From assembly GCA_021296135.1 (NCBI GenBank), contig JAGWAZ010000002.1:1-64000 (forward strand): a stretch of DNA of 64,000 bases, written 5' to 3'. Position numbers and translations under genes: made by a program. Each line of letters opens with the position of its first letter. The first letter of the stretch is position 1. Of the stretch, positions 1 to 64,000 are shown piece by piece. Origin of the DNA: Chlorobiota bacterium. Its GTDB lineage: Bacteria > Bacteroidota > Ignavibacteria > OLB7. The notes below the pieces were generated by a model, which was not told the DNA's origin, did no database searches, and worked only from the letters and a program-made list of their open reading frames with translations.

Positions 1-15
1 TTTCTGTTCCATTTG

Positions 16-65
16 CTGTGTCATAGTTTAATGAAGATTAACAATTATCTATGACACAGTTTTTT
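16..65 (+). terminator. Rho-independent terminator-like hairpin
   Basis: Inverted repeat ctgtgtcatag (16-26) / ctatgacacag (49-59) followed by a run of T (60-65). Confidence 0.7.
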
Positions 66-289
66 GAACACCCTCTTCCTACTCCGTGGTCCGTAATACC
101 TATTACCCATAAGGACTAAAGATGTTTCTATCGCTTTCCAGTTTTCAGTCTTTATCGTACCCATATCAAAGTTAGCGAGACACTATGAAGGGGTGGTAGG
201 ACAGATGTCCATTTTTATAGGACTTTTCCGAACTATTACAAAAAGATATAGTTGAGACTGAACGCCCGTTGGTTGGTTGTTGGTTGTCA

Positions 290-430
290 GAGGCCAAGAG
301 AATCACATCGTCCCAGCCGTAAAGGGCTGGGCTATGGAACGGCATTTACTCCCGAACGTTCGTCTACCCCTAGCCCCGGCGTTTACGCCGGGGTCACAAG
401 AGTACTCTCGATATCAACGGATCGATCCAT
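290..430. repeat. Intergenic palindromic repeat element with two hairpins
   Basis: Hairpin cccagcc-gtaaag-ggctggg (312-331) and hairpin ccccggcg-ttta-cgccgggg (374-393); the segment 380-412 recurs at 26061-26093 with one mismatch. Confidence 0.7.
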
Positions 431-452
431 TATACAGAAAATCTTTGTGCCG

Positions 453-728
453 TTATTGCAAAAGGAGTGAAAACGACACAAAAGAGAGTAGAAATAAGAT
501 GGTAGCCGAACGGGAAAATCCGGGGAGGGCGAGATATCTGACGTATGAAATGCTTGATGAGATTGCTGTTGCAACAAGGATACTGCCAGCAAAGAGCCAC
601 AGTACCCACCATGGACGATTCTTGTTCGAGCTGAGGTAGGTTCCGAGAGTTTGAATAACGTCGTTTCCGACAACGGAGTAGGATGCCAGCGTAAAACCGA
701 TAGACATGACGATTACGTTTGAATCCAT
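453..728 (-). pseudogene. Truncated membrane protein (N-terminal fragment)
   Basis: MDSNVIVMSIGFTLASYSVVGNDVIQTLGTYLSSNKNRPWWVLWLFAGSILVATAI looks like the conserved N-terminus of a larger multi-pass membrane protein; the ORF ends after 91 aa, next to the palindromic repeat. Confidence 0.5.
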
Positions 729-947
729 TCGGGAATTGTTTGGTATTGCGATTGGAATTTGCTGAGTGGCGTTTATCCCTGCTCACTTCCCCTTGCTGCG
801 TAAGGAGCAAAGATAGCCCCTCATAGCTTCTGGAGCCCATTAAATGTGGGTATTCTGCACCTTCATACTCGGATATAGCCTGAAAACAGATTAGACTGAC
901 CGACGCTTCCTTTTCCCTATATTCTCCTTGAAGTACAAATTATCAAT

Positions 948-1616
948 ATGAGCATGAGACCACGCATCTATTATTCTTCACATCATCTCTGGGCAGCCAA
1001 TCGTTGGGCTGCTGAAGCTGGGCGTATTGAGAGTTCCTTCGATGGAACTCCTCGGACCGATATTGAACACCGTTCTTACGTGACAAATACCATCTTTTCA
1101 ACTGTGGCATTTCTCGAAGCGGCGATCAACGAACTGTTCCAGGATGCCTATGAAGAACATCTTGCCTATATCGGAACGCTCGATCCCGCTGTGCGTGAGT
1201 CGATAGGGGAATTCTGGCGCATTATTGCGGAGCATAATGTTCGAGCACGCTCACGCTTCGGAACAACTGAAAAATACGAGATTGCTCTTGCATTGACCCA
1301 CAGCGAGCCGCTTGATCGGGAGGAAGAAGAGTATCAGGACGTACGTCTTGTGATTCGTATTCAGAACGCTTTGGTTCACTACAAACCGAGCAAACTGATG
1401 CAGATCGATAAATCAGGGTTCGATGAGTCTCTGCATGGTAAGTTCCCACTGAATTCGATAATGGCAAATACTGAAAACCCGTTTTTCCCCGACAAAGCAC
1501 TTGGAGCCGGATGTGCTCGGTGGGCAATTGACTCCTGTCGTCAGTTTGCTGATGCGTTCTTTCAGGCGATTGGTGTGAAACCGAATTATCAGGTGGCCGA
1601 GTTTGCTGAGAGATGA
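948..1616 (+). CDS. Hypothetical protein, possible HEPN-like domain
   Basis: 222-aa ORF; C-terminal half contains RLVIRIQNALVHYKP, compatible with the HEPN Rx4-6H motif. Confidence 0.65.
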   Translation: MSMRPRIYYSSHHLWAANRWAAEAGRIESSFDGTPRTDIEHRSYVTNTIFSTVAFLEAAINELFQDAYEEHLAYIGTLDPAVRESIGEFWRIIAEHNVRARSRFGTTEKYEIALALTHSEPLDREEEEYQDVRLVIRIQNALVHYKPSKLMQIDKSGFDESLHGKFPLNSIMANTENPFFPDKALGAGCARWAIDSCRQFADAFFQAIGVKPNYQVAEFAER

Positions 1617-1701
1617 TTTTCTGGCAACAGATCGTGCCAAGGTTCTTCTATCTCCTTTGAGCATAGCCTATGGTTTCTGAACACACTCTCTATCAATCCC
1701 C

Positions 1702-3231
1702 TTGAAGACTTCTGCGTATGTTCTTCTCTTTGCTATGCGACAGCAACTGCGACAACTATCAGGAGACACGGCGATCTATGGTCTTACAACGATCATCCAG
1801 CGTTTTCTGTCTTTTCTTCTGACTCCATTCTATACCCATTTTCTTCTTCCAGCTGAACTTGGCATCCAGGCTGATCTCTTCGTCATCATTGCGTTTCTTC
1901 TGATCCTGGCAAATGCCGGGATGGAGTCAGCCTATTTCAAGTATGATTCGGTCGCGAAGAATGATGCCGAGCGACGAACAACCTTCTGGAACGCCCTTGG
2001 TATCAACTGGAGCGTTGCCGGAGCGCTTGGTATAGTGTTCATTCTCTTCCCCGACGCCCTCAATCAGATCACCTTCATGAATCTCCCCGAGAAGTATCAC
2101 TACCTGATCCGTATAGCCGGGGTGATTATGACGCTCGATTCGATGAGCATGATCCCGCTCGGGTTACTCCGTATGCGCAGGCGAGCCTTCAAGTTCGGTG
2201 TCATCAAAATCATCACGATTCTTGTCAATGTCATCGTGAATGTCATTCTGGTTGGATTTCTTGACATGAAGCTGGAAGGAATCTTCATTGCAGGTATTCT
2301 CCAGTCGGCGGTGCAGTTTGCCTTGGTTATTCCGTTTGCTTTGTTGATGCGTCCTGTCGCATTCAATGGTGCGCTGCGTCGCCTGATGGTCCGTTTCGGT
2401 CTGCCAACCATCGGGGTTGGCCTGTCGATGGTAGCATTGCAGTTGATTGATCGACCGATCATTCGCTCCATTGCTGGACATGAAGCCCTTGGGCTTTATC
2501 AGGCAAACTATCGTCTTGGCATTGTGATGATTGTTTTTGTCTCGATCTTCGAGTTTGCCTGGCGACCTTTCTTTCTTCAACAGGCATCGAAGGAGAACGC
2601 ACAGAGGCTATATGCCAGAGTCTTTACATACTTCAATCTCATTGCTGGGATGATCCTTCTGGCCGTTGCATTCTTCATTCCTGATATTGCGGCCTTCCCG
2701 ATACCATTCACAGACGCGACCTTTATCAACTCAATGTATTGGGAGGGATTGGGAATCGTACCAATTATTCTTGGAGCCTATCTCTTCAATGGTTGGTACA
2801 CAAACTTTATTGTCGGCGTCTACATTGAAAAGAGGACAAGTTCTCTTCTCTGGATTACACTCGCAGGCGCAGCGATTGAAGCTCTCCTTTGTTTTGCTTT
2901 GGTGCCGGTTATCGGAATTTATGGCGGCGCCTGGGCAACATTCAGCGCCTATGCCCTGATGGCCTTCGGGCTCTACTTCGACATCCGCCGATTCTATCCA
3001 ATTCCCTACGAGTGGGGGAGAGTGTTACTGATTTTGCTTGGTGCCGGAGGATTGTTGGCTGCTAACCTGCTTCTGATCGACATCGGCGACCTCTCTGCGG
3101 AAGCATTCTTCCTGCGTCTGCTTCTTCTGGCCGGGATGCCCCTCTGGCTGTGGATCACTGGCTTTTTCACACGGTCAGAGAGAGCAGAAATGAAGCATCT
3201 GTTTGGGATGATGAAACAGGGGGGAAGATAA
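1702..3231 (+). CDS. Oligosaccharide flippase / polysaccharide biosynthesis (Wzx/MATE-like) membrane protein
   Basis: 509-aa multi-TM protein with N-terminal GDTAIYGLTTIIQRFLSFLLTPFYTHFLLPAELG typical of Wzx-like flippases. Confidence 0.85.
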   Translation: MKTSAYVLLFAMRQQLRQLSGDTAIYGLTTIIQRFLSFLLTPFYTHFLLPAELGIQADLFVIIAFLLILANAGMESAYFKYDSVAKNDAERRTTFWNALGINWSVAGALGIVFILFPDALNQITFMNLPEKYHYLIRIAGVIMTLDSMSMIPLGLLRMRRRAFKFGVIKIITILVNVIVNVILVGFLDMKLEGIFIAGILQSAVQFALVIPFALLMRPVAFNGALRRLMVRFGLPTIGVGLSMVALQLIDRPIIRSIAGHEALGLYQANYRLGIVMIVFVSIFEFAWRPFFLQQASKENAQRLYARVFTYFNLIAGMILLAVAFFIPDIAAFPIPFTDATFINSMYWEGLGIVPIILGAYLFNGWYTNFIVGVYIEKRTSSLLWITLAGAAIEALLCFALVPVIGIYGGAWATFSAYALMAFGLYFDIRRFYPIPYEWGRVLLILLGAGGLLAANLLLIDIGDLSAEAFFLRLLLLAGMPLWLWITGFFTRSERAEMKHLFGMMKQGGR

Positions 3232-4106
3232 TGTTCTGGAAGCGTCGGAAGGTAGGGGTGAACGTTCAAGGGGCAGGAGTGCTGATTCTGATCACAGGCC
3301 TTATTGCCTTTGTAGCTTTTGCTCTTGCCCGATCGTTCGGATTTGCCTTTACCTCGCTGTGGGTTGGACCATTCTTCTACGGAGCGCTCTTACTTGGTAC
3401 TCTCCTGACGGTCCCTCTTTTTGATCGAATGCCGGTCGATTGGGTCGGTTTAGGAGTTCATCGCTGGGTTGGAAGAGAAATCGGATGGGGCATAGGGCTT
3501 GGCCTTGGTATGGCGACGTTCGCCTGGGTGCCGTCAGCCCTTTTGGGGACGGTTGAGTTCAGAGGAATTGAGCAGTCTTCAACGCTCCTCTATTGGTTTG
3601 TTTTCATTCTTATCGGTGCGACTGGGGAGGAACTTCTATTCCGAGGGTATCTTTTCCAGCGCGGGATTGAGGTGTTTGGCGTTCTGATTGCAACCCTCCT
3701 TTTTTCCGCTGGGTTTGCTTTGGCACATCTTGGTAATCCAGAGCTTTCGTGGCTTTCACTTATTAATACCTTCATCGCCGGAATATTCTTCTCTGCCTGC
3801 TATCTGGTAACAGAGGGGTTATGGTTGCCAATTGCTGCTCACGTTGCCTGGAACTGTATGCTATCTCTCGTGCTTGGCCTGCCAACAAGTGGCTTGATCT
3901 TCGAAGAGTCCTTGTTCCGTACAGGAGTTGAGGACCATTGTTTCCTGACCGGCGGTTCGTTTGGCCCCGAAGGTGGGATCGGAGCGACAGTTGCGTTGCT
4001 TCTGGGTGGAGCGATTCTCTATATTATTCCTGGTATCAGGATTGCTCCCTGGAGTTATGCACGTTCCTTCTGGGCGATATACAGGCAAAGGGGGGGAGAA
4101 CATTAG
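3231..4106 (+). CDS. CPBP family intramembrane metalloprotease
   Basis: EELLFRGYLFQR motif and a later TEGLWLPIAAHVAWN motif; ATG at 3231 overlaps the upstream stop (TAATG). Confidence 0.9.
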   Translation: MFWKRRKVGVNVQGAGVLILITGLIAFVAFALARSFGFAFTSLWVGPFFYGALLLGTLLTVPLFDRMPVDWVGLGVHRWVGREIGWGIGLGLGMATFAWVPSALLGTVEFRGIEQSSTLLYWFVFILIGATGEELLFRGYLFQRGIEVFGVLIATLLFSAGFALAHLGNPELSWLSLINTFIAGIFFSACYLVTEGLWLPIAAHVAWNCMLSLVLGLPTSGLIFEESLFRTGVEDHCFLTGGSFGPEGGIGATVALLLGGAILYIIPGIRIAPWSYARSFWAIYRQRGGEH

Positions 4107-4245
4107 CGTGGTAGCCTCACATCCTGCAAGAAGTTTGGCATATCATGGTGAGCAAACCATTTGAGGGGATATTGGTCTACGCCAACGCCTTTACAGATAA
4201 ATAAAATGGAGAGATGTACCCTGGCTCAACTAACAGGAGAAACCG

Positions 4246-5454
4246 ATGAAAAGAACGTACAGCGCGGCGATTACAGCCATTTTCGCACTTGTGATGTTAT
4301 TTGGTCTTGGTCTTCCGCATTCGACACAAGCCCAGTGGATTCTGCTTGAAGATACTGCCCATCGTATGGTTCAGGAAGGGCTTGATGAGATGTACAATCT
4401 GAACCACAGCAAGGCCAACAAGATTTTTACATCGTTGTCAAAAATGATACCGGGGCATCCTGCTGGACCTTTCCTTCTTGGATTGAACGATTGGTGGCGT
4501 ATCAAACCGAATATTGCGGACAAGGCCGCAGTCGACAAGTACTCGAAATCGTTCAATGCCCATATGAACAGGTCGATTGTTATTTGCGATTCGTTGCTCA
4601 AAGAAAATCCGTTTGACATTGCCGGACTCTTCTTCAAGGGAGCCGCCTATGGCTATCGGGCGCGACTGAAATCTTCTGATTTACGAGCGAAGTCAGTGAC
4701 AACATGGGTGGGGGTGTTGAAGGATGCCCATGAGGGACGGAAGATGCTTCTGGAGTGTCAGCGTTTGGCCCCAGGCAATAGCGACGTACTTCTCGGTTCA
4801 GGACTGATACTCTACTGGTCAGAAGAGATCTTGAACAAGGTTCCAGGCTTAAAGACGTTGACATTGCCACCGGGTGACAAGCAGATCGGAATTCAGATGA
4901 TCCGTATATCAGCTACAAAAGCTCTCTACACAAAAGTAGAAGCGAAGTATGCGTTGCTTGAGATTATGGCTAACAACGAGAAGGACTGGGCACAAGCCCT
5001 GAACCTTTCCAAGGAGCTCTATTCGAAGTACCCGAACAATCCGGACTTTCACAAGTATTATGCTCGTGCCCTCTATTACAGAGGAAAGTTTCAGGAGTCG
5101 GATAACAAATGGCGAAAGTTGATGAAGCGTGTCAAGGCGCGTCAGTTTGGATATGAGCTTTCGTTTGTCAGGCAGGGATTATACTACCTGGGTGATATTC
5201 AGTTGCGGAAAGCAAATCCTGATCCAGCCGAGGCGGTGAGAATCCTGAAGGAGGCAATCAAAGTGAACAAGCGGTTGGATGAGGAAGATTCCGGTTACTA
5301 TGTTGCTGCAATTCTTCGCCTTGGAAACGCGTATGACAAGCTTGGAAAACGGGCCGAGGCAGAGAGACAATACAAGAAAGTACTTTCGCTTGATGATGTC
5401 AATAATCAATATCATAGCAAAGCACGAGAGTTCCTGGAAAAACCATATAGTTAA
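4246..5454 (+). CDS. Tetratricopeptide repeat protein, exported
   Basis: Signal peptide-like N-terminus (MKRTYSAAITAIFALVMLFGLGLPHSTQAQ) and C-terminal TPR-like repeats (LRLGNAYDKLGKRAEAERQYKKVLSLD). Confidence 0.8.
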   Translation: MKRTYSAAITAIFALVMLFGLGLPHSTQAQWILLEDTAHRMVQEGLDEMYNLNHSKANKIFTSLSKMIPGHPAGPFLLGLNDWWRIKPNIADKAAVDKYSKSFNAHMNRSIVICDSLLKENPFDIAGLFFKGAAYGYRARLKSSDLRAKSVTTWVGVLKDAHEGRKMLLECQRLAPGNSDVLLGSGLILYWSEEILNKVPGLKTLTLPPGDKQIGIQMIRISATKALYTKVEAKYALLEIMANNEKDWAQALNLSKELYSKYPNNPDFHKYYARALYYRGKFQESDNKWRKLMKRVKARQFGYELSFVRQGLYYLGDIQLRKANPDPAEAVRILKEAIKVNKRLDEEDSGYYVAAILRLGNAYDKLGKRAEAERQYKKVLSLDDVNNQYHSKAREFLEKPYS

Positions 5455-5574
5455 TCATAGTCGCTGGTTTCGGTGGTTCAATGTTGAACGGTTGGCCAAT
5501 GTAACCGGCAATAGATCCAGGGCTCTCGGGATTTTTCCCAATGATGAATTGATCTTCAGAGGAATTATAGAGTA

Positions 5575-5622
5575 GCAAAGAGAAGCCCTGCCGAAATCAA
5601 ATTCGGGAGGGCTTCTCTTTGC
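5575..5622. terminator. Bidirectional intrinsic terminator between convergent genes
   Basis: Long inverted repeat gcaaagagaagccct ... agggcttctctttgc with inner ccgaa/ttcgg arms, between the TPR gene (+) and the rhodanese gene (-). Confidence 0.85.
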
Positions 5623-5667
5623 AGATTCAAATCTTATGCAAGGGAATCAACTCCATCATCCCTCGAC

Positions 5668-6141
5668 TCACAATCCAGCCTGGCTGGTTGCGTTCTCATT
5701 CCACTCGAGCCATCCGCCACGAAAGACCATGACGTTTGTATAGCCATCCTTCAGAACCTTGCGTGCAGCACGCGGAGCGGCTGAGCATCGCGGTCCACCA
5801 CAATAGAAGACCATAGCGACATCTTTATCCTCAGGGAGAGTAAAGTGTGAGAAGAGAACCGCTCCCTCGATGTGTCCTTTGTTGTAGGACTCTTCGCCAC
5901 GAGCATCGATAACGTACACGTTTTCTTCCATCAGTTGGAGTAGCTGATCGTACGTAATTGAGGAGAACTGGATTTCCTCGCTCTTCTCTTCAGATTTCTT
6001 TTGCTTACTGCCTTTACATTTCTTCGCGCATTTGCTTGCAGATTTCTTGCTTGAGCAGCTTCCACCTGCTTGAGCTTGGAGCGCCTCAGCACTGAAAAAC
6101 AACGCAAATGCGGCCGCGAATGGGATCAATCGTTTAATCAT
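5668..6141 (-). CDS. Rhodanese-like domain protein, exported, with Cys/Lys-rich linker
   Basis: Signal peptide, SCSSKKSASKCAKKCKGSKQKKSEEKSEE linker, then rhodanese domain with VIDARGEESYNKGHIEGAV and active-site-like YCGGPRCSAAPRAA. Confidence 0.85.
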   Translation of the reverse strand: MIKRLIPFAAAFALFFSAEALQAQAGGSCSSKKSASKCAKKCKGSKQKKSEEKSEEIQFSSITYDQLLQLMEENVYVIDARGEESYNKGHIEGAVLFSHFTLPEDKDVAMVFYCGGPRCSAAPRAARKVLKDGYTNVMVFRGGWLEWNENATSQAGL

Positions 6142-6270
6142 GGTAAACCCTCATTATGTTATGATGAAAAAAAACGGTGTTTTTCTGATAAATTCTAGAC
6201 GGTAACCTGACTTTCAGATTGTCTGAAATTTTACTTGATTGACGTTATAACCGGATAATTGTTCCGTCGG

Positions 6271-6654
6271 TCAGGATTCAATCGATGTGTGGAGTGCAAT
6301 TTCCTCAAGGACCGAACTGACGCGAAGGCAGCGATCAAGCTCTCCCTCAAAGACAGAAGCAAGGCCACGAGAGTCGACTTCCATGGCAATCTGCTCAGCT
6401 TCAGATGGAGGACAATCAATTGCTTTCATCAATTGGTGAATCACTTCATCGAACGTGTGGATTTCATCGTTGTAGAGGATCACTTTGGCTGGAAAGCCAA
6501 TTAAAGTATCCTCAGCAACCATTACATCTTTATCAGGAGATTCGATGATAGTAGAACCGGGCAACACTGCAGTTTTGGCAGGTGAGTTTGCCTCAGCAAT
6601 TGTGCCGAAAAAACCTCTCAGTCGGCTTAATTGTTTTCTAAGTCTATCAAACAT
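6271..6654 (-). CDS. clpS: ATP-dependent Clp protease adaptor ClpS
   Basis: AKVILYNDEIHTFDEVIHQLMKAIDCPPSEAEQIAMEVDSRGLASVFEGELDRC matches the ClpS core. Confidence 0.88.
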   Translation of the reverse strand: MFDRLRKQLSRLRGFFGTIAEANSPAKTAVLPGSTIIESPDKDVMVAEDTLIGFPAKVILYNDEIHTFDEVIHQLMKAIDCPPSEAEQIAMEVDSRGLASVFEGELDRCLRVSSVLEEIALHTSIES

Positions 6655-6718
6655 GTTTATAAAATACTTTCTGTAGATGGATGAAACAAGAGCGAGGCCT
6701 ACAAGGTTTCCATAGATG

Positions 6719-8077
6719 CTATGGAGCTACAAATTTATAAACAACGCTATTTTTTTCATCGCTGACAAAAAATGTCTTACCCTCCTTACTCCAGGTAATT
6801 CCGACTGGCCGACCCCAGAAATCTCCCTTTTCATCAATCCATCCACTGATAAAATCTGCTTGATATGGGTCTGTTCCATCGTTGTTGCTCCGAACTCTAA
6901 CAACCTTGAATCCCGTGCGTAGTTCGTTAGGACGACTGACAGCACTGATCACGTAGCCTTTATAGACGATAATCATTGCATTCTTCCATTCAGGGCCGAG
7001 AGCATCGTTCGTATAAAAGCGCATATCGGTTGGAAGAGAGTATGGTTGTAGCTCAATAACAGGGGCCTTTGGATTTTCCGGTAGCCTGGGGTCGGTATCC
7101 TTGTAATCGCTGAATTTCGGGTTTCGATAATTCTGCGAGTAGTAATAGGGATGTCCGTAGTATTGGGCCGAATGTTCTCCTGTAAGAATATTGACTTCTT
7201 CGGGTGCTAATTGTTCTGCGAGGTCGTCCATTCCTTGATCAATACCCCACACATCTCCTGTTACCGGATGGATGTCCATACCCATCGTATTGCGAAGACC
7301 TACTTTGAACAGACGTTTCGGGCGCTCACCTTCTTTCTTCATACGCAGGATGATTGCATGATCTCTGTCCCGTTCCTCACCATTGGCATTGGTTGCACCA
7401 ACACTGATATAGAAACTATTGTCGGAAGGGCGATAGCGAATCGTCCGTGTGTAGAAGTCTCCTCCCTTTTTAATTCCATCGGTTAACTGTGTGCTTGTTC
7501 CTTCGATTGAGGTTGGAGAGGAAAAGTCAAAACGGTAAACGTGAGTCTCGTCGGTATAGTAAAGCGAACCGTCAACAAACTCCATTCCGTGGGGAGTTGC
7601 CAGACCATCAGCTATAATGGTTGGTGAACCCCCTTTAGGGATGGCAAGTATCCTTCCTCCTTCAATATCACTCACGAAAAGGGTGCCATCATCACGTAAG
7701 ACAAGGCCACTTGGTTTACCGAGATTCCAGGCGTAGACTTCAGCGCTGAAGCCCGAAGGGAGATAAAGCTTTCGAGGCTGCTTTAAGGCTGCAACCTCCA
7801 GGCCTGCTGCATCGGGCACCTGAACGAGGACCGAATCCATACTCGGCAGAAACTCAACGGTTGCGAGTTTTATGACACCGTTCTCTTTGTAGTCGGCATA
7901 GTCAATCCAGGATCTCAGCTCACCCGAAAGAGTGAGCGTGTCACGTTGAAGAGCTTGTGGCTTCTTCTGATTGTAGAAGATCGATGTGAATCTACTACAG
8001 GAGATTGTGGTCAGTGAGACCGTTGAGAGCAGAATGATAAATGAGAATCGTGCAGTGCGTGAAGATTGGTCAACCAT
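6719..8077 (-). CDS. PQQ-dependent sugar dehydrogenase / sorbosone dehydrogenase-like beta-propeller protein
   Basis: LYLPSGFSAEVYAWNLGKPSGLVLRDDGTLFVSD, LRNTMGMDIHPVTGDVWGIDQGMDDLAEQLAPEEVN and GRPVGITWSKEGKTFFVSDEKN; start placed at the internal Met preceding a hydrophobic signal. Confidence 0.8.
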   Translation of the reverse strand: MVDQSSRTARFSFIILLSTVSLTTISCSRFTSIFYNQKKPQALQRDTLTLSGELRSWIDYADYKENGVIKLATVEFLPSMDSVLVQVPDAAGLEVAALKQPRKLYLPSGFSAEVYAWNLGKPSGLVLRDDGTLFVSDIEGGRILAIPKGGSPTIIADGLATPHGMEFVDGSLYYTDETHVYRFDFSSPTSIEGTSTQLTDGIKKGGDFYTRTIRYRPSDNSFYISVGATNANGEERDRDHAIILRMKKEGERPKRLFKVGLRNTMGMDIHPVTGDVWGIDQGMDDLAEQLAPEEVNILTGEHSAQYYGHPYYYSQNYRNPKFSDYKDTDPRLPENPKAPVIELQPYSLPTDMRFYTNDALGPEWKNAMIIVYKGYVISAVSRPNELRTGFKVVRVRSNNDGTDPYQADFISGWIDEKGDFWGRPVGITWSKEGKTFFVSDEKNSVVYKFVAP

Positions 8078-8210
8078 AACCTTCCTTGTGAGTTTGTCCT
8101 CGATACTATAATCCCGGACAAATCTACTGATTTTGATTGAACAGATACACAGCCGTACTTTCCAGCTTTCCAAGATGAGAATTGAGACTCACAAACGTTA
8201 AAAGAAACGA

Positions 8211-9884
8211 ATGAATGGTGAAACTGCCACGCGGTTGGTCCGTGCTCCAAGGGGAACCACATTGACCTGCAAGAACTGGCAAATCGAGGCAGCCTATCGT
8301 ATGATTCAGCACAACCTTGATCCCGAGGTTGCCGAAAAGCCTGATGAATTGATCGTCTATGGAGGCTACGGGAAAGCAGCTCGAAACTGGGAAGCATTTG
8401 ATGCGATTCTTGCGGCCCTCGAACGACTTGAGCCTGACGAGACTCTCCTCGTTCAATCTGGCAAACCGGTCGGGGTTGTTCCCACAGACTCTAATGCTCC
8501 TCGTGTTCTGATCGCTAACAGCAACCTTGTGCCCAAGTGGGCAACCTGGGAGGAGTTTCGGAAACTTGACGAAGCAGGGCTGATGATGTACGGACAGATG
8601 ACCGCAGGGAGTTGGATCTATATCGGAACGCAGGGGATTTTGCAGGGGACATATGAGACCTTTGCTGCCTGTGCAAAAGAACATTTTGGAAGTACCCTTG
8701 CGGGAAGGCTGGTAGTTACCGCTGGCCTTGGTGGGATGGGTGGAGCACAGCCGCTGGCTGTTGCTATGAATTCCGGTGCAGCTCTCTGCATCGAAGTTGA
8801 TGAAAGCCGTATCGACAAACGGATTCATGACCGGTATTGTGACCGTAAAACCAGTGATCTCGATGAGGCTCTTGAGTGGCTGAATGAGGCGCGTGCAAAC
8901 GGCAAGGGGCTTTCGGTTGGATTGCTCGGTAATGCTGCGGAGGTCTTGCCAGAGCTTGTTCGCAAAGGCATCACGCCAGACGTTGTGACCGATCAGACTT
9001 CAGCCCATGATCCCCTCCATGGATATTATCCGGCTGGCTTGACTAAAGAGGAAGGGGACGCTTTGCGACAGAGTGATTCCGATCAATATTTGCGCAGGGC
9101 AGGAGAATCAATCCTTGCCCATGTTGAGGCGATGGTTGCGATGAAGGATAGTGGTGCCGTTGCCTTTGACTATGGGAACAACATTCGGGCTGAAGCTGAG
9201 AAGGCGGGTTTCACTCGCGCTTTTGAAATTCCGGGATTTGTTCCGGAGTATATCCGACCTCTCTTTTGTGATGGAAAGGGACCATTTCGTTGGGTTGCTC
9301 TTTCCGGCGATCCTGAGGATATCTATGCAACCGATCGTGCTATCATGGAGCTTTTTCCCCATGATGAACCACTTTATCGATGGTTAACGATGGCAGCCGA
9401 GCGGATTGCATGGCAGGGATTGCCGTCACGTATCTGCTGGTTGGGTTACGGAGATCGTGCCAAAGCCGGGCGACTCTTTAACGATATGGTAAAGGATGGT
9501 CGAGTCTCTGCACCGATTGTGATCGGTCGTGATCACCTCGATTGCGGCTCGGTCGCCAGTCCGAACCGTGAGACTGAGGGGATGAAGGATGGATCGGATG
9601 CTGTCAGCGATTGGCCAATGCTGAACTTTGCTCTTAACGCAATTGGGGGGGCTACCTGGGTCTCATTCCATCATGGTGGTGGAGTTGGAATCGGATACTC
9701 GCAACATGCTGGGATGGTTGTTGTTGCTGACGGAACTGACGAAGCGGCTGCTCGTCTTGAGCGCGTTCTTACCTACGACCCTGCAATGGGAATCTTCCGT
9801 CATGCCGATGCAGGATATGACAGGGCAATTGACAACGCACAGAAGTTTAAAGTGGACGTACCAATGTTGAAGGGGAAAGAGTGA
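8211..9884 (+). CDS. hutU: Urocanate hydratase
   Basis: 557 aa; [45 protein letters not shown] and [21 protein letters not shown] motifs. Confidence 0.97.
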
Positions 9885-10323
9885 GGATGACAAAATCCCT
9901 ATGCGCTGTCTGAAGAACGAAGGAAGAGCAGAGAATACCTGATTGACTCGAAAGATGCAGTCATGGATCTTCTGGAGATGGAGTCGATGCTCGATCTGTT
10001 CAGCAAAGCTGACAGCCTTGCAGGATATTTCGCCAATTAGCGGGTATCTCTTCTTTCTCGTTATTATCTCTGGGTTTGTAATACGAAGTCAGCAGTTGAT
10101 TGAGGAGCTTGGAAGAGAAGCGCGTGCTGAAAATGGTGACTGGGTGCTAATTCATCGTGACAGACCAATAGAAGTTTCGAAAGCCTGAACAGAAAAGTGA
10201 AAAATTTTCTGTTCGGCCTTATCCTGTTCCTTATCTTTCAATTTGACAAGATCAGGACTCTTTGTCCGATGTCTTGTCTTTATTCTTAAAGACAAAACCA
10301 CCATTTACTTTACAAACGGGCGT

Positions 10324-11535
10324 ATGGTCAATGGCTATGACGCCAGGAGTTTATCGTTGACATCATTGAATAAAACCGTCATTGCTCCGGGTCCGAAAGT
10401 CGGATCACGTTACAACGGAACAAGCAAGGTCCCGATGGCCAAACTGGTTGAGGATTACATCCATGGTCGCATTGACATCAAAGGGGATTTTCGGGATTTT
10501 ATCGGTACTCGAACAGACTATGTCACCTATAAGTTGGTCGCCGATCACGTCAAGTTCTTCCTGACGCGGTTTATCCCTGAAGTCACAATCCACTCGAAGA
10601 AACAAGATGAACGTATCGTCCAAGATCATTATGATCGAGGCAACGATTTCTTCAACTGGTTTCTTGGTCCGCGTATGGTCTATACCAGCGCCTTCTTCAC
10701 CGACCTCAATCAGGATCTTGAAACTGCTCAGGATCAAAAGATGAAACTGGTGTGCGACAAGCTACAGTTAAAGAGGAGTGAGACCCTGCTCGATATCGGA
10801 TGTGGTTGGGGAACGCTTGTTCTGTATGCTGCTCGAGAAAGGGACGCTGATGCTACGGGCATTACGATCGCTGAAGAAGGAGCAGCGTACGCGACAGAGC
10901 AGATCGCTGAGGCTGGATACAGTGATTCGGCCCGCATTCTTCGCATGGACTATCGCGATATCCCTCACAAGAAATACAACAAGATTTCCTGCCTCGAGAT
11001 GGCCGAACATGTCGGAGTCAAGTACTTCAGCAGGTTCATGAGACAGATCTATTCGATGCTTGAGGATGACGGACTCTTCTACTTACAGATCGCAGGCCTG
11101 AAAGCAGGAGTACATATGGAAAGTCTCGTATGGGGTCTCTTCATGAACAAGTATATCTTCTCCGGCGCTGATGCAAGTATGCCTCTGAGTTTTGTTGTCA
11201 AGAATCTGGAGAAGGCTGGTTTTGAAATTCATTCGGTCGAAAATATCGGTATTCACTACTCGATTACCATTGACCGTTGGTATGATAACTGGATGCGGAA
11301 CAAGGAGGCTATTGAAAAAAAGTATGGTCAGTTCTGGTTCCGACTCTGGCAAGTCTTCCTCGGTTGGTCAGTTCATATTGCCGCTCAAGGTAACTCAACC
11401 TGCTTCCAGATTGTCTGCAACAAGAACCTTGAGACATATAACCGAAAACGTTTCGTCGGTGAGATCGGTATGGGTGAACGATTGAATGAGTCAAGTAACA
11501 ATATCCCGACCGAAATGCCTGCTGCGGTGGAGTAG
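10324..11535 (+). CDS. Cyclopropane-fatty-acyl-phospholipid synthase family methyltransferase
   Basis: HYDRGNDFFNWFLGPRMVYTSAFF and LLDIGCGWGTLVLYAARE; start placed at an internal Met (ORF extends to 10243). Confidence 0.88.
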   Translation: MVNGYDARSLSLTSLNKTVIAPGPKVGSRYNGTSKVPMAKLVEDYIHGRIDIKGDFRDFIGTRTDYVTYKLVADHVKFFLTRFIPEVTIHSKKQDERIVQDHYDRGNDFFNWFLGPRMVYTSAFFTDLNQDLETAQDQKMKLVCDKLQLKRSETLLDIGCGWGTLVLYAARERDADATGITIAEEGAAYATEQIAEAGYSDSARILRMDYRDIPHKKYNKISCLEMAEHVGVKYFSRFMRQIYSMLEDDGLFYLQIAGLKAGVHMESLVWGLFMNKYIFSGADASMPLSFVVKNLEKAGFEIHSVENIGIHYSITIDRWYDNWMRNKEAIEKKYGQFWFRLWQVFLGWSVHIAAQGNSTCFQIVCNKNLETYNRKRFVGEIGMGERLNESSNNIPTEMPAAVE

Positions 11536-11599
11536 GAATCATTTCTGGTCGAGGGGTAATTTCGCAGGATCACGGATGAACATTAAGTATAGAGGATAG

Positions 11600-11630
11600 C
11601 AAGGGCATTCTCCGGAGTGCTCTTGTTTTT
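11600..11630 (+). terminator. Intrinsic terminator after the cfa-like gene
   Basis: caagggcattc-tccg-gagtgctcttg stem (two G-U pairs) followed by ttttt. Confidence 0.75.
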
Positions 11631-11704
11631 CTGTGACATGCAGCAAGCTATGGCCGGATATCACGGTCCCATTTTGGTCGCAATTGAACTATCGAACTAC
11701 ACCT

Positions 11705-13918
11705 TTATTCCTTCAACAACCTTACCATCTCATCTACATCATTTGTTGGCAGCTTGCATACATAATTCTCACACACATAGACTGTCGGTTTGCCGTCGAT
11801 CATTGCTATGCTCTCAATGAATTCAAGATGCTCCGCTAATGCTTCCTGTCCAGCTCCTCCGTCAGTAAACAAGATGATTCTGTTCGGTAAGAAGAGAGAC
11901 CAGACTGCTTGAAGCATTGATTCAGTCTCTCGATCATTCTGTTTCCCTGCGATCACAATCTGCTTCGGTTTATCGAATGCAAAGTTAACGGCTGCAAGGA
12001 GTTGAGGTGATGCTGCAGGTGCTCGTTCAAGATCAGATCCAAAAATTTGGAAGATTCTCTCAGCAGTTGAACGATACTCTTCATTATCGGTCATCTCCCC
12101 CAGCCGCAACAGGTTCATCACTGAAACAGAATTCGGTGATGGCTCTGCTCCATCATAGCTATCCTTCATTCGCAGCAGTATTGTGGAGTCATTCCCTGTA
12201 GTTTCGTAATACCCGCCATTCTCCTTATCAAGAAAAAGTCGATTTTGTTGTTCCTGTAGGTTGATTGCCCAGATCAGTAACGAGACATCGAACGAAGCTT
12301 CATAGAGGTCGAGTAATCCCTGAATCAAAAAAGCATAGTCGTCAGCATAGGCAGCAATCGCAGATTCACCGTCACGGTATCGCCTGAGGAGCTCCCTTGT
12401 CTTCTTGTTGTATAGATGATCTCGAACGAAGGCCGCTGCCTGTTCTGCTGCTTCGAGATACCGGACGTCGCCAAGAGTCTGATATGCCTGAGCAAAGGCG
12501 GAGATCATCAGACCATTCCATGCGGTGATTGTCTTGTCATCGAGATGCGGACGCGGGCGTTCCTTTCGGACGTTGTAAAGCTTTGCGCGGGCTTCGGCAA
12601 GAGTGTGTTCTATCTCTTCAGGTGACTGATCGAACTTCTTCGCCGTCTCCTCAATAGTATGAGCTACGTACAGAACGTTCTTTTGAGGAAACTCTACGAA
12701 GGGGTCATTGCGCACATTACCTTTCGGTTCAACTCCAAAGTAATCATTGAAGATTTGACTTGCCTCCTTCCCGAGGATTTCTTCGATTTCGCTTTCTTCC
12801 CAAACGTAGAATGCTCCTTCTCCTTGCTCCTCAGGGTTTTCGGGCAGTGGACTGTCGGCATCTTCGGCAGAGAAAAACTGCCCTTCTCCTCCAGTCATAT
12901 TACGTAATACATAGTCAAGTACATCTCGTGCCACTCGTTCAAACTCAGGATCATGTGTGATGCGATAGGCCTCAAGGTAACTGATGGCAATCTGTGCCTG
13001 GTCGTATAACATCTTCTCGAAGTGGGGGACGTGCCAGCGTTCATCAACAGAATAGCGATGGAATCCTCCCCCTATATGATCATACATTCCTCCAGAAGCC
13101 ATCTTTCGCAGAGTTGTAAGGGCCATGTCGGTCGCCCTCTGCTCGCCATTGCTATGGCCGTAGCGGAACAGAAAATTTAATGTCACCGGTCGGGGAAACT
13201 TCGGTGCGGTGCCAAAGCCACCGTTAACCGGATCAAATCGTCCGGCTATTTGTTGATAGCTTCTGCTGAGAAGACTTTCGTCAATTACCAAACTGAAGGT
13301 CTGACGAGCATTGACCATTTCGCGAAGGCCGTTTAACGTAGCATTACCTTGGTCGATGATTTCGTCACGCTTGGTCTGCCATAGCTCGGTAATTTTGGTA
13401 AGGATATTTTTGAATCCCAGCCGTCCGCCTCGATCCTCCGGTGGAAAGTACGTACCTCCGATGAACGGCTTCAGATCAGGCGTGAGCCAGACACTAAGTG
13501 GCCAACCACCCCCACCGGTTGTTGCCTGCACAAACGTCATATAGACGTTATCAACATCCGGGCGCTCTTCGCGGTCAACTTTAACTGCTATGTAATGTTG
13601 GTTGAGAATGGCTGCCACTTCTTCGCTTTCGAACGATTCGCGTTCCATCACATGGCACCAGTGACAGGTCGAGTAGCCAATAGAGAGAAAGATCGGCTTG
13701 TCTTCGCTCCTGGCTTTCTCAAATGCCTCCTCACTCCAAGGATACCAGTCGACCGGGTTATGAGCATGTTGTTGGAGATAGGGGGACTTCTCGTTGATCA
13801 ATCTATTTGTATGAGCATGTTCGGTCTCCTTCCTTTCCTGTCCGTTTGATGAACAGGATGGAAGAAGCAGGAATACAAACAGAAGGAAGCAATGTAATGT
13901 AGCTCTGAGATTTTTCAT
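11705..13918 (-). CDS. Thioredoxin domain-containing protein (DUF255 / YyaL / SPATA20-like), lipoprotein
   Basis: Lipoprotein signal (LLLPSCSS); [29 protein letters not shown] and [17 protein letters not shown]. Confidence 0.93.
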
Positions 13919-14186
13919 GAAGTTAAACTCTTAGCATTAAGGATTCAGTCTGGTGGTTTTGGGTGCGCTAGCGCCAATCTTCCAAAGCCAGTAGTGGAGT
14001 TCAGCACGCTGATTCTGTAATAGTTATGCGATCTTTCATTACACGGGTGATGTCGAATGACAATACAAAAGCGACCCAACAACAATGCCTGGTTCACAGT
14101 CTATTAACTACTAACCTACCGAAAAAGAAAGACTGTATTATCGGGCAGTGCGTTACAGGGTGGACTGAAGTTCATTGCAAGCTCAG

Positions 14187-14858
14187 TCAGGGAATCATAG
14201 GCTCTAACGCCCCATTACGGCTTGTGGAATAGCGTTCTTCTTCTGAAAGACGTTCGCTAACGAGCCTCCAGATAATGCTATGAATCTCATCAACACTTTT
14301 TCCACCGTCAATAACATAGTAACGTCCCGAATTCATATTGGCTATGCGCATGTATCCACGGATAACTCGTTTAAAAAACGTGATGCCAGCCTCTTCCATT
14401 CGATCTTGTACGATGCCTTCACGTCCGTCGGTCCTTTCAAGTGCCGTCTCCGGCGATATATCCAGATAGAATGTCATATCAGGTTCGGTCTCCTGCGTTG
14501 CAATCCGATTGATATGAACAATATCATTCAAAGGCAATCCTCTTCCGTAACCTTGATAGGCAATAGTAGAATCGGAAAAACGGTCACAAATCACGATCTT
14601 TCCTTTATGAAGCGAGGGAAGAATCACCTCGGCAACAAGCTGGGCGCGACTTGCTGAAAAAAGGAGCAGTTCTGTCCGTTCATTAATTTCTGAGTATTCT
14701 TTGTTGAGGAGTATCCCCCGGATGTGTTCGGAAAGGCGAGTGTTACCCGGTTCGCGGAGTTCGACAATATTGTGGTTGGCTTCTTGAAGTTTATTGGCCA
14801 GAAGTTGCGCCTGCGTAGATTTGCCACTGCAGTCAATGCCTTCGAATGTTATGAACAT
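14187..14858 (-). CDS. tmk: dTMP kinase
   Basis: MFITFEGIDCSGKSTQAQLLANKL, REPGNTRLSEHIR and DRFSDSTIAYQGYGRGL. Confidence 0.95.
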   Translation of the reverse strand: MFITFEGIDCSGKSTQAQLLANKLQEANHNIVELREPGNTRLSEHIRGILLNKEYSEINERTELLLFSASRAQLVAEVILPSLHKGKIVICDRFSDSTIAYQGYGRGLPLNDIVHINRIATQETEPDMTFYLDISPETALERTDGREGIVQDRMEEAGITFFKRVIRGYMRIANMNSGRYYVIDGGKSVDEIHSIIWRLVSERLSEEERYSTSRNGALEPMIP

Positions 14859-15033
14859 ACGCGCTCCTTGGAAAGATTTGTGATCGTAGAGAACATGTGC
14901 TGGAGATTGTTGCCGATTGTCGTCACTGACGACGTTGTCAACAATGAATGGCTATACAGATAAGATGCCAGGTTCAGCATTTCCTCAAAATAGAGTTCAA
15001 CGAAGTCAAAGTCAATAACCTTTTACGTTTTTT

Positions 15034-15810
15034 ATGATTGAAGCCCTGAAATTCTTTTTCTCGAACAATGCTAAATCTTCGTTTCCTGGTAACCTGATTG
15101 TTATACTCCTGCTATACACTGGTTGTGCCGGTTCAGGTCAGTCGAATGACTCATTGAAAAGCACGGCAATTACACTTGAGTCGATTGAAGGGAATAACGA
15201 TACGATACGATTTCATATTGGCTCTCCACTTTTTCTCCGGATGAACATTAATACCAGGTTGGCCTGCGAGGCTTTTAACGGTCACCCCTTCTTTTTTGAT
15301 GAAAAAGGCGTTCAGATTGGATGGGGATTTGAAGAAGTACAAGATACACTGGTTTTAGGGGGAGAAGAGGGATCTTGTGAAAGGTTTTTAATGCTTACTT
15401 CTGAATCCTCGAATTTGTTGGCAGAAGGCTACTACCCAATGTCGGTTGCCCTCCTAATCGACGAAAAATCCGAGCTTCGTTCCGATACTATTGTTCTTCA
15501 TCCCGTTCATGCCTCTGGAGCGGATGAACGGTCGTACAGCAGATTTATTATCGAGCAAATTATCTCGCGTTCGCCATTGCTGGACGATCCTGTCACGTTA
15601 AGGGAGCTTTTTGCCTCTCATCTCCCGCAAAGCTTTGCTTCAGACGTCTACAAAGCCGTGATTTTTTACCGAGGTGGGGATATGTTCGGAGCCGAAGAGG
15701 CTCTGACCGAAGCCGAGAAAAAGATGATGACACCTGTCGGAGAACTTTCCGTGAGCGCGCGCCGACTCTATAATGAGCTTAAACGCAGGATTTCCGATGA
15801 TACAAAGTAA
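15034..15810 (+). CDS. Hypothetical lipoprotein
   Basis: 258-aa ORF with lipobox-like LLLYTGCAGSG; no recognised domain. Confidence 0.65.
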   Translation: MIEALKFFFSNNAKSSFPGNLIVILLLYTGCAGSGQSNDSLKSTAITLESIEGNNDTIRFHIGSPLFLRMNINTRLACEAFNGHPFFFDEKGVQIGWGFEEVQDTLVLGGEEGSCERFLMLTSESSNLLAEGYYPMSVALLIDEKSELRSDTIVLHPVHASGADERSYSRFIIEQIISRSPLLDDPVTLRELFASHLPQSFASDVYKAVIFYRGGDMFGAEEALTEAEKKMMTPVGELSVSARRLYNELKRRISDDTK

Positions 15811-16075
15811 AATAATTTTCTTTAGACAAGTTCTTGGCCTAAATCGCCGAAAACGGTTAGGTTCGCACGTTCTTTGTATCAGATGGCGATGACATGACAT
15901 AGAAATAGGGGGTGGAAAACGTGATAAGGTATCATTACTGCAGTGCACTTTTGGAAGAAAATCTGTGGATCATAGACCTGATTGAGCACAACATTATGCA
16001 GGTGTCAATCGTCGTTAAACGCTATGAAGAGAAGAAATTCTACCATTTCGATAACATCCAGAAGAGGTTTATTTG

Positions 16076-16939
16076 GTGCGTATCACAAAACAGTATACAA
16101 ATCGAGAGAGTCAGTCGCTTGATCGGTACCTGCACGAAATTGGCAAGGTTGAGTTGCTTACGCCGGACATGGAGATTGAGCTGGCAAAGCGAATCAAGCG
16201 TGGCGGCGCTGAAGGAGAGCATGCACTCGAAGCTCTCGTCAAGGCAAATCTTCGATTTGTGGTCTCGGTCGCAAAACAGTATCAGAATCAGGGTCTTTCA
16301 CTCGGTGACTTGATTAATGAGGGGAATCTTGGTCTTATCAAAGCCGCAAAACGATTTGATGAGACGCGTGGCTTCAAATTCATCTCCTATGCTGTTTGGT
16401 GGATTCGGCAGTCGATCCTGCAGGCTCTTGCCGAGCAGTCGCGTATTGTTCGTCTGCCGTTGAATCGAGTTGGGGCATTGAACAAAATTGGGAAGAAGTT
16501 TAGTGAGCTTGAGCAAAAGTATGAGCGCGCACCTACTGCTTCCGAGATTGGGGCAGAGCTTGAGATGTCCATGAACGAGGTGACCGAGACAATCAAGATC
16601 TCGGGTCGTCATCTTTCGGTCGATGCTCCATTTGCTCAAGGTGAAGATAATCGTCTCTTGGACGTGCTTACCAACGATGCACAGCCGTCTCCAGATCATG
16701 GGCTGATGAGTGAATCGTTGAAGATCGAAGTCCGCCGTGCTCTTTCGACCCTTTCAGAACGTGAGGCGGAAGTGATTCGTTTTTACTTCGGTCTCGATCG
16801 CGAACACTCTCTGACTCTTGAGGAGATCGGTGAACGCTTTAACCTGACTCGCGAACGCGTTCGTCAGATTAAAGAAAAAGCAATTCGTCGTCTGAGACAC
16901 ACGTCTCGTTCAAAGGCTCTGAGAGCATATCTCGGTTAA
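16076..16939 (+). CDS. rpoD: RNA polymerase primary sigma factor, RpoD/SigA-like (Bacteroidota short form)
   Basis: [61 protein letters not shown] and [30 protein letters not shown] start at 16076 assumed (ORF track uses TTG at 16073). Confidence 0.93.
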
Positions 16940-16959
16940 TCAATGGAGAAACGTTTGCA

Positions 16960-16991
16960 AAGAAAGCCCCGGTTACGACCGGGGCTTTCTT
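16960..16991 (+). terminator. Intrinsic terminator after the sigma factor gene
   Basis: Perfect 14-bp stem aagaaagccccggt-tacg-accggggctttctt. Confidence 0.85.
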
Positions 16992-17016
16992 CATCTACAA
17001 CCTCCGATCAGTAGCG

Positions 17017-18015
17017 ATGCAATCCCTTCTGACCGATTTTAGAATCAATGAACTCGTTAGTAGTATGGAGAGATGCCATATTGCTATCGTTGGCGATGTA
17101 ATGCTCGACCGCTATTACCGGGGGACAGCCTCGCGACTCTCTCCGGAAGCCCCTGTACCTGTAGTAGAGATCGTTGAAGAATCGGAGCATCTGGGGGGAG
17201 GGGCGAACGTTGCTTACAACCTTTCTTCTCTTGGCGTGCAGGCCTCAATTTTTGGCGTTGTCGGGGATGATCGTTCGGGTGAGCATCTCCGTCTCCTTTT
17301 GGAAGGATTGGGTATTGAGAGCAGCGGACTCATTGTGCAACGGGGCCGAACCACGACAGTCAAAACGCGAGTGATTGCCGATGGCCAGCATATCGTCCGT
17401 GCTGATCAGGAGACGAAAGAGAGGATCGGCTCACAGGTGCAGAAGAACTTGCTGGCCTCTCTCAATGAAAAGATTGAACAGCTCGACGGGCTCATCCTTC
17501 AGGACTATAATAAAGGGGTCTTCTCTCCTGAAGTTATTGAACAAATTCTTAGCCTTGCGCTGGCTCACAACATTCCGACGTTTGTTGATCCTAAGTTCGA
17601 GAACTTCTTTGCCTTTAAGGCGTCTACCCTCTTCAAGCCAAATAGAAAAGAGACAGAGGATGCACTACAGTGTCGTCTCACTACGCTTGATGACAAGCTT
17701 AAGGCCGCACATGAGTTGAAGAGCCGTCTCCGTAGTCGCTATGTAGTTCTAACGCTCGGTAGCGATGGAATGATTCTTGTCGGTAGTGATGACGATCCTG
17801 TCCTCGTTCCAACACGTTCGATTCAAGTCGCAGATATCTCAGGCGCAGGCGATACTGTAATTGCAATATTGGCAGCAGCTTCTTCTGTCGGAGCAACTAT
17901 GCGAGAGGCTGTTGAGCTTGCGAACCATGCAGCCGGTATTGTCTGTGAACAAGTCGGCACTGTCCCGGTTACGCGGCAGATGTTAGTCACCATGGGATCG
18001 AACGTTCATGCCTGA
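17017..18015 (+). CDS. hldA: D-glycero-beta-D-manno-heptose-7-phosphate kinase (PfkB family, RfaE1-type)
   Basis: IAIVGDVMLDRYYRGTASRLSPEAPVPVVEI, GGGANVAYNLSSLG and DISGAGDTVIA. Confidence 0.9.
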   Translation: MQSLLTDFRINELVSSMERCHIAIVGDVMLDRYYRGTASRLSPEAPVPVVEIVEESEHLGGGANVAYNLSSLGVQASIFGVVGDDRSGEHLRLLLEGLGIESSGLIVQRGRTTTVKTRVIADGQHIVRADQETKERIGSQVQKNLLASLNEKIEQLDGLILQDYNKGVFSPEVIEQILSLALAHNIPTFVDPKFENFFAFKASTLFKPNRKETEDALQCRLTTLDDKLKAAHELKSRLRSRYVVLTLGSDGMILVGSDDDPVLVPTRSIQVADISGAGDTVIAILAAASSVGATMREAVELANHAAGIVCEQVGTVPVTRQMLVTMGSNVHA

Positions 18016-18021
18016 TGTCCA

Positions 18022-18543
18022 ATGACAAGCAACCGGCAAATCGCAGATCGGATTCTTGACCAATCGCAGCTTCAACAGGAGTGTCAGCTTATACGAGAGC
18101 AAGGGCAACGTATCGTCTTTACGAACGGTTGCTTTGATATCCTTCATCTTGGGCATGTCACCTATCTTCAACAAGCTGCTTTGCTTGGGGACAAATTGAT
18201 TGTCGGATTGAATTCAGATGAATCGGTACGGCGATTAAAAGGGGAAGGGCGACCGATTCTACCTCAAGCAGAGCGCGCAACTCTTCTTGCAGCCTTACGT
18301 TCAGTCGATTATGTCTCTTTTTTTGAACAGGATACTCCGCTTGCTCTGATCGAGACGATCCGTCCTGACCTGCTCGTAAAGGGTGGAGATTACAATACGG
18401 ATGCAACCGAAGGACCTGAGTATATTGTCGGGAGTGACATCCTCCATTCGTATGGCGGTCAGGTAAAGGTCATCAATCTGGTTGAGGGGGGTTCAACTAC
18501 AAATATCATCGAAGCTGTTCTGAAAGCTCAAAAGAGGCTTTAG
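18022..18543 (+). CDS. hldC: D-glycero-beta-D-manno-heptose 1-phosphate adenylyltransferase (RfaE2-type)
   Basis: VFTNGCFDILHLGHVTYLQQA, GLNSDESVRRLKGEGRPI and VKGGDYNTD. Confidence 0.9.
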   Translation: MTSNRQIADRILDQSQLQQECQLIREQGQRIVFTNGCFDILHLGHVTYLQQAALLGDKLIVGLNSDESVRRLKGEGRPILPQAERATLLAALRSVDYVSFFEQDTPLALIETIRPDLLVKGGDYNTDATEGPEYIVGSDILHSYGGQVKVINLVEGGSTTNIIEAVLKAQKRL

Positions 18544-18745
18544 TATTCATTTTACATCGGGATGAAACCAATGCTTACCTTATGCGCCTGAGAGAGTTAG
18601 AGTTCATAGAGTATGCCAGGAATAAGGCAAGAGTTGAAGAGGGGGGAAGAATGGTTGATTAGTTGGATAGTGAAATAGTTAGAGGGGATGTAAGAGTACC
18701 GTTTCCTCGCTACACACTACCAAAGCATGATATAGCACACGAAGG

Positions 18746-21700
18746 ATGCAACAGAAGATATATAGAGCTGCGAAGGTATTGGCAAAGCTTGGCGTTCTGA
18801 TGATCGCTCTGCTTTCGTTCCTTGGTGCTTTTGCTGTTGCAATGACTCAATATTCACCTTTCAGGAAATGGGCAATAGATCAAGGACTTGATGCTGCCAA
18901 CAAAGCCTTGGCCGGAAATCTCTCAGTCGAAGAGATTGAAGGAAATTTCCTGACCGGGTTAACAATCAAAAATGCCTACTTGAACGCAGCCGATACCCCC
19001 CTTGCCGTTATTCCTCGGATTTCGTTGCAGTATCATCTCATTCCATTCTTTGAAGCCAAGACCATCCAGGCCTCGGTTATCTTTCACAACCCTGAACTCT
19101 ATTTGCATAGGGATCAGGATGGTATCTGGAATTTTACACAGATTGCGCAACCCCCTGAGGAAGAAGAGGATAAACCTCGCCAGCCATTGGAATGGATCTT
19201 TGATATTCAAAACCTTGAAATCAGAGATGGCGTCGTCGAGTTCAATGACGAGACAACTCTACCATTCAACTCTGAGAACAACCGATTGAACTTGCTGGGT
19301 TCGCGACTTTACCGTTTCAATCTTGCACTCGGCGGATGGATTTCTGAGACGGAGCAGCAGATCGATGTAGAGCATCTCTCATTCTTGATTGACGATGTAG
19401 ATCTGAGCCTTGTCGAGCTGTCCGCGGGAATTGCTGTAGACGACAAAGGGCTTCACATAGATGGTCTTCATATCGAAACCGAAAGAAGTTACCTCGAGTT
19501 GAATCTCTCAATCGACTCCGTCGATATCTTTGACTCGACACTGGCTACATCGTGGAGAGGATATCCATTCAGTGTGAGGATGAGTGGCAAACGAGTCGAT
19601 ACCCGTGAACTGATCACTCTCCTGCCATCGCTTGGTTTCCTTGGTGGAGTTATCGGCGTTGACCTTGAGGCTTCGGGGGTCTTTTCCGATATCCTTGTTA
19701 ATCGTGTTGATCTTGAACTGGAACGGTCCCGACTGACTGGAAAAGCTCGCTTACGAGATATTGATAACTCTGTTCGTTCTCGCATTGATGCTGAATTTAC
19801 CGACTCACGTCTTTTCTACAGTGATGCCTCCGTTCACATTCCTGGCATTTCGATTCCTGATCTGAGCTATCTCGCAGAAGTAGAGGTTGAGAAGTTGACC
19901 TACTCGGGAACCTCGCGGGATTTTGTTTCTCTCTTTGATCTTTCTTCTGCAGTTGGTCGAATCAGGGGTGGAGGAGGAATGAACTTTAGTGATTTTCCCG
20001 TCTGGAGAGTTGATGCTGTAGTTGAGGAAGTTAATCCCGGGCCACTTCTTGGATCGGATGAATATGAAGGAAAGGTCTCAGCACGATTGGTTGCTGAAGG
20101 GCAAGGGTTTACGCCGGAGGCAATGTCGTCGCGGTTCCGGCTGATTGGTGGTTCCTCGCAAGTAGGGCCTCGGACTATCGAGCGACTATGGGTAGATGGT
20201 TCGTTCGGTAATGGCGGAATCCTGTCGCTCGATACAGCCATGATTGCGTGGGGAAATGAGACTCAGTCCTACATCCCGGAAATGATTGGGCTAGATCCCC
20301 TTGAACAGCTTCTTCAGGATCAGAGAATCCAACCAATGACCGGTAGCTTCGCGGAACGTCTTGTGTTCTCCGAAGCTGATGCGGCTGTCATCGATGGTCT
20401 TCCATCACTTCGCGCAAGCGGTTGGTATGATGTGAGGGAGTCTGGGCTTCCTAAATACAGGGGAGCGGTTGAGACGGACAGACTCAACCTGGCCGACATT
20501 ACTCTTAACCCCGAGCATGAAACAGAACTCGGGCTGACGTTGGTTGTTGAAGGGATTGGACTTGAACCCGATCTGATGGACGGAACCGCCCGGCTTCGTG
20601 TGACCGATGCAGTGCTTCCCAGCGGAGTCGCGCTTCGACCATTTGGTGTTGATGTCACTCTACATCGCAATGAAAATGAACGACATCTCGCGTTGAACTC
20701 TGATTTTCTTGATGCCCGGGTAGAGGGAATCTGGAGATTTGAGTCTCTTCTTCCGGCGCTTACCGGTGGATTCAAGAAGTTGGTTAACTATATCTCACGT
20801 AAAGGGACATATAGTTCCGATGAGTTCGATTTTATCCTCGCAGATGATTTTGAGATAGAGCCGATCCTTGTTGAGTATGAGTTTATGCCAAGAGACCTTT
20901 CACTACTCAAAGCATTTATTCAGGGAACGACAATTCAGATGGATGCATCATTAAAGGGAACAATCACAGGAACCTCGCAGCTTCTGGGCATTACTGCGCG
21001 GGGTGAGATAAATGAGTTTAACTATGAGAATGGAGATCAGGATGTCAAGTTTGGGGGGACTACTGTCGACGCAGAGATCTGGAACATCAGCTCCGGTTCA
21101 ATGGATGATCTTCTCGATGCTGAAATTGCTCTGCGTAGTGACTCCCTGATATATGTGAATGATCTGAGAATTGCTTTACCCCACCTTGATCTCTCTTTCA
21201 GGGATGGGTTGTTGACTGCGAATGGCGCAACCATGATTGATAATACATACTCGGTCGCTCTTGATGGGAAAATTGATGTGTTGGATGATAGAGGGTATGC
21301 AGTTGCAATGGATACCTTGATTGTCGGTTGGTCCCGTGGCTTGAAGTGGCGAAATATCGATCCGGTAAGATTTGTTCTTGCAGATGAGAAGGTCGACATT
21401 GAATCGTTCCGTCTTGTTCGTGAGGGGGCGGAGCTCATTTCAATAACCGGAGAGTTTCTTGACTATAACCGATTTGATGAGCTGCGTGTATCAGTTACTG
21501 GCACATCGCTTGAAGCTCTTCAACCTTTTATTGTTGATCCTAAAACACTGGAGATGCTTGAAACGCTCTCCGGAAGCTTGCAAGACCTTGATGTAGTTGT
21601 GAATGGAACACTTGATGCTCCGAAAATCAAGGGACATCTGAATGTAGATGGACTAAAGTATACTAACATACAGATAGGGGATCTGGAACTTGATATTGAC

Positions 21701-23485
21701 TATCGGGATCAGAATCTTACTGGAAAGGTTCGTATCCTGCGTCCTCTTACAATCGATGCTCTTTCCAATGTCTCCCTGGCGACAGTGAAGATAGAGTCGT
21801 TCCCCATCGATCTGGCAATGGCCTCGCGAGATGAGCGGATTATTACCGGAAAACCTGTTCTGATTACGGCCCAGACCAAGGAATTGCCACTCGCAATTGT
21901 TGGACCGTTTACTCCAAGCCTTGTTATCCAAAGGGGGACTGCCAACCTGGACTTTACCCTGAAAGGCAGCTATCCAAGGCTGACCTATTCGGGTAATGGG
22001 AGAATCAATGATGGTATAATGACAGTGGAGACAACAAACATCTCCTACATAGCCAACGGGAAGTTTGAATTCCGTGAGAACAGAGTTGACATTACAGGTG
22101 TTGTTCTGAACAATCTTCCCAGCGATTATCCGAGGGGAGTGGCACGAGCAAATGGTAGCATCCGTTTTGATGGATTTATCCCTGAACTGTTTGATGTTAA
22201 CATCCGTACGGGAGATGAAGGTCTTCTTGTCCTGAGTGATGCAACACAGACTGTAAACGATGCTTACTACGGTGACCTTGTGGTAGCAACCCAAGAGAAT
22301 ATCCTTCACTTTGGTGGGTCGTATGCTGAACCAACCTTGACCGGCGAAATCGTGGTTCTCAACAGCAGCCTGAAGTATCCCTATCGGGAAACGTCTGCTG
22401 CATTCGTTGATCACGTTGAGTTCACTGAATATGATGAATGGGTATCTCAAAGAGAAAAACAGTACGGACCAATTCTCTCTGATGAGCAACTCAAAGAGAA
22501 TGAAATAAAGGCTCCCGATGAATTGAAAGGAGCAGATGCAGATTCGATCCAGCCGGATGGACTTGCAAAGACAGTCGACCAGATGCAACGGCAGTCAGAC
22601 GCCGGAATATCGAAACCGATCCCACGAGGAACCTTTGCCGACAGACTACGGACAGACCTTCGTATCTCGCTCGAGAGTGGAGCAACGATCATTGTTGAGA
22701 TCGGACCGCTCCAGGAACTCCGCCTAAATCTTGTCAACGATGGATTGCCCCTTGATTTCAAGATGAAAGGACGTGATATGTCGTTGCGAGGAACAGTTCG
22801 TCTTGTTGAGGGATCGAAGTTTATCTACTTAAAGACATTCGATGCGCGAGGAACCGTCAGTTTTGAGGAGGATATAGAGAATCCCTCGTTTGATATCAGC
22901 GGTGTATGCCAAGGGCGTCACACTAGTACCAACGAATCGTTTACTGTCACTGCTCGATTGACCGGGACGCGGGAGAAACCTGAGCTCGACTTTTCCTATT
23001 CGATTGGAGGTGTTACCGCGGTTGATGATAAAGAGCGTGTGCTTGCTAATGCAAGTGCGCTTCTGTTGACCGGACGGAGAATTTCAGAGGTTGAAGGGGG
23101 AGCAATTGGAGTTCTTTTTGAGAATGCGCTCCAGGATTTTTCAAGCGCTGCTGTAAGCGTTCTGTTAGATGACATTTTCAGTGATTTTGGCGTTGATATT
23201 AACCTCGGCAACTCAGTTGATCCGGCTGAAGCAGAAGTCAACGTTGTTCGCCAGCTTAGCGAAATTCTTTTCAGATATGATGCCAAAGTCAGATCACCGG
23301 AAAGCGGTACCATTTCAATAGAAATCCCGATCTCAGTTCTGATTGATCCCATCAAATTGAACAATCTTGTCCTTGAGCTTCAGCGTGAAGTGCTTGATAA
23401 GTTTGAAAGTGGAGGGACAGGTCCCACCACTACCGAGGGAGAAGACATCTTTCGGCTTCGTATCGGTCTGAAGGAGACATGGTAA
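18746..23485 (+). CDS. tamB: Translocation/assembly module TamB-like (AsmA/DUF490 family) protein
   Basis: 1579 aa with one N-terminal TM, long beta-repeat body and C-terminal DUF490-like region (RGTVRLVEGSKFIYLKTFDARGTVSFEED...NPSFDISG). Confidence 0.85.
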   Translation: MQQKIYRAAKVLAKLGVLMIALLSFLGAFAVAMTQYSPFRKWAIDQGLDAANKALAGNLSVEEIEGNFLTGLTIKNAYLNAADTPLAVIPRISLQYHLIPFFEAKTIQASVIFHNPELYLHRDQDGIWNFTQIAQPPEEEEDKPRQPLEWIFDIQNLEIRDGVVEFNDETTLPFNSENNRLNLLGSRLYRFNLALGGWISETEQQIDVEHLSFLIDDVDLSLVELSAGIAVDDKGLHIDGLHIETERSYLELNLSIDSVDIFDSTLATSWRGYPFSVRMSGKRVDTRELITLLPSLGFLGGVIGVDLEASGVFSDILVNRVDLELERSRLTGKARLRDIDNSVRSRIDAEFTDSRLFYSDASVHIPGISIPDLSYLAEVEVEKLTYSGTSRDFVSLFDLSSAVGRIRGGGGMNFSDFPVWRVDAVVEEVNPGPLLGSDEYEGKVSARLVAEGQGFTPEAMSSRFRLIGGSSQVGPRTIERLWVDGSFGNGGILSLDTAMIAWGNETQSYIPEMIGLDPLEQLLQDQRIQPMTGSFAERLVFSEADAAVIDGLPSLRASGWYDVRESGLPKYRGAVETDRLNLADITLNPEHETELGLTLVVEGIGLEPDLMDGTARLRVTDAVLPSGVALRPFGVDVTLHRNENERHLALNSDFLDARVEGIWRFESLLPALTGGFKKLVNYISRKGTYSSDEFDFILADDFEIEPILVEYEFMPRDLSLLKAFIQGTTIQMDASLKGTITGTSQLLGITARGEINEFNYENGDQDVKFGGTTVDAEIWNISSGSMDDLLDAEIALRSDSLIYVNDLRIALPHLDLSFRDGLLTANGATMIDNTYSVALDGKIDVLDDRGYAVAMDTLIVGWSRGLKWRNIDPVRFVLADEKVDIESFRLVREGAELISITGEFLDYNRFDELRVSVTGTSLEALQPFIVDPKTLEMLETLSGSLQDLDVVVNGTLDAPKIKGHLNVDGLKYTNIQIGDLELDIDYRDQNLTGKVRILRPLTIDALSNVSLATVKIESFPIDLAMASRDERIITGKPVLITAQTKELPLAIVGPFTPSLVIQRGTANLDFTLKGSYPRLTYSGNGRINDGIMTVETTNISYIANGKFEFRENRVDITGVVLNNLPSDYPRGVARANGSIRFDGFIPELFDVNIRTGDEGLLVLSDATQTVNDAYYGDLVVATQENILHFGGSYAEPTLTGEIVVLNSSLKYPYRETSAAFVDHVEFTEYDEWVSQREKQYGPILSDEQLKENEIKAPDELKGADADSIQPDGLAKTVDQMQRQSDAGISKPIPRGTFADRLRTDLRISLESGATIIVEIGPLQELRLNLVNDGLPLDFKMKGRDMSLRGTVRLVEGSKFIYLKTFDARGTVSFEEDIENPSFDISGVCQGRHTSTNESFTVTARLTGTREKPELDFSYSIGGVTAVDDKERVLANASALLLTGRRISEVEGGAIGVLFENALQDFSSAAVSVLLDDIFSDFGVDINLGNSVDPAEAEVNVVRQLSEILFRYDAKVRSPESGTISIEIPISVLIDPIKLNNLVLELQREVLDKFESGGTGPTTTEGEDIFRLRIGLKETW

Positions 23486-23620
23486 GCCTTAACATCCTCT
23501 CTGCCTTCTCTGAAACTCGTTCATCTACTCTGTTTCGTGATCACAGTTAAGCCCTCCGTATCTTTCCGGAGATATGAGCCGTGACGAACGGGAACGCCTT
23601 CACGAATTCAAAAAGTCTTT

Positions 23621-24754
23621 ATGAGTCTTTCAGTATATCCTGCTCGCTCATCTTCAGAGCGAAAACAGTTCATTACAATGGTCTGGGATCTGTATCAGGA
23701 CGATCCAAACTGGGTTCCGCCATTGATTGCCGATCGCAAGAAGCTCCTCAACGCGGAGAAAAATCCGTTCTGGAGACATGCTGATATGGAGATGTTTCTT
23801 GCAAAACAGGACGGAAAAATTGTCGGACGAATTGCGGCTATTATCAACTGGGCGCACAACCAGATCCATGAGGACAAAGTTGGGTTTTTTGGCTTTTTTG
23901 AGTCAGAAAACAAGGTTTCAACGGCTCATTCTCTCTTTGGAGCAGCAGCAGAATGGCTGGCCGAACGTGATATAGAGGTGATGCGTGGGCCTGTCAATCC
24001 CTCAATCAATGATGAGGTCGGGTTGCTTGTTGATGGCTTCAACGATCCACCACAAATCCTTATGAATTATAATCCGGAATATTACAGTGCTTTAATCGAA
24101 TCATATGGTCTTACAAAGGTCAAAGACCTATATGCTTGGAGACTGACACCCGATTTCCTTTCCCCGAAGCTTAACCGTGTACAGGAAGCTGTCCGTAAAC
24201 GTGAGAATCTGAAGGTTAGAACCTTTCGGTTCAGCCCAAAATCGGCCTTCAAAGAGGATATCGAGATTCTTAGAGAGATATACAACAGAGCCTGGGAACC
24301 GAATTGGGGAGCGGTAAAAATGAATCGTGACGAGTTTAATGCGCTGGCAACCGATCTAAAACAGATGGCTGCAAAGGACCTTGTGTTGCTCGTTGAAGCA
24401 AACGCTCAACCAATCGGCTTTGCTTTGGCATTACCCGATATTAATCAGGCGTTGATACGTAACAGGAAAGGGGGAATGATTGGCGCTCTCTGGCATCTTG
24501 TAACAGGAAAGAAGCGTATAAAAAGGGGAAGAATCATTGTTTTGGGGGTTGCACCTGAGTTCCAACGGCGTGGGATAGATGGGGCACTCTATTATGAAAT
24601 CGGCACTCGTATGGTACATAACCATGGTTATGTCGAAGCCGAGGCTTCCTGGGTTCTGGATGACAACGAAATGATGAATCGGGCCGCAAAGATGTTGAAA
24701 GGCGAAATCTATAAGACCTACCGTTTGTACGACAAAACAATTAAAGAGAATTAA
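23621..24754 (+). CDS. GNAT family N-acetyltransferase-like protein (377 aa)
   Basis: VYPARSSSERKQFITMVWDLYQDDPNWVPPL, RGPVNPSINDEVGLLVDGFNDPPQILMNYNPEYY and VLGVAPEFQRRGIDGALYYE. Confidence 0.82.
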   Translation: MSLSVYPARSSSERKQFITMVWDLYQDDPNWVPPLIADRKKLLNAEKNPFWRHADMEMFLAKQDGKIVGRIAAIINWAHNQIHEDKVGFFGFFESENKVSTAHSLFGAAAEWLAERDIEVMRGPVNPSINDEVGLLVDGFNDPPQILMNYNPEYYSALIESYGLTKVKDLYAWRLTPDFLSPKLNRVQEAVRKRENLKVRTFRFSPKSAFKEDIEILREIYNRAWEPNWGAVKMNRDEFNALATDLKQMAAKDLVLLVEANAQPIGFALALPDINQALIRNRKGGMIGALWHLVTGKKRIKRGRIIVLGVAPEFQRRGIDGALYYEIGTRMVHNHGYVEAEASWVLDDNEMMNRAAKMLKGEIYKTYRLYDKTIKEN

Positions 24755-24852
24755 GTCTCCACATAACACGTTCGGCACACTTTTCGCCGTCATGGAGGAC
24801 AATGATTGTAAGCAATAACACTCTCACGTGATTTGAGAGATTTTCTTTCGGA

Positions 24853-25848
24853 GTGGTAAGTCGAATTCGAATAATGTTGAAGGCAGATTTGAGTATTCTG
24901 TTGAAATATGCTGCAGCTCGTCGAACCCGGATATGGGCCTTGATCGTTGCTGGAGCTATCGGAATGTTTGCTTTTTCAGCCGATATGTTGCTGACAGCCG
25001 GAGCGGCTCCAGGCACGGATGAAGAAGAGACTCCGATTACACCCGAAATATCCGTCGATCTCGATTCGCTTTATTCGGCCAAAGCAAGTGAAGATGAAAC
25101 GGCCGATAGTAGCTACGTCGAGATTCTGGAACCACGGCATACAATTGAGGGGCATGTCAGTTGGTACGGCGGCAGATTTCATGGTCGCAAGACAGCTAAT
25201 GGTGAGCGATTTGACATGAACAAGATGACTGCTGCACACAAAAAGCTCCCCTTCAATACAATTGTCCGAGTGGTAGATACCAGAACTGGCAAGGCAGTGC
25301 TCGTGCGGATCAACGATCGTGGCCCTTACATCAGAGGTCGCGTCCTCGATCTTTCGCGCGAGGCAGCTTCACGTCTTGGTATGAAAGGGCGTGGTACCAC
25401 CAGTGGACGTCTCGAGATGTTTAACGATGAAGAAAGAACTCTTCAGGTTGGAGACGAAGAACACGTTCTTCGGTTTGTGACCTTTGATAGGGACGTCAAT
25501 GGAGCAAAGCCTAACGGTTGGTCAGTGATGGTTATTGAGGCAGAGAGTTTTGATGAAGCTGTCAAAACACATAACGGGCTCACCGATGAGTATGACAAGG
25601 TCTTTCTGACACGAGTGATTGAAAATGGCGACACGCTCTGGAGAGTTTCAGTTGGACTCTACGATGAAGATCGCCTTTCACGTGGCCTGCATCTGGAACT
25701 TGTTGAAAACTATACCGACGCCGTAGTCATACAGTTTCAGGACGGATTTCCAGAGATACCCGCTCTCAGCAATGATGTAGCGGTAGAAGAGCTTAGCGAG
25801 GGAGAAAGTATAGCTAGCAGTCCGTTGAAAAAGTCGGAGAGTGAGTAG
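24853..25848 (+). CDS. RlpA-like septal ring lytic transglycosylase with probable SPOR-like C-terminus
   Basis: GHVSWYGGRFHGRKTANGERFDMNKMTAAHKKLPFNTIVRVVDTRTGKAVLVRINDRGPYIRGRVLDLSREAASRLGM double-psi beta-barrel motif. Confidence 0.9.
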   Translation: MVSRIRIMLKADLSILLKYAAARRTRIWALIVAGAIGMFAFSADMLLTAGAAPGTDEEETPITPEISVDLDSLYSAKASEDETADSSYVEILEPRHTIEGHVSWYGGRFHGRKTANGERFDMNKMTAAHKKLPFNTIVRVVDTRTGKAVLVRINDRGPYIRGRVLDLSREAASRLGMKGRGTTSGRLEMFNDEERTLQVGDEEHVLRFVTFDRDVNGAKPNGWSVMVIEAESFDEAVKTHNGLTDEYDKVFLTRVIENGDTLWRVSVGLYDEDRLSRGLHLELVENYTDAVVIQFQDGFPEIPALSNDVAVEELSEGESIASSPLKKSESE

Positions 25849-25890
25849 AGAATGCTTAGCGTAGCGTATAGTCCCTTTACGCATATCCGA

Positions 25891-25909
25891 CCTGCCTGCA
25901 GCAGGCAGG
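25891..25909. repeat. Short perfect intergenic palindrome
   Basis: cctgcctgc-a-gcaggcagg, 9-bp arms around one base. Confidence 0.6.
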
Positions 25910-25930
25910 CGCACAGAAGGAGTCCGTTGT

Positions 25931-26060
25931 ATGTCGATGAGCAAGCGTCGAGAAAGTCAGCAGCAGCAGATGTGGGTGCAGACACAGGACCTGCCCGAGG
26001 CGCCGGGACATCCGTTTTATACCCAACTCAATACGCTGCTGGCATCGCATCGATTTGATG
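25931..26060 (+). pseudogene. N-terminal remnant of an IS1182-type transposase
   Basis: MSMSKRRESQQQQMWVQTQDLPEAPGHPFYTQLNTLLASHRFD resembles the N-terminus of IS1182-like transposases (GHPFYxxLNxLLAxxxFD), then runs into the repeat at 26061. Confidence 0.7.
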
Positions 26061-26093
26061 CGTTTACGCCGGGGTCACAAGATTACTCTCGAT
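26061..26093. repeat. Partial copy of the palindromic repeat seen at 380-412
   Basis: cgtttacgccggggtcacaagattactctcgat versus cgtttacgccggggtcacaagagtactctcgat; left hairpin arm missing. Confidence 0.8.
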
Positions 26094-26250
26094 GCAATCA
26101 GGCCATTGATGGCCTTGGCCTCAATCTACAGAGTCTCTTTCGGCGAATGAGAATCAAGAAGTAAGGTGGGCAAGGGAAAGATTGTAGGCTGATCTATTCC
26201 TTCGTAGTTTAAAAGTCATCGGAATGTAGAACGTTTGAGTTTGAGTAATA

Positions 26251-26874
26251 ATGCCACGTCGATTTGTTTCCAATCGAGATGAAACTGTGCGGATGTTCCA
26301 GAATGATTTCATGGAATTTTTTTCACATATTCATCCGTCAATACCTGTTGTCGTCTTTCTGCCAATCACGGTCTGGATAATTTGGTTGGCATCGTCAGTT
26401 AATGGTTTATCAATACTCTCAATTCTTGGCCTGTTTCTGCTCGGCCTCTTCTTCTGGACGTTTATTGAATACATATTACATCGTTTTATCTTTCACTATG
26501 AACCGAAGACCAAGATCGGTAAACGTCTTCACTTTGTGCTCCATGGCGTCCATCATGATTACCCCCAGGACTCAACACGACTGGTGATGACTCCTACCGT
26601 CAGTTTGCCATTGGCTGCATTCTTCTACGGCGTCTTCTGGCTGGCATTCGGTTCCGAATATGTCAACGGGATTTTTGCCGGAATGACCTTTGGCTATATG
26701 TGCTATGATCTCATTCACTATGCGGCACACCATTTCAAGATGAACAGAGGCATTGGAAAATGGCTGCGACAGTATCATATGCGCCATCATTATCAGAATG
26801 AAACAGCCAAATATGGAGTAAGCGTTCCACTTTGGGATTACGTCTTTGGAACAGTCGAGAAAAGGAAAAAGTGA
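26251..26874 (+). CDS. Sterol desaturase / fatty acid hydroxylase family protein
   Basis: Histidine-box membrane protein: FIEYILHRFIFHYEP, LHGVHHDYPQD, YDLIHYAAHHF and YHMRHHYQ. Confidence 0.9.
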   Translation: MPRRFVSNRDETVRMFQNDFMEFFSHIHPSIPVVVFLPITVWIIWLASSVNGLSILSILGLFLLGLFFWTFIEYILHRFIFHYEPKTKIGKRLHFVLHGVHHDYPQDSTRLVMTPTVSLPLAAFFYGVFWLAFGSEYVNGIFAGMTFGYMCYDLIHYAAHHFKMNRGIGKWLRQYHMRHHYQNETAKYGVSVPLWDYVFGTVEKRKK

Positions 26875-26900
26875 GAAGTGCAAAAGAAGAAAAAGAAAAG

Positions 26901-26939
26901 GGCGCGTCGTTAATAGTAAACGATGCGCCTGTTTTTTTT
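26901..26939 (+). terminator. Intrinsic terminator after the fatty acid hydroxylase gene
   Basis: ggcgcgtcg ... cgatgcgcc stem followed by a run of eight T. Confidence 0.85.
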
Positions 26940-26979
26940 GACGTTCGACTCTTAACTCCCGACCCTTGACTCAGAGCCC

Positions 26980-27450
26980 TTACTTCGTCTTCCGCAACGA
27001 CGTCACGATATTCCACTCCTTCTTGGTCACTGGCTGCACTGAGAGGCGAGATCCTTTCTTGGTGACTACCATCTCTTCAAGTCCTTTGGTCTCTTTAAGC
27101 TCATTAAGGGGAATCAGAGTATCGAATTTGCTCACGAACTTTACGTCGACCATCATCCACCGAGGGTTATCGGGCGATGCTTTTGGATCGCAGTGTATAT
27201 CATTCGGATCGAACTGTGTATGATCGGGATAGCCCTCTTTAATGATTTCCATGACTCCAGCAATCCCAGGTGGCTCAGCGTTTGAATGATAGAAAAAGGC
27301 AAGATCGCCCGGCTTCATATCGTCCCGCATGCTATTCCGAGCCTGGTAATTTCGCACGCCGTCCCAGAACGTAGTCCCATCTCGTTTCAGGTCATCAATT
27401 GAATAGCTTCCCGGTTCGCATTTCATGAGCCAGTATTTTCGAGTCGACAT
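26980..27450 (-). CDS. EVE domain-containing protein
   Basis: YWLMKCEPGSYSIDDLKRDGTTFWDGVRNYQARNSMRDDMKPGDLAFFYHSNAEPPGIAGVMEI. Confidence 0.93.
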   Translation of the reverse strand: MSTRKYWLMKCEPGSYSIDDLKRDGTTFWDGVRNYQARNSMRDDMKPGDLAFFYHSNAEPPGIAGVMEIIKEGYPDHTQFDPNDIHCDPKASPDNPRWMMVDVKFVSKFDTLIPLNELKETKGLEEMVVTKKGSRLSVQPVTKKEWNIVTSLRKTK

Positions 27451-27617
27451 AGCTAGTAAAATGATAATGGATAGTGAATATTAAGACTCCAAATTTAAAA
27501 CTTAGATGTGTGATGTGAGAGAGTCTGAATTATCAATCGGTTATCTTTAAACTTGTCTCTTGGAGTCTCTTCTATCAAGTAGAGACGTTAAAGTTATAAT
27601 ACTACATATTTTCTAAG

Positions 27618-27880
27618 TCCATCGGACTGCTCTAACCAATGCTCGAAGGCAAACGCGTGCGATTGCGGACCTGCTCAATCCAATAGCCAATCTCTGAGCC
27701 TGCATCCTCAACTGATCGGACGATGATGCGAACAAGCAACTCGACTTCCAGTTACGCGAAGAAGCTCTCACTACCGGTGGTATCCCAGCAATTTTCCCGA
27801 CGATTCCTGCTTTCGTTCTACACCCCAACTCGCAAGCAGTCCGCGAAACTCCCCAGGGCTGTCAAGTTCTGTGCTGAAAA
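27618..27880 (+). pseudogene. Possible decayed ORF of unknown family
   Basis: One plus frame reads VHRTALTNARRQTRAIADLLNPIANL*ACILN*SDDDANKQLDFQLREEALTTGGIPAIFPTIPAFVLHPNSQAVRETPQGCQVLC, protein-like with two in-frame stops. Confidence 0.3.
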
Positions 27881-28005
27881 CGGGGCCTCTCTTGCCTGAC
27901 CAATTTGTTTGCATCTACCATTTGGCTTCTTTATGTTTAAGGAATTCATCTGCAAAATATCCAAAATTCTTACTTGTAAGAGCGTTGTTGAAGGAGATTT
28001 GAGCA

Positions 28006-29172
28006 GTGGCCTGGAATTCTATCATTGGACAATTGAGGGCGAAGCGAATTGTGCGGACGGCAATTTCTTCAGGGCGTGTTCCGAACGCCTGGTTGTTTAC
28101 AGGTCCGGAAGGTGTTGGGAAAGATGCTATTGCAATTGAAGTTGCGAAGGCATTGCGATGTGAGAGATTAGGGCAAAATGCTGAGCCATGTGGTACATGT
28201 CATGGATGTCTGACGGTTGCTGAATTACAAAATCCGAACGTTCAGTTTGTCTTTGCCTTGCCGTCTGGAAAAGGGGAAGATACACGCTCGGATTCACCGA
28301 TGTTGAAGCTGAGCGATAACGAAATCGCGTTGATTCGTGAGGAGGTTGCGAAGAAGGCAAGGGATCCGTATCACAACATCTCGATTCCTCGGGCACAGCA
28401 GATCAAAATCTCCTCGATCAGACAGATCAAGCGGGATGTTGCTCTTTCAACGGCAGAGCTGGGAACGCGGATTGTGATTATCAGTGAGGCTCATCAGATG
28501 CGTTCAGAGGCGGCAAACGCTTTTCTGAAGACGCTCGAAGAGCCATCGCCAAAGACGGTATTAATCTTGACGACGTCGTATCCGGAGCGGCTGCTCTCAA
28601 CGATTGTCAGTCGTTGTCAGGAAGTACGATTCGATCTCCTGAACGATGAGGAGTTGGTGCTGGCATTTCAAGAAAGGAATACGGCTGATGCTACAACAGC
28701 GGCTTTGACAGCCAAGCTTGCTGGAGGAAGCTACAGCAAAGGGGTTGAGCTGCTTCAGGGTGATCTTCGTCAGGTTCGTTTTGATATTGTCTCCTTTTTA
28801 CGGGGGGCTTTGAAGCGTAGTCCGGTGGCAGCACACAGAGAAATTGAACGGGTAACAAGCACCGGAGACCGAACGCATCTGGAACGGGTGCTTGGTCTGC
28901 TTGCTCTTTGGCTTCGAGATGCCTACGCGTTGCGATTGACAGGAAATGAATCGATTATCGTTAATCAGGATCAGCTTGACGACATTAAGAGTTTCAACGA
29001 TAAATTTGCTTCAGCTCCGACAGAGTTAATGATCGGCCATGTAGAACGAAGTATCAAAGCAATTCGCCGAAACGTCCAACCACCGCTTGTCTTAACGGTG
29101 TTGGCAATGCAATTAGCAGATGCGTGTTTTCTTCCACAGGAAGGGCATGGATCGTCTCTCGTAATACCTTAA
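28006..29172 (+). CDS. holB: DNA polymerase III subunit delta'
   Basis: IIGQLRAKRIVRTAISSGRVPNAWLFTGPEGVGKDAIAIEVAKAL, CGTCHGC and EEPSPKTVLILTTSYPERLLSTIVSRCQ; GTG start. Confidence 0.92.
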   Translation: MAWNSIIGQLRAKRIVRTAISSGRVPNAWLFTGPEGVGKDAIAIEVAKALRCERLGQNAEPCGTCHGCLTVAELQNPNVQFVFALPSGKGEDTRSDSPMLKLSDNEIALIREEVAKKARDPYHNISIPRAQQIKISSIRQIKRDVALSTAELGTRIVIISEAHQMRSEAANAFLKTLEEPSPKTVLILTTSYPERLLSTIVSRCQEVRFDLLNDEELVLAFQERNTADATTAALTAKLAGGSYSKGVELLQGDLRQVRFDIVSFLRGALKRSPVAAHREIERVTSTGDRTHLERVLGLLALWLRDAYALRLTGNESIIVNQDQLDDIKSFNDKFASAPTELMIGHVERSIKAIRRNVQPPLVLTVLAMQLADACFLPQEGHGSSLVIP

Positions 29173-29182
29173 TTCTTACTCT

Positions 29183-30451
29183 ATGGGTAGTCCCGACAAG
29201 CATCGAAATAATCCAGCCCAAACTCGAGACTCAAACGAGAAAACCCTGCACAACAAACCGAAGAAAGGTCCGAGCGAGAGTCCCTCTGATCTCTCTGAAC
29301 AGCTTGTTGCCGGAACTCTCCGAACCAGAAAGTCGCATTGCTCGCATTCCTGTGGTAAAGGGAATTGTGGAGCGGATGATGGTTGCGCAACCGGAGGTTG
29401 TGGCAAAGGATCTCTTCTTAAGATGATTGCCAATAACTTTGAGTACAAGGACAAACGTGATATTGTTGAGATAACCTACGAAGGACATCGAAGAGGCTTT
29501 GCCTGTGTTGAGGATAAGGGAATGAGGCTAAGCCTCCGTGATGTTCTCATCGTCAAGCATGGTAATGGACTTGACTGGGCTTCGATCTCGATGATGGGAT
29601 CACTGGTTCATGCAAAGCGCAAAGCGAAAAGGCTTTCCGGAGAGGAATTGCCAACGGTACTTCGCGTGGCTAACGAGGGTGATATCAAACGGATTGAACA
29701 GACCAAGGCTTCCGAACGTCAGGCATATTCGGTTTGTAAGACCCGTATCGAAGCCTTTGAATTGCCGATGGAACTTGTCGATGCAGAGTGGCAATTCGAT
29801 CACAAGAAGCTGACGTTTTACTTCACTGCCGATGGTCGTGTTGATTTTCGTGAGTTGGTACGAGACCTTGCGGCTATATTCAACACGCGAATCGAGCTTC
29901 GACAAATCGCAGTGCGCGATGCTGCCAAACGGCTTGGAGACGTTGGCATTTGTGGGCTAGAGCTTTGCTGCACAACACATTTGGGACGATATGAGCATAT
30001 CACGCTCGACCATGTAAAGATTCAGCAAATACCAGCTAATCCCTCTAAACTATCAGGTCAATGTGGCCGCCTCAAATGTTGTCTCCTCTATGAAATTGAT
30101 ACATACGTTGAAGGGTTGAAACGCTTTCCTCCAATCACTACGGAGGTAAAGACACCCTCTGGGATCGGTACTGTCCAGAAAATCGACCTTTTCAAGGATA
30201 TAATCTGGATCTACTACCCCGATCTTTCTTCCTGGGAGTCGTTGACGCTGGGACAATACAAAGACGTACTTGAAGGGAAGATCCCCACCTCAGTTCGAGT
30301 TGATGAAGAGATTCCCGCCTATTTCCCATCCGAACTACAGCAGGAAGAGGGCAGGAAGAGGCAGAAGGAGAAGGCGGATTCCAATGGTGGTGAAGGGAAA
30401 GCCAAAAGAGAGGGAGCACAAAAACGGAAGCCAAAGAGAGGAAAAAAATAA
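29183..30451 (+). CDS. ricT: PSP1 domain protein RicT-like (regulatory iron-sulfur complex subunit)
   Basis: DGRVDFRELVRDLAAIFNTRIELRQIAVRDAAKRLGDVGICGLELCC and LSGQCGRLKCCLLYE; directly downstream of holB. Confidence 0.9.
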   Translation: MGSPDKHRNNPAQTRDSNEKTLHNKPKKGPSESPSDLSEQLVAGTLRTRKSHCSHSCGKGNCGADDGCATGGCGKGSLLKMIANNFEYKDKRDIVEITYEGHRRGFACVEDKGMRLSLRDVLIVKHGNGLDWASISMMGSLVHAKRKAKRLSGEELPTVLRVANEGDIKRIEQTKASERQAYSVCKTRIEAFELPMELVDAEWQFDHKKLTFYFTADGRVDFRELVRDLAAIFNTRIELRQIAVRDAAKRLGDVGICGLELCCTTHLGRYEHITLDHVKIQQIPANPSKLSGQCGRLKCCLLYEIDTYVEGLKRFPPITTEVKTPSGIGTVQKIDLFKDIIWIYYPDLSSWESLTLGQYKDVLEGKIPTSVRVDEEIPAYFPSELQQEEGRKRQKEKADSNGGEGKAKREGAQKRKPKRGKK

Positions 30452-30573
30452 AAGTGGGGAGACGCATCACAATCAGGTCAGGGATGGAGGAGATCGAGCG
30501 GGTTAAAAGCGAAAGGGGAAGAAAAAACCGAATAATCGGGGAGGGAAGAACGAAACCAAGAAATCAGAGCAGA

Positions 30574-31305
30574 ATGCTAAACAACCGAGTGGTTCATGAG
30601 AACTCTCTGCTGGTTTTTGCAAAGTATCCAAGACCTGGCAAGGTAAAGACTCGTTTGACACCTCCGTTGTCATTTGAAGAGGGAGCCGATCTCTACAGCG
30701 CATTTCTCTGTGACTCACTGGAAGTCTATCGTCGTCAGAAGGATTGCTTTGAATCGGTTCTTTACCTTTCTGATATACATGATGCAGATTTTGCAATCGA
30801 CTTGCTTGAGCATGAAGACGTTATCACTGGATCATCTACTCTCGATCTCCGTTCGCAACAGGGCGATGTGCTTGGAGAGCGACTGGTGAATGCCTTCAGA
30901 AGTGCATTTGAGGGTGGAAGCAAGAGGGTGTGTGTAATTGGCACCGATCATCCATCGTTGCCAATTGGTTACGTAGGCAAAGCGTTTGAAACATTAGAAA
31001 AAAACGATGTGGTGATTGGTCCGGCTGAAGATGGGGGATATTACCTGATCGGTATGTCTACACTGCACCCAGAATTGTTTGTCGATATGCCGTGGAGTCA
31101 GAAGAACTTATATGAAGAACTAGTGCAGGTGATAGACGAAGCAGGACTTTCTCTGCATGTCTTGCCCAGTTGGTATGACGTTGACGATGAAGATTCTTTG
31201 CGGAAGTTGATGAGTAGTGTAGGTTTGCGCAAGATTGCTCCCCGGACAGCTCAAGTTATCGACCGATTGGAATCTATTGTCGGAGATGAGAAAGATGAGC
31301 CTTGA
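30574..31305 (+). CDS. TIGR04282/DUF2064 family glycosyltransferase
   Basis: LLVFAKYPRPGKVKTRLTPPLSFEEGADLYSAFLCD, VCVIGTDHPSLPIGYVGKAFE and VVIGPAEDGGYYLIGM. Confidence 0.88.
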   Translation: MLNNRVVHENSLLVFAKYPRPGKVKTRLTPPLSFEEGADLYSAFLCDSLEVYRRQKDCFESVLYLSDIHDADFAIDLLEHEDVITGSSTLDLRSQQGDVLGERLVNAFRSAFEGGSKRVCVIGTDHPSLPIGYVGKAFETLEKNDVVIGPAEDGGYYLIGMSTLHPELFVDMPWSQKNLYEELVQVIDEAGLSLHVLPSWYDVDDEDSLRKLMSSVGLRKIAPRTAQVIDRLESIVGDEKDEP

Positions 31306-31900
31306 TCAACTGAGCAATGTTAAGTCTGTCGGGATATTCGGTGGTACGTTTGATCCAATCCATACAGGACACCTTATTCTTGCTGAACGTGCTCGCGAAG
31401 AGTTGAACCTTGATAAAATTCTCTTTATGCCGGCACACATCCCTCCTCACAAATCAAACGGTCAGAAGATTGCTTCCGGCAAGGCCAGACTTGAAATGAC
31501 TCGTTTAGCCGTCGCAAGTCACCCGGATTTTGTTGTGACTGCTATTGAACTTAAGCGCGAAGGCCTCAGCTTTGCAGTCGATTCTCTCGATCAGATCAAA
31601 CGACTCTGTCCGACGACAGAATTAGTCCTGCTGATGGGGAGCGACAATGCCCGTGATTTCTCATCTTGGCGAGAGCCGGAACGCATTCTCAAGCTTGCTC
31701 ATGTTGCTGTGTGGGAGCGTCCCGGGAGCTATTACTGGCCTGAGGTTTATCGGGGTTATATTGCTCGAAAAATCAGTTCCCCACTTATTGAGATATCGAG
31801 CACTGAGATAAGAAGTCGGGTTTTAGAAGGGTATTCTGTTCGGTATCTGACGCCTGATTCAGTTATCACATACATTAAGGAGCATGGCCTCTATCTCTGA
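31295..31900 (+). CDS. nadD: Nicotinate-nucleotide adenylyltransferase
   Basis: VGIFGGTFDPIHTGHLILAERAREELNLDKILFMPAHIPPHK and ISSPLIEISSTEIRSRV. Confidence 0.93.
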   Translation: MSLDQLSNVKSVGIFGGTFDPIHTGHLILAERAREELNLDKILFMPAHIPPHKSNGQKIASGKARLEMTRLAVASHPDFVVTAIELKREGLSFAVDSLDQIKRLCPTTELVLLMGSDNARDFSSWREPERILKLAHVAVWERPGSYYWPEVYRGYIARKISSPLIEISSTEIRSRVLEGYSVRYLTPDSVITYIKEHGLYL

Positions 31901-32723
31901 GAAACGATTCGGTGTTGAGGGAGTAATTCGACAGTTGTTTCTGACAATCGTTCTTCTTCTTATGCTCTTCCCTCTTTTTTGGATGCTCATCATTGCCCTG
32001 CGAGAACGGACCCCCGATTTCTCTTCGTTCTTTGGTCTGCTCAGTGGGCCGTTTACTTTGACAAACTTCACTGATGTTATGACCTCTGGGCCGTTTGACA
32101 CCTACTTTTTGAACTCCACAGTAGTGGCAACCCTTGTTGTGCTCGGTAACGTTCTATTTTGCTCTATGGTCGGCTATGGCCTTGCCCGGCGAAGAATTCC
32201 GGGGAAGGCATTCTGGGGTGTGACTGTTATCGCTGTTATGATGATCCCGCCACAGGTGGTCATGATTCCGCTCTACCGCCTGATGGTCACTTTTGGTTGG
32301 ATAGATACCTATTGGGCGTTAATAGTTCCTTTCCTTGTTACCCCGTTTGGGGTCTTTCTCATGCGACAGTACATACTCGGACTTCCAATCGAAATTGAGG
32401 AGGCAGCACGTATTGACGGTGCGAGTGATCTTGGCATTCTCTTCAAAGTCGTGATGCCAATGGCCAAACCAATGCTTGTTGTTCTCTCGGTCTTCACCTT
32501 TCTGACAACATGGAATACATTTCTCTATCCTTTCCTCTTCACCAACTCCGAATCGATGCGAACGCTGACAGTTGGCCTGACCTTCTACCTCGGAAATCAG
32601 TCAATTGATTGGGGACATCTGATGGCCGGAGCAAGCATTTCAGCACTACCGGTCATTATTCTCTTCATCATCTTCCAAAAACAGATCATCGAAGGGATGA
32701 CCGCCGGAGCGGTGAAAGGATAG
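31884..32723 (+). CDS. Carbohydrate ABC transporter permease (MalG-type)
   Basis: Six-TM permease with EEAARIDGASDLGILFKVVMPMAKP EAA motif; overlaps the end of nadD. Confidence 0.92.
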   Translation: MASISEKRFGVEGVIRQLFLTIVLLLMLFPLFWMLIIALRERTPDFSSFFGLLSGPFTLTNFTDVMTSGPFDTYFLNSTVVATLVVLGNVLFCSMVGYGLARRRIPGKAFWGVTVIAVMMIPPQVVMIPLYRLMVTFGWIDTYWALIVPFLVTPFGVFLMRQYILGLPIEIEEAARIDGASDLGILFKVVMPMAKPMLVVLSVFTFLTTWNTFLYPFLFTNSESMRTLTVGLTFYLGNQSIDWGHLMAGASISALPVIILFIIFQKQIIEGMTAGAVKG

Positions 32724-32833
32724 ATGAGGCATCAGGGGTAAGACCTCAGACATCAGAGGGAGGGTCGATAAGTAGACCAAGCTTCTAATATCAACATACT
32801 AACGTCTGACATCTGATGTCTAAGATCTCTTCC

Positions 32834-33856
32834 TCACTTCTTATTCAACGTCCAGTCGTACTCAAGGAACTTGATTTTGACATTCCCGGCTCCTTCTAAA
32901 CCGGACTTCATGCTCTCAGGACCATACTCTTTGGCAAAGGCGATCAATCCGGCAGTGTTATCACTGAAGTCTACCTTGTACCATTCAAAGATCTTCGAGA
33001 GATAGAGCGTCTTTGTCCTGGCATCCCAGTGGTTCTGCTTTGGATTGGCAAGATAGGCGCGAGCATTTTCGACAAGTTGCGAGCGTACGTTGGAAGCTGT
33101 ATAGGCTTTTCGGATCAGAGGAGGACAGCTTAAGGCCGCGCATACCAGACCGAAGTGAATCAGAGGTTCCTTATAAGTTGGACGTACAATGTTATTCTCA
33201 ATATCATTCAGTGTAACGCTTTTACCAGCGACCATGAACTTTTTCTTGTCGAAGAATCCCTTGGCATCAAGTGGTTGTTCGATGCCGGGATTGTTGTTCA
33301 CGTTAAGAATTACAAGCCCGTTGTATGCGTTGATCCAGAAGGCAAGTCCTTCATCAGTTGACATTGAAAGAATGTCTGCTGTTTTCAGGCTTGTGATAAA
33401 CTGAGTAAACTCATCGCTGGATTTGAAACCCCTATAATCGACTTTTCCGTTGGAGACATAGCTCTTTAGAAGAAGATCAAAGACTGCTGGATCGTACGGA
33501 ATCGGTTTCTCATCACCCGGTTCAGGGTTGAATGATATAGAAGATGAATTTGAGGAAGAATGTGCATCGGATGTCTCATTTGTTTGTGATTCTGTCATGC
33601 GAGCCAACATTGCTCCGGAATTGCTTGGAGATTGTACGTCTTGCTGGGAAGAATGAGTCATTGAATCACTCCCGATAGTTTCATCTCCATCGGCTTTTTT
33701 GTTATCTGACAAGGTTTCTACCAATGCTTCGCCAGCGTCATTTTTTTTGTTATCCGTACCTTTGTTACAGGCGATGAGCATAGTACTACCGGTGAGGATA
33801 AGTATAAGAGACAGGTGAACGAACTGAAAGATGGGGGGCGATGTTACGTTCAACAT
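32834..33856 (-). CDS. DUF547 domain-containing lipoprotein
   Basis: FWINAYNGLVILNV, PLIHFGLVCAALSCPPL and LSKIFEWYKVDF; lipobox-like LIACN. Confidence 0.9.
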   Translation of the reverse strand: MLNVTSPPIFQFVHLSLILILTGSTMLIACNKGTDNKKNDAGEALVETLSDNKKADGDETIGSDSMTHSSQQDVQSPSNSGAMLARMTESQTNETSDAHSSSNSSSISFNPEPGDEKPIPYDPAVFDLLLKSYVSNGKVDYRGFKSSDEFTQFITSLKTADILSMSTDEGLAFWINAYNGLVILNVNNNPGIEQPLDAKGFFDKKKFMVAGKSVTLNDIENNIVRPTYKEPLIHFGLVCAALSCPPLIRKAYTASNVRSQLVENARAYLANPKQNHWDARTKTLYLSKIFEWYKVDFSDNTAGLIAFAKEYGPESMKSGLEGAGNVKIKFLEYDWTLNKK

Positions 33857-33958
33857 GATATAACTCCGTATTTTATGTTCAATGTAATGGCAGTAAATTC
33901 TGTATAATTTAATGCTATATCAAAGATACATGAATTTCATCAGGGGAATCGTCTTACC

Positions 33959-34441
33959 ATGACAAAACGTGTAGAGGGGCATCTGAGTGCCCAAGGACTC
34001 AAAATCGGAGTCGTGACAACACGATGGAATGAGATTGTTACCGATCGCCTTTTGGCCGGAGCGCTCGATTGCCTGAAAATGCTTGGTGCAAATGAGGATC
34101 ATATTACTGTTGTTCGTTGCCCCGGCGCATTCGAGTTGCCTGTTGTTCTAAAGGAGCTTGCAAGCTCAGGAGAATATAATGTGTTGGTAGCGCTCGGAGC
34201 GGTGATTCGCGGAGAAACACCACATTTTGATTATGTGGCGGGTGAAGCGGCATCCGGGATTTCACGCGCGGCATACGACACCGGCATTCCCTGCGGATTT
34301 GGCCTTCTGACGGTCAATAGCCCTGAACAGGCTATGGATCGAGCCGGGACGAAATCGGGCAATAAAGGATGGGAGGCTGCCCAGGCTGCTGTGGAGACCG
34401 CAACATTGCTCAAGACTATCCGTGGTCAGGCAGGAACATAA
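33959..34441 (+). CDS. ribH: 6,7-dimethyl-8-ribityllumazine synthase
   Basis: VRCPGAFELPVVLKELA, ALGAVIRGETPHFDYVAGEAASGISRAAYDTGIPCGFGLLTVNSPEQAMDRAG. Confidence 0.96.
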   Translation: MTKRVEGHLSAQGLKIGVVTTRWNEIVTDRLLAGALDCLKMLGANEDHITVVRCPGAFELPVVLKELASSGEYNVLVALGAVIRGETPHFDYVAGEAASGISRAAYDTGIPCGFGLLTVNSPEQAMDRAGTKSGNKGWEAAQAAVETATLLKTIRGQAGT

Positions 34442-34543
34442 TCGATTGAACAGGGACAAATTATTCTCTTGTCGATCCCGTAAAGGCTTTCTACATTCGT
34501 TCCTTCTCATGCTAGCGGGTCATACAAACATGAAAATCATACG

Positions 34544-36832
34544 ATGACGATTATTCAATCAACGTTCTCATACGTAGCAGTATTTCTTCTGACCTTGAGC
34601 TTTATCTGGGCACCCGACCTTTCAGGGCAGGTTATTATAGAATCATGGGAGGTCTTCAGCGCACTTGACAGATCCACTGATGTTGCCGTAGATGGAGAGG
34701 GAAAAGTTTGGGTTGGATCGACCGGAGGAGCATACCAATTTGATCCAGTTACCAGAGAGGCCACTGTCTATCGGACGAATAATGGATTGCTCAGATTGAA
34801 CGTGACGGCTGTTGGTGTTGACAGAGAGAGCGATGATGTCTATTTCGGTGGTGATAACGGCGCAATTTCAATCCTGCGCCAAGGGGGATGGTGGACCTAT
34901 GTTACCGACATCACGCGACGTTCTCAGTCGCAACGAGCTATTAACGGCTTTGCTTTTGCTAACGGGCTTGCTTACATCCTTACGGAGTTTGGTGTTGCCG
35001 TCTTCGACCCATCTGACAGCGTAATCCGGGAGTCATGGACCCGGCTTGGGTCAATACATCCGAACACTTCTGTAAACGATCTGGTTTTCTACAATGATTC
35101 GGTCTGGTTGGCAACGCCGTTCGGTGTTGCCGTAGCCCAGTCTACCGGCAAATACCTTGCCGATCCTTCGAATTGGACTGTTTACGATTCAGTCTCCCTC
35201 TGTAGTAGTCTGAAAGCTCTCTCTTTAGCCGTTGTTGACGGTTCTTTACTTATTGGTACTGCCGATGGCGGTTGTGAATATATTGATGGAGTATTTACTA
35301 AACGAGGCGATCTTGGTGGAAGTATCAGGTTCGGTACTAACGGCGACCAGGTTGTTGCGGGAAATGATTATAGGCTTTACAGACGGGAGCAGAACGGACT
35401 GTTTCGTGAGGTAGGAGAACTGTCCGATCGTCTTACTGACGTCGTTGCTCTGCCGGACGGATCACCTCTCGGTTCTCTTAAACGTACCGGGGTTGCGTTT
35501 CTCTCATCAGATTCGGTTGAACTCTTTGCACCAAACGGGCCTTCCTCTAACAGATTCGTCGATCTAACGTTTGGAGCTGATGGTTCTCTTTGGGGAGCCA
35601 CTTTTGATGATGGTGTTGTTCGATTGAATGAAGGAGAATGGTTTAACTATGATGCTGCCAACACGGTGGGACTTTCTACGAACTCCGCAAGGCAAATCGA
35701 GGATGATGACTTCGGCCGAGTCTGGGTCTCAGCTTATGGAGATGGAATGTACATTTTCCAACCTGAGAATGATGGTTCGTCAAAGGTGGATGTGCAGCAC
35801 TATGATGAGACGAACTCACCATTGAGGGGGATAAACACAAATGCTGCCTATGTGATTTGTTCCGACATCTATGCAGACGGGTTTGGTACAACCTGGTTCA
35901 TCAATTGGGATAACACTTCGGGAATTCGTGGTGCGGTTCTTCTGGCAAGCGTTTACGATCCTAAGACCGGTGTCGATAATTTTCACCTTTTTCCAGCCTC
36001 TTCGACCTTCCCGGAACTGACTCGTGCGTACGCACGCCTGTCGATCGACTTTAACGGCACAATCTGGCTTGCTTCCGAGAATCAGAGCGGACTCCTCTAC
36101 TTCATTCCTGGCCAAACGCTCAACGATCAGGGTGAGTGGAGGCGCATAAGGACTGCCGATGGCTTGATCTCAAACGACCAGAATGCTCTTCTGGTCGATC
36201 CGGATGGGGAAGTATGGATTGGAACGCCAAAGGGATTGACTGTCCTGGTGAATCCTGGGGCGGTTCGGAACAATGGATCAAACGCGGCGATCTTCAGGGA
36301 AATTCGTTCTCTTAAGGATGTTGTTATCCGCGATATTGCCGTTGACGCTTTGAATAGAAAGTGGGTAGGTACCGATAATGGTCTTTTTGTTCTTTCAAGC
36401 GATGGTACAGAACTGTTGGAAACTTATACGGAGTCAAATTCTTCTCTTGTTAAGAATGAGGTACTGGCCGTTTTGCCTAACAATAAGACAGGGGAAATAT
36501 ACATTGGTACCGGATCGGGGTTGAACAAAATCCAAACCGAGGCGATTGAATCGTCGTCCGACCCCGATCAGATTCAAGTTTCACCACAACCTTTTGATCC
36601 TACTCGTGATCAATCCCTGCGGATCACAGGACTTCCCTTGAACAGCAGAGTGAAAATTCTGAAGCTTGATGGTTCCCTTATCACAGAGTTTCGTGCACCA
36701 GGTGGTGATGTCGGGTTCTGGACCGGAAGAGATGCCCGCGGTGAGTTGGTTGCGAGTGGTGTCTATATTGTCGCGGCAGAATCAGCCCTTGGTGAGACAG
36801 TTATAGGGAAAATTGCAGTTGTTCGACAATAA
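34544..36832 (+). CDS. Two-component-regulator-type beta-propeller protein, exported, with FlgD/T9SS-like C-terminal domain
   Basis: Repeats such as DVAVDGEGKVWVGSTGGAYQF and GEVWIGTPKGLTVL; C-terminus LNSRVKILKLDGSLITEF...GFWTGRDARGELVASGVYIV. Confidence 0.85.
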   Translation: MTIIQSTFSYVAVFLLTLSFIWAPDLSGQVIIESWEVFSALDRSTDVAVDGEGKVWVGSTGGAYQFDPVTREATVYRTNNGLLRLNVTAVGVDRESDDVYFGGDNGAISILRQGGWWTYVTDITRRSQSQRAINGFAFANGLAYILTEFGVAVFDPSDSVIRESWTRLGSIHPNTSVNDLVFYNDSVWLATPFGVAVAQSTGKYLADPSNWTVYDSVSLCSSLKALSLAVVDGSLLIGTADGGCEYIDGVFTKRGDLGGSIRFGTNGDQVVAGNDYRLYRREQNGLFREVGELSDRLTDVVALPDGSPLGSLKRTGVAFLSSDSVELFAPNGPSSNRFVDLTFGADGSLWGATFDDGVVRLNEGEWFNYDAANTVGLSTNSARQIEDDDFGRVWVSAYGDGMYIFQPENDGSSKVDVQHYDETNSPLRGINTNAAYVICSDIYADGFGTTWFINWDNTSGIRGAVLLASVYDPKTGVDNFHLFPASSTFPELTRAYARLSIDFNGTIWLASENQSGLLYFIPGQTLNDQGEWRRIRTADGLISNDQNALLVDPDGEVWIGTPKGLTVLVNPGAVRNNGSNAAIFREIRSLKDVVIRDIAVDALNRKWVGTDNGLFVLSSDGTELLETYTESNSSLVKNEVLAVLPNNKTGEIYIGTGSGLNKIQTEAIESSSDPDQIQVSPQPFDPTRDQSLRITGLPLNSRVKILKLDGSLITEFRAPGGDVGFWTGRDARGELVASGVYIVAAESALGETVIGKIAVVRQ

Positions 36833-36933
36833 GGCTATTGTCCATTTATGCCGTTGTCCTTCGTCCCGATTGCCGTATATTTATGAACGGTTTGCTTGAA
36901 TAGAGGTATAATTAATTGAGTGAGAGGAGGTTC

Positions 36934-37275
36934 ATGGAAGAAAATCGTGATGAGGTTTTTTCCCGTAGGGTAAGGGCAGGAAAACGTACGTACTACATCG
37001 ATGTCCGTTCAACACGCTCCGGTGGGGATTACTACCTGACAATTACAGAGAGCAAACGGACTGGGGAAAGCGAAAGAGAAAAGTTCAAAATCTTTCTCTA
37101 TAAAGAAGATTTCGAGAAGTTCAAAACAGCACTTCTTGAAGCTCTTGACTATGCCTATATAGAGCTTGAAAAGATTGATGCTCTTCCACGCGATTATTTT
37201 GCTTCAGATGAAGAGGTGAGCGACATTGACAGCGACGACAATGCTGACTCAGAGAATGATGACAAGGGATTTTGA
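36934..37275 (+). CDS. DUF3276 (PUR-alpha-like) family protein
   Basis: EVFSRRVRAGKRTYYIDVRSTRSGGDYYLTITESK...KIFLYKEDFEKFKTALLEALDY. Confidence 0.88.
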   Translation: MEENRDEVFSRRVRAGKRTYYIDVRSTRSGGDYYLTITESKRTGESEREKFKIFLYKEDFEKFKTALLEALDYAYIELEKIDALPRDYFASDEEVSDIDSDDNADSENDDKGF

Positions 37276-37322
37276 GAAGTCGAAGTTAATGATCGCAGGA
37301 AAAACGTTAATGTTAAGGGGAT

Positions 37323-37359
37323 AACTCCACATGTCTGATTCTGACAGATGTGTGGAGTT
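37323..37359 (+). terminator. Hairpin, candidate terminator after the DUF3276 gene
   Basis: aactccacatgtctg / cagatgtgtggagtt 15-bp stem with two G-U pairs; no strong T-run follows. Confidence 0.5.
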
Positions 37360-37435
37360 CCATTTCCAACCCATTGGGAAGCATATAACCTTCCGTTGAT
37401 GACGTAATCAACATCACTATCTGTCAACGTAGAGA

Positions 37436-38191
37436 ATGGCATCTATACTCCTTGCTGGAGATCCCGAAAATATCAGAGCTTGTGTCAAAGATGTTTCCGA
37501 AGCATATGTCCTGTACACACTTCATGATGAGGAAATGTTACATGGCATGGATCGATTGAACAGGATTGAAGCCTTTGACCAGGTGCCGGAAGACCTCTCG
37601 GCAGTCCTTCTCCTTACAACGCGAGATGATGGTGAGATCGAATCAACCCTCACGTTTCTCGATGAGTTACTAACCGAATCGAACATTCCTCTCTTCGTTA
37701 ACACGCTATTTATGACAGCCACTGAAGTTTCTGCCCTTCTCGGAAACAGAATTCCAGTAGTCGGTATCTCCTGGATATCCGGTTTGACAAATGTGGCGGA
37801 ACGTTTGGAGGCTGCGCCAGCATTGCAAGTTGGGAGTGAAGATGCCCAGCAGGTATTGTCATTGCTCTCTACAATTGTGCCGGGAGATATTGAGCAAGTT
37901 GAGGATCGAGTTGCTCTTGTCTCAGCACGTATTTTGTCGATGATCATCAATGAGGCGGCATTTGCATTGATGGAAGATGTTGCCAATCCGGATGATATTG
38001 ATACCGCAATGAAGCTTGGTACAAACTACCCGAACGGACCTCTAGCCTGGGTCGATTCCATTGGCGCTGATGTGATCGTCCGTATCCTCCAGGCTCTCCA
38101 CAATGAATATGGTGAAGAGCGCTATCGTCCCTGTGTTCTGCTCAAACAATATGCCCGTGCAGGCAAACAATTCCACTCCCACCCAAACTAA
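37436..38191 (+). CDS. 3-hydroxyacyl-CoA dehydrogenase family protein (C-terminal 3HCDH domain) with degenerate N-terminus
   Basis: C-terminal VSARILSMIINEAAFALMEDVANPDDIDTAMKLGTNYPNGPLAWVDSIGADVIVRIL; N-terminus MASILLAGDPENI lacks GxGxxG. Confidence 0.8.
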   Translation: MASILLAGDPENIRACVKDVSEAYVLYTLHDEEMLHGMDRLNRIEAFDQVPEDLSAVLLLTTRDDGEIESTLTFLDELLTESNIPLFVNTLFMTATEVSALLGNRIPVVGISWISGLTNVAERLEAAPALQVGSEDAQQVLSLLSTIVPGDIEQVEDRVALVSARILSMIINEAAFALMEDVANPDDIDTAMKLGTNYPNGPLAWVDSIGADVIVRILQALHNEYGEERYRPCVLLKQYARAGKQFHSHPN

Positions 38192-38235
38192 TCCAGTGAA
38201 CAAAGGAACTATCTAACCCTATTGTATACTACGTC

Positions 38236-39453
38236 ATGATGAGTGAAGCATATATTGTCTCGCCAATCAGAACACCGATCGGTCGATATGGAGGTGCCCT
38301 TGCGGGGGTTCGTATTGATGATTTAACTGCCTATGTGTTGAAGAATCTGGTGGAACGTTCCGGAATTCCTGAAGACAGGATTGATGATGTGATTATCGGT
38401 TGTGCGAATCAGGCAGGGGAGGATAATCGGAACCTTGCGCGCATGGCAACGCTTTTGGCCGGATTGCCCGATACCACGCCGGCAACAACGCTGAATCGAC
38501 TCTGTGGCTCGGCACTTGACGCAACGATCTATGCTGCTCGTGCAATCAGGTCAGGTGAGGCCGATATTATTATTGCCGGTGGAGCAGAAGTGATGTCGCG
38601 AGCGCCCTACGTTATCCCGAAAAACGCAACGGGAAAAACCCTCTTTGGTAATCTTACTGCCTATGACACGGCTCTGGGGTGGCGATTCGCAAATCCTGTG
38701 ATGCAGAAGATGTTCCCTCTGGAGTCGATGGGAGAGACTGCTGAGAACATCGCCGAACGTTGGAAGATTGATCGCGAGACCCAAGATGAATTTGCGCTCC
38801 GCTCACATCAACTTTCTTTGAAAGCCTGGGATGAAGGAAGGTACGATTCAACGGTTATTCCGGTTGAGATACCACAGCGTAAAAAAGATCCGATTGCTGT
38901 CTCGCGTGATGAGGGACCGCGACCTGACACTTCTGTTGAAAAACTTGCAACCCTCCGTCCTGCCTTCAGAAAAGATGGCAGTGTTACGGCAGGAAACTCT
39001 TCGAGTTTGAACGATGGTGCGGGTGCGCTGGTGGTTGCCGGTGAAAAGGCTGTGAAAGAATATGGGCTGAAACCGATGCTTCGATATATCTCTGGAGCAA
39101 CAGCCGGCGTTGATCCCCGCATCATGGGGATCGGGCCGGTACCCGCTTCACGAAAAGCGCTGGAACGAGCGGGAATGACAATGGACCAGATCGATCTGAT
39201 TGAGTTGAACGAGGCATTTGCTGTCCAGTCGTTAGCGGTCATCAGTGAGCTTGATATCAATATCAACAAGCTTAACGTCAACGGAGGTGCAATTGCTTTG
39301 GGACACCCTCTCGGTATGTCGGGCGTCCGTCTCGTGGCGACACTCGGTGATGAAATGGCTCGACAAGGCCTCCGCTTTGGGCTGGCAACGATGTGCATCG
39401 GAGTTGGTCAGGGAGTCAGTGGGGTTTTTGAGAGAGTTGGAGATGAACTATAA
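38236..39453 (+). CDS. Acetyl-CoA C-acyltransferase (thiolase; possibly 3-oxoadipyl-CoA thiolase)
   Basis: NRLCGSALDATIYAARAIRSGEADIIIAGGAEVMSRAPYV, NEAFAVQSLAV and GGAIALGHPLGMSG. Confidence 0.93.
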   Translation: MMSEAYIVSPIRTPIGRYGGALAGVRIDDLTAYVLKNLVERSGIPEDRIDDVIIGCANQAGEDNRNLARMATLLAGLPDTTPATTLNRLCGSALDATIYAARAIRSGEADIIIAGGAEVMSRAPYVIPKNATGKTLFGNLTAYDTALGWRFANPVMQKMFPLESMGETAENIAERWKIDRETQDEFALRSHQLSLKAWDEGRYDSTVIPVEIPQRKKDPIAVSRDEGPRPDTSVEKLATLRPAFRKDGSVTAGNSSSLNDGAGALVVAGEKAVKEYGLKPMLRYISGATAGVDPRIMGIGPVPASRKALERAGMTMDQIDLIELNEAFAVQSLAVISELDININKLNVNGGAIALGHPLGMSGVRLVATLGDEMARQGLRFGLATMCIGVGQGVSGVFERVGDEL

Positions 39454-39593
39454 AGTGAGAAGTGGGAAGTTAGAAGAGTGAAAAAGATGGTGAGGGACCG
39501 GAGGAGATGAGAAAGAAGTATGAAGGCAGAAGTTCGAAGTGAAGGCAGTGAAGCCCATTCTTGTATCGTACTAACAACCAACGAGTAGAGATT

Positions 39594-40514
39594 ATGCGCG
39601 TCATCTTCATGGGCACACCTGACTTTGCAATTCCTTCTCTTGAGGCAATTGTAGAGGCAGGATATACGATCCCTCTTGTTGTGACTCTTCCCGATAAACC
39701 GAAAGGTCGGGGACGAAAGCTGAGTCCCTCTCCGGTCAAAGCGAGAGCAGAGGAGCTTGGAATCGAGGTCGCAACTCCTGGAAAGCTTCGTGATCCGGAA
39801 TTTCTTGAGTTGCTCAGTTTCAAAAAGCCGGATGTTATCTGTGTTGTCGCATTCCGAATTCTTCCCGGAGAAGTCTTCTCAATTCCGTCTCGTGGCAGCT
39901 TTAATCTGCATGGCTCTCTTCTCCCGAAATACCGGGGAGCGGCGCCAATCAATCGAGCAATTATGGCCGGCGAAAGGGAGACGGGAGTAACAACCTTTTT
40001 TCTAAAGCGGAAGGTCGATACGGGTGATGTCATTCTAAAAAAACGGATTCCTATCGGGCCTGAAATGACTGCTGGAGAATTACGTGACATTATGAAAATA
40101 GTTGGGGCAGAGGCAGTTATTGAAACATTGAGACTGATTGAGGAGGGCGGAGTTAAACTTGAACCTCAAGCTGATGAGGAGGCAACACCAGCTCCAAAAA
40201 TCTTTCGTGAAGATTGTCGCATCGACTGGAGCCAGCCAGCTGTTCAACTCCACAATATGATTCGAGGACTCTCTCCCTATCCAGGTGCATTCACTCTGTG
40301 GGAGGGGAAGTCTCTCAAGGTGCTTCGTGCAAAGCTCGGTGAAAAACAAGGCCTTGGCCAAGGCGAAGTGCTTGTTGAGGAGGAGCGTCTCTTTGTCGGT
40401 GCGGGGGATGGCAGTCTTGAGTTAGCTGAAGTTCAACGTGAAGGTAAACGAGTCATGGGTGTTACCGAATTCTTAAGGGGAATATCAATCCCTCAGGCTA
40501 CCCGTTTCGATTGA
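39594..40514 (+). CDS. fmt: Methionyl-tRNA formyltransferase
   Basis: MRVIFMGTPDFAIPSLEAIVEAGY and FNLHGSLLPKYRGAAPINRAIMAGERETGVTTFFL. Confidence 0.95.
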   Translation: MRVIFMGTPDFAIPSLEAIVEAGYTIPLVVTLPDKPKGRGRKLSPSPVKARAEELGIEVATPGKLRDPEFLELLSFKKPDVICVVAFRILPGEVFSIPSRGSFNLHGSLLPKYRGAAPINRAIMAGERETGVTTFFLKRKVDTGDVILKKRIPIGPEMTAGELRDIMKIVGAEAVIETLRLIEEGGVKLEPQADEEATPAPKIFREDCRIDWSQPAVQLHNMIRGLSPYPGAFTLWEGKSLKVLRAKLGEKQGLGQGEVLVEEERLFVGAGDGSLELAEVQREGKRVMGVTEFLRGISIPQATRFD

Positions 40515-40687
40515 TATCTGAGCATACCTTCACCGTTTCGATTTGTTCACTAACCCTTCAAAAGCGCCTCGCAATTACCGATGTTCATGGAACTCTACGT
40601 ATCTTTTATTCTACAAGATCCTGAGCTTCTGAATTGAAGGGAATTCAGGCCAAACTTGCTCATCGATACAACGACTTAACGTACTCT

Positions 40688-41380
40688 ATGGAATCCCAAT
40701 CCAAGCTTATAGTGGCATTAACCTCTCAAGTTGGTCGCAAATACCTTACCGGTATTACCGGAGTTCTTCTTGTCATCTTTATTATCGGTCATTTGCTTGG
40801 AAACTTGCAGTTGCTCGATTCCGATCCTGAGCGGTTTAACGCCTACGCAAAATCCCTTCACGATTTTGGACTGCTTCTCTATATCATAGAAATTGCACTT
40901 GCGGGTGTTATTCTTCTGCATGCTTTTATTGGGATCGCAATATTTATGCGAAAACTGAAAGCTCGCAAACATGGATATAAGGTCTCAGGACAAAAACAGG
41001 GGGGCAATGGAAAGCAGTCACTCGCTTCTCGATCAATGATCTACACAGGAATTGTTCTGCTGATTTTCCTGGTTGTGCACATCGCGCAATTCCGGTTTGG
41101 ACCCGCAAAAGAGACTGTAATCAATAATGAACCAGCAATGGATCTCCATGCACTTGTTATGGAGACATTCTCAAATATCTGGTGGGTCATCTTTTATGTT
41201 GGTGTAATGGTTCTGATTGGCTTTCATTTGCGTCATGGGATCTGGAGCGCTTTGCAATCGCTCGGAGCCATGAAGCCACGCTGGTCCAAAGCGATTCATG
41301 GTGCTGCGCTGATTATCGGATTATTGTTGGCGATCGGCTTCCTGGTGCTTCCGATTATTATTTACGTCCGACAGGTATAG
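40688..41380 (+). CDS. sdhC: Succinate dehydrogenase cytochrome b subunit
   Basis: [25 protein letters not shown] and [16 protein letters not shown]; upstream of sdhA/sdhB. Confidence 0.9.
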
Positions 41381-41456
41381 CAGGACAAGGAATAAGCCAA
41401 GGGCTCTAAGTACAAATTCTATCCTCGAAGAATCAAGCTCAAAACACGTTTCATAC

Positions 41457-43379
41457 ATGTCAGACTCAATTCTTAACGCACGGATTCCTGAAGGCCGTCT
41501 TGAAGATAAGTGGCAGAACTTCCTTGATTCCTGCAAACTGGTAAATCCGAACAACAAGAGAAAGCATACGATTATTGTTGTAGGAACCGGATTGGCCGGA
41601 GCTTCTTCCGCTGCGTCGTTGGCCGAGCTTGGATATAACGTTAAGGCATTCTGTATTCAGGATTCGGCTCGTCGTGCACACAGCATCGCAGCGCAAGGTG
41701 GAATCAATGCTGCGAAAAACTATCATGATGATGGCGATACAGTCTGGCGACTCTTCTATGATACAATCAAAGGGGGGGACTATCGTGCGCGAGAAGCAAA
41801 TGTCTATCGACTGGCACAAATCAGCAATAACATTATCGATCAGTCTGTAGCGCAGGGCGTTCCCTTTGCGCGGGAGTATGGAGGGTTGTTAGCCAACCGG
41901 TCGTTTGGTGGTGCTCAGGTTTCTCGTACGTTTTATGCACGTGGCCAGACCGGGCAACAGTTATTGCTTGGAGCCTATCAGGCGCTTTCGAAGATGGTAG
42001 ATGCTGGCAAGGTTGAGATGCTGCCACGTCAGGAGATGTTGGATCTCGTTGTTATTGAGGGCAAAGCACGAGGCATTATCACTCGGAATCTTGTGACCGG
42101 AGAGTACGAGCGTCATGTAGCAGATGCGGTTCTGCTTTGCACCGGTGGTTACGGAAATGTATTCTATCTCTCAACCAACGCAAAAAATTCGAACGTTACA
42201 GCAGCATGGCGATGCTATAAACGCGGAGCATACTTTGCGAACCCTTGTTATACGCAGATTCACCCAACCTGCATTCCGGTATCGGGGGACTATCAATCGA
42301 AACTGACCCTGATGTCGGAGAGTCTCCGGAATGATGGACGCGTATGGGTTCCGAAGAATGCCGACGACAAACGCCCTCCAAACCAGATACCGGAGTCGGA
42401 TCGCGACTATTATCTTGAACGGAGATATCCCAGCTTCGGCAATCTGGTTCCACGTGACGTTGCTTCTCGCAATGCCAAGCACGTTGTTGATGACGGGCGT
42501 GGTGTAGGGGCAAGGGGCGTGGCTGTCTACCTCGATTTTGCCGATTCAATCAATCGCCTTGGTGTGGATGCAATTTCTGCTCGATATGGAAATCTCTTCG
42601 ACATGTACGAGCGGATTACGGGAGAAAACCCCTACGAGAAACCGATGCGTATCTATCCTGCCGTTCACTATACAATGGGAGGCCTCTGGGTCGATTATCA
42701 CCTTATGAGCACAATCCCTGGTCTCTTTGTCCTCGGAGAGGCCAACTTCTCAGATCACGGAGCAAACCGTCTTGGTGCAAGCGCTTTGATGCAAGGGCTT
42801 TCTGATGGCTATTTTGTGATCTCTCATACACTCGGAGATTATATTGCCAACAACAGTTTCCCTGATGTTAGTGATAGCAACGAAGCCTTTGCCGAGGTTG
42901 AAAGCGAATCCTCACAGCGAATAGAGAAGCTTCTCTCGATTCAGGGTGAGAGGACAGTCCTCGAATTCCATCGTGATCTTGGAAAAATCATGTGGGACAA
43001 TGTCGGGATGTCCAGAAACAGGGAGGGATTAGGGAGTGCAATTTCAGAGATTCAAAAGTTGCGGGACGAATTCTGGCAGAATCTGAAAGTTCCTGGCCAG
43101 GCAACCACTTACAACAAAAATCTGGAATTTGCCGGACGTGTTGCCGATTTTCTTGAGCTTGGCGAGCTAATGGCAAAGGATGCGCTCCACCGTGAAGAAT
43201 CCTGTGGAGGACATTTCCGTGAGGAGTATCAGACCGAGGAAGGAGAGGCTCTTCGCAACGACGAAGAGTTTACCTATGTCGCTGCATGGGAGTATTCGGA
43301 CCTGAATGGTGAGTCGACGCTCCACAAAGAGAATCTTGAATTTGAGCGTGTTGCTCCGAGCCAACGAAGCTATAAGTAA
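41457..43379 (+). CDS. sdhA: Succinate dehydrogenase/fumarate reductase flavoprotein subunit
   Basis: [38 protein letters not shown] and [22 protein letters not shown]. Confidence 0.96.
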
Positions 43380-43382
43380 TTA

Positions 43383-43434
43383 AAAATTCAAAAGGAAGTC
43401 TGGTTCTATTGCTGCATCCTCCTTTTTGAATTTT
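43383..43434 (+). terminator. Hairpin in the sdhA-sdhB intergenic region (possible attenuator)
   Basis: aaaattcaaaagga / tcctttttgaatttt arms with a one-base bulge, followed by T-rich sequence. Confidence 0.4.
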
Positions 43435-43464
43435 GAATTTTTATTTTTGAACTGATCAAGCGAT

Positions 43465-44202
43465 ATGAAGCTTAGTTTGAAGATATGGAGACAAGAAGGA
43501 CCGGATAAGGAGGGACGACTTGTTCGGTACCAGGTCGAAGCCAATCCACATATGTCGTTTCTCGAGATGATCGACGTGCTCAACGAGCAACTTATCAAAG
43601 CGGGGGAGGATCCGGTAGAATTCGATCATGATTGTCGTGAGGGGATCTGTGGCTCCTGCAACATGGTGATTAATGGTGTGCCGCACGGGCCTCTACGCGG
43701 GACGGCCGCCTGTCAGTTGCACATGCGACATTACAAGGATGGAGATACTATCGTTATCGAACCCTGGCTTGCTCGAGGCTTCCCGATTATCAAAGACCTT
43801 GTTGTCGACCGGAGCGCGTTTGACAGAATTATTGCAGCTGGCGGATATGTAAGTGTGGATACAGGTTCAGCCCCCGATGCAAATGCCATCCCGATTGAAA
43901 AGGTGAAATCTGATACTGCGTTCGACTATGCAACCTGTATCGGTTGTGGCGCTTGTGTTGCTGCCTGTCCAAACGCTTCGGCTTCTCTTTTCACGGCATC
44001 AAAAATTGCACATCTTGCTCTTCTTCCTCAAGGGGATGCTGAGAGGAAGACCCGCGTGGTTCGCATGGTTGATCAAATGGAGAAGGAGGGATTTGGTGAT
44101 TGTTCAAATCATGGCGCTTGTGAAGTGGTCTGTCCAAAAGAAATTCCAATTGATGCTATTGCCTTCATGAGAAGGGAGTATATGAAGGCCGTTCTCTCGT
44201 AG
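43465..44202 (+). CDS. sdhB: Succinate dehydrogenase/fumarate reductase iron-sulfur subunit
   Basis: [44 protein letters not shown] and [16 protein letters not shown]. Confidence 0.95.
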
Positions 44203-44318
44203 TACCAGAGAACAGCGATTTCTTTAGCGCCTGTTTGTTGTAGGAGCAAAGCTTAATGAGTTGAAAGTTTATAGAGTCGAAGAGCTTGTGAGTCGAAAGT
44301 TGGGGGGTGAGAGCTTGA

Positions 44319-44778
44319 GATGTTATTATTGGTGCTGGCCCAAAGGGATTGGCTTGCGGGGTATATGCGCGACGTGCAGAACTACGACAGGTAGTAATTG
44401 AGAAAGAGACTATTGTCAATACGATTGTCGGGTATCCTCGATCGATAACGTTCTTTTCAACTCCTGAACGGCGCTCAATTGGTGATCTTCCCTTTTCATC
44501 TCCTCATTTTCGCCCATCAAGGCAAGAGGCTATTGTCTATTGAAGCCAACGTTCCCGACCTGTTTCTGGCCGGGTCGGTTGCCTGCGGGTGCAAAACATG
44601 GGAGACTTTTATTGAAAATGGACGAGAACATGCAAAAATTGTGATGGAGCAGATCCTTGCCTATGCTATTAAGAACTCAAGAGTGGAGGATCTTAATCTG
44701 AGAGGGAGGCTGAATGGTATTGTCTCCACACCGTTGCAGGGCTATATTGGGATTAATCCGTGTAAGTCTCAGGAATAA
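44319..44778 (+). pseudogene. YpdA-like flavoprotein disulfide reductase pseudogene with internal deletion
   Basis: Frame 1: DVIIGAGPKGLACGVYARRAELRQVVIEKETIVNTIVGYPRSITFFSTPERRSIGDLPFSSPHFRPSRQEAIVY*; frame 2: VPDLFLAGSVACGCKTWETFIENGREHAKIV. N- and C-terminal pieces of one family, middle missing, frame shifted; a TGA directly precedes the N-terminal piece. Confidence 0.8.
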
Positions 44779-44889
44779 TTACGCATGATACATATCAAGT
44801 TGCTATTCTCAGGACCGGAAATCCTTCCGTCAAATCAAGCTAACTCTTCACGTAGAAAAACACACCGCTTCAATCGGAGTGGTGGTTTT

Positions 44890-46542
44890 ATGTGGTACGT
44901 TTTCCTCTTCGCATCTTTTTTTTATGTCACCAAGCTTTTCGCACAGGTGGAAGCACCGGTTAGTGGAGAAGGTCCGCGTTGGTTTGGAACTACCGGCAAA
45001 TCGTTGCCATACGATACCTCGGCCCAGGAAGCGTTGGCCGAACGTGCGCTCGCAACTGCCGGTTTGCTCGAAGGAGCTATTGACCCGGAACAATATCATG
45101 TGGGGCCAAATGATATTCTGACGGTTACAATCTGGACTTCCAGGACTCAGCAGTATGATATTCTCGTGACACCTGATGCCAAGGTTTTGATACAGACTGT
45201 GGGGGAGGTGAATTTAAGGGATAAAACGTTAGCAGAAGCAGAGAAGGAGATCAAAAAGGCGGTTGCTCGTGTCTATAACGTTGATGCTTCAGTCTCTTTG
45301 AGGAAGATGAGAGAGTTCAAAGTGAACGTTACCGGTGCCGTTCGGCTTCCCGGTGCTGTGACTGCAACGCCTGCGACGCGGGTTTCGGAAGTGGTTGGTC
45401 TTGCTGGCGGGCCTTTACAACGGGGAAACCAGCGTGACATACTCATCTATCGACGAAAGCCTGAAGGAACCCGTGAGGTAATTCGTGTTGATCTACTTCC
45501 GTTCTTTGCTTTTGCTGATCTCTCCAGCAATCAGTTTGTGTGTGATGGCGATGTTATCAAGGTAGGTATTGTCGATCCGGACAATGTTGTGCAGATCTAT
45601 GGTGAAGTTGCCATGGAGGGAGAGTATTCCTTCCAACCGACTGATTCGATCTCAACGATCATCAACGCATCGTTTGGGTTCACGGCTAATGCCCGTCGCG
45701 ATTCAATCCTGGTAATAAGTGTCACAGAGGCAGGGGAGATAAGCAGTGAGACGTGGCATAGTTATCTGAATGATGGAATACTCACAAATGATCGTGCTCT
45801 CCAGAACGGTGACAGGATATTTGTTTGGGGCAAACCCAGGTTTCGTCAGCGGGATCAGGTCGTTGTGGCTGGAGAAGTGCAGCAGCCGGGGGTCTATCCG
45901 ATTGTTCCTGGCTCGACAACCTTGCGGGAGTTGATTTCCATGTCGGGAGGATTTACTCAAGAGGCTTCCCTGATCGATGCAGTACTTATTCGCCGTGAAG
46001 CCATCGGACAACCCGATGAGTATTTCCGGTATGTTAGCGCGATTGAGTCTACGAATCGAACATTAGATGAGCAAGCATACTTCCGGACGAAGTTGTTGGA
46101 GCTAGCCAAGCAGGGTGAGATGGCAGTAGATTTTCGTGCTCTCATGAACGGAGATGAATCGCAGAATATCCCGTTGATGAGCAATGACTCACTTTACGTG
46201 CCGGTGCTTCTCGGCCATATTCGTGTTTCGGGCAAAGTGAAGAATCCGGGACACTTTCTTTACGAGTCGGGTTCAGAGTATGAGGCATATGTTGATAGGG
46301 CTGGAGGATATGGTTGGAAGGCGGATAAAGGTGAGACGCAGGTTATCAAGGGGAGATCAGGGGATCGATTCCCGGCTAAAGATGAAGAGAACTATATCCT
46401 TGAACCAGGAGATGCAATTTTTGTTCCTGAAGAGCAACCTTCAAATTTCTGGGAAAGTTTTACGATTGCGTTAACGATTGCGACGCAAACGACTGCGATA
46501 GTTGCTCTTGTCATAAGTCTGACCGGAAGCAACAATCCGTAG
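44890..46542 (+). CDS. Polysaccharide export protein, Wza-like, with SLBB domains
   Basis: YHVGPNDILTVTIWTSRTQQYDILVTPDAKVLIQTVGEVNLRDKTLAEAEKEI and repeated SLBB-like VTGAVRLPGAVTA, VAGEVQQPGVYPIVPGSTTLRELISMSGG. Confidence 0.9.
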   Translation: MWYVFLFASFFYVTKLFAQVEAPVSGEGPRWFGTTGKSLPYDTSAQEALAERALATAGLLEGAIDPEQYHVGPNDILTVTIWTSRTQQYDILVTPDAKVLIQTVGEVNLRDKTLAEAEKEIKKAVARVYNVDASVSLRKMREFKVNVTGAVRLPGAVTATPATRVSEVVGLAGGPLQRGNQRDILIYRRKPEGTREVIRVDLLPFFAFADLSSNQFVCDGDVIKVGIVDPDNVVQIYGEVAMEGEYSFQPTDSISTIINASFGFTANARRDSILVISVTEAGEISSETWHSYLNDGILTNDRALQNGDRIFVWGKPRFRQRDQVVVAGEVQQPGVYPIVPGSTTLRELISMSGGFTQEASLIDAVLIRREAIGQPDEYFRYVSAIESTNRTLDEQAYFRTKLLELAKQGEMAVDFRALMNGDESQNIPLMSNDSLYVPVLLGHIRVSGKVKNPGHFLYESGSEYEAYVDRAGGYGWKADKGETQVIKGRSGDRFPAKDEENYILEPGDAIFVPEEQPSNFWESFTIALTIATQTTAIVALVISLTGSNNP

Positions 46543-46586
46543 AGAAACTATCCTACCGAGACAGGATTGATCCGATAGAAGCATAA

Positions 46587-47849
46587 ATGTGTATGGATAA
46601 TCAACGCTTGAATGAGGGGGAGAGTACCTTGTTCCCTGAGACCCCTCAACAAAGTTCAGCACGACTTTACGATTACCTTGTGGTCGTTTGGCGGCACAAA
46701 CGTTTCTTTGTCATCTTCACGATAGTTGGTCTTCTTCTTGCAATAGCCTATTCTCTGACCATCCCCTACACGTATGTTGCCACTGCAACGTTAATGCCGC
46801 CTGAGCGGGAATCGGGGTCACGGTCAAATTTTACATCGCTCATACAATCGGGTGGTATAGACCTGTTCGGTCTTGGAGAAACTTCTTCAGGGCGCATCTT
46901 TATAGAAATGCTTCAGAGTCGCACACTTGCCGACAGCTTGATAGAGCGATTGGATCTGATGGAGCGACTTGGACTCCCGGAAAGCCGTATTGTTGCGATA
47001 GATGAGTTGAAGGGGAAAATCGAGGTTGAAGAAACGAAGTCAGGCGTCATTATGATCGGGTTCAGCATAGGCACGCCCCGGTTCCCGAGTGATGAAGATA
47101 TTACCAAAGCGAAGACTCTTTCGGCAGAGATTGTGAACGAGGCCATCGAAGTCCTTGATATTCTGAACAGGGAGAAGATGGTCACTCAAGCGAAGAGCTC
47201 TCGTGAGTTCCTTGGTCGTATGGTAGAGTTGAAGCAAGCCGAGCTTGACTCAGCCCGACTGAGGATGGCTACGTTTCAGAAAGAAAACCGGGCCTTTGCT
47301 GTCGATAAACAATTAGAGCTTGTGGTTAAGTCGCTCGCTGAAACTCAGTACAGGATTCAGACGCTTGAGCTTGAGATTGCTTCAGTGGAGCAGGAATTCC
47401 GGCCTGACGCACAGGTCCTTGCCAATATGAGGGGAGAGCTTGCGGAGCTACGACAACAGCAAGCAGCAATGTCTACAAGAGATGTCCTGGGTATGAATCT
47501 GGACAATGCTCCCGATATTGCTATGGAGTATTTGAAGCGGCGACTTGATCTTGAGGTGGCAACGCAAGTATACTCCTATCTCGTGAGCCAGTACAATTCC
47601 GAACAGGTGCAGGAGGCACGTGACTTGCCAACAATTTCGGTGCTCGATCCGGCTGTTCCGCCTGAGTATCGTTCCGCTCCTCGCCGTACGTTCCTGGTAA
47701 TGATCTCATTTTTCATCATAGTCATAATTGGCGTTGTGCTGATCTTTTTGCTCGAATGGTTTGGCAAAGATGTTCGCAGGTTCAGTTCCGATTACTTCCC
47801 TCGATGGGTTAAACGAATCCTGCGTCTTCCTTCTACTTCCGGAGGTTGA
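46587..47849 (+). CDS. Wzz/GumC-type chain length determinant protein
   Basis: N- and C-terminal TM segments, PYTYVATATLMPPE, coiled-coil body and LDPAVPPEYRSAPRRTFLV; no kinase domain. Confidence 0.88.
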   Translation: MCMDNQRLNEGESTLFPETPQQSSARLYDYLVVVWRHKRFFVIFTIVGLLLAIAYSLTIPYTYVATATLMPPERESGSRSNFTSLIQSGGIDLFGLGETSSGRIFIEMLQSRTLADSLIERLDLMERLGLPESRIVAIDELKGKIEVEETKSGVIMIGFSIGTPRFPSDEDITKAKTLSAEIVNEAIEVLDILNREKMVTQAKSSREFLGRMVELKQAELDSARLRMATFQKENRAFAVDKQLELVVKSLAETQYRIQTLELEIASVEQEFRPDAQVLANMRGELAELRQQQAAMSTRDVLGMNLDNAPDIAMEYLKRRLDLEVATQVYSYLVSQYNSEQVQEARDLPTISVLDPAVPPEYRSAPRRTFLVMISFFIIVIIGVVLIFLLEWFGKDVRRFSSDYFPRWVKRILRLPSTSGG

Positions 47850-47855
47850 GTTCGT

Positions 47856-49055
47856 ATGAATTCGGGGACTACAACTTCGGGCGATAGCTTGGAACAGATC
47901 AGGGTACTTGCTATTGACAAAACGGCTGTACTGGCGCATGTTCGTGATCGGTGGGACAGACTTTCGGCACACCAGGAGATCGATCTTGCTCTACTTTCAC
48001 CCGATTCATGGATAGAAAACTTTCGCACCTACCGATTTACATCTTCAGATGCCTATCATTTCAAGGCCGTCGTGGGGAAGGTTATCGGGATTGGCCGTGA
48101 GTTGAAAGCGATCTATCGTTCGGGATTGTTCAAAGCGTTTCGTCAGACTCGTCCTGAAGTTGTGCTGATGTTCGAGGAGTCCTTCTCCTTCTTTGCTCTG
48201 CAAACACTTATTGCCCGGAGGCTATTCGCTCCGAATGCCAGGTTGGTCTTCTACAGCAACAACGTTACTTCATATAAAATTCCTGGCTACAGGCTTTCTA
48301 GACTCTACCGTGCGATAGCCAGGATTGTCACTCCACGTTGTGATGTAGGATTATGTGTGAACGATGCCGCCGAGAGAGTCCTCCGGGAAGCGGGCTATGG
48401 AATCGAAATCCGCACGCTCTTCTATGGGATTGATGAACGCCGGTTTGCTCCTGTCGAACGGATAAAAGCACGGAATGAGGTAGGCCTTTCCCCCGATCAA
48501 AGAGTCTTGCTCTATGCGGGTCGTTTGATTGAATTGAAGGGAGTACAGGATTTGATCGCAGCCTTTGAGGGCCTGTACAAGAGACGGCCAGACGATAAAT
48601 TAAAGCTTCTGATCGTCGGTGATGGGCCTTATAGAGAAGCGTTGCTTCAACAGGCAAATGCTCTTGATGCAAAAGAAAGAATTGAGTTCCGTCAGGTAGT
48701 TCCGATCGAGTCGATGCCGACCCTGATAGGCGCCTGCGACATGTTGGTTCTTCCCTCACGGAAAGAATTCAACGAACAGTTCGGGCGTGTGAATGCTGAA
48801 ACGATGCTGTGTGGAACAACTATAGTAGCATCGACAAGTGGAGCGATCCCGAAAGTGTTAGGCGAAAACGGTTTTGTTTTCGAGGCCGGTAATGTTGAGG
48901 AATTGACTGAGAAGATTATCTATATACTTGAGCATCCTGGTGAAGCAGAGGACCGAAGAACCAAGGGGCGAGCTTATGCTTTGAAGCACTATTCTACTCA
49001 GGCGGCTATTAGGAATCTGCTTCAACTTATTAAAGATATGACCGGAGAACGATAA
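47856..49055 (+). CDS. Glycosyltransferase family 4 protein
   Basis: VLLYAGRLIELKGVQDLIAAF, LLIVGDGPYREALLQQA and FNEQFGRVNAETMLCGTTIVASTSGAIPKVL. Confidence 0.92.
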   Translation: MNSGTTTSGDSLEQIRVLAIDKTAVLAHVRDRWDRLSAHQEIDLALLSPDSWIENFRTYRFTSSDAYHFKAVVGKVIGIGRELKAIYRSGLFKAFRQTRPEVVLMFEESFSFFALQTLIARRLFAPNARLVFYSNNVTSYKIPGYRLSRLYRAIARIVTPRCDVGLCVNDAAERVLREAGYGIEIRTLFYGIDERRFAPVERIKARNEVGLSPDQRVLLYAGRLIELKGVQDLIAAFEGLYKRRPDDKLKLLIVGDGPYREALLQQANALDAKERIEFRQVVPIESMPTLIGACDMLVLPSRKEFNEQFGRVNAETMLCGTTIVASTSGAIPKVLGENGFVFEAGNVEELTEKIIYILEHPGEAEDRRTKGRAYALKHYSTQAAIRNLLQLIKDMTGER

Positions 49056-49100
49056 GCGTTGCATACCCTGTTAGCTGATAGAACGCGCCGTGAAACGGCA

Positions 49101-50438
49101 ATGACACAGGATCGCTTCCTTCGCGACCCTATAGGCATGCTCATGCTTGTTCTGAGTGCGTTTATTCTGGGGTATGGTGGTGTCGGGTGGATAGAAACTC
49201 CTTTTCGAATCAAGTTCTTCGAGGCATGGGCCGGGGCAATTTTCTCCGGGATTGAGGTCATCATTTTGCTATTACCCTGTCTTGCCATGATTCGCCGCAT
49301 TGTCAGTGATGACTTCTACATATCACCATCCCGGTTGACCATGCCTGTTGTACTACTTGCTCTGTACATGGCGATCATCCCTTTCATCAGGATGACTTTT
49401 GCCGAGGGAGGATTTCGTATCCCGATGGAGGCAAACTTTGTTCCCTTCTTTATCATTATGTTTTTTACCTGGCGTCTGATCTTTCATCCATCAGATGTGC
49501 GATTGATGGTCTGGATGTTGATCGTTTGTATCGGCTTCCGATGTGTTGAAGGGGTGGCAATATGGTTCAGCAACGACATAATCTGGGGGCTCCTGACAGG
49601 TTGGAGAGATGGATTACTTCTGTCGCTCGGTCTGTGTGGTGCGTTGTTTGCCTACGTTATCAGACCGGAAGGTGAAGAATGGTACGCAAAGATTCGCAAG
49701 GCTTTGTATATGATTTTTCCCCTGGTGATTTTTGTCTTTATCGCTTCGATGCGGCGTTCCTATATGCTCGGCCTTGTGCTCACAATTCCAATCCTGGCAT
49801 TCTATCTCAAGCCCGCGGAGAGGAAGCGTCTTTTCAGGATTTTGCTTCTGGTTGCACCGTTGTTCATTGCTGCCATCTTTATAGTGGGAGCAGATCGTTT
49901 TACCAATCGAATAAGTGGGATTACTTCTCCAGGAGAAGAAAGCTCTGCAGCATGGAGGGTAATTGAGTACTACAACGTCTATCGGATGGCCCTCGAACGT
50001 CCGCTTTTTGGTTGGCCCTGGGGGTTTGCGTTCATTAATTATACCGGGATTGAGTTAACCTGGCTGAATATCCTGATCCCTCATAATGTCTATCTGTATG
50101 TTGTCATGCGTAGTGGACTTGTTGGCCTTGTCTTTTTTATCTGGTTGATCTGGAGATATGTACGACTTAGTCTCGATACCGTCAGAAATACTCCTTCACC
50201 AGGATACAGGTTCCTTGCTCTCTGGATGGCGAGTGCAACATTCCTTGTTGTCACTTCCGGTATAACAAACCCTGTCTTTGCCAGTAAATTGATAATTCTC
50301 ATCCCCTTTTTGATGACTCTTACGAGTTTTCTCCCAGGCGCTATCAGATCAAACAACAAAGGGGAAAAAAAATCCCTTGCATACTATCACGATTCGGCTG
50401 ATCTTTTCGTCAAAGAAAGGAACCATTCATCATTTTGA
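49101..50438 (+). CDS. O-antigen ligase/polymerase-like membrane protein
   Basis: Multi-TM protein with AAWRVIEYYNVYRMALERPLFGWPWGFAFI and NILIPHNVYLYVVMRSGLVGLVFFIWLIW (Wzy_C/WaaL-like); ORF extends to TTG at 49059. Confidence 0.85.
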   Translation: MTQDRFLRDPIGMLMLVLSAFILGYGGVGWIETPFRIKFFEAWAGAIFSGIEVIILLLPCLAMIRRIVSDDFYISPSRLTMPVVLLALYMAIIPFIRMTFAEGGFRIPMEANFVPFFIIMFFTWRLIFHPSDVRLMVWMLIVCIGFRCVEGVAIWFSNDIIWGLLTGWRDGLLLSLGLCGALFAYVIRPEGEEWYAKIRKALYMIFPLVIFVFIASMRRSYMLGLVLTIPILAFYLKPAERKRLFRILLLVAPLFIAAIFIVGADRFTNRISGITSPGEESSAAWRVIEYYNVYRMALERPLFGWPWGFAFINYTGIELTWLNILIPHNVYLYVVMRSGLVGLVFFIWLIWRYVRLSLDTVRNTPSPGYRFLALWMASATFLVVTSGITNPVFASKLIILIPFLMTLTSFLPGAIRSNNKGEKKSLAYYHDSADLFVKERNHSSF

Positions 50439-50452
50439 GATATAACCTCTCT

Positions 50453-53400
50453 ATGCACGTACGCAGTTTACTCAGTATCACAGCCTTGCTGCTCCTGACA
50501 GCGTTCCGTTCAACCTATGCCCAAGGTGATCAGGCGTTCCCACATCCTCAAGCTGAAGTGCGGATCATCACGAGTGATGTTTCATCAGTAATCCTTGAAG
50601 TAAATCAGCTTAAACCCGTCCTGGATTCAGAGGGGTTTCTGGTTCATAATGCACGCCGCTATCTCTTCAGGGAGGAGTTTAATGCCCTTCCGGAATTGCA
50701 CTTCAGATTGGCAGTTCCAACAAATGCCGGCAGCCTCAGAGTATCAGTTCAAAAAAATGGAGAGAACGTCGAAGGGCTTGGGTCTCAAGGAGTTGTCAAT
50801 GGCCTTAATTCGCAACAGCGCGAGGAGATTGAGATTCTTGGAGAGTCAAGACTTCGTTCCCTGCGGACCGTTTTCATTGTATGGCGCCCCTTTCGACTGC
50901 AAGGAAGATCGCTGATCTGGTCACCCGAAGCTACTATCAAGCTTGAGTGGGACGCAACGGGCGACATGGAGAAGGGAGAGGGTATGATTGCCGAGGAGAT
51001 TCCGGTGATTGAAGAGGAACTCCGAAAATCTGTTCTGAACTATGACCAGGTACGATCGTTGCCCGGGTTTTCGACATCAACACAAAGAACACTTCTAAGC
51101 CGGGCAGATTCTGATTGGGGCTTAGGTGAAGAGGCACTGATTTTGCTGGTTCCGGAGACCGGAATTTATACGCTAAGTATAAAAGAGCTTGTTGCGGCAG
51201 GATTGCCTTCTGGTGTTAATATCAACGATCTCCGCCTTCGAAATCGAGAAGAATTCGTTGAAATTCTCGTTTATGACAATGGTATAAAGAATGTGTTGGA
51301 TGCCGAGGACGTTCTGGAGTTTCTTGGTGTGCGCAATCCGGGTGAGCCTGGCATTTATTTTAACGAGATTACCGATACCAATGCTTACGTGTTGACGTGG
51401 AGTGGGGGAGAGGGCAATCCCCCAGTAATAGTGCAGAGCAAGCAGAACCAATATGACAACGTAATTGAGTCATACGATTCAACAATCCATATTGAAAAGG
51501 AAGAGTTCTGGTTTGGAGGATTGACGCTGCCGAAATATTTGGATGGCGACGTCCGTACGCTCCATACGACCGAACGTGTTCCACATGAAAGGTTCTATTG
51601 GCGTAAATCAAGACTGACGATACAGAATCCACTCACCTTCGACTGCTCTCCTGTATATGGGCCGGGATTACGAACAACTATGGACGTACGCGTTGCTGGC
51701 ATTACGTATGTGGATGTTGCCAAAGGTTCCGTATCCCCTCCGCAGGAGATGACGTTCATTCTGAATGGTATTACAATAGGAACGGCATCGATTCGAGACA
51801 CCGCAGATACAACAGTCTCCTTTTCATTCCCTTCAAATTATCTCATAAACGGAACCAACAAGCTCATCGTTCGACTTACCCCGCATGATAGTATTAGGAA
51901 CGAAGTGATTATTGACTATCTGGAGTTGGAAGGACGGTGGTATGCTATGGCAGAGAACCATTCGTTAGTGGTGCCTGCAACTCCAGCTCTTCATACCGGA
52001 CTCTCCATTGTCGGTTTGCCAGGACCTGATGTCGGTTTGCCAGGACCTGATGTCCGGAGCATAGTTTCCGGGGAAACCTATCGTGCTGACTCCGTGGAAC
52101 GGGGTTATCTATTCAGACTCTCTTCCAGGGCCGGAACTGCCCTTCGCGGATTTCCCGGCTTTTACGCTAAGGTAGGGGAGGAGCAAGCTGTAGCTGATGC
52201 TCCCGGGAGAGTTGGTGTCATGGTTGTGGAAGTGGAGCCAAACTCTGAGGGGGGGCGTATCCTCCGAAGTGAACATTTCAAGACGGGAGAATCGTTCGAT
52301 GGGTGTGACGCGTTTGACAAAGCGGCCGATTTCCTCGACGAAGTCGAGGATAGCAATATTGTCCTGGCTGGACTTGCGTTTGCAACGGGTTGCAAAGAGA
52401 AGTCAGAGGCCTTTATCCAAGCATTTAAGGGACTTGGAAGCAGAGTAGTAAGTGAAAAGGATCTGTTTGCAGGTGCCTGGGTCTTTGCAGCGAGGAAGGG
52501 GGACCCAAACTCAGCGGTTGAGAAATTTGTGGCGGATGATCAGGGGATAACGGCTAACCTGTTCATTCCCGATCCAAATGGAAATAGGTGGAGAGCCGTA
52601 GCTCCAATATCAGGAGGCAATGGGGAAGAGGTCACCATCAGCACCCTTCTCGAACCCAGAATCCGACATCATAATGGTGACCAACTTATAGAAACGACAA
52701 ACCAGGCCGACCTGATTATCATCACACACTCAGCCTTCGCAAGTGAGGCTGAAAGACTTGCTTCACATCGTCGTTCACATGATGGCTATTCCGTCGTAGT
52801 TGTAGACATTGAAAGAATCTATGATGAGTTTAATGATGGAGTAAAGGATCCGGTAGCAATTCGACGCTTCCTTCAGTATGCCGATACGAACTGGGCAGAA
52901 CCCAAGCCTGCTTTCGTGACGCTCTTTGGAGATGCTTCGTGGGATTCGCAGCAACGAATGCTCGGGTCGATTATGATCGATTATATCCCGAGTTTTGGAG
53001 TCCCATCGACCGATCAACTCTATGTGGTTGCCTTTGGGGATACCACACTCACTCCCCGTCAATTCATCGGACGACTTCCGGCTACATCGTCGGCCGATGC
53101 TAAGGCAATTGTCGACAAGCTGATCGAGTACGACTCTCAGCCTCCAGCCCGATGGAACAAAAGGTTTGTCTTTGCAACCGGGGGATTGAAGGTGAGAGAG
53201 CGCGACCGGTTGCGCGATGATGCGTTGATCTTGGCCGGGAATGTGACTGGAAGTCCTCTTCAAGGAGAAGCGATTGTCATCTCCCGGTCAGGGCAGACCG
53301 ACAGTGACTTGAGTTTGCCAAGCACAGTGGATGGTGATACTGTCAGAAGAGAAGTTAATAGAGGGGCGGTATCCCTCGACTTCAACGGTCATGGTGCAAC

Positions 53401-56400
53401 TACAACCCTTGATTTGAACTTCGGTTATCCTGAAGATTTTGACAACGAGGGTCGCTACTTCATTTTTTCTACATGGTCGTGTCAGACCGGTCTATACAGT
53501 GATCCCGGCAAGACGCTCCGTAACGAACGGTTCGTGACAATACCGGGTAAGGGGGCAATTGCTTCGATAGGGGCGACAAGTTACTCCTTTACAAATGTCG
53601 ACTTCAAAATTCGTGAAGGCATTTACTCCAGATTTGCAGATCCTGATGGAAATGTTCGGCTTGGACCATTGTTTGCGCTTGCCAAGCATGATATGTTTGC
53701 ATTGTACAACTTCGGGTCGTTATATGAGCAATTCGGTCCCCGTTCGCGCACACATATGTTGATGTATAATCTGCTGGGCGATCCTTCCATGCGAATCCCA
53801 ATTCGTCGAACCCCAGAGCTTGCAATTCCAGGCGAATCCGCAGTTATCTTGAATGAGCAGAATAAAGAGCCGGAGTTAGGTGATACGCTTTTGTTAGTCC
53901 GTGCTGCCCTTTGGAATTACGGTCGTCCCCTGACCGGTATCCCCTTTGATTCGGGGGTTGTTGTCAGGGCAACGCTAATTGATCCACTTGGAGAGCAAAC
54001 ATCGGTTGAATTGAAGATTAGCCGTCTCGTCCGGTTCGATTCGATACATGCTACGTTGCCCATTGGAACCACTGCAGGCGAATATGTTGTGAAGCTCGAA
54101 GCAGATCCTGAAGGAGTTGTCGAAGAGACATGGCTCAAAGATAATATCCTGACGCTCTCATTCCTGCTACGTGGATCCCAACCGTTGCCCCTGGAGCCAT
54201 TACCTTATGGGGTTGTAGAGGCATATGATGATATAACGATTCGATTATTGAATCCTGCCTCTGGTCCCGGTGCAAAGTTTACTCTTGATACGGTGCCGAC
54301 GTTTAACTCGCGAGCCTTGATATCGAGCGATCAACACGGGAAAGTTGAGTTGCAGGAGTTGACGACAACTTGGGAGTTCTCAGTCCCATCGCAATTGAGG
54401 GATGCAACGCAGTTCTGGTGGAAAGCAATATCCACTTCCGGTGATCCTGACCTGGCAGAACGATTCCCTCTTGTTGAATCCTTTACAGTTGAGAGGGGCA
54501 ATCCAGATGTTGTCGAGGTGAGTGGAGTTTATCAGATGGCAACCACTCATCTTGTCGATCTGGTAAACACCCCTCAGGGGGTTGGACCTGGTACAAGAGC
54601 TGTTCCGATCTATCTCTACGCAGTCGGACAGACTCGAGTAGACAGTATAATCCCGAGTCTGGAACTGGATGGAAAGCGAATTACGGTGCGGATCGGGAGC
54701 ATAGATTATCGCAAGGGGAATGTGACCGGATTAAGTGTCATCGTACTGCCGCCAAACGATGTTGTCCCTCTGATTGATACTGTCTTCAACTTCGATAAAG
54801 TCCGGATTGCTGACTTTAAAGATCTTGTGGACAACCATATTGAGCCCGGCCAACGGGTCCTTCTTGGTACAAGTGGCATCTCATTCTTTTTCGGAGCTGA
54901 TGGTCCGAAAGAAATCAGGTCTGTACTCAAAATGCTTGGGAGCAGAGTCGCCGACGATACTCTGACTTTTCTTGATTATGAGGGGTCATATGCATTGATA
55001 GGTGGGAAGGGGGTTCCACCCGATCAGGTCAAAGAGGCCTGGCTGCCGGCACGCCCTCTCAGAAGAGAAGGGAAGATTCCTCCGTTCCCGGTCGAGTTGT
55101 TTGATACGATTACTGCTATTCCAAGGGCAGGAGTCTGGAAGAGTCCGACGTTCGGTCCGGCAACTGCCTTCCGACAAGCCACGTTCAGTCTCGATCCTGT
55201 CTCATCGGAATCCCTTGATGTTGTTGTGCTCGGAGTGCACCGCGATGGAATTCGAGATACACTGATTACCCAGATAATTTCTTCTGATCTAAAGAGTATA
55301 GATCTTCGCTCAATTGATGCTCTGGAATATCCACGGGTTGAAGTCCTGGCCGGATTTACAGCCGATACATTGCAGCGGCTTCAGTCGGTATCGGTTGAGC
55401 TTGATCCATCTCCCGAACTGGCCATCGTCCCTTCAACTGTCCGCCTCTCTCCCGATTCCATTCTTCAGGGTGATCCTGTGGCATTTGAGGCAACTGTAAT
55501 GAACCTGACTTCCTTCCAGTCAGCGACCAATGTTCAATTTCAGGTCGATGAGCTTGGAGAACTTGGTGGGATAATCGATTCAGGCATTATAGATGAAATT
55601 GCACCTCTCAACTCGGCTCAAGTAAAGCTTGCGATCAATACAAACAGATTCCGTTCGAACAGAGTATACAGGCTCCTTGTGAACTCAGATGACAGACCGG
55701 GCGAACCCTATACATATAACAATCGGCGTGGCCCCCTTCCTTTGAAGGTTGTCACCGATGGTATTCCCCCGGGCTTCGCCCTCTATGCAGATGATAATCG
55801 TTTAATCGACGGCGATTTTGTCTCGCCACGGCCAACGCTTGAAGCCCGTGTCTTTGATAACTCAGTTCTTGCTCTCGATTCAATTCAGGCGGTGACAATG
55901 GTACTTGATAACCAGTGGATTACTGTTAAGGAGGGTGGAATCCTCGAGTCTTTTGTTAAAGGCGATTATAGGGCATCATTCCGCTACACTCCTCCAGAGC
56001 CTTTAGCCGAGGGACCACATGATCTACTAGTTTTTATCAAAGATGCTTCTGGAAACGGGGACACTTCGGAAATCATAACATTCTTTGTCGAACCTGATGT
56101 GAGCCTCCGTACGGTAGCCAATTGGCCCAATCCGTTTGCAAAGAAGACAACGTTTACGTTTATGATAACAGGTGAAGCCCCGCCTGAATCTGGCGAGATT
56201 GCCATCTTTACTCCGTCCGGTAGAAAGATCAAGACAATATATTTGGGTCAGAGGGATCTTTCTGCAGGTGATCTTTCCATAGGCCATAATACTGTTGAGT
56301 GGGATGGTCTTGATGCGGACGGAGATCGGCTCGCCAACGGGGTATACTTTTACCGATTGAAAGTGAGCGCCGCAGGCAAAACAACAGAGGTGATTGAAAA

Positions 56401-56419
56401 ACTTGTGGTACTGAGATGA
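50453..56419 (+). CDS. C25-family (gingipain/PorU-like) cysteine peptidase, giant exported protein with FlgD/T9SS-like C-terminus
   Basis: Signal peptide-like start; C25 region with VTLFGDASWD, candidate His in LDFNGHGATTTLDLN and candidate Cys in IFSTWSCQTGLYSDP; MYNLLGDPSMRIP; C-terminal GRKIKTIYLG...VEWDGLDADGDRLANGVYFYRL. ORF begins at TTG 50435. Confidence 0.88.
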   Translation: MHVRSLLSITALLLLTAFRSTYAQGDQAFPHPQAEVRIITSDVSSVILEVNQLKPVLDSEGFLVHNARRYLFREEFNALPELHFRLAVPTNAGSLRVSVQKNGENVEGLGSQGVVNGLNSQQREEIEILGESRLRSLRTVFIVWRPFRLQGRSLIWSPEATIKLEWDATGDMEKGEGMIAEEIPVIEEELRKSVLNYDQVRSLPGFSTSTQRTLLSRADSDWGLGEEALILLVPETGIYTLSIKELVAAGLPSGVNINDLRLRNREEFVEILVYDNGIKNVLDAEDVLEFLGVRNPGEPGIYFNEITDTNAYVLTWSGGEGNPPVIVQSKQNQYDNVIESYDSTIHIEKEEFWFGGLTLPKYLDGDVRTLHTTERVPHERFYWRKSRLTIQNPLTFDCSPVYGPGLRTTMDVRVAGITYVDVAKGSVSPPQEMTFILNGITIGTASIRDTADTTVSFSFPSNYLINGTNKLIVRLTPHDSIRNEVIIDYLELEGRWYAMAENHSLVVPATPALHTGLSIVGLPGPDVGLPGPDVRSIVSGETYRADSVERGYLFRLSSRAGTALRGFPGFYAKVGEEQAVADAPGRVGVMVVEVEPNSEGGRILRSEHFKTGESFDGCDAFDKAADFLDEVEDSNIVLAGLAFATGCKEKSEAFIQAFKGLGSRVVSEKDLFAGAWVFAARKGDPNSAVEKFVADDQGITANLFIPDPNGNRWRAVAPISGGNGEEVTISTLLEPRIRHHNGDQLIETTNQADLIIITHSAFASEAERLASHRRSHDGYSVVVVDIERIYDEFNDGVKDPVAIRRFLQYADTNWAEPKPAFVTLFGDASWDSQQRMLGSIMIDYIPSFGVPSTDQLYVVAFGDTTLTPRQFIGRLPATSSADAKAIVDKLIEYDSQPPARWNKRFVFATGGLKVRERDRLRDDALILAGNVTGSPLQGEAIVISRSGQTDSDLSLPSTVDGDTVRREVNRGAVSLDFNGHGATTTLDLNFGYPEDFDNEGRYFIFSTWSCQTGLYSDPGKTLRNERFVTIPGKGAIASIGATSYSFTNVDFKIREGIYSRFADPDGNVRLGPLFALAKHDMFALYNFGSLYEQFGPRSRTHMLMYNLLGDPSMRIPIRRTPELAIPGESAVILNEQNKEPELGDTLLLVRAALWNYGRPLTGIPFDSGVVVRATLIDPLGEQTSVELKISRLVRFDSIHATLPIGTTAGEYVVKLEADPEGVVEETWLKDNILTLSFLLRGSQPLPLEPLPYGVVEAYDDITIRLLNPASGPGAKFTLDTVPTFNSRALISSDQHGKVELQELTTTWEFSVPSQLRDATQFWWKAISTSGDPDLAERFPLVESFTVERGNPDVVEVSGVYQMATTHLVDLVNTPQGVGPGTRAVPIYLYAVGQTRVDSIIPSLELDGKRITVRIGSIDYRKGNVTGLSVIVLPPNDVVPLIDTVFNFDKVRIADFKDLVDNHIEPGQRVLLGTSGISFFFGADGPKEIRSVLKMLGSRVADDTLTFLDYEGSYALIGGKGVPPDQVKEAWLPARPLRREGKIPPFPVELFDTITAIPRAGVWKSPTFGPATAFRQATFSLDPVSSESLDVVVLGVHRDGIRDTLITQIISSDLKSIDLRSIDALEYPRVEVLAGFTADTLQRLQSVSVELDPSPELAIVPSTVRLSPDSILQGDPVAFEATVMNLTSFQSATNVQFQVDELGELGGIIDSGIIDEIAPLNSAQVKLAINTNRFRSNRVYRLLVNSDDRPGEPYTYNNRRGPLPLKVVTDGIPPGFALYADDNRLIDGDFVSPRPTLEARVFDNSVLALDSIQAVTMVLDNQWITVKEGGILESFVKGDYRASFRYTPPEPLAEGPHDLLVFIKDASGNGDTSEIITFFVEPDVSLRTVANWPNPFAKKTTFTFMITGEAPPESGEIAIFTPSGRKIKTIYLGQRDLSAGDLSIGHNTVEWDGLDADGDRLANGVYFYRLKVSAAGKTTEVIEKLVVLR
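52010..52051 (+). repeat. Perfect 21-bp tandem duplication inside the C25 gene
   Basis: gtcggtttgccaggacctgat x2 (52010-52030, 52031-52051), encoding VGLPGPD VGLPGPD. Confidence 0.95.
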
Positions 56420-56580
56420 GATGCTGCCAGAGAACCGATGTTTCGACCAGAAGGCGACAGTCTTTGGCACGGATAATTTTTGGGAAAATGGTTGATGTCG
56501 TCTGTAGCATCAAGCTGGAGGGTGATTTGTCATGTACGAAATCCCCTCTCTATGATGTTGTTGCTACAGATCAAATTAGG

Positions 56581-56928
56581 TTAGGCAATTACGGGGTCAA
56601 TTGCCCAACTGTTTGTATTTCCCAACCAGACCATTATGACTTTTGGTGAGGTAACTTCCGGAAGGTAGTGCACCGTGACGAGGGCGGATCCTTTTAGAGC
56701 GTCATACTCCTTGTATTCAACCTTTGTGACCCCGTCAAGCTTGTTAAGTGCTTCGCTATAGTCCATCAAGGCTTGTTCGTAGGGAACTCCGACAACTCGT
56801 CGTATGATAGTATGATCATTACTGAGCGTAATCCATCCACTTACAAGGCCTACTGTAAAGATCATGCTCAGACCCAGAAGGGCTATTGGGATATATTGGA
56901 CTATTGTTCTGTGTACTTGCTGTTTCAT
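56581..56928 (-). CDS. Hypothetical small single-TM protein
   Basis: 115 aa with one N-terminal TM (YIPIALLGLSMIFTVGLVSGWI) and a small domain; downstream of an ABC ATPase gene. Confidence 0.6.
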   Translation of the reverse strand: MKQQVHRTIVQYIPIALLGLSMIFTVGLVSGWITLSNDHTIIRRVVGVPYEQALMDYSEALNKLDGVTKVEYKEYDALKGSALVTVHYLPEVTSPKVIMVWLGNTNSWAIDPVIA

Positions 56929-57050
56929 CGTGAACCTCCATAGGGCATTATCTATACTCTCTTATACTCTTCAGATGTTCCTTTCATAGAAACGATTACT
57001 TTGACTTCTATCTTGTAGAAAGGTTCAATGAAAGTATCAGTCCCTATGGT

Positions 57051-57728
57051 CTATTCTTTCTCAGTACTATCCTCCTCGACCAGAGAGTTCCCTTCGAGTC
57101 GCAGAGTTCTGGCATCGGGAAAAGCTTCAAATGCCCGGTCATAGTCATGAGTTGCGATAACGAAGAGGTTACTGGTCTTTCTTCGTGCGGCCAGAAAACT
57201 GAAAATATCACGGGATGTTTCGGGATCAAGATCGCCGGTCGGCTCATCAGCAAGAATAATGGCGGGATCGCTTGATAAGGCGCGGGCAACTCCAACCCGT
57301 TGAGCTTCGCCTCCAGAGAGTTGGTCAGGGTATTTTGAACGTACATGGCTCAATCCAATCTCAGCAAGCGTCTGTAGGGCTATTCTATTGATTTCCTTCG
57401 AAGATTTTAGCCGAATGGATAGGGCAAAACGCATGTTTTCGTAGACGTTACGGTCTTCAAGAAGGCGATCATCCTGGAAGATCAGCCCCATTCCCCTTCG
57501 TATCCTTGGCAGTTTACCGGGAGCAATCGTTCCAATATCTCTATCGTTGACCTTAATACTTCCTTGCAAAGGCTTAAGATCACCGTAAAGTGCGCGGATC
57601 AGTGAAGTTTTGCCGGATCCTGTCGGGCCAATCAGCAAGACCGCTTCCCCTGGGCTAACAGTAAGGGATGCTTCCCGAATAACTGGCATTCCACGATGCG
57701 CAATTGTCACATTATCAAGTCTGATCAT
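57051..57728 (-). CDS. ABC transporter ATP-binding protein, FtsE/LolD-like
   Basis: LLIGPTGSGKTSLIRALYGDLKP, YPDQLSGGEAQRVGVARALSSDPAIILADEPTGDLDPE. Confidence 0.9.
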   Translation of the reverse strand: MIRLDNVTIAHRGMPVIREASLTVSPGEAVLLIGPTGSGKTSLIRALYGDLKPLQGSIKVNDRDIGTIAPGKLPRIRRGMGLIFQDDRLLEDRNVYENMRFALSIRLKSSKEINRIALQTLAEIGLSHVRSKYPDQLSGGEAQRVGVARALSSDPAIILADEPTGDLDPETSRDIFSFLAARRKTSNLFVIATHDYDRAFEAFPDARTLRLEGNSLVEEDSTEKE

Positions 57729-57759
57729 TCTGTCCCTTGTGTGCCATTACCGTACGTTG

Positions 57760-58764
57760 TTACCGGTCGTGCCTTCGATTATTGATGATTTTCAAGGCCA
57801 TATCTATTGCCTGTACTGTGCTTGTTTCATCGGCAATACCCTTTCCTGCGATTCCATATGCTGTACCATGATCAGGCGAGGTCCGAACAATCGGAAGCCC
57901 GGCAGTGATGTGTACGCCTGCGCCACGGGCGATCATTTTTAAGGGGATAAGTCCCTGGTCGTGATAAGAGGCCAGCACTCCATCATATTCTCCCGGCCGA
58001 TATCGGGCAAAAAAGCCATCAGCAGGAAATGGTCCCTCGGCTAAATAACCGTTGGAACAAAGGTTGTTAATTGTTGGAACAAATATTTTTTTCTCTTCCC
58101 AACCAAGTATACCATCCTCACCTGCGTGTGGATTCAGGCCAAGAAGGGCGATACGAGGGGAGGCAATACCAAAATCTTCTCGTAAAGATTTGTGGAACGC
58201 AATAAACTTCTCTTGAATCAAATCGGAAGTGATGAGAGAAGGAACATCCTGTAAGGGGAGATGTGATGTGGTCAATGCAACTCTGAGGGTCTCTGTTGCA
58301 AGAATCATCAAAGGTGCGTTTCCTCCCGAAAGATGAGTGATCATCTCTGTGTGACCTAGCCAGTTGAATCCGCCAAGGTTCAGACCACTTTTTGAGATGG
58401 GCATTGTGACAAGTCCTTCTGCCTCATCCCGAAGCAACATCTCGACACCTCGAGTAATAGATTCACCTGCTAAACGACCGATCTCAGCCGATAACGAACC
58501 GAACGCAAGGGGTTCGTTCACAGGAAGATTGAGAACCGGAACCTGGTGGGAGTTAATCGAAAGGTCGGAGTTGTCGATACGTGCTGTGGAAAGTGAAAGG
58601 GCGTCTATTGTCTCGGCAATGAGCCTGAGATTGCCGACAATTATTGGGCTGAACTTGATGATGTCGAGAGTTTTTGTCAGTCCTTTCAGCAGGACTTCCG
58701 GACCGATACCATTGCAATCTCCGATTGAGAAGACGAGGCGTGGTAAATGATCTCCTGTACTCAT
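57760..58764 (-). CDS. pdxA: 4-hydroxythreonine-4-phosphate dehydrogenase
   Basis: FSIGDCNGIGPEVLLKGL, LLGLNPHAGEDGILGWEE, YHDQGLIPLKMIARGAGVHITAGLPIVRTSPDHGTAYGIAGKG. Confidence 0.95.
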   Translation of the reverse strand: MSTGDHLPRLVFSIGDCNGIGPEVLLKGLTKTLDIIKFSPIIVGNLRLIAETIDALSLSTARIDNSDLSINSHQVPVLNLPVNEPLAFGSLSAEIGRLAGESITRGVEMLLRDEAEGLVTMPISKSGLNLGGFNWLGHTEMITHLSGGNAPLMILATETLRVALTTSHLPLQDVPSLITSDLIQEKFIAFHKSLREDFGIASPRIALLGLNPHAGEDGILGWEEKKIFVPTINNLCSNGYLAEGPFPADGFFARYRPGEYDGVLASYHDQGLIPLKMIARGAGVHITAGLPIVRTSPDHGTAYGIAGKGIADETSTVQAIDMALKIINNRRHDR

Positions 58765-59819
58765 GGAGTTGATGCAGCAATGTTCTCCCGGACCTCCTCA
58801 CTGATCGGATCATTCTCGACAAAGGTTTGAGCCTTTTCAACATCCTTAACACTTCCGCACATAAGAGGACAACGTTGATGTAGACTTTCGGGGACAAGGT
58901 CGAGAACTCGATTACGACCATCTACTGCAAGGCCACCTGCTTGCTCAATCAGCATCGCAAGAGGATTCACCTCGTACATCAGGCGCAATTTACCTCTTGG
59001 AGATTTTTTGTCTGCGGGATAGAGGAAGATGCCACCATACATCAGGGTACGGTGAACGTCAGCGACTGCCGTACCAATATATCGAAGGCTGTAGGGACGT
59101 TTCGTCTCTGAATCTTCGTCTTTCAGGTAAGCGATATAGTTTTGCATTCCCTCGTGCCAGCGTAATGAATTCCCTTCGTTAATCGAGTAATAGCCGCCAT
59201 GCTCCGGCATTTTGATTGAGGGGTTTGAAAGTAGGAATTCACCAAGCGTTGGATCATACGTGAACATATCGACGCCATTGCCGGTTGTATAGACAAGGGC
59301 CGTGCTCGAACCATAGAGCGCGTATCCGGCTGCAACCTGTCGGTAACCTGGCTGAGTCAGATCGTCCATATCACCTGTTTGATCAATGTCCGGGGAGACA
59401 CGGCGGAAGATCGAGAAAATGGTGCCAATCGTGACATTTATGTCGATATTGGAAGAACCGTCCAGAGGATCGAAGAGCAGCACGTAGGAGCCTTTCTGCA
59501 GAGCGTCAGGAATCGGGATAATCCCTTCAGCCTCTTCGGACGCCATAGCACAAAGATGGCCACCGTAACGCATAGCTTTGATAATTGTCTCGTTTGAAAA
59601 ATCATCGAGCTTTCGTACGGCTTCGCCATGAACGTTCTCATCACCGGTTGTGCCGAAGACATCCGCGAATCCGGCACGGCGAACCTCGCGTGAGATAACT
59701 CGGATTGCAAGCATCAGATCGCGCAGCAGACGACTGAAGGCTCCTGTTGCATACGGATGGAGATGTTGTTGGTCGGCTATATGCCGTTCAATCGTGATCA
59801 GAGAACTTCTATACGGCAT
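58761..59819 (-). CDS. fbp: Class 1 fructose-bisphosphatase
   Basis: VLLFDPLDGSSNIDINVTIGTIFSIF and GGIFLYPADKKSPRGKLRLMYEVNPLAMLIEQAGG; start at an internal Met overlapping the usp stop (TAATG). Confidence 0.95.
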   Translation of the reverse strand: MPYRSSLITIERHIADQQHLHPYATGAFSRLLRDLMLAIRVISREVRRAGFADVFGTTGDENVHGEAVRKLDDFSNETIIKAMRYGGHLCAMASEEAEGIIPIPDALQKGSYVLLFDPLDGSSNIDINVTIGTIFSIFRRVSPDIDQTGDMDDLTQPGYRQVAAGYALYGSSTALVYTTGNGVDMFTYDPTLGEFLLSNPSIKMPEHGGYYSINEGNSLRWHEGMQNYIAYLKDEDSETKRPYSLRYIGTAVADVHRTLMYGGIFLYPADKKSPRGKLRLMYEVNPLAMLIEQAGGLAVDGRNRVLDLVPESLHQRCPLMCGSVKDVEKAQTFVENDPISEEVRENIAASTP

Positions 59820-60301
59820 TAGCGATGTTCGCGATGTGCATGTTTGTTTACTGTATTCTTTGGACGGACTGTCAATACAGGGCATGGTGCTTCACGCACC
59901 ACACGTTCGGCAGTCGATCCAAAAATCAAATGTTTGAGTCCACGCCGACCGTGTGTTGCGATAATAATCAAGTCGATATCGTTCGCCGTTGCATACTCGA
60001 TGATAGCCGAACTTGCCCTTCCTTGTGCCAGCGCAGTCTGAGTTTTCAGTCCGGCAAGCTCTTCCGAAGAGGCAATCTTCTCGATGTTAACCCGGGCTGA
60101 CGACTCCATCTCTTCACCCAGATTCATTGTACCGATTGGGGTTAGGCCAGCTTCAGTAGGGAAGACAGCCGGCTCAATCACATTGAGTAGATGTAATTCC
60201 GCATCCCACCGTTCCGTAAACGTGCGTGCATATCCTAATGCATGATGAGCATGATCGGAAAAATCGGTCGGAGCTAATATCTTGCGAATCGAATAATGCA
60301 T
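59819..60301 (-). CDS. Universal stress protein (UspA family)
   Basis: IRKILAPTDFSDHAHHALGYA and DLIIIATHGRRGLKHLIFGSTAERVVREAPCPVLTVR. Confidence 0.93.
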   Translation of the reverse strand: MHYSIRKILAPTDFSDHAHHALGYARTFTERWDAELHLLNVIEPAVFPTEAGLTPIGTMNLGEEMESSARVNIEKIASSEELAGLKTQTALAQGRASSAIIEYATANDIDLIIIATHGRRGLKHLIFGSTAERVVREAPCPVLTVRPKNTVNKHAHREHR

Positions 60302-60451
60302 AATCTTGTGGTTATATCTTCCGTAGTATACAGACAAGTCGCTATACATGACAACAATTTTCTTGTATGTCACTATTTCTCGCAACGTAACCCTTAAATA
60401 ACTGAACTGAGCGAACGGCTGAGCAGAGGAGTCTCAAAACTATCAAATTAT

Positions 60452-61648
60452 ATGAAGGCTGAACAACTTAGGCGTATTCAGAACGCAATGAAAGAGGCAG
60501 GCGTGAAGGCGTGGCTTCTTTCGAATTTCCGCGATTCAAACGTCATTGCTTCTCGCCTCGTCGGTTTTTCTCCGGAGATCCATCAGACAAGGCGATGGGC
60601 GCTACTGATTCCTGATGAGGGAGAGCCAAAAGGACTTATTCATCGTATCGAATCACATCTTGCCCAATCGATGCCTGATTCAGTCACCTTCTATTCCAGT
60701 CAAAACGAATATGAGGATGGATTGCGGGGAATGCTTACCGGTCTTTCCGAAGTGGTGATGGAGTACTCGCCAAAGAACGCCCTGCCTGTGGTTGCGAAAG
60801 TCGATGCAGGAACGGTTGAGCTTGTTCGTTCTTTTGGGGTAAACGTCGTCTCCTCTGGGGAGTTGATAGCACGACTTGATAGCACGCTAAGCCATGCTCA
60901 GCTCGAGTCGGCTATTCGAGCAGGTCAGGAGTGCCGTCGCGTTATGATGGAAACCTTTGGTATGATTCGAGACAGGATTCTCGCTGAAACCCCGATAACG
61001 GAGTATGATGTAGTTCAATATATTCTTGGTCAGTTTGAGACTTCAGGATTGATCGCAGAGCATGAGCCAAACTGTTCAGTAGGTCCAAACAGCGCAAATC
61101 CACACTATCAACCGACGGCTGAGTCTGCATCCCCGGTTGAGAGGGGGTCATTTGTTTTGATCGATCTCTGGGGAAAAGAAAAGACGGAGGGATCAGTCTA
61201 TGGAGATATTACCTGGACAGGATATGTTGGCGAGACTGTTCCCGATGAGTATGAAGATGTATTCCGGATTGTCCGAGATGCCCGTGATGCCGTGCTCGAG
61301 GGAGTACGGGAAGCTTTCGAGGCTGGAAGGGGAGTGACAGGGGCTGAGCTTGATGACATTGCTCGGACCATCATTGACAATGCTGGGTATGCCGACCAAT
61401 TTATCCATCGGACTGGTCATAGTATCAGTGCAGACTTGCATGGAGCCGGGACGAACCTTGATAATTTTGAGACAAGAGATGAACGACCAATTTTTCCGTC
61501 AACTTCCTTCTCGATTGAGCCAGGGGTTTACCTGCCGGATCGTTTCGGAATACGGTCTGAGTTGGATGTTGTTATCTCCGGTTCCGGAAAAATTCTGGTG
61601 CCGACGGAGCCTTTACAGGAGCACGTTATCCCTATCCTTGCTGAATAA
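60452..61648 (+). CDS. M24 family Xaa-Pro peptidase
   Basis: FIHRTGHSISADLHGAGTNLDNFETRDERPIFPSTSFSIEPGVYLPDRFGIRSELDVVI pita-bread metallopeptidase motifs. Confidence 0.92.
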   Translation: MKAEQLRRIQNAMKEAGVKAWLLSNFRDSNVIASRLVGFSPEIHQTRRWALLIPDEGEPKGLIHRIESHLAQSMPDSVTFYSSQNEYEDGLRGMLTGLSEVVMEYSPKNALPVVAKVDAGTVELVRSFGVNVVSSGELIARLDSTLSHAQLESAIRAGQECRRVMMETFGMIRDRILAETPITEYDVVQYILGQFETSGLIAEHEPNCSVGPNSANPHYQPTAESASPVERGSFVLIDLWGKEKTEGSVYGDITWTGYVGETVPDEYEDVFRIVRDARDAVLEGVREAFEAGRGVTGAELDDIARTIIDNAGYADQFIHRTGHSISADLHGAGTNLDNFETRDERPIFPSTSFSIEPGVYLPDRFGIRSELDVVISGSGKILVPTEPLQEHVIPILAE

Positions 61649-61654
61649 AACTGA

Positions 61655-63514
61655 TTGAACAGAATGGAGAAGATGAAGATGAATCGCCTCGTCATATTGC
61701 TGACCTGTTCCCTTGTGCTCTTTGTGAGGGATTCTCTTGTTGCCTGGTCGCAACCGGGAGATGAGGATCGACGCTACAGAATGGCGCAGAACTATGAGCG
61801 GGAAGGAGACCTTGCAAGTGCGGCACGCATCTACCTGGAACTGCTTGAGATTGATCCCGATTCCCGAAGTTACTTTGATGGATTGAAAAGGACGTGGCTA
61901 CAGCTTGGGAAGTTCACTGAACTTGAACCAATTGTTGCCCGACACCTTGAACAGTATATAGACGATGTTGAGTTGCTAATACTATATGCCGAGCTTCTGC
62001 ACCGGGCAGGCAAAACGAAACTGGCAGAGACGAAGTGGAGAGAGGCTCTTGATGCGGGTTCAAGAGATGTGGGGACGTACATCCTGGTAGGCGAATCCTA
62101 TTCCAAACTCAGGTTGTTCAGCAGGGCTGCGGAGACATACGAAACCGCTCGCAAACGATTTGGCCGCAATATGGTAGTGGTTGACCGTCTTGCCCGCCTT
62201 TACGCAATTCTTGGAGAGTACAAGAAGTCGGCAAATGACTATGTCGATCTTCTGGGCGATCAGCCAGGGCGATTGAGCTACGTACAATCCGGGCTTAGCC
62301 TGATTACAGGCACACCTGCTGGTATCGAGGCTGCAATTGAAGTAACTGCCCATCTTGCCAAGGTGAGAAAGGGACGACCCGAGTATCTTGAACTCCTTGC
62401 ATGGTTGTACACTGAAAAAGGAGATGACAGCTCTGCCTTTCAGACGGTTGTTCAACTCGACAAGTCACGCAAATCGCGCGGTTCCGATCTTTACGGTTAC
62501 GCCGACCGGATGCTTCGACAAGCAAAGTATGATGTAGCTATCAGTGCCTACGAATATTTTCTGGATGAGTTTGATCGGAATCATGCGTTGACCCCATCAG
62601 TTATCTACAACTACGTTTACGCCTTGCAGCAGAGATATAATGAGCAGGGGAGTCTTACAAAGGAAACCGCACACAACCTGATCAAACAATATCAGGAAGT
62701 CCTTCAATATGGAAAGAGGCATACTATTGGAGACCAAGCTATTCTGGCGATTGCCGAACTTCAGGCTGATGTGTTGAATGATCCGAAGGAGGCATTGAAG
62801 ACATTGCAAGGATCACAGATCGATCGGCGTTCACCGATTGCCGTTGAGACTCTGTTGATGAAAGCCAGTATCACCCTCCGTCTCGGCAAACTCGATGAAG
62901 CACGTCGTCTCTACCGTGATGTAACTCTGCATCCGGTAACATCTACTGATGCAGAGAAGTATCGTGAGCTTGCCAGACTTCGATATGCTGAGACGTTGCT
63001 TTTCACCGGAGACTATACCGAAGGGGTCGATTCACTAACTACCTTGACACAGGATGTCGGTAGTGACGCTGTTAACGATGCACTTGATTGGTTGGTTCTA
63101 TTGCAAGAACATCTTGAGGTCAACGATAGTGCGTTGCATCATTTTGTTCAGGGGCGGTACGGCCAGAGAAGGCGTGACTGGGACAAGGTCATCACTGAAA
63201 TGCAGGTAGCCTACCAGGTGAGTCCCGGGAGTGGACTGGCAGATGATGCTCTCTACTCGAAGGCAGAGGGACTTCGGCAACAAGGAAAGTTTGCGGAGGC
63301 AATTGAGACAGCGCTGGTGCTTGTTGAGCAATACCCGGAGGGTACTCACGCGGATCAGGCTCTCTTCTTCGCCGCCCGGGTTGCAGAGGATGATTTGGTA
63401 CAAAAGGAAAAAGCTATAGAACTGTATACAAAAATCCTGATCGATTACCCTCGTTCTCAGCGTTTAGGTGAGGCACGTGATCGGATCAGATCGTTGAGAG
63501 GGGAAGGAAGCTGA
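61655..63514 (+). CDS. Tetratricopeptide repeat protein, exported
   Basis: 619 aa with signal peptide (MNRLVILLTCSLVLFVRDSLVAWSQ) and multiple TPR-like units. Confidence 0.85.
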   Translation: MNRMEKMKMNRLVILLTCSLVLFVRDSLVAWSQPGDEDRRYRMAQNYEREGDLASAARIYLELLEIDPDSRSYFDGLKRTWLQLGKFTELEPIVARHLEQYIDDVELLILYAELLHRAGKTKLAETKWREALDAGSRDVGTYILVGESYSKLRLFSRAAETYETARKRFGRNMVVVDRLARLYAILGEYKKSANDYVDLLGDQPGRLSYVQSGLSLITGTPAGIEAAIEVTAHLAKVRKGRPEYLELLAWLYTEKGDDSSAFQTVVQLDKSRKSRGSDLYGYADRMLRQAKYDVAISAYEYFLDEFDRNHALTPSVIYNYVYALQQRYNEQGSLTKETAHNLIKQYQEVLQYGKRHTIGDQAILAIAELQADVLNDPKEALKTLQGSQIDRRSPIAVETLLMKASITLRLGKLDEARRLYRDVTLHPVTSTDAEKYRELARLRYAETLLFTGDYTEGVDSLTTLTQDVGSDAVNDALDWLVLLQEHLEVNDSALHHFVQGRYGQRRRDWDKVITEMQVAYQVSPGSGLADDALYSKAEGLRQQGKFAEAIETALVLVEQYPEGTHADQALFFAARVAEDDLVQKEKAIELYTKILIDYPRSQRLGEARDRIRSLRGEGS

Positions 63515-63576
63515 GGATCAGGGATAAGGGCGGAGAGAAGAAGGATGAAACAATGTTGAGAGAGATAGTGAAGAAC

Positions 63577-63987
63577 GTTCCGAAGTGGATCTGTACGCCG
63601 AATTCTGTACGCTACCACCAATGTGGTTACGCTGCAGTCATTTATCTGGAAACCAGATTACTCTGATCCTCGAGCAGCCTACCCGACGCCGCTCTACCGC
63701 AGGCAGAGGAGTGGACAACTTCACGGCGTCTGCTTGGCCTTGCTCCGCGTGGGGTTTACACTGCCATCCCGGTTACCCGAAGATGCGGTAAGCTCTTACC
63801 TTACCATTTCACCCTTACCCACCGTGGCGGGCGGTCTCTTTTCTGTTGCACTTTCCGTCGTCTCTCCAGAATTCTACGCTAACTGGATTGGACGCCCCCG
63901 ATGTTATCGGGGCACGCTGTCCTGTGGAGTTCGGACGTTCCTCTCCGATACAAAGTATCGGAGCGACTGCTCGATCCACTTCGGAAT
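63577..63987 (-). ncRNA. rnpB: RNase P RNA (bacterial type A)
   Basis: Reverse complement contains gaggaacgtccgaactccacaggacag, gggtgaaatggtaaggtaagagcttaccgcatcttcgggtaaccgggatggcagtgtaaaccccacgcggagcaaggccaagcagacgcc and terminal cagaattcggcgtacagatc; P1 stem gttccgaagtggatc (63577-63591) / gatccacttcggaat (63973-63987). Confidence 0.95.
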
Positions 63988-64000
63988 CTATCTCCTGTTG

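Follow-up and report, generated by a model that had tools for sequence, protein, structure and literature searches.

Our analysis shows that a predicted C25 protease of the PorU2-like type has two ILEI/FAM3-type domains, one on each side of its catalytic domain, and that the two differ in age. The rear domain is ancestral and found widely across Bacteroidota, and the front copy is a local addition. The gene lies in the window, by which we mean the whole 64,000-nucleotide stretch of a Chlorobiota contig (JAGWAZ010000002.1) that was analysed. We tentatively read the product as a surface PorU2-like sortase whose ILEI domain ancestrally positioned an acceptor glycan and was, in this family, duplicated with loss of the canonical sugar site, an interpretation to which we give slightly less than an even chance of being right.

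A PorU2-like protein with two ILEI/FAM3-type domains

The gene and its parts are as follows.

50435..56419, + strand: PorU2-like C25 sortase/peptidase gene, an unbroken open frame with orthologues in four genomes
51989..52645, + strand: family-specific inserted region, about residues 519-737, with the front ILEI inside it, directly before C25 (colinear profile alignment, P 6e-145)
52214..52561, + strand: front ILEI/FAM3-type domain, residues 594-709 (PF15711; left-out profile 2.5e-6; AF2/Foldseek)
52715..53797, + strand: C25 (gingipain/PorU-type) catalytic domain, residues 761-1121 (PF01364, E 1.1e-66, 226 bits)
53390..53392, + strand: catalytic His986 (NGHG), H in 75/75 aligned C25 domains
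53480..53482, + strand: catalytic Cys1016 (TWSCQTG), C in 75/75 aligned C25 domains
54722..55075, + strand: rear ILEI/FAM3-type domain, residues 1430-1547 (PF15711; left-out profile 5e-11; AF2/Foldseek)
56105..56416, + strand: putative C-terminal T9SS sorting-type / FlgD_ig domain, residues ~1891-1994 (FlgD_ig 1.6e-7; homologous tail in relatives)

Counted from a TTG, the encoded protein has 1994 amino acids; the ATG at 50453 is the likelier start, a signal-peptide-like stretch following right after it. Both the family score and the Cys/His dyad place the protein in Peptidase C25 (PF01364), and the His986/Cys1016 dyad is intact. The C-terminus scores 16.4 bits with the T9SS type A cargo model TIGR04183, whose curated cut-off is 23, and the homologous tails of relatives score 26.6 and 22.8 bits. 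The best curated models are those of PorU (NF033707; 258 bits, below the cut-off of 420) and PorU2 (NF052324; 231 bits, below the cut-off of 450), both strongest over the C25 part, and class relatives reach 420-429 bits for PorU2, just below the cut-off. One relative (L140), inferred to be in Bacteroidia from its model match and distance, scores 876 bits with the PorU2 model and has the same C25-ILEI-CTD layout. We call the window protein PorU2-like because it falls below the PorU2 cut-off while sharing this layout with a full PorU2. The name PorU2 is given only by the database model and was not found in the literature searched. The genome's other C25 protein is a true PorU (780 bits, cut-off 420) and has no ILEI domain. 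Of the type IX secretion parts the genome also encodes SprA, PorZ and several members of the PorV family, and it has about 80 C-terminal T9SS signals. The PorZ gene, whose product delivers A-LPS in this system, is at window positions 34544-36832 (302 bits, cut-off 260); the PorU2-like gene lies some 14 kb downstream of it.

The first-pass annotation had described a second ILEI/FAM3-like segment at 54719-55043, one of two diverged copies flanking C25. The peptide is indeed found there, in frame (54719-55042, residues 1429-1536); its place and frame hold, and the domain limits are better set at 52214-52561 and 54722-55075. With PF15711, for which the curated cut-off is 27 bits, the whole protein reaches 36.3 bits across two stretches, the Pfam scan placing ILEI at residues 594-690 plus the second stretch. 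Scanned singly, both segments fall under that cut-off (front 23.8 bits, E 6e-5; rear 20-21.9 bits, 21.9 bits corresponding to E 2.5e-4), and ILEI is the sole Pfam match of either. A left-out profile, for which only the rear copies from other families were used and the window's family was excluded, detected both copies (rear 5e-11, front 2.5e-6), and its reversed-sequence controls gave nothing below 0.45. An hhalign comparison of the front copies of four proteins with the rear copies of other families gave P 5.7e-13. PF15711, the left-out profile and hhalign thus agree on two diverged copies around C25. A PF15711 search across the whole genome returned zero matches, which we attribute to the poor sensitivity of that search.

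The relationship to animal proteins emerges at the profile level: PDB searches with each segment as a single sequence gave chance matches only, so that a profile was required. The final profile of 36 copies, all matched by PF15711 (36/36), found FAM3C (3.5e-21) and the POMGnT1 stem (2.1e-19) among PDB sequences, as well as FAM3B, FAM3A and TMEM2, with E values of 1e-16 to 1e-21 for FAM3C, FAM3B, the POMGnT1 stem and TMEM2. AF2 models of modest quality, built from two-row alignments (mixed front and rear four-row alignments were misaligned and excluded from structure prediction), gave a pLDDT of 70.7 for the front domain, with FAM3C at Foldseek rank 1 and the POMGnT1 stem at TM 0.53, and 56.7 for the rear domain, with FAM3C and FAM3B as best matches. 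The FAM3-type beta-beta-alpha fold is supported by FAM3C ranking first for both models, POMGnT1 and TMEM2 being listed too, with Foldseek E values of 0.045 or weaker. The earlier interpretation would have failed if the segments lacked a common fold; FAM3C as the top match of both models, together with the profile comparison, points instead to a shared one.

The rear domain is ancestral and the front copy local

An ILEI match is present in 83/297 genomes of the phylum Bacteroidota, nearly all in frames of 1500-2000 amino acids, and in the full-length proteins examined the domain lies ~250-350 residues C-terminal of C25. C25 with a single rear ILEI domain (C25-ILEI-CTD) is the normal layout of PorU2-like proteins across the phylum. 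None of the full-length C25 proteins examined from other phyla had an ILEI domain. The front domain was seen only in the window family, in 4/4 proteins (from the window genome, SZAS-92 and two more). A colinear profile alignment of the N-terminal regions shows ~220 residues just before C25 in this family versus 60-70 elsewhere.

The paired arrangement had been described as symmetrical. Copies do lie on both sides of C25, but the front ILEI is ~50 residues from C25 and the rear ~300, the rear domain is phylum-wide and the front one is a family insertion. On the same grounds we rejected an ancient symmetrical design. A survey of C25 homologues, which the first-pass annotation had proposed, found the paired layout in all four window-family proteins and, in the other full-length ILEI proteins examined, ILEI only behind C25. 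The paired architecture is a local form of the C25-ILEI protein, which is widespread but has received little study.

A recent duplication of the family's own rear copy was considered as the source of the front copy. Front copies are closer to the rear copies of other families than to those of their own, but a tree constraint joining the front with the rear copies of the window family was not rejected (p-AU 0.199). A 2399-residue class relative (L127:166-7362, + strand) has two tandem ILEI domains behind C25 (residues 1237-1346 and 1861-1966), an independent pair that implies that ILEI doubling occurred at least twice. A fifth genome of the family (G003, in the genus of G001) is the only one with no ILEI match, and its PorU2-like gene appears lost or unassembled.

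Sugar-contact residues are kept in many relatives and absent from the window family

In the POMGnT1 stem, R129, D179 and R207 touch the sugar (PMC9802357; see also PMC9437275), and in Caenorhabditis elegans FAMP-1 GlcNAc is bound by the FAM3-like copy bearing the triad and not by the one that lacks D179 and R207 (PMC9802357). The placement of these positions in our alignment is consistent with the residue spacings in 5GGJ (50 and 28, that is 179-129 and 207-179). Outside the window family the triad is complete in 16/57 copies and at least two residues are present in 26/57, R129 not being scorable in 13 copies in which the match stops short. The window protein has V/F/A at these positions in the front domain and T/G/E in the rear (0/3 in each), and none of the 24 triad positions is retained in the eight copies of the family.

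Glycan binding, which the first-pass annotation had suggested for both domains, is made plausible for the ancestral rear domain by the triad kept in many relatives and by the location of the gene within polysaccharide clusters. Binding at that site is unsupported in the window protein, since all eight family copies lack the contact residues; the case for glycan binding is stronger in the relatives. The triad is also missing from many single-copy relatives, so its loss is not in itself a mark of duplication, and glycan binding at that site would be no general property. A 600-residue frame (L129:3949-5748) with no C25 domain has an ILEI domain in which the sugar triad is kept.

These patterns bear on whether the ILEI domains could be ligand-free, with a purely structural part as spacers within a long surface protease or as modules that stabilise it. 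The absence of the triad from both window copies and from many single copies elsewhere fits such a role, as does the retention of the fold in copies that have diverged to 14-40% identity. We consider it unlikely, with some appreciable weight left to it, because the triad positions are retained across the phylum in 45-47% of rows versus a background of ~6% for R or D, and because the gene neighbourhood points toward glycans.

The gene closes a polysaccharide export operon

The PorU2-like gene is the last in a Wza-Wzz-glycosyltransferase-Wzy series and, from the TTG start, overlaps the Wzy_C gene by 4 bases.

44785..46542, + strand: Wza-type polysaccharide export protein (Poly_export, SLBB), order same in three relatives
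46587..47849, + strand: Wzz chain-length determinant, operon neighbour, order same in three relatives
47856..49055, + strand: glycosyltransferase (Glycos_transf_1), operon neighbour, order same in three relatives
49059..50438, + strand: Wzy_C O-antigen ligase/polymerase, operon neighbour, order same in three relatives

The order Wza-Wzz-GT-Wzy-PorU2 is conserved in four genomes, and many PorU2-like genes, both within the class and outside it, adjoin glycosyltransferases, WecG/TagA enzymes or sugar-modifying genes. Glycosyltransferase or Wzy genes were found near 13/20 PorU2-like loci versus 2/19 PorU loci from mostly the same genomes; the Fisher p of 8e-4 treats loci as independent and is a guide, since loci from related genomes are not. 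Some neighbourhood models were seeded from the tested loci themselves; a glycosyltransferase model from the window family alone gave 11/20 versus 2/19. Four class families and canonical Bacteroidia PorU2, which lies beside PorV2, were outside glycan clusters in the loci examined. Two other kinds of neighbour were observed. In four genomes of the class, the gene immediately upstream of the PorU2-like gene (L156:7466-8803, L157:8642-9982, L161:10149-11486 and L163:8500-10017) codes for a conserved protein of ~447 amino acids that has about four hydrophobic segments and matches no Pfam or NCBIfam model. PorU2-like genes also adjoin PorV2 (L167:8645-10063) and PorD (L162:9945-10874, family f10), a tie to type IX secretion.

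The adjacency of canonical PorU2 to PorV2, and of one family's PorU2-like gene to PorD, would suit domains that bind protein instead of glycan, be it a T9SS substrate (its CTD or its body) or a PorV-like shuttle partner; the FAM3 proteins are extracellular signalling proteins, and both window copies have lost the sugar site. We judge this improbable given that most class members, like the window family, have polysaccharide genes as neighbours. Peptidase family C25 includes true endopeptidases and the genome already has a separate PorU, but that the window protein is an ordinary gingipain-like endopeptidase secreted for feeding, with no anchoring role, has a similarly low probability in view of its closest models, the sortases PorU and PorU2, and its conserved position as the last gene of a polysaccharide export operon.

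A model for PorU2-like proteins

Porphyromonas PorU (PG0026) makes a sortase-like cut of the C-terminal signal and joins cargo to A-LPS (PMC4560394), and PorZ binds A-LPS and hands it to PorU (PMC8545088). The simplest reading of a PorU-like enzyme that has a built-in domain of sugar-binding type and whose gene lies in polysaccharide clusters is a sortase that would position its own glycan acceptor. Developing the sortase reading with which we began, the gene product would be a cell-surface cysteine transpeptidase or protease of the PorU2-like branch of C25, activities that sequence cannot separate, secreted via type IX and probably co-produced with the proteins of the Wza/Wzz/glycosyltransferase/Wzy operon. 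Like PorU, it would cleave secreted cargo and then attach this cargo to a surface glycan that the adjoining operon makes or exports; its probable role is to anchor secreted proteins at the cell surface. The ILEI domain could act in cis as an acceptor-positioning module, the counterpart within the enzyme of the separate A-LPS-binding PorZ that serves PorU. In the window family the ILEI domain is doubled and both copies lack the canonical sugar-contact residues, so that one has to suppose either a different ligand or a structural role: the copies may now recognise cargo, a partner protein or a glycan of altered structure, or be spacers beside the active site.

A bolder version, which we regard as speculative and rather unlikely as a whole, is that PorU2 serves type IX secretion as a second sortase, one coupled to glycan, with its own FAM3/POMGnT1-type acceptor domain, attaching cargo to exopolysaccharide or O-antigen exported by the operon, and that the doubled ILEI of the window family grips the substrate on either side and has a new specificity. 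The searches made found no literature linking FAM3/ILEI domains with type IX secretion. Linking a domain of sugar-binding type with a sortase-like catalytic domain and with polysaccharide operons leads directly to a testable proposal for the role of the second C25 protein, and C25-ILEI proteins offer a bacterial setting for studying the function of the FAM3 fold.

Comparison with known systems

Several characterised or modelled proteins share parts of this design. The putative T9SS sortase PorU2 (NF052324) has C25, a long N-terminal region and a putative T9SS tail in common with the window protein, and its member L140 also has a rear ILEI, to which the window protein adds an extra ILEI before C25. 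PorU, the A-LPS sortase of Porphyromonas gingivalis, shares the C25 Cys/His dyad and the putative T9SS tail, but neither this genome's PorU nor any of 19 control PorU loci has an ILEI domain, and those loci are mostly not beside glycosyltransferases. FAM3C and FAM3B (ILEI, PANDER) belong to the same domain family as the window copies but are stand-alone secreted animal proteins, whereas the window copies are fused to a peptidase. TMEM2/CEMIP (PMC9704909 for CEMIP) and C. elegans FAMP-1 (PMC9802357) resemble the window protein in having more than one FAM3/GG-type domain; unlike in the window protein, these domains are not placed around a peptidase, and one of the two FAMP-1 copies retains the sugar site versus neither in the window protein. 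The POMGnT1 stem is fused to a glycosyltransferase, and its triad is missing from both window copies, but it provides the parallel of an ILEI-type sugar-binding domain adjoining an enzyme domain, as in PorU2-like proteins.
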